From a bacterium (lineage in GTDB: Bacteria > UBP15 > UBA6099), in assembly GCA_029564595.1 (NCBI GenBank), contig JAKQPS010000141.1:1-7502 (forward strand): a stretch of 7,502 nucleotides of DNA, given 5' to 3'. The notes under the pieces are model-generated. The model had not been told where the DNA came from. It saw only the letters and a program-made list of their open reading frames with translations, and did not search any database. The first letter of the stretch is position 1; every line of letters begins with the position of its first letter. The position numbers and the translations under genes were made by a program. Below are positions 1-7,502 of the stretch, one piece after another.

Positions 1-141
1 CGCAGACGCGCGCCGCCGCCGTCGCCTCTCTTGCATTTTATTCTTTTCTTTGCTATTATCATTATTGTCTTCAACCACAATAAGGAGTTAACTTGTATGG
101 CTATCATCTCCCCCGGACCTATTGTTTCCGAAGTTAGCGGA
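1..141. repeat. Terminal direct repeat, left copy (circular overlap)
   Basis: Bases 1-141 are identical to 7362-7502. The repeat covers the tail of the third 110-bp repeat copy, the leader of the first gene and its first 15 codons. Because it cuts through a gene and has the exact length of an assembler k-mer, the simplest reading is that the contig is a closed circle of 7,361 bp and this is the overlap. A true terminally redundant linear genome is the less likely alternative. Confidence 0.93.
31..59 (+). promoter_or_regulatory. Candidate sigma70 promoter with extended -10 for the paralogue operon
   Basis: TTGCAT (31-36) and TATTAT (54-59) are separated by exactly 17 bp, and TGC directly precedes the -10, giving an extended -10 (TGnTATTAT). 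The -35 matches consensus poorly (3/6) and the -10 well (5/6). Transcription would begin near 66, leaving a short leader with an AAGGAG site. The third 110-bp repeat copy diverges from the other two just where this promoter starts. Confidence 0.45.
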
Positions 142-783
142 CGTATTGGCGGAACTGTTTTCGCGCACAATCGCGGCGGCATGTACGCACGCAATGGAAC
201 TAAACCGTCTATTGTGACCACTCCGAGCGCTCAGGAGTTTAAGGCCATTTTAGGCCATGTATCCCAATTGTGGACTAATCTAAGCGCTGCTCAAATTGCG
301 GCTTGGAATTCGTACGCAGCAAACAATCCGCAGAAAAACCGTCTTGGCAGACAGATCAGCTTGACAGGTCAAAACTTTTTTATTAGACTCAACAGCCGCC
401 TTCTGTATGCAAATGCGCCCTCAATCGCATTACCCCCCACAGCTCCGCCCCCTTCTATCGCCGCTATTTCAGCTATGAGTGTTGCCTCTGCCAGCGGCAC
501 AGTTTCGCTTACTTTCGATGCCTCTGGACTAACTGCCGATCATGCTCTCTGGATTAAAGCCGCTGTTTCGTTTTCTGCAACAAAAAACAACGTGAATAAC
601 CTTTATACGTCGCTTCCGGTTACCGCAGCTGAACCCTCTTCCCCGCTGAATGTCGGTTCAGATGTTGTTGCAAAACTCGGTACAATCCAAAAAGATCAAT
701 TTGTGTACTTGCACGTGAGAACCATTGATCTCACCACAGGGCTTGTTTCTACCGCGCAATACGCGCGCGCAAAAGCATCATAA
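97..783 (+). CDS. Paralogue 1: phage-associated-type protein of unknown function, 228 aa
   Basis: The start at 97 is chosen because AAGGAG (82-87) lies 9 bases upstream. An in-frame ATG at 31 would add 22 hydrophobic residues without a ribosome site. Residues 1-110 form the module shared with the next two genes: GRIGGTVF at 15-22, RGGMYAR at 26-32, Trp59 and Trp70 in a Q/A-rich helical stretch, and LGRQISLTGQNFFIRLN around 83-99. A Pro-rich hinge (PPTAPPP) follows. The C-terminal ~110 residues are Ser/Thr/Val-rich and look like a beta-sandwich (fibronectin III-like by eye). From memory, proteins with this N-terminal pattern occur in phages, prophages and uncultured bacteria, often near structural genes. 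No enzymatic motif, signal peptide or membrane segment is visible. A virion, tail-associated or surface role is inference. It is first of three genes, with 10 bases to the next. Confidence 0.9.
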   Translation: MAIISPGPIVSEVSGRIGGTVFAHNRGGMYARNGTKPSIVTTPSAQEFKAILGHVSQLWTNLSAAQIAAWNSYAANNPQKNRLGRQISLTGQNFFIRLNSRLLYANAPSIALPPTAPPPSIAAISAMSVASASGTVSLTFDASGLTADHALWIKAAVSFSATKNNVNNLYTSLPVTAAEPSSPLNVGSDVVAKLGTIQKDQFVYLHVRTIDLTTGLVSTAQYARAKAS

Positions 784-793
784 CCTGTGACTT

Positions 794-1504
794 ATGGCGC
801 GGATCAAGTACAATAGTCTCATTTCGGACATCCGCGGTCGCCTTGGTTCTTTCGTTTTTTCGTCGAACTCAACCGGCGGTTACGTTAAAAATTTCGTGCC
901 GCCGGTCTTCAAGCGCTCCGCTGCTACCTCCAAGGCACGTACTGCTTTCTCCATTGCTTCTAATATTTGGTCCTCCCTATCGGTCGCAGTAAAAGAGGAA
1001 TGGCAGGCTTACGCTTCGGACATTGAGCAAGTGCGTTATGATTGGTTCGGTGATCCTTTTTTTCTTTCCTCTCGTGCTTCTTTCATCTCTTATTACATTT
1101 TAGCTTCGCGCTCAGGTTCAATACCCAGCTTGTCACCGCCTACTGGTTCAAAACCTTCGCCTATTACTTCAGCAGAGGCTCTTTTTTCCTCGTCTAACAC
1201 ACCCTTATCCTCTTATTTCACTGTTATTGCACCGCTTCCTGTCTCTTTTCAATGGTTACACGCAAAGGTTTTATTATGGAACTCCACTTCTGTTTTTTCC
1301 CCTCCTCGACCTCTTTTATTTTTGGCTTTACTTCCTTCTTCCGTTGGCCCCTCTTTTGATCTCTCCTCCTATTTTTCTTCCTTGTATCCTTACCGCACGG
1401 AGTCTTCCTCTTGGTTTCTTGCGGTTACTCCATTAAGTGCTACTTTTCGTCAGGGTACTACTGTTTTTCTGTCTAATGTACTAAACTCTGAGTCAAGCTT
1501 CTGA
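794..1504 (+). CDS. Paralogue 2: divergent copy, Ser/Phe/Pro-rich, 236 aa
   Basis: The start at 794 lies 10 bases after the stop of paralogue 1. No clear Shine-Dalgarno site is present, so translation is probably coupled. The N-terminus begins MARIKYNSLISDIRGRLG and continues V-F, a GG pair near residue 29, Trp59 (IWSSLS) and Trp70 (EEWQAYA), matching paralogues 1 and 3 position for position. The FFLSSRASFISYY stretch corresponds to the LTGQNFFIRLN region of paralogue 1, followed by a Pro-rich linker (SPPTGSKPSP). The C-terminal half is very rich in Ser, Phe, Leu and Pro and is encoded by an extreme pyrimidine run: 1321-1380 has only 9 purines in 60 bases. It shows little visible similarity to the other two tails. 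The function is unknown and is likely that of a partner subunit in the same structure as its neighbours. Confidence 0.85.
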   Translation: MARIKYNSLISDIRGRLGSFVFSSNSTGGYVKNFVPPVFKRSAATSKARTAFSIASNIWSSLSVAVKEEWQAYASDIEQVRYDWFGDPFFLSSRASFISYYILASRSGSIPSLSPPTGSKPSPITSAEALFSSSNTPLSSYFTVIAPLPVSFQWLHAKVLLWNSTSVFSPPRPLLFLALLPSSVGPSFDLSSYFSSLYPYRTESSSWFLAVTPLSATFRQGTTVFLSNVLNSESSF

Positions 1505-2409
1505 TGGCACGTATTATCACCAGCAGCTTAATCTCTTCTATTCAAGGCTCTATCGGTGGTCAGGTTTTCCGTCGGCGCCCAGGTGGCTTTTCTGTCTACC
1601 AACGCAAACCGTTGCTGGATCGCGCTTATAAATCAAAATCTCTACAACAAATCTTTTTAGCAGACGCTTCCAACCGCTGGAATGATCTGTCACTTCCCAT
1701 TAAAAAAGCTTGGAATTCGCTTGCTCAAACTCAATCGGTTTCGGCGCCTTGGTCTGCACCGCGCTTGTACTCCGGTCGTGAACTGTTCTTTTGTTTTTAT
1801 ACGTATGCGCGCCACTGTTTGATTGATCTTCCTGCAGACTGGCTTCCCACTCCTCCGCTTTTCTCAAAGAACCTCAGCATTACTGCTATGTTCTTCAAAC
1901 AGTCTTTGACTTGGGATAATAAGCCATTCTCCGAGTTGTCTTTTTCAGCTTGCTACTTTGATGAATTAGACCCTTGGTATCAGCCTATAGAAAAATCTAA
2001 CTGCTACGCCGCTGTATGGACTGGACAAACGCGCAATTTTTCTCAGGCACCGCCTCGAATCTGGCGCAAAATCGCGCCACTTCCGGGCCTTTTTCCTGAA
2101 GACCTCTGGGAACCTCGTGGGTACCGCCCTTCGTCCCGCTACTTCAATTGGTTCCTCCCTTATTTCGATACTTTCGGTCAGCCGGGCTATATTATTCCCG
2201 GCGCGCCTATGGTTAAAAATATTTATATTAATTACTGGATCAAAGCCGTTGCCCTTACAAGTGAGCGCCTCTATTTTTCGCCGCCGCTTTCTTGCCGTAC
2301 CTACATTCTCTATTCTGTCGATCAATATGGCTGGGCATCTTCTTATTTAGAAAGTCATCTTCACTTTCCGGATACTCTTGAAATCTTAGCCCCTAATATT
2401 CCCTCCTGA
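1504..2409 (+). CDS. Paralogue 3: divergent copy with aromatic-rich C-terminus, 301 aa
   Basis: The ATG shares its A with the TGA stop of paralogue 2 (TGATG, 1502-1506), which indicates coupled translation. The N-terminus MARIITSSLISSIQGSIGGQ, then VF, a PGG turn, Trp59 (RWNDLS) and Trp70 (KAWNSLA) repeats the shared module. The rest is ~190 residues rich in Trp, Tyr, Phe and Pro, longer than in the other two copies. It ends in a YWIKAVALTS...YSVDQYG segment comparable to the WIKAAVSFS...VRTIDLTTG end of paralogue 1. No transmembrane helix or catalytic motif is visible. The last 50 codons include one arm of a 30-bp inverted repeat (2251-2280) whose partner lies after the stop (2441-2470). An aromatic-rich binding or surface protein is a guess. 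Confidence 0.87.
   Translation: MARIITSSLISSIQGSIGGQVFRRRPGGFSVYQRKPLLDRAYKSKSLQQIFLADASNRWNDLSLPIKKAWNSLAQTQSVSAPWSAPRLYSGRELFFCFYTYARHCLIDLPADWLPTPPLFSKNLSITAMFFKQSLTWDNKPFSELSFSACYFDELDPWYQPIEKSNCYAAVWTGQTRNFSQAPPRIWRKIAPLPGLFPEDLWEPRGYRPSSRYFNWFLPYFDTFGQPGYIIPGAPMVKNIYINYWIKAVALTSERLYFSPPLSCRTYILYSVDQYGWASSYLESHLHFPDTLEILAPNIPS
2251..2280. repeat. 30-bp inverted repeat, left arm (inside paralogue 3)
   Basis: The reverse complement of 2251-2280 matches 2441-2470 at 29 of 30 positions. This arm is coding and in frame within paralogue 3 (residues 250-259). The arms are separated by 160 bp. Confidence 0.9.
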
Positions 2410-2517
2410 CGGCGCTCTGTCCTCTCTCGTTGTCCCCCTCCGCAAAATAGAGGCGCTCACTTGTAAGGGCCCTGACGGGGCCCTGACGGCGCTCTGTCCT
2501 CTCTCGTTGTCCCCCTC
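2405..2517. repeat. 36-bp direct repeat pair flanking an inverted copy of gene 3
   Basis: The 36 bases at 2405-2440 (covering the paralogue 3 stop) recur exactly at 2482-2517, a 77-bp period. Between them lie the right arm of the 30-bp inverted repeat (2441-2470) and a partial unit. CCTGACGG thus occurs three times (2405, 2471, 2482). GGGCCC at 2467-2472 and 2478-2483 can pair around a TGACG loop. That gives a GC hairpin downstream of the operon, but without a T-run, so I do not call it an intrinsic terminator. Confidence 0.9.
2441..2470. repeat. 30-bp inverted repeat, right arm (intergenic)
   Basis: This is the partner of 2251-2280 (29/30 identity in inverted orientation). It could fold back on the 3' end of the paralogue 3 message, or it could be the scar of a template switch. 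Confidence 0.9.
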
Positions 2518-2601
2518 TTATATGCATGCTTCTTTTTTCCTAAACATAATACAGATTATCAGACGTTGGCAGTGCACATCTTCTATTCATTTTTTGTCCT
2601 C

Positions 2602-2630
2602 TTGACATGTCCACATTTTTAGTGTATAAT
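2602..2630 (+). promoter_or_regulatory. Perfect consensus sigma70 promoter for the small-gene operon
   Basis: TTGACA (2602-2607) and TATAAT (2625-2630) are both exact and separated by the optimal 17 bp. Transcription should start near 2637, giving a ~47-base leader before the zinc-ribbon gene. This is the strongest promoter visible in the element. An 8-bp palindrome, GACATGTC (2604-2611), overlaps the -35 and is a plausible repressor site. The overlapping ATGTCCACA (2607-2615) resembles a DnaA box at 7 of 9 positions. Confidence 0.9.
2604..2611. promoter_or_regulatory. Candidate operator GACATGTC overlapping the -35
   Basis: This perfect 8-bp palindrome covers four bases of the -35 hexamer and part of the spacer. 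A repressor bound here would block RNA polymerase. The RHH protein encoded in the same operon is the obvious candidate, but that link is inference. Short palindromes also arise by chance. Confidence 0.3.
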
Positions 2631-2683
2631 AACGCTGGTTTTTAACGCACAGTTTTTATACATTTACTATGGAGATATCCTCA

Positions 2684-3115
2684 ATGATCCGTAGCACATC
2701 TACAGACCTATTTTGCAGGTCTTTGCTTGCTCTGGTTCCGCTGACGGTCTTTTCTTGCAAGCCCTCTTGTGAAAATTCCGAAGTTGCGCGCTCTACTCTT
2801 CCAGATGAAATTGAATCCGCCTTATTTACAACGTTTTCACCGTGGCAAGTTTGGTCTGAGTATCTTGGCTCTATAACGCCTAGGCTACCTGAATACCCGG
2901 TCATTTCTTCCTTGTTCTACGCGCGCCCACATTCGCCGTATTTTCGCTCTCTTTTATTATCGCCAGAACTACCGGACTTTGTCTTCTCCTATGTTTGTCC
3001 ACTCTGTCGCGAATCTAGCCTGTACGTCGCCTACGCGCAGCACGGCAGTTACCGCGATTCCCTCTCCCGTATCCTGTGTGTATCTTGCAAAAATACCCTA
3101 TGGCCGTATCTTTAA
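2684..3115 (+). CDS. Small zinc-ribbon protein, 143 aa, unknown function
   Basis: An in-frame ATG at 2669 gives five more codons, but it contains the GGAG ribosome site that serves the ATG at 2684 (9-base spacing). The same arrangement recurs before the next gene, so 2684 is preferred. The C-terminus has a clear four-Cys knuckle: CPLC (Cys105, Cys108), 23 residues, CVSC (Cys132, Cys135), ending KNTLWPYL. This looks like a treble-clef or zinc-ribbon fold that would bind one zinc. The N-terminus carries a short hydrophobic stretch, LLALVPLTVFSC (14-25). It superficially resembles a lipoprotein signal, but with Phe in the lipobox it is more likely part of a cytoplasmic fold. It is first gene of the operon behind the consensus promoter. 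No named family is recognised; DNA or protein binding is likely. Confidence 0.78.
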   Translation: MIRSTSTDLFCRSLLALVPLTVFSCKPSCENSEVARSTLPDEIESALFTTFSPWQVWSEYLGSITPRLPEYPVISSLFYARPHSPYFRSLLLSPELPDFVFSYVCPLCRESSLYVAYAQHGSYRDSLSRILCVSCKNTLWPYL

Positions 3116-3139
3116 CCACAACTTATGGAGATATTTTAC

Positions 3140-3376
3140 ATGAGCAAATCATCAAGAAAACCCTTTAATGTCTTGCTGTCTTCCGCCGACTTAGAAAAAC
3201 TGGACGACCTCAAGAACCTAACAGGAAATTCCCGCGGTGCGGAGCTTCGCGCCGCGCTACTTTATCGCTGGAAGATGATCCGCCGCGGCCTTCCTACCTG
3301 TGCTAATGGATCCGCTTGCTTCGTTCCTCAGATGCACGCGCGCGATATGTTTAGAGTAGAAGACGACTCAAAATGA
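3140..3376 (+). CDS. Ribbon-helix-helix (CopG/Arc-like) DNA-binding protein, 78 aa
   Basis: The start at 3140 is preferred over the in-frame ATG at 3125, whose own bases contain the GGAG site 8 bases upstream of 3140. Residues 8-46 fit the RHH fold: a beta strand PFNVLLS (8-14), helix A SADLEKLDDLKNLTG (15-29), the N-S turn, and helix B SRGAELRAALLYRWKM (31-46). Such proteins act as dimers that insert paired strands into the DNA major groove, typically repressing their own operon or controlling copy number or partition. The tail has an unusual Cys54-x5-Cys60-x5-His66 arrangement (CANGSACFVPQMH) that may bind metal or stabilise the dimer. The stop overlaps the next start as ATGA. Candidate operators are GACATGTC at 2604 and the CACA-N5-TGTG pair near the origin; assignment to this protein is inference. 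Confidence 0.78.
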   Translation: MSKSSRKPFNVLLSSADLEKLDDLKNLTGNSRGAELRAALLYRWKMIRRGLPTCANGSACFVPQMHARDMFRVEDDSK

Positions 3377-3606
3377 CGCACTACACTTTAATTAATCCTG
3401 AACAACCGATTCCTGATGACTTTCGTTTACTGTGGGACTTTTCTTTTCTAATTAATGATCAGCCAACAGGTATTTTATGGCGCCAAAGAGACAAGAAAAC
3501 TCTTTCTGTTCTTGGTGACTATTCGGTTCCAATCATCGAAAATCTGGAGAGTTTATTTGACAATGAAAGCGCCGCGATATCAGCCCCCGCCCCAGAGCTC
3601 GATTAA
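3373..3606 (+). CDS. Small acidic protein of unknown function, 77 aa
   Basis: The start overlaps the stop of the RHH gene by four bases (ATGA, 3373-3376). Only a weak ribosome site lies upstream, so translation is coupled. The protein is acidic and mixes hydrophobic beta-like segments (RLLWDFSFLIND, TGILWRQ, TLSVLGDYSVPII) with a disordered acidic end (SLFDNESAAISAPAPELD). It has no Cys, no signal peptide and no motif I recognise. Its last 44 bases overlap the next gene in another frame. Its place between a DNA-binding protein and a zinc ribbon suggests a regulatory or replication accessory role, but nothing in the sequence proves it. Confidence 0.65.
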   Translation: MTHYTLINPEQPIPDDFRLLWDFSFLINDQPTGILWRQRDKKTLSVLGDYSVPIIENLESLFDNESAAISAPAPELD

Positions 3607-3913
3607 CAGGACTCTAGAAGGGATCCTAAAACTCCTAGAGATCCCGGCAGAGCACCGTCACATTGGGTGGTGTGCCTCTGACTGTGAGCGGTGTGGCGCC
3701 CCTCTCTATGCTATTCGACACTCGTCGTCAGACGATCCTTTGATGACCTTTTGCCGCGAATGTAATTTTTTTGCCTTGAACTGGAACTCTCGCTTCCTAT
3801 CGTATCCGTGGCGTCAGGAAGTAGAGCCGACTCTTGCGCGGACTGTGACCCCAGGTCCTCTGTATCGCGATATTCAGAAATTTCTTCGCTCCTTACGTCC
3901 TGATACCCGTTAG
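3563..3913 (+). CDS. Small zinc-ribbon protein, 116 aa, end of the operon
   Basis: The ATG at 3563 (MKAPRYQPPP) is chosen because GGAG lies at 3546-3549, 13 bases upstream, and it gives the shortest overlap with the previous gene. The open frame extends back to 3455 with unlikely sequence. Residues 14-34 are helical, then Cys37 and a zinc knuckle: CERC (Cys41, Cys44), 19 residues, CREC (Cys64, Cys67). The spacing and an LY after the first pair echo the first gene of the operon (CPLC...SLYV...CVSC), so the two may be distant paralogues. The C-terminal ~50 residues are basic with Trp, Arg and Pro. From 3711 to its stop at 3913 it overlaps the nuclease gene on the other strand. No terminator separates the two convergent genes. 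The function is unknown; nucleic acid binding is likely. Confidence 0.75.
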   Translation: MKAPRYQPPPQSSINRTLEGILKLLEIPAEHRHIGWCASDCERCGAPLYAIRHSSSDDPLMTFCRECNFFALNWNSRFLSYPWRQEVEPTLARTVTPGPLYRDIQKFLRSLRPDTR

Positions 3914-4361
3914 TCCTTTTACCCCGTCGCCACGCCCAGGGGGGAATATTTCCTGGCGCCGCCCAAATACCGCGCCCCTGTTGCCGCGCCTCTCGTTCCG
4001 CAGCCTTCAGGCGCCATTCCCTCGGCGCAAATTGTCGATACCACCAAGCCAAGCCTGCTCTTATCATCTCCTCCGATATGCTCTCCGAGAAATCCGCCGC
4101 TCGTACTATGTCAGATACTGTCCTTTTGTACCGGTCCTCTTTTACTGCTGTGATCAGACACGGCGCCGCCTCGATGATTTTCCACAGAGCTTGTCTTGCG
4201 CTGCGGTATCCAACCTGTCCTTTTTCCGGCGCATCAATCCCGCTAAGGCGTAGTATGCGATTTGTACCGTGTTCGGTCTGGATTTTCACCGTGTCCCCGT
4301 CATAACACCAGAGTACGCGACATGAGCAGGTCGCGCCGGCTTCGTAAAAAGTATGTTTCAT
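3711..4361 (-). CDS. Thermonuclease / staphylococcal nuclease homologue with a long disordered tail, 216 aa
   Basis: Residues 15-149 are a full SNase (OB-fold, Ca2+-dependent 5'-phosphodiesterase) domain. DGDTVKI (21-27) carries the metal-site Asp. RLSGIDAPE (38-46) supplies the catalytic Arg38 and Glu46 and the ligand Asp43. EDRYKR (75-80) supplies the second catalytic Arg80. GLAWWY (103-108), an AEREARQQGRGIW helix (121-133) and PPWAWRRGKR (140-149) complete the family pattern, so it should be active on DNA or RNA. No signal peptide is visible, so it is probably cytoplasmic or released by lysis. A weak AAGGA site lies 3 bases before the ATG. Residues ~151-216 are a Ser/Glu/Asp-rich tail absent from typical family members. 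They are encoded wholly antisense to the upstream zinc-ribbon gene. It is the only minus-strand gene, with a U-rich 5' leader. Defence against other DNA, host DNA degradation or processing of element DNA are all possible. Confidence 0.92.
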   Translation of the reverse strand: MKHTFYEAGATCSCRVLWCYDGDTVKIQTEHGTNRILRLSGIDAPEKGQVGYRSARQALWKIIEAAPCLITAVKEDRYKRTVSDIVRAADFSESISEEMIRAGLAWWYRQFAPREWRLKAAEREARQQGRGIWAAPGNIPPWAWRRGKRTNGYQDVRSEEISEYRDTEDLGSQSAQESALLPDATDTIGSESSSSRQKNYIRGKRSSKDRLTTSVE

Positions 4362-4387
4362 GTTTCCTTAGCCAAAAAAATTTTTTC

Positions 4388-4438
4388 AAAAAAAAACAAA
4401 AAAAAATAAAAAAAAAATTAAAAATTTATAAAAAAAAA
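4388..4438. promoter_or_regulatory. Phased A-tracts: predicted intrinsically bent DNA
   Basis: Runs of A at 4388-4396, 4398-4406, 4408-4417, 4420-4424 and 4430-4438 are interrupted at 4387, 4397, 4407 and 4418, nearly every 10 bp, that is, one per helical turn. A-tracts in phase with the helix bend DNA. The block, with A7T6 just beside it (4374-4386), sits directly upstream of the nuclease start. In the minus-strand message it would give a very U-rich leader. It may be a promoter or architectural element, or a host-factor (IHF/HU-like) site. Confidence 0.7.
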
Positions 4439-4500
4439 TATAACAAACGTACATATAACGCGCAGAAAACGCGCAAATTTTAACTGTGCTTAACTTTCTC

Positions 4501-4506
4501 ATTATA
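4501..4506 (-). promoter_or_regulatory. Possible -10 element for the nuclease gene
   Basis: On the minus strand an exact TATAAT lies at 4506-4501. No good TTGACA is found 16-18 bp upstream, so this is only a candidate. It would give a leader of about 130 bases running through the U-rich tract. Confidence 0.3.
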
Positions 4507-4590
4507 ACCATAAGATCATACTGCCACACCACTATTTTCGCATCACAGGGCAATTTTGGGAATCATTTTTTTTCGCACCCCATCAACACT

Positions 4591-4619
4591 TTTACAGACT
4601 TAAAAAAAGTATCTATCTT
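4591..4619 (+). promoter_or_regulatory. Candidate sigma70 promoter facing the GC-rich repeat modules
   Basis: TTTACA (4591-4596, 5/6) and TATCTT (4614-4619, 4/6) are spaced by 17 bp. Transcription would begin near 4626 and run into GC-rich, gene-free modules that end in terminator-like hairpins, so the product would be a structured RNA. The AT-rich segment around it (4441-4675) holds no gene I can support. Confidence 0.3.
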
Positions 4620-4675
4620 CAACAATCGAATATCTGTTTTCTAGTCAAACGCTACCGCGCAAAGAAAACGAACTG

Positions 4676-4815
4676 TCGCGCGCCCGTTCCGGTCGCCGCT
4701 CCAGCCGTCGCGCCCAGCTGGTCGCTCCGGCATTGCGCCTACATCCAGCGGCGCCTAATTCGCCGCTGTATTCCGGCGCGCTCCGGCGCCGCCTTTGCCG
4801 TCGCCTTCGCATATT
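4676..4815. repeat. Direct repeat A, copy 1 (140 bp)
   Basis: This GC-rich block recurs at 4970-5109 (offset 294 bp) with only scattered substitutions. It contains GGCGCC palindromes and reads open in several frames only because stop codons are rare in it. I see no ribosome site or protein family, so I treat it as non-coding. Confidence 0.85.
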
Positions 4816-4850
4816 CGCTACGCTTGCCCGTTCCGGTCAAAGCTCCGCAC

Positions 4851-4948
4851 TCCGGCGCCGAGTACGTCGCCTCCGTAGGCTTCGGCGCCGAGTACGTCGC
4901 CTCAGCTTCAGCAGCAGCCACGGCGATGCCGCCGCTGCTGCTGTTTTT
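4851..4948. repeat. Direct repeat B, copy 1 (98 bp), ending in a terminator hairpin
   Basis: It recurs at 5279-5376 (offset 428 bp). Each copy starts with two 30-bp units built around CGGCGCCGAGTACGTCGCCT (4853 and 4883) and ends in a CAG/CTG stem. The offset is not a multiple of three, so the two copies lie in different frames, which argues against a conserved protein. Confidence 0.85.
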
Positions 4949-4950
4949 TT
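4909..4950 (+). terminator. Intrinsic terminator-like hairpin at the end of module 1
   Basis: CAGCAGCAGC (4909-4918) pairs with GCTGCTGCTG (4934-4943) over 10 bp. A 2x2 internal mismatch separates this from an inner CGGC/GCCG stem with a GAT loop. Seven T follow (4944-4950). This is the classic form of a Rho-independent terminator on the plus strand. Confidence 0.65.
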
Positions 4951-4969
4951 GGCTTCTTATTTTGAGTAA

Positions 4970-5109
4970 TCGCGCGCCCGTACCGGTCGCTGCTCTAGCC
5001 GTCGCGCCCTATTGGTCGCTCCGGCATTGCGCCTACATCCAGCGGCGCCTAATTCGCCGCTGTATTCCGGCGCGCTCCGGCGCCGCCTTCGCCGTCGCCT
5101 TCGCATATT
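4970..5109. repeat. Direct repeat A, copy 2 (140 bp)
   Basis: This is the second copy of 4676-4815. It begins the second module, which is longer than the first because 169 bp rather than 35 bp separate repeats A and B. Confidence 0.85.
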
Positions 5110-5278
5110 TGCGGCGCCTGCCCCTTCAGGTCATAGCGCCGCGCTCCGGCGCCTCTCAGCCTGTCCGCTCTTATCTCCCTTCTCTTGTTAGAAAACGTGA
5201 CAACTCCCTCCCTGTCTCCGGATCTTCTTCCTTGGTTCTCTTAGTTTCGCGGCCCGGCTTCGTGTCGCCTACGCAGGC

Positions 5279-5376
5279 TCCGGCGCCGTGTACGTCGCCT
5301 CCGCTGGCTTCGGCGCCGAGTACGTCGCCTCAGCTTCAGCAGCAGCCACGGCGATGCCGCCGCTGCTGCTGTTTTT
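5279..5376. repeat. Direct repeat B, copy 2 (98 bp)
   Basis: This is the second copy of 4851-4948, nearly identical. It is followed by a polypyrimidine stretch (5384-5440) and a GCGCGC/GCGCGC inverted repeat (5455-5460, 5471-5476). No gene is supported in 5110-5278 or 5377-5570. Confidence 0.85.
5337..5376 (+). terminator. Intrinsic terminator-like hairpin at the end of module 2
   Basis: It has the same CAGCAGCAGC/GCTGCTGCTG stem and inner CGGC-GAT-GCCG stem as at 4909, followed here by five T (5372-5376). Retention of the hairpin in both copies supports a function in ending a transcript. Confidence 0.55.
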
Positions 5377-5570
5377 GTGGCTCTTGTTTCTTCTGGTGGC
5401 GCGGCTTCGCCGCTTCTTCTTCTTCCTCCTATTGCTGCTGGTCTTCCTGTGTGCGCGCGCCCTTGCTTGTGCGCGCTGTTTCCTTTTTCATTAAAATAAA
5501 AAAAACTATAGTGCCCCGTTGCGGTTGCTCTTACTGCTCCTATAGATATTTTAAGCCCGCCTCAAAGCCA

Positions 5571-5599
5571 AAAAAAAGGACGGAATACGTCCTTTTTTT
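5571..5599. terminator. Perfect bidirectional Rho-independent terminator
   Basis: Seven A plus GGACG (5571-5582) pair without mismatch with CGTCC plus seven T (5588-5599) around a GAATA loop. The A-run and T-run make it work for transcripts from either side. It closes the repeat-module region and insulates it from the hairpin array downstream. No protein gene lies directly on either side. Confidence 0.9.
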
Positions 5600-5603
5600 G
5601 TCT

Positions 5604-5702
5604 TTTCGGCGGCGCTTTTTGCCGCTGACGCGTCAAAAAGTCGAAACCTGAATTGATTGTTACGGCGGCAGCGTCCGATAACAGTTAAAAACGTCGTAAC
5701 TG
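5604..5702. repeat. Cluster of short inverted repeats after the terminator
   Basis: TGACGCGTCA (5626-5635) is a 10-bp palindrome, and CTTTTTG (5615-5621) pairs with CAAAAAG (5634-5640). CAGTTA (5682-5687) pairs with TAACTG (5697-5702) around nine bases. AGGAGG at 5703-5708 looks like a ribosome site, but the ATG two bases further opens only a short low-complexity frame. A replication or recombination site is possible but undocumented. Confidence 0.45.
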
Positions 5703-5760
5703 AGGAGGAAATGCCGCTAGTTTTTCCAAGCGGCCGCCTTCGGCGACGTCTTTTGTTTTG

Positions 5761-6480
5761 GCCGACCGTTTTAGCGGCGTAAACGCCGCAAAAACGGCGG
5801 CCTGTGCCCACCCACCCGGCGGATCGGCTCGGCGCCGCCTCTGGCGGCAGGTCGCCGCCCGCCCTACCCTTAAGCGGTGCCTTCGGCGCTCTTTATTATG
5901 CGGCTCCGCCGCGGCGGCTCAGCGGCGCCTCTGGCGCCAAATCGCCGCCTGTGGCTCCGCCGCGGTCGCCGCAGCGGCTCAGCGCCGCCTGTGGCGGCAA
6001 TTCGCCGCGTGCGGCTCCGGCGCCACCGCCGCCCCCACCCACCCGGCTACGCTTGCTCGGCGCCGCCTGTGGCGGCACGTCGCAGCTTCGCCCCCCTAAC
6101 CGGTCGCCTTCGGCGCTTTTTTTTTAATTGCGGCGGTGCGCCTACGGCGCAAGAATCAAGCGGTCGCCTTCGGCGCTTTCGTTCTTCTTCCTGCCGCGTC
6201 CCCCGCCCACCCAGCGCCCCCGCTTCCTTGCGCCTACGGCGCTACGTCGCGGCGGCGCCCCCTTAAAGTGAAGCAAGCTCAAAGCATCGCACACAATGCC
6301 TCGTCCTCATACGTCGCGTCCAACAAGCGCGGCGGTTTGTTTCCGTCGACCCGCCGCCGTGCTAAGTCTGAGTCCCGCAGCGGTATTCCGCCTTGGCTGT
6401 CGCCGTCGCGTGGCAGCCGCGGCGGCTCCGCCGCCGACGTGGCCCGCGCCGTCGCCCCCTACGGCGGTACCTTTTGAGTG
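5761..6480. repeat. GC-rich array of short palindromes with 3-4 nt loops, non-coding
   Basis: Dense hairpin units fill this stretch: GCGGCG-TAAA-CGCCGC (5774-5789), GCCGCC-TCT-GGCGGC (5835-5849), GGCGCC-TCT-GGCGCC (5924-5938), GCCGCC-TGT-GGCGGC (5984-5998 and 6063-6077), TGCGCC-TAC-GGCGCA (6137-6151) and several CGCC-TTC-GGCG. A ~35-bp unit carrying the CGCCT-x-TGGCG core occurs four times (5825, 5915, 5975, ~6053). A CCCACCCACCCGGC block recurs (5807 and 6034). Several frames are open at once on both strands, but none has a ribosome site or a sensible protein, so this is compositional. Confidence 0.7.
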
Positions 6481-6540
6481 CTAACCAAATTTCCAGCCCA
6501 CAAACCCATATTGAAGCACGCAAAGCAAATACAGAAGACA

Positions 6541-6566
6541 GCAGCGGCGGCGCCGCCGCCGCTGCT
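6541..6566. repeat. 12-bp stem GC palindrome beside the origin
   Basis: With the A at 6540, AGCAGCGGCGGC (6540-6551) is followed by GCC and its exact reverse complement GCCGCCGCTGCT (6555-6566). It resembles the CAG/CTG stems that end the two repeat modules but lacks a T-run. It marks the edge of the GC-rich region; the sequence becomes AT-rich and holds DnaA boxes from about 6604. Confidence 0.75.
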
Positions 6567-6603
6567 GCTTACCAGCGGCGTAATGTCGTGTCTAATACCG
6601 AGG

Positions 6604-6643
6604 CACATTTATTGTGCATAATCAGGTATACACATCTATTGTG
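6604..6643. promoter_or_regulatory. Pair of operator-like palindromes CACA-TYTAT-TGTG
   Basis: CACATTTATTGTG (6604-6616) and CACATCTATTGTG (6631-6643) differ at one base and are spaced 27 bp apart. The stems extend to GCACA/TGTGC and ATACACA/TGTGTAT. Two copies of one dyad beside the origin suggest binding by a dimeric protein, such as the element's RHH regulator. The first overlaps a minus-strand DnaA-type box (TTATGCACA, 6621-6613). Confidence 0.55.
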
Positions 6644-6860
6644 TATGTTTTTTCTTGTTTTTTCACCACAACTTTTCCACAACTTATCCACATTTTCGAA
6701 CTCTGTTCACTTTTTCCCAACCTCTTTGTTTTCAACCACTTGTTTTGTGCTCGTGTTGCTCACACGTGAGTTATCCACATTTTTGCGCCCCTCTGCTACT
6801 ATCTAGATATATAACCCATACTCTATTATAATAATGAACAAGGATATCATGCATATAATG
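6604..6860. other. Candidate DnaA-dependent replication origin (oriC-like)
   Basis: Exact DnaA boxes TTATCCACA lie at 6684-6692 and 6771-6779. TTTTCCACA (6673) and TTCACCACA (6662) precede the first at exact 11-bp steps, so three boxes lie on one helical face. A reverse box TTATGCACA ends at 6613. After the last box come GCGCCCC (6785-6791), then CTG-CTA-CTA (6793-6801), then the AT-rich run TATATA...ATTATAATAATG (6807-6860). Box, GC-rich step, CTA trinucleotides and AT-rich DNA is the order known for bacterial basal unwinding systems (DnaA-trios), so 6800-6860 would be where the strands open. No Rep gene is recognised, which fits replication by host DnaA. Confidence 0.7.
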
Positions 6861-7079
6861 ATTGGTGATCCGCCGCGGATTACCCGAAAAAACCGCCGAT
6901 CCGCACACCAAAAACCTTGTTTATCATTCCAAATTCCGGAAATCATGCTCATATCTGTTCTTAACTTGTTCACTTATCAGCACTTAGTTCCTCTTTTCAG
7001 ACCCGCGGACGCCGGAAAAAGTCCTCTTTCCGCCGTAGTCGCATTAGACTAGCCAACCCTCCGGGTTTTACTTTGTGTG
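6861..7079. other. Spacer between the origin and the 110-bp repeats, no supported gene
   Basis: ATCCGC-C-GCGGAT (6878-6890 region) is a palindrome close to the AT-rich part of the origin. TAGTC-GCATTA-GACTA (7036-7051) is another. AACCC-TCC-GGGTT followed by TTA (7055-7070) is a weak terminator-like hairpin. A 67-codon frame from the ATG at 6849, preceded by AAGGA, exists but has no recognisable features. Confidence 0.4.
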
Positions 7080-7105
7080 CCGCGGCGCCGTCCTGCTGCA
7101 TCGTT

Positions 7106-7391
7106 CGGCGCCGCCGCCGCTTGCTAACGCGCCGAAAACGGCGCAGACGCGCGCCGGCGCCGTCGCCTCTCTCTCTTGTCTTTTTCCTGTTTAGGACCCC
7201 TGTTGTTTCTTCGCTCGGCGCCGCCGCCGCTTGCTAACGCGCCGAAAACGGCGCAGACGCGCGCCGGGCCCGTCGCCTCTCTCTCTCGTCTTTTTCCTGT
7301 TTAGGACCCCTGTTGTTTCTTCGCTCGGCGCCGCCGCCGCTTGCTAACGCGGCGAAATCGCCGCAGACGCGCGCCGCCGCCGTCGCCTCTC
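7106..7391. repeat. 110-bp tandem repeat, 2.6 copies, with conserved hairpin
   Basis: Copies start at 7106, 7216 and 7326 with CGGCGCCGCCGCCGCTTGC and an exact 110-bp period. The third stops at about 7391, where the promoter of the paralogue operon begins. Each copy holds a 6-bp stem with an A-rich 4-base loop: GCGCCG-AAAA-CGGCGC in copies 1 and 2, GCGGCG-AAAT-CGCCGC in copy 3. Each copy continues with ACGCGCGCC and a pyrimidine-rich half. A degenerate further unit may lie at 7079-7105. No ORF runs through it. Confidence 0.92.
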
Positions 7392-7502
7392 TTGCATTTT
7401 ATTCTTTTCTTTGCTATTATCATTATTGTCTTCAACCACAATAAGGAGTTAACTTGTATGGCTATCATCTCCCCCGGACCTATTGTTTCCGAAGTTAGCG
7501 GA
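7362..7502. repeat. Terminal direct repeat, right copy (circular overlap)
   Basis: This is the second copy of 1-141, base for base. It repeats the start of the first paralogue gene (ATG at 7458, equal to 97), so that apparent truncated gene at the window end is not a separate gene. Confidence 0.93.

Follow-up and report, generated by a model that had tools for sequence, protein, structure and literature searches.

We observed that positions 6604-6840 of the window (the whole stretch of DNA analysed, 7,502 nt long) have the layout of a chromosomal replication origin, although no recognisable initiator gene accompanies them. This segment may be a working BUS-type, DnaA-dependent origin of a 7361-bp circle that is copied mainly in one direction; we put the chance of this somewhat below even. 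The window is one contig of a 4.4-Mb assembly of 203 contigs, and its first 141 bases are repeated exactly at its end. Since the first and last 141 bases are the same, a 7361-bp circle, as proposed in the initial annotation, is the natural reading.

The following features were located in and around the segment:

6603-6617 (no strand): hairpin GCACA-TTTAT-TGTGC, whose right arm starts the reverse DnaA-like box
6613-6621, minus strand: reverse DnaA-like box TTATGCACA, overlapping the above hairpin
6628-6646 (no strand): second hairpin, ATACACA-TCTAT-TGTGTAT
6662-6692, plus strand: tandem boxes in 11-nt phase, TTCACCACA at 6662, TTTTCCACA at 6673 and TTATCCACA at 6684
6771-6779, plus strand: DnaA box TTATCCACA without mismatches, which anchors the origin-unwinding (BUS) motif
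6780-6792, plus strand: spacer TTTTTGCGCCCCT, 13 nt and GC-rich
6793-6801, plus strand: DnaA-trios CTG-CTA-CTA, matching the 3'-GAT-5' consensus at 8/9 positions when read on the other strand
6802-6840, plus strand: AT-rich stretch, the candidate unwinding element

The exact box TTATCCACA was present in the window only at 6684-6692 and 6771-6779. In 200 dinucleotide shuffles the mean number of exact boxes was 0.03, and two were never seen, so that the pair reported initially exceeds every shuffle. Within 6604-6860, four boxes with at most one mismatch were observed, against 0.17 expected. The phase of 11 bp described for three of the boxes (6662/6673/6684) is real; however, while the middle one (TTTTCCACA, 6673-6681) and the exact one hold up, TTCACCACA at 6662-6670 is a weak box with two mismatches. 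The reverse box was confirmed at 6613-6621. We also observed that a palindromic 16-nt element at 6604 was repeated 27 nt further, at 6631.

We further compared the region at 6771 with the published BUS rule, which asks for a DnaA box followed, after a spacer of 0-16 bp (most commonly 13), by three or more trios whose central base on the opposite strand is A (PMC8287927). Boxes within 2 mismatches of TTATCCACA were accepted. The 6771 motif had no box mismatches, a spacer of 13 and the trios CTG-CTA-CTA. The rule alone is a weak criterion, since 55% of random sequences would have three trios of some kind behind a box. The probability of two exact CTA trios there is 0.0065 under the local composition, however, and the trios at 6771 are better than chance. 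The box-plus-trio motif alone is also not unique to the circle, as it recurs on unrelated viral contigs (58 in one scan). Near-identical motifs group some of these contigs (L090/L100/L110, L099/L106/L128 and L096/L125), and most contigs of these groups have several DnaA boxes nearby, which suggests that DnaA-type origins may occur on other mobile elements.

When positions 6590-6900 were used as a blastn query against 50,697 phage records, the sole match below E 0.01 was MT837670.1 (E 7e-3), labelled in GenBank as 'UNVERIFIED: Bacteriophage sp.'. This record carries genes for DnaA (3250-4395) and DnaN (4640-5752) and the start of RecF (assigned from reading the sequences), and it is a fragment of a bacterial chromosomal origin mislabelled as phage. 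The match sits in its dnaA-dnaN spacer and spans the box, the GC-rich spacer and the trios. The longest word common to the circle and the record was TCCACATTTTTGCGCCCCT (19 nt), made up of the last six bases of the 6771 box and the 13-nt spacer TTTTTGCGCCCCT. In 300 randomisations of the window with the boxes kept, the shared word did not exceed 15 nt; as the match was picked from a database, however, its BLAST E-value gives the fairer picture. That the match landed in an origin is added evidence. Upstream of the match, the circle and the MT837670.1 spacer each have a tandem TTTTCCACA/TTATCCACA pair, oriented alike. The 19-nt word was absent from the viral contigs searched. The initial annotation had described GC-rich DNA, CTA trinucleotides and an AT-rich stretch laid out as in the unwinding region of a bacterial oriC. 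We found these elements in that order after the 6771 box, and both the BUS rule and the 19 bases identical to a dnaA-dnaN origin agree with such a layout.

A promoter-like TAGATA-17-TATAAT (6804-6832) lies inside the AT-rich stretch, so the boxes and the AT-rich DNA could instead be regulatory sequence placed before this promoter. The circle, for its part, could be an assembly artefact: it rests on a 141-bp overlap, which is apparently a common assembler word size, and 110-bp repeats adjoin it. We consider it highly improbable that the segment is no origin for either reason. A promoter would hardly yield an ordered array of boxes, spacer and trios that matches a true origin exactly over 19 nt, and the composition is continuous around the entire circle.

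The remainder of the circle contains the following genes and repeats:

97-783, plus strand: P1, the first of three tandem paralogues
794-1504, plus strand: P2, a P1 paralogue
1504-2409, plus strand: P3, a P1 paralogue
2684-3115, plus strand: P4, 143 aa, with cysteine pairs CPLC/CVSC and no family match
3140-3376, plus strand: P5, 78 aa, with a weak ribbon-helix-helix (CopG-like) match (E 0.0096, under the cut-off)
3373-3606, plus strand: P6, 77 aa, with no family match
3563-3913, plus strand: P7, 116 aa, with a weak zinc-ribbon match (E 0.0065, under the cut-off)
3918-4361, minus strand: staphylococcal-nuclease-type protein, the sole clearly assigned gene and the sole gene on this strand
7094-7423, plus strand: tandem array of three 110-bp repeats that separates the origin segment from P1

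The tandem proteins P1-P3 are an undescribed family. The low-confidence model of P1 has a helical N-terminal half and an all-beta C-terminal half; its fold matches were discarded as meaningless, the fold confidence being low (pLDDT 58). Searches of plasmid and phage records with the whole window and its proteins gave no relatives; P1, P3, the nuclease and the alignment of the paralogues likewise found none in viral and genome collections. Within P3, 30 nt (2251-2280) recur inverted (97%) at 2441-2470, 160 nt downstream. Two direct repeats of 36 nt, identical to each other, adjoin this copy at 2405 and 2482, giving the look of template switching. A near-consensus sigma-70 promoter, TTGACA-17-TATAAT, was seen by eye at 2602-2630, 5' of the P4-P7 genes. 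Positions 4362-6600, about 2.2 kb, are GC-rich and contain no convincing genes; they abound in UUCG-loop-like hairpins and repeats of 105-184 nt.

The element had been described as lacking a Rep gene, and our searches of the window by family, structure and HUH motif agreed with this. Pfam, PHROGs and NCBIfam searches of the window proteins gave no Rep; solved-structure relatives were found for none of P1, P4, P5 and P7; and across all these searches the nuclease alone could be named with confidence. The single-sequence fold of P4 was uninformative (pLDDT 44). HxH motifs occurred three times in frames of at least 50 aa, none in a plausible Rep context, and no HUH initiator was found on the circle. 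A Rep among the small proteins, named initially as the finding that would speak against the claim, did not emerge from the HMM and structure searches.

One of P4-P7, such as the ribbon-helix-helix protein, might nevertheless be an unrecognised initiator that acts with DnaA, as in pSC101, by binding the repeats or palindromes near the boxes. The circle does encode four small unassigned proteins, of which two have cysteine pairs and one is a weak ribbon-helix-helix match, and it has palindromic 16-nt repeats by the boxes and the three 110-bp repeats downstream. However, these proteins are all below 150 aa and bear no likeness to known initiators, and their genes do not adjoin the origin segment, which makes such an initiator distinctly unlikely.

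The strand composition of the circle was one-sided. GC skew was negative in 29/29 windows around the circle, AT skew was also negative, and purines made up 41% of the plus strand. Coding DNA, noncoding DNA and the reversed nuclease gene all showed the same pyrimidine-rich plus strand, indicating that the bias follows the strand and not the genes. A switch of the cumulative GC skew near 6800, proposed as a check in the initial annotation, was not seen, the skew on both arms from 6800 having the same sign (-0.16 to -0.20). Opposite signs are expected around a bidirectional origin, but not with one-directional theta or rolling-circle copying. Since the skew never switches near 6800, bidirectional copying is unlikely, and the pattern fits unidirectional theta, rolling-circle or single-stranded copying.

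One-directional copying, and with it the uniform skew, would also be compatible with an origin that is primed by RNA and lies in the noncoding 2.2 kb, the DnaA boxes aiding helicase loading in ColE1-type fashion. These 2.2 kb lack convincing genes, and positions 4300-7502 contain 17 hairpin- or terminator-like sites against 5.5 expected. RNA-based replication also has a precedent in repA-less prophages (PMC7157519). However, an Rfam search gave no match, including to known replication RNA families, and the noncoding region has no strong primer-RNA promoter. The trios, moreover, are to our knowledge not expected in ColE1-type origins. We therefore regard RNA priming as very unlikely.

At E<=0.01, a profile search of 386 genomes with the P1 family gave matches in 12 (the element's own genome counted), of which several were weak. 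One strong case was JAUWCW010000235.1 from a Candidatus Rokuibacteriota bin, the sole other small circle found with this family (4.1 kb, circular by reading-frame continuity); further members were on chromosome-like contigs. It encodes two P1-family members together with Rep_1 (PF01446, E 4e-11). It is like the window in being a small circle with tandem P1-family genes and a uniformly negative GC skew; all its genes are on the pyrimidine-rich strand, which we also counted as a likeness. It differs in having Rep_1 and no TTATCCACA box, whereas the window has boxes and no Rep. With this one relative as its basis, the comparison points to a rolling-circle ancestry of the circle. In another sequence (L080, 2353-4750), two P1-family genes are followed, as judged by eye, by a gene for a holin-like small protein and an RlpA-like gene, hinting that the family may be phage-related.

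The circle could accordingly be a rolling-circle or single-stranded element whose Rep was lost or is borrowed in trans, the DnaA segment being an accessory that serves as second-strand start, opening aid or backup origin. Besides the Rep_1 of the relative, the strand that is pyrimidine-rich throughout both circles (29/29 and 16/16 windows) and the two hairpins adjoining the boxes favour such an element. However, the window has no HUH protein, and PF01446 had no match in the bin (the control genomes also gave none). A pC194-type nick site was absent from the window, a weak test because the Rep_1 relative also lacks one. In addition, ordinary Rep_1 plasmids differ in the strength and sign of the bias, and a full chromosomal BUS would be left unexplained. 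Taken with this evidence on both sides, a rolling-circle element is rather unlikely.

We also evaluated whether the bin is the host. The circle was not found in same-genus genomes. In the DnaA of the bin, the box-reading domain retains its GRDHSTV motif. A comparison with the oriC of candidate hosts had been proposed, and when run on the bin it showed a difference: the dnaA-dnaN spacer of the bin and of two congeners has another BUS candidate (TTTTACACA with ATA-TTA-ATA-ATA-ATA), and the spacer of the bin shares words of at most 8 nt with the origin segment. This difference leaves three readings: the circle may belong to a host other than the bin, the bin may have its origin at some other place, or its DnaA may accept both motifs. 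For lineages that use the origin type of the circle, the word TTWTCCACATTTTTGCGCCCC adjoining dnaN is proposed as a marker.

If replication depends on DnaA, the host protein would bind at the tandem boxes (6662-6692) and at the perfect 6771 box, extend over the GC-rich spacer onto the CTG-CTA-CTA trios and melt the AT-rich stretch past 6801. The melted DNA would let the host load its helicase, copying would run mainly one way around the circle, and no initiator encoded by the element or by a helper would be needed. A complete origin architecture and the lack of any visible Rep led us to rank replication by DnaA alone first. We hold it below an even chance because the Rep of the relative, like the strand bias, points to a family of rolling-circle elements. 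An initiator may have been lost from this circle or be supplied from elsewhere, and the origin may work unaided or with help from the missing Rep. Thus, of the proposed reliance on host DnaA alone, the chromosome-like DnaA origin and the lack of a recognised Rep stood, whereas the sufficiency of DnaA is only a possibility, against which the uniform skew, the Rep_1 of the relative and the different spacer of the bin speak. With considerable doubt, we suggest a natural small circle that has host DnaA as its sole initiator and replicates through an unwinding origin of chromosome type, while the other circle of its family uses a rolling-circle Rep. Equally doubtful is the notion that such a circle would be a minichromosome-like parasite whose own initiator has been exchanged for that of the host.

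A plasmid that borrows only DnaA would be tied to the cell cycle of its host and would compete with the chromosome for the initiator. Artificial oriC plasmids are the usual means of studying this. With a natural example, one could examine how the element escapes over-initiation and incompatibility with the chromosome; it would also provide one answer to how plasmids without a recognisable rep gene replicate. In the literature covered (subscription papers being largely outside its scope), no natural small replicon was shown to use DnaA alone.

Iteron plasmids of the pSC101 type, which are assisted by DnaA, encode a Rep and have short iterons. The circle is like them in having a DnaA box adjoining AT-rich DNA and repeats, and unlike them in that neither a Rep nor short iterons were found on it. 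Small natural plasmids had been said nearly always to encode an initiator of their own or use a primer RNA, but replicons without a recognisable rep are less rare than that implies: PMC11702686 counts 161 of 813 A. baumannii plasmids without a recognisable rep, and PMC7157519 counts 105 of 110 parABS mycobacteriophage prophages without repA, those studied appearing to use RNA. The pRAY-type A. baumannii plasmids (PMC11702686) and the non-RepA prophages (PMC7157519) resemble the circle in having no identifiable initiator gene. The prophages are unlike it in being RNA-based, and the passages concerned describe a BUS-type DnaA origin for neither group. Among chromosomal origins, that of the bin differs from the segment in its dnaA-dnaN spacer. 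Compared with chromosomal oriC regions with a BUS (B. subtilis and the survey of PMC8287927), the segment differs in standing on a circle of 7.4 kb that has neither dnaA nor dnaN, in having only three recognisable trios and in lacking a skew switch; it shares with them the perfect box, the 13-nt spacer, three correctly oriented trios, the AT-rich stretch past the trios and the tandem boxes upstream.
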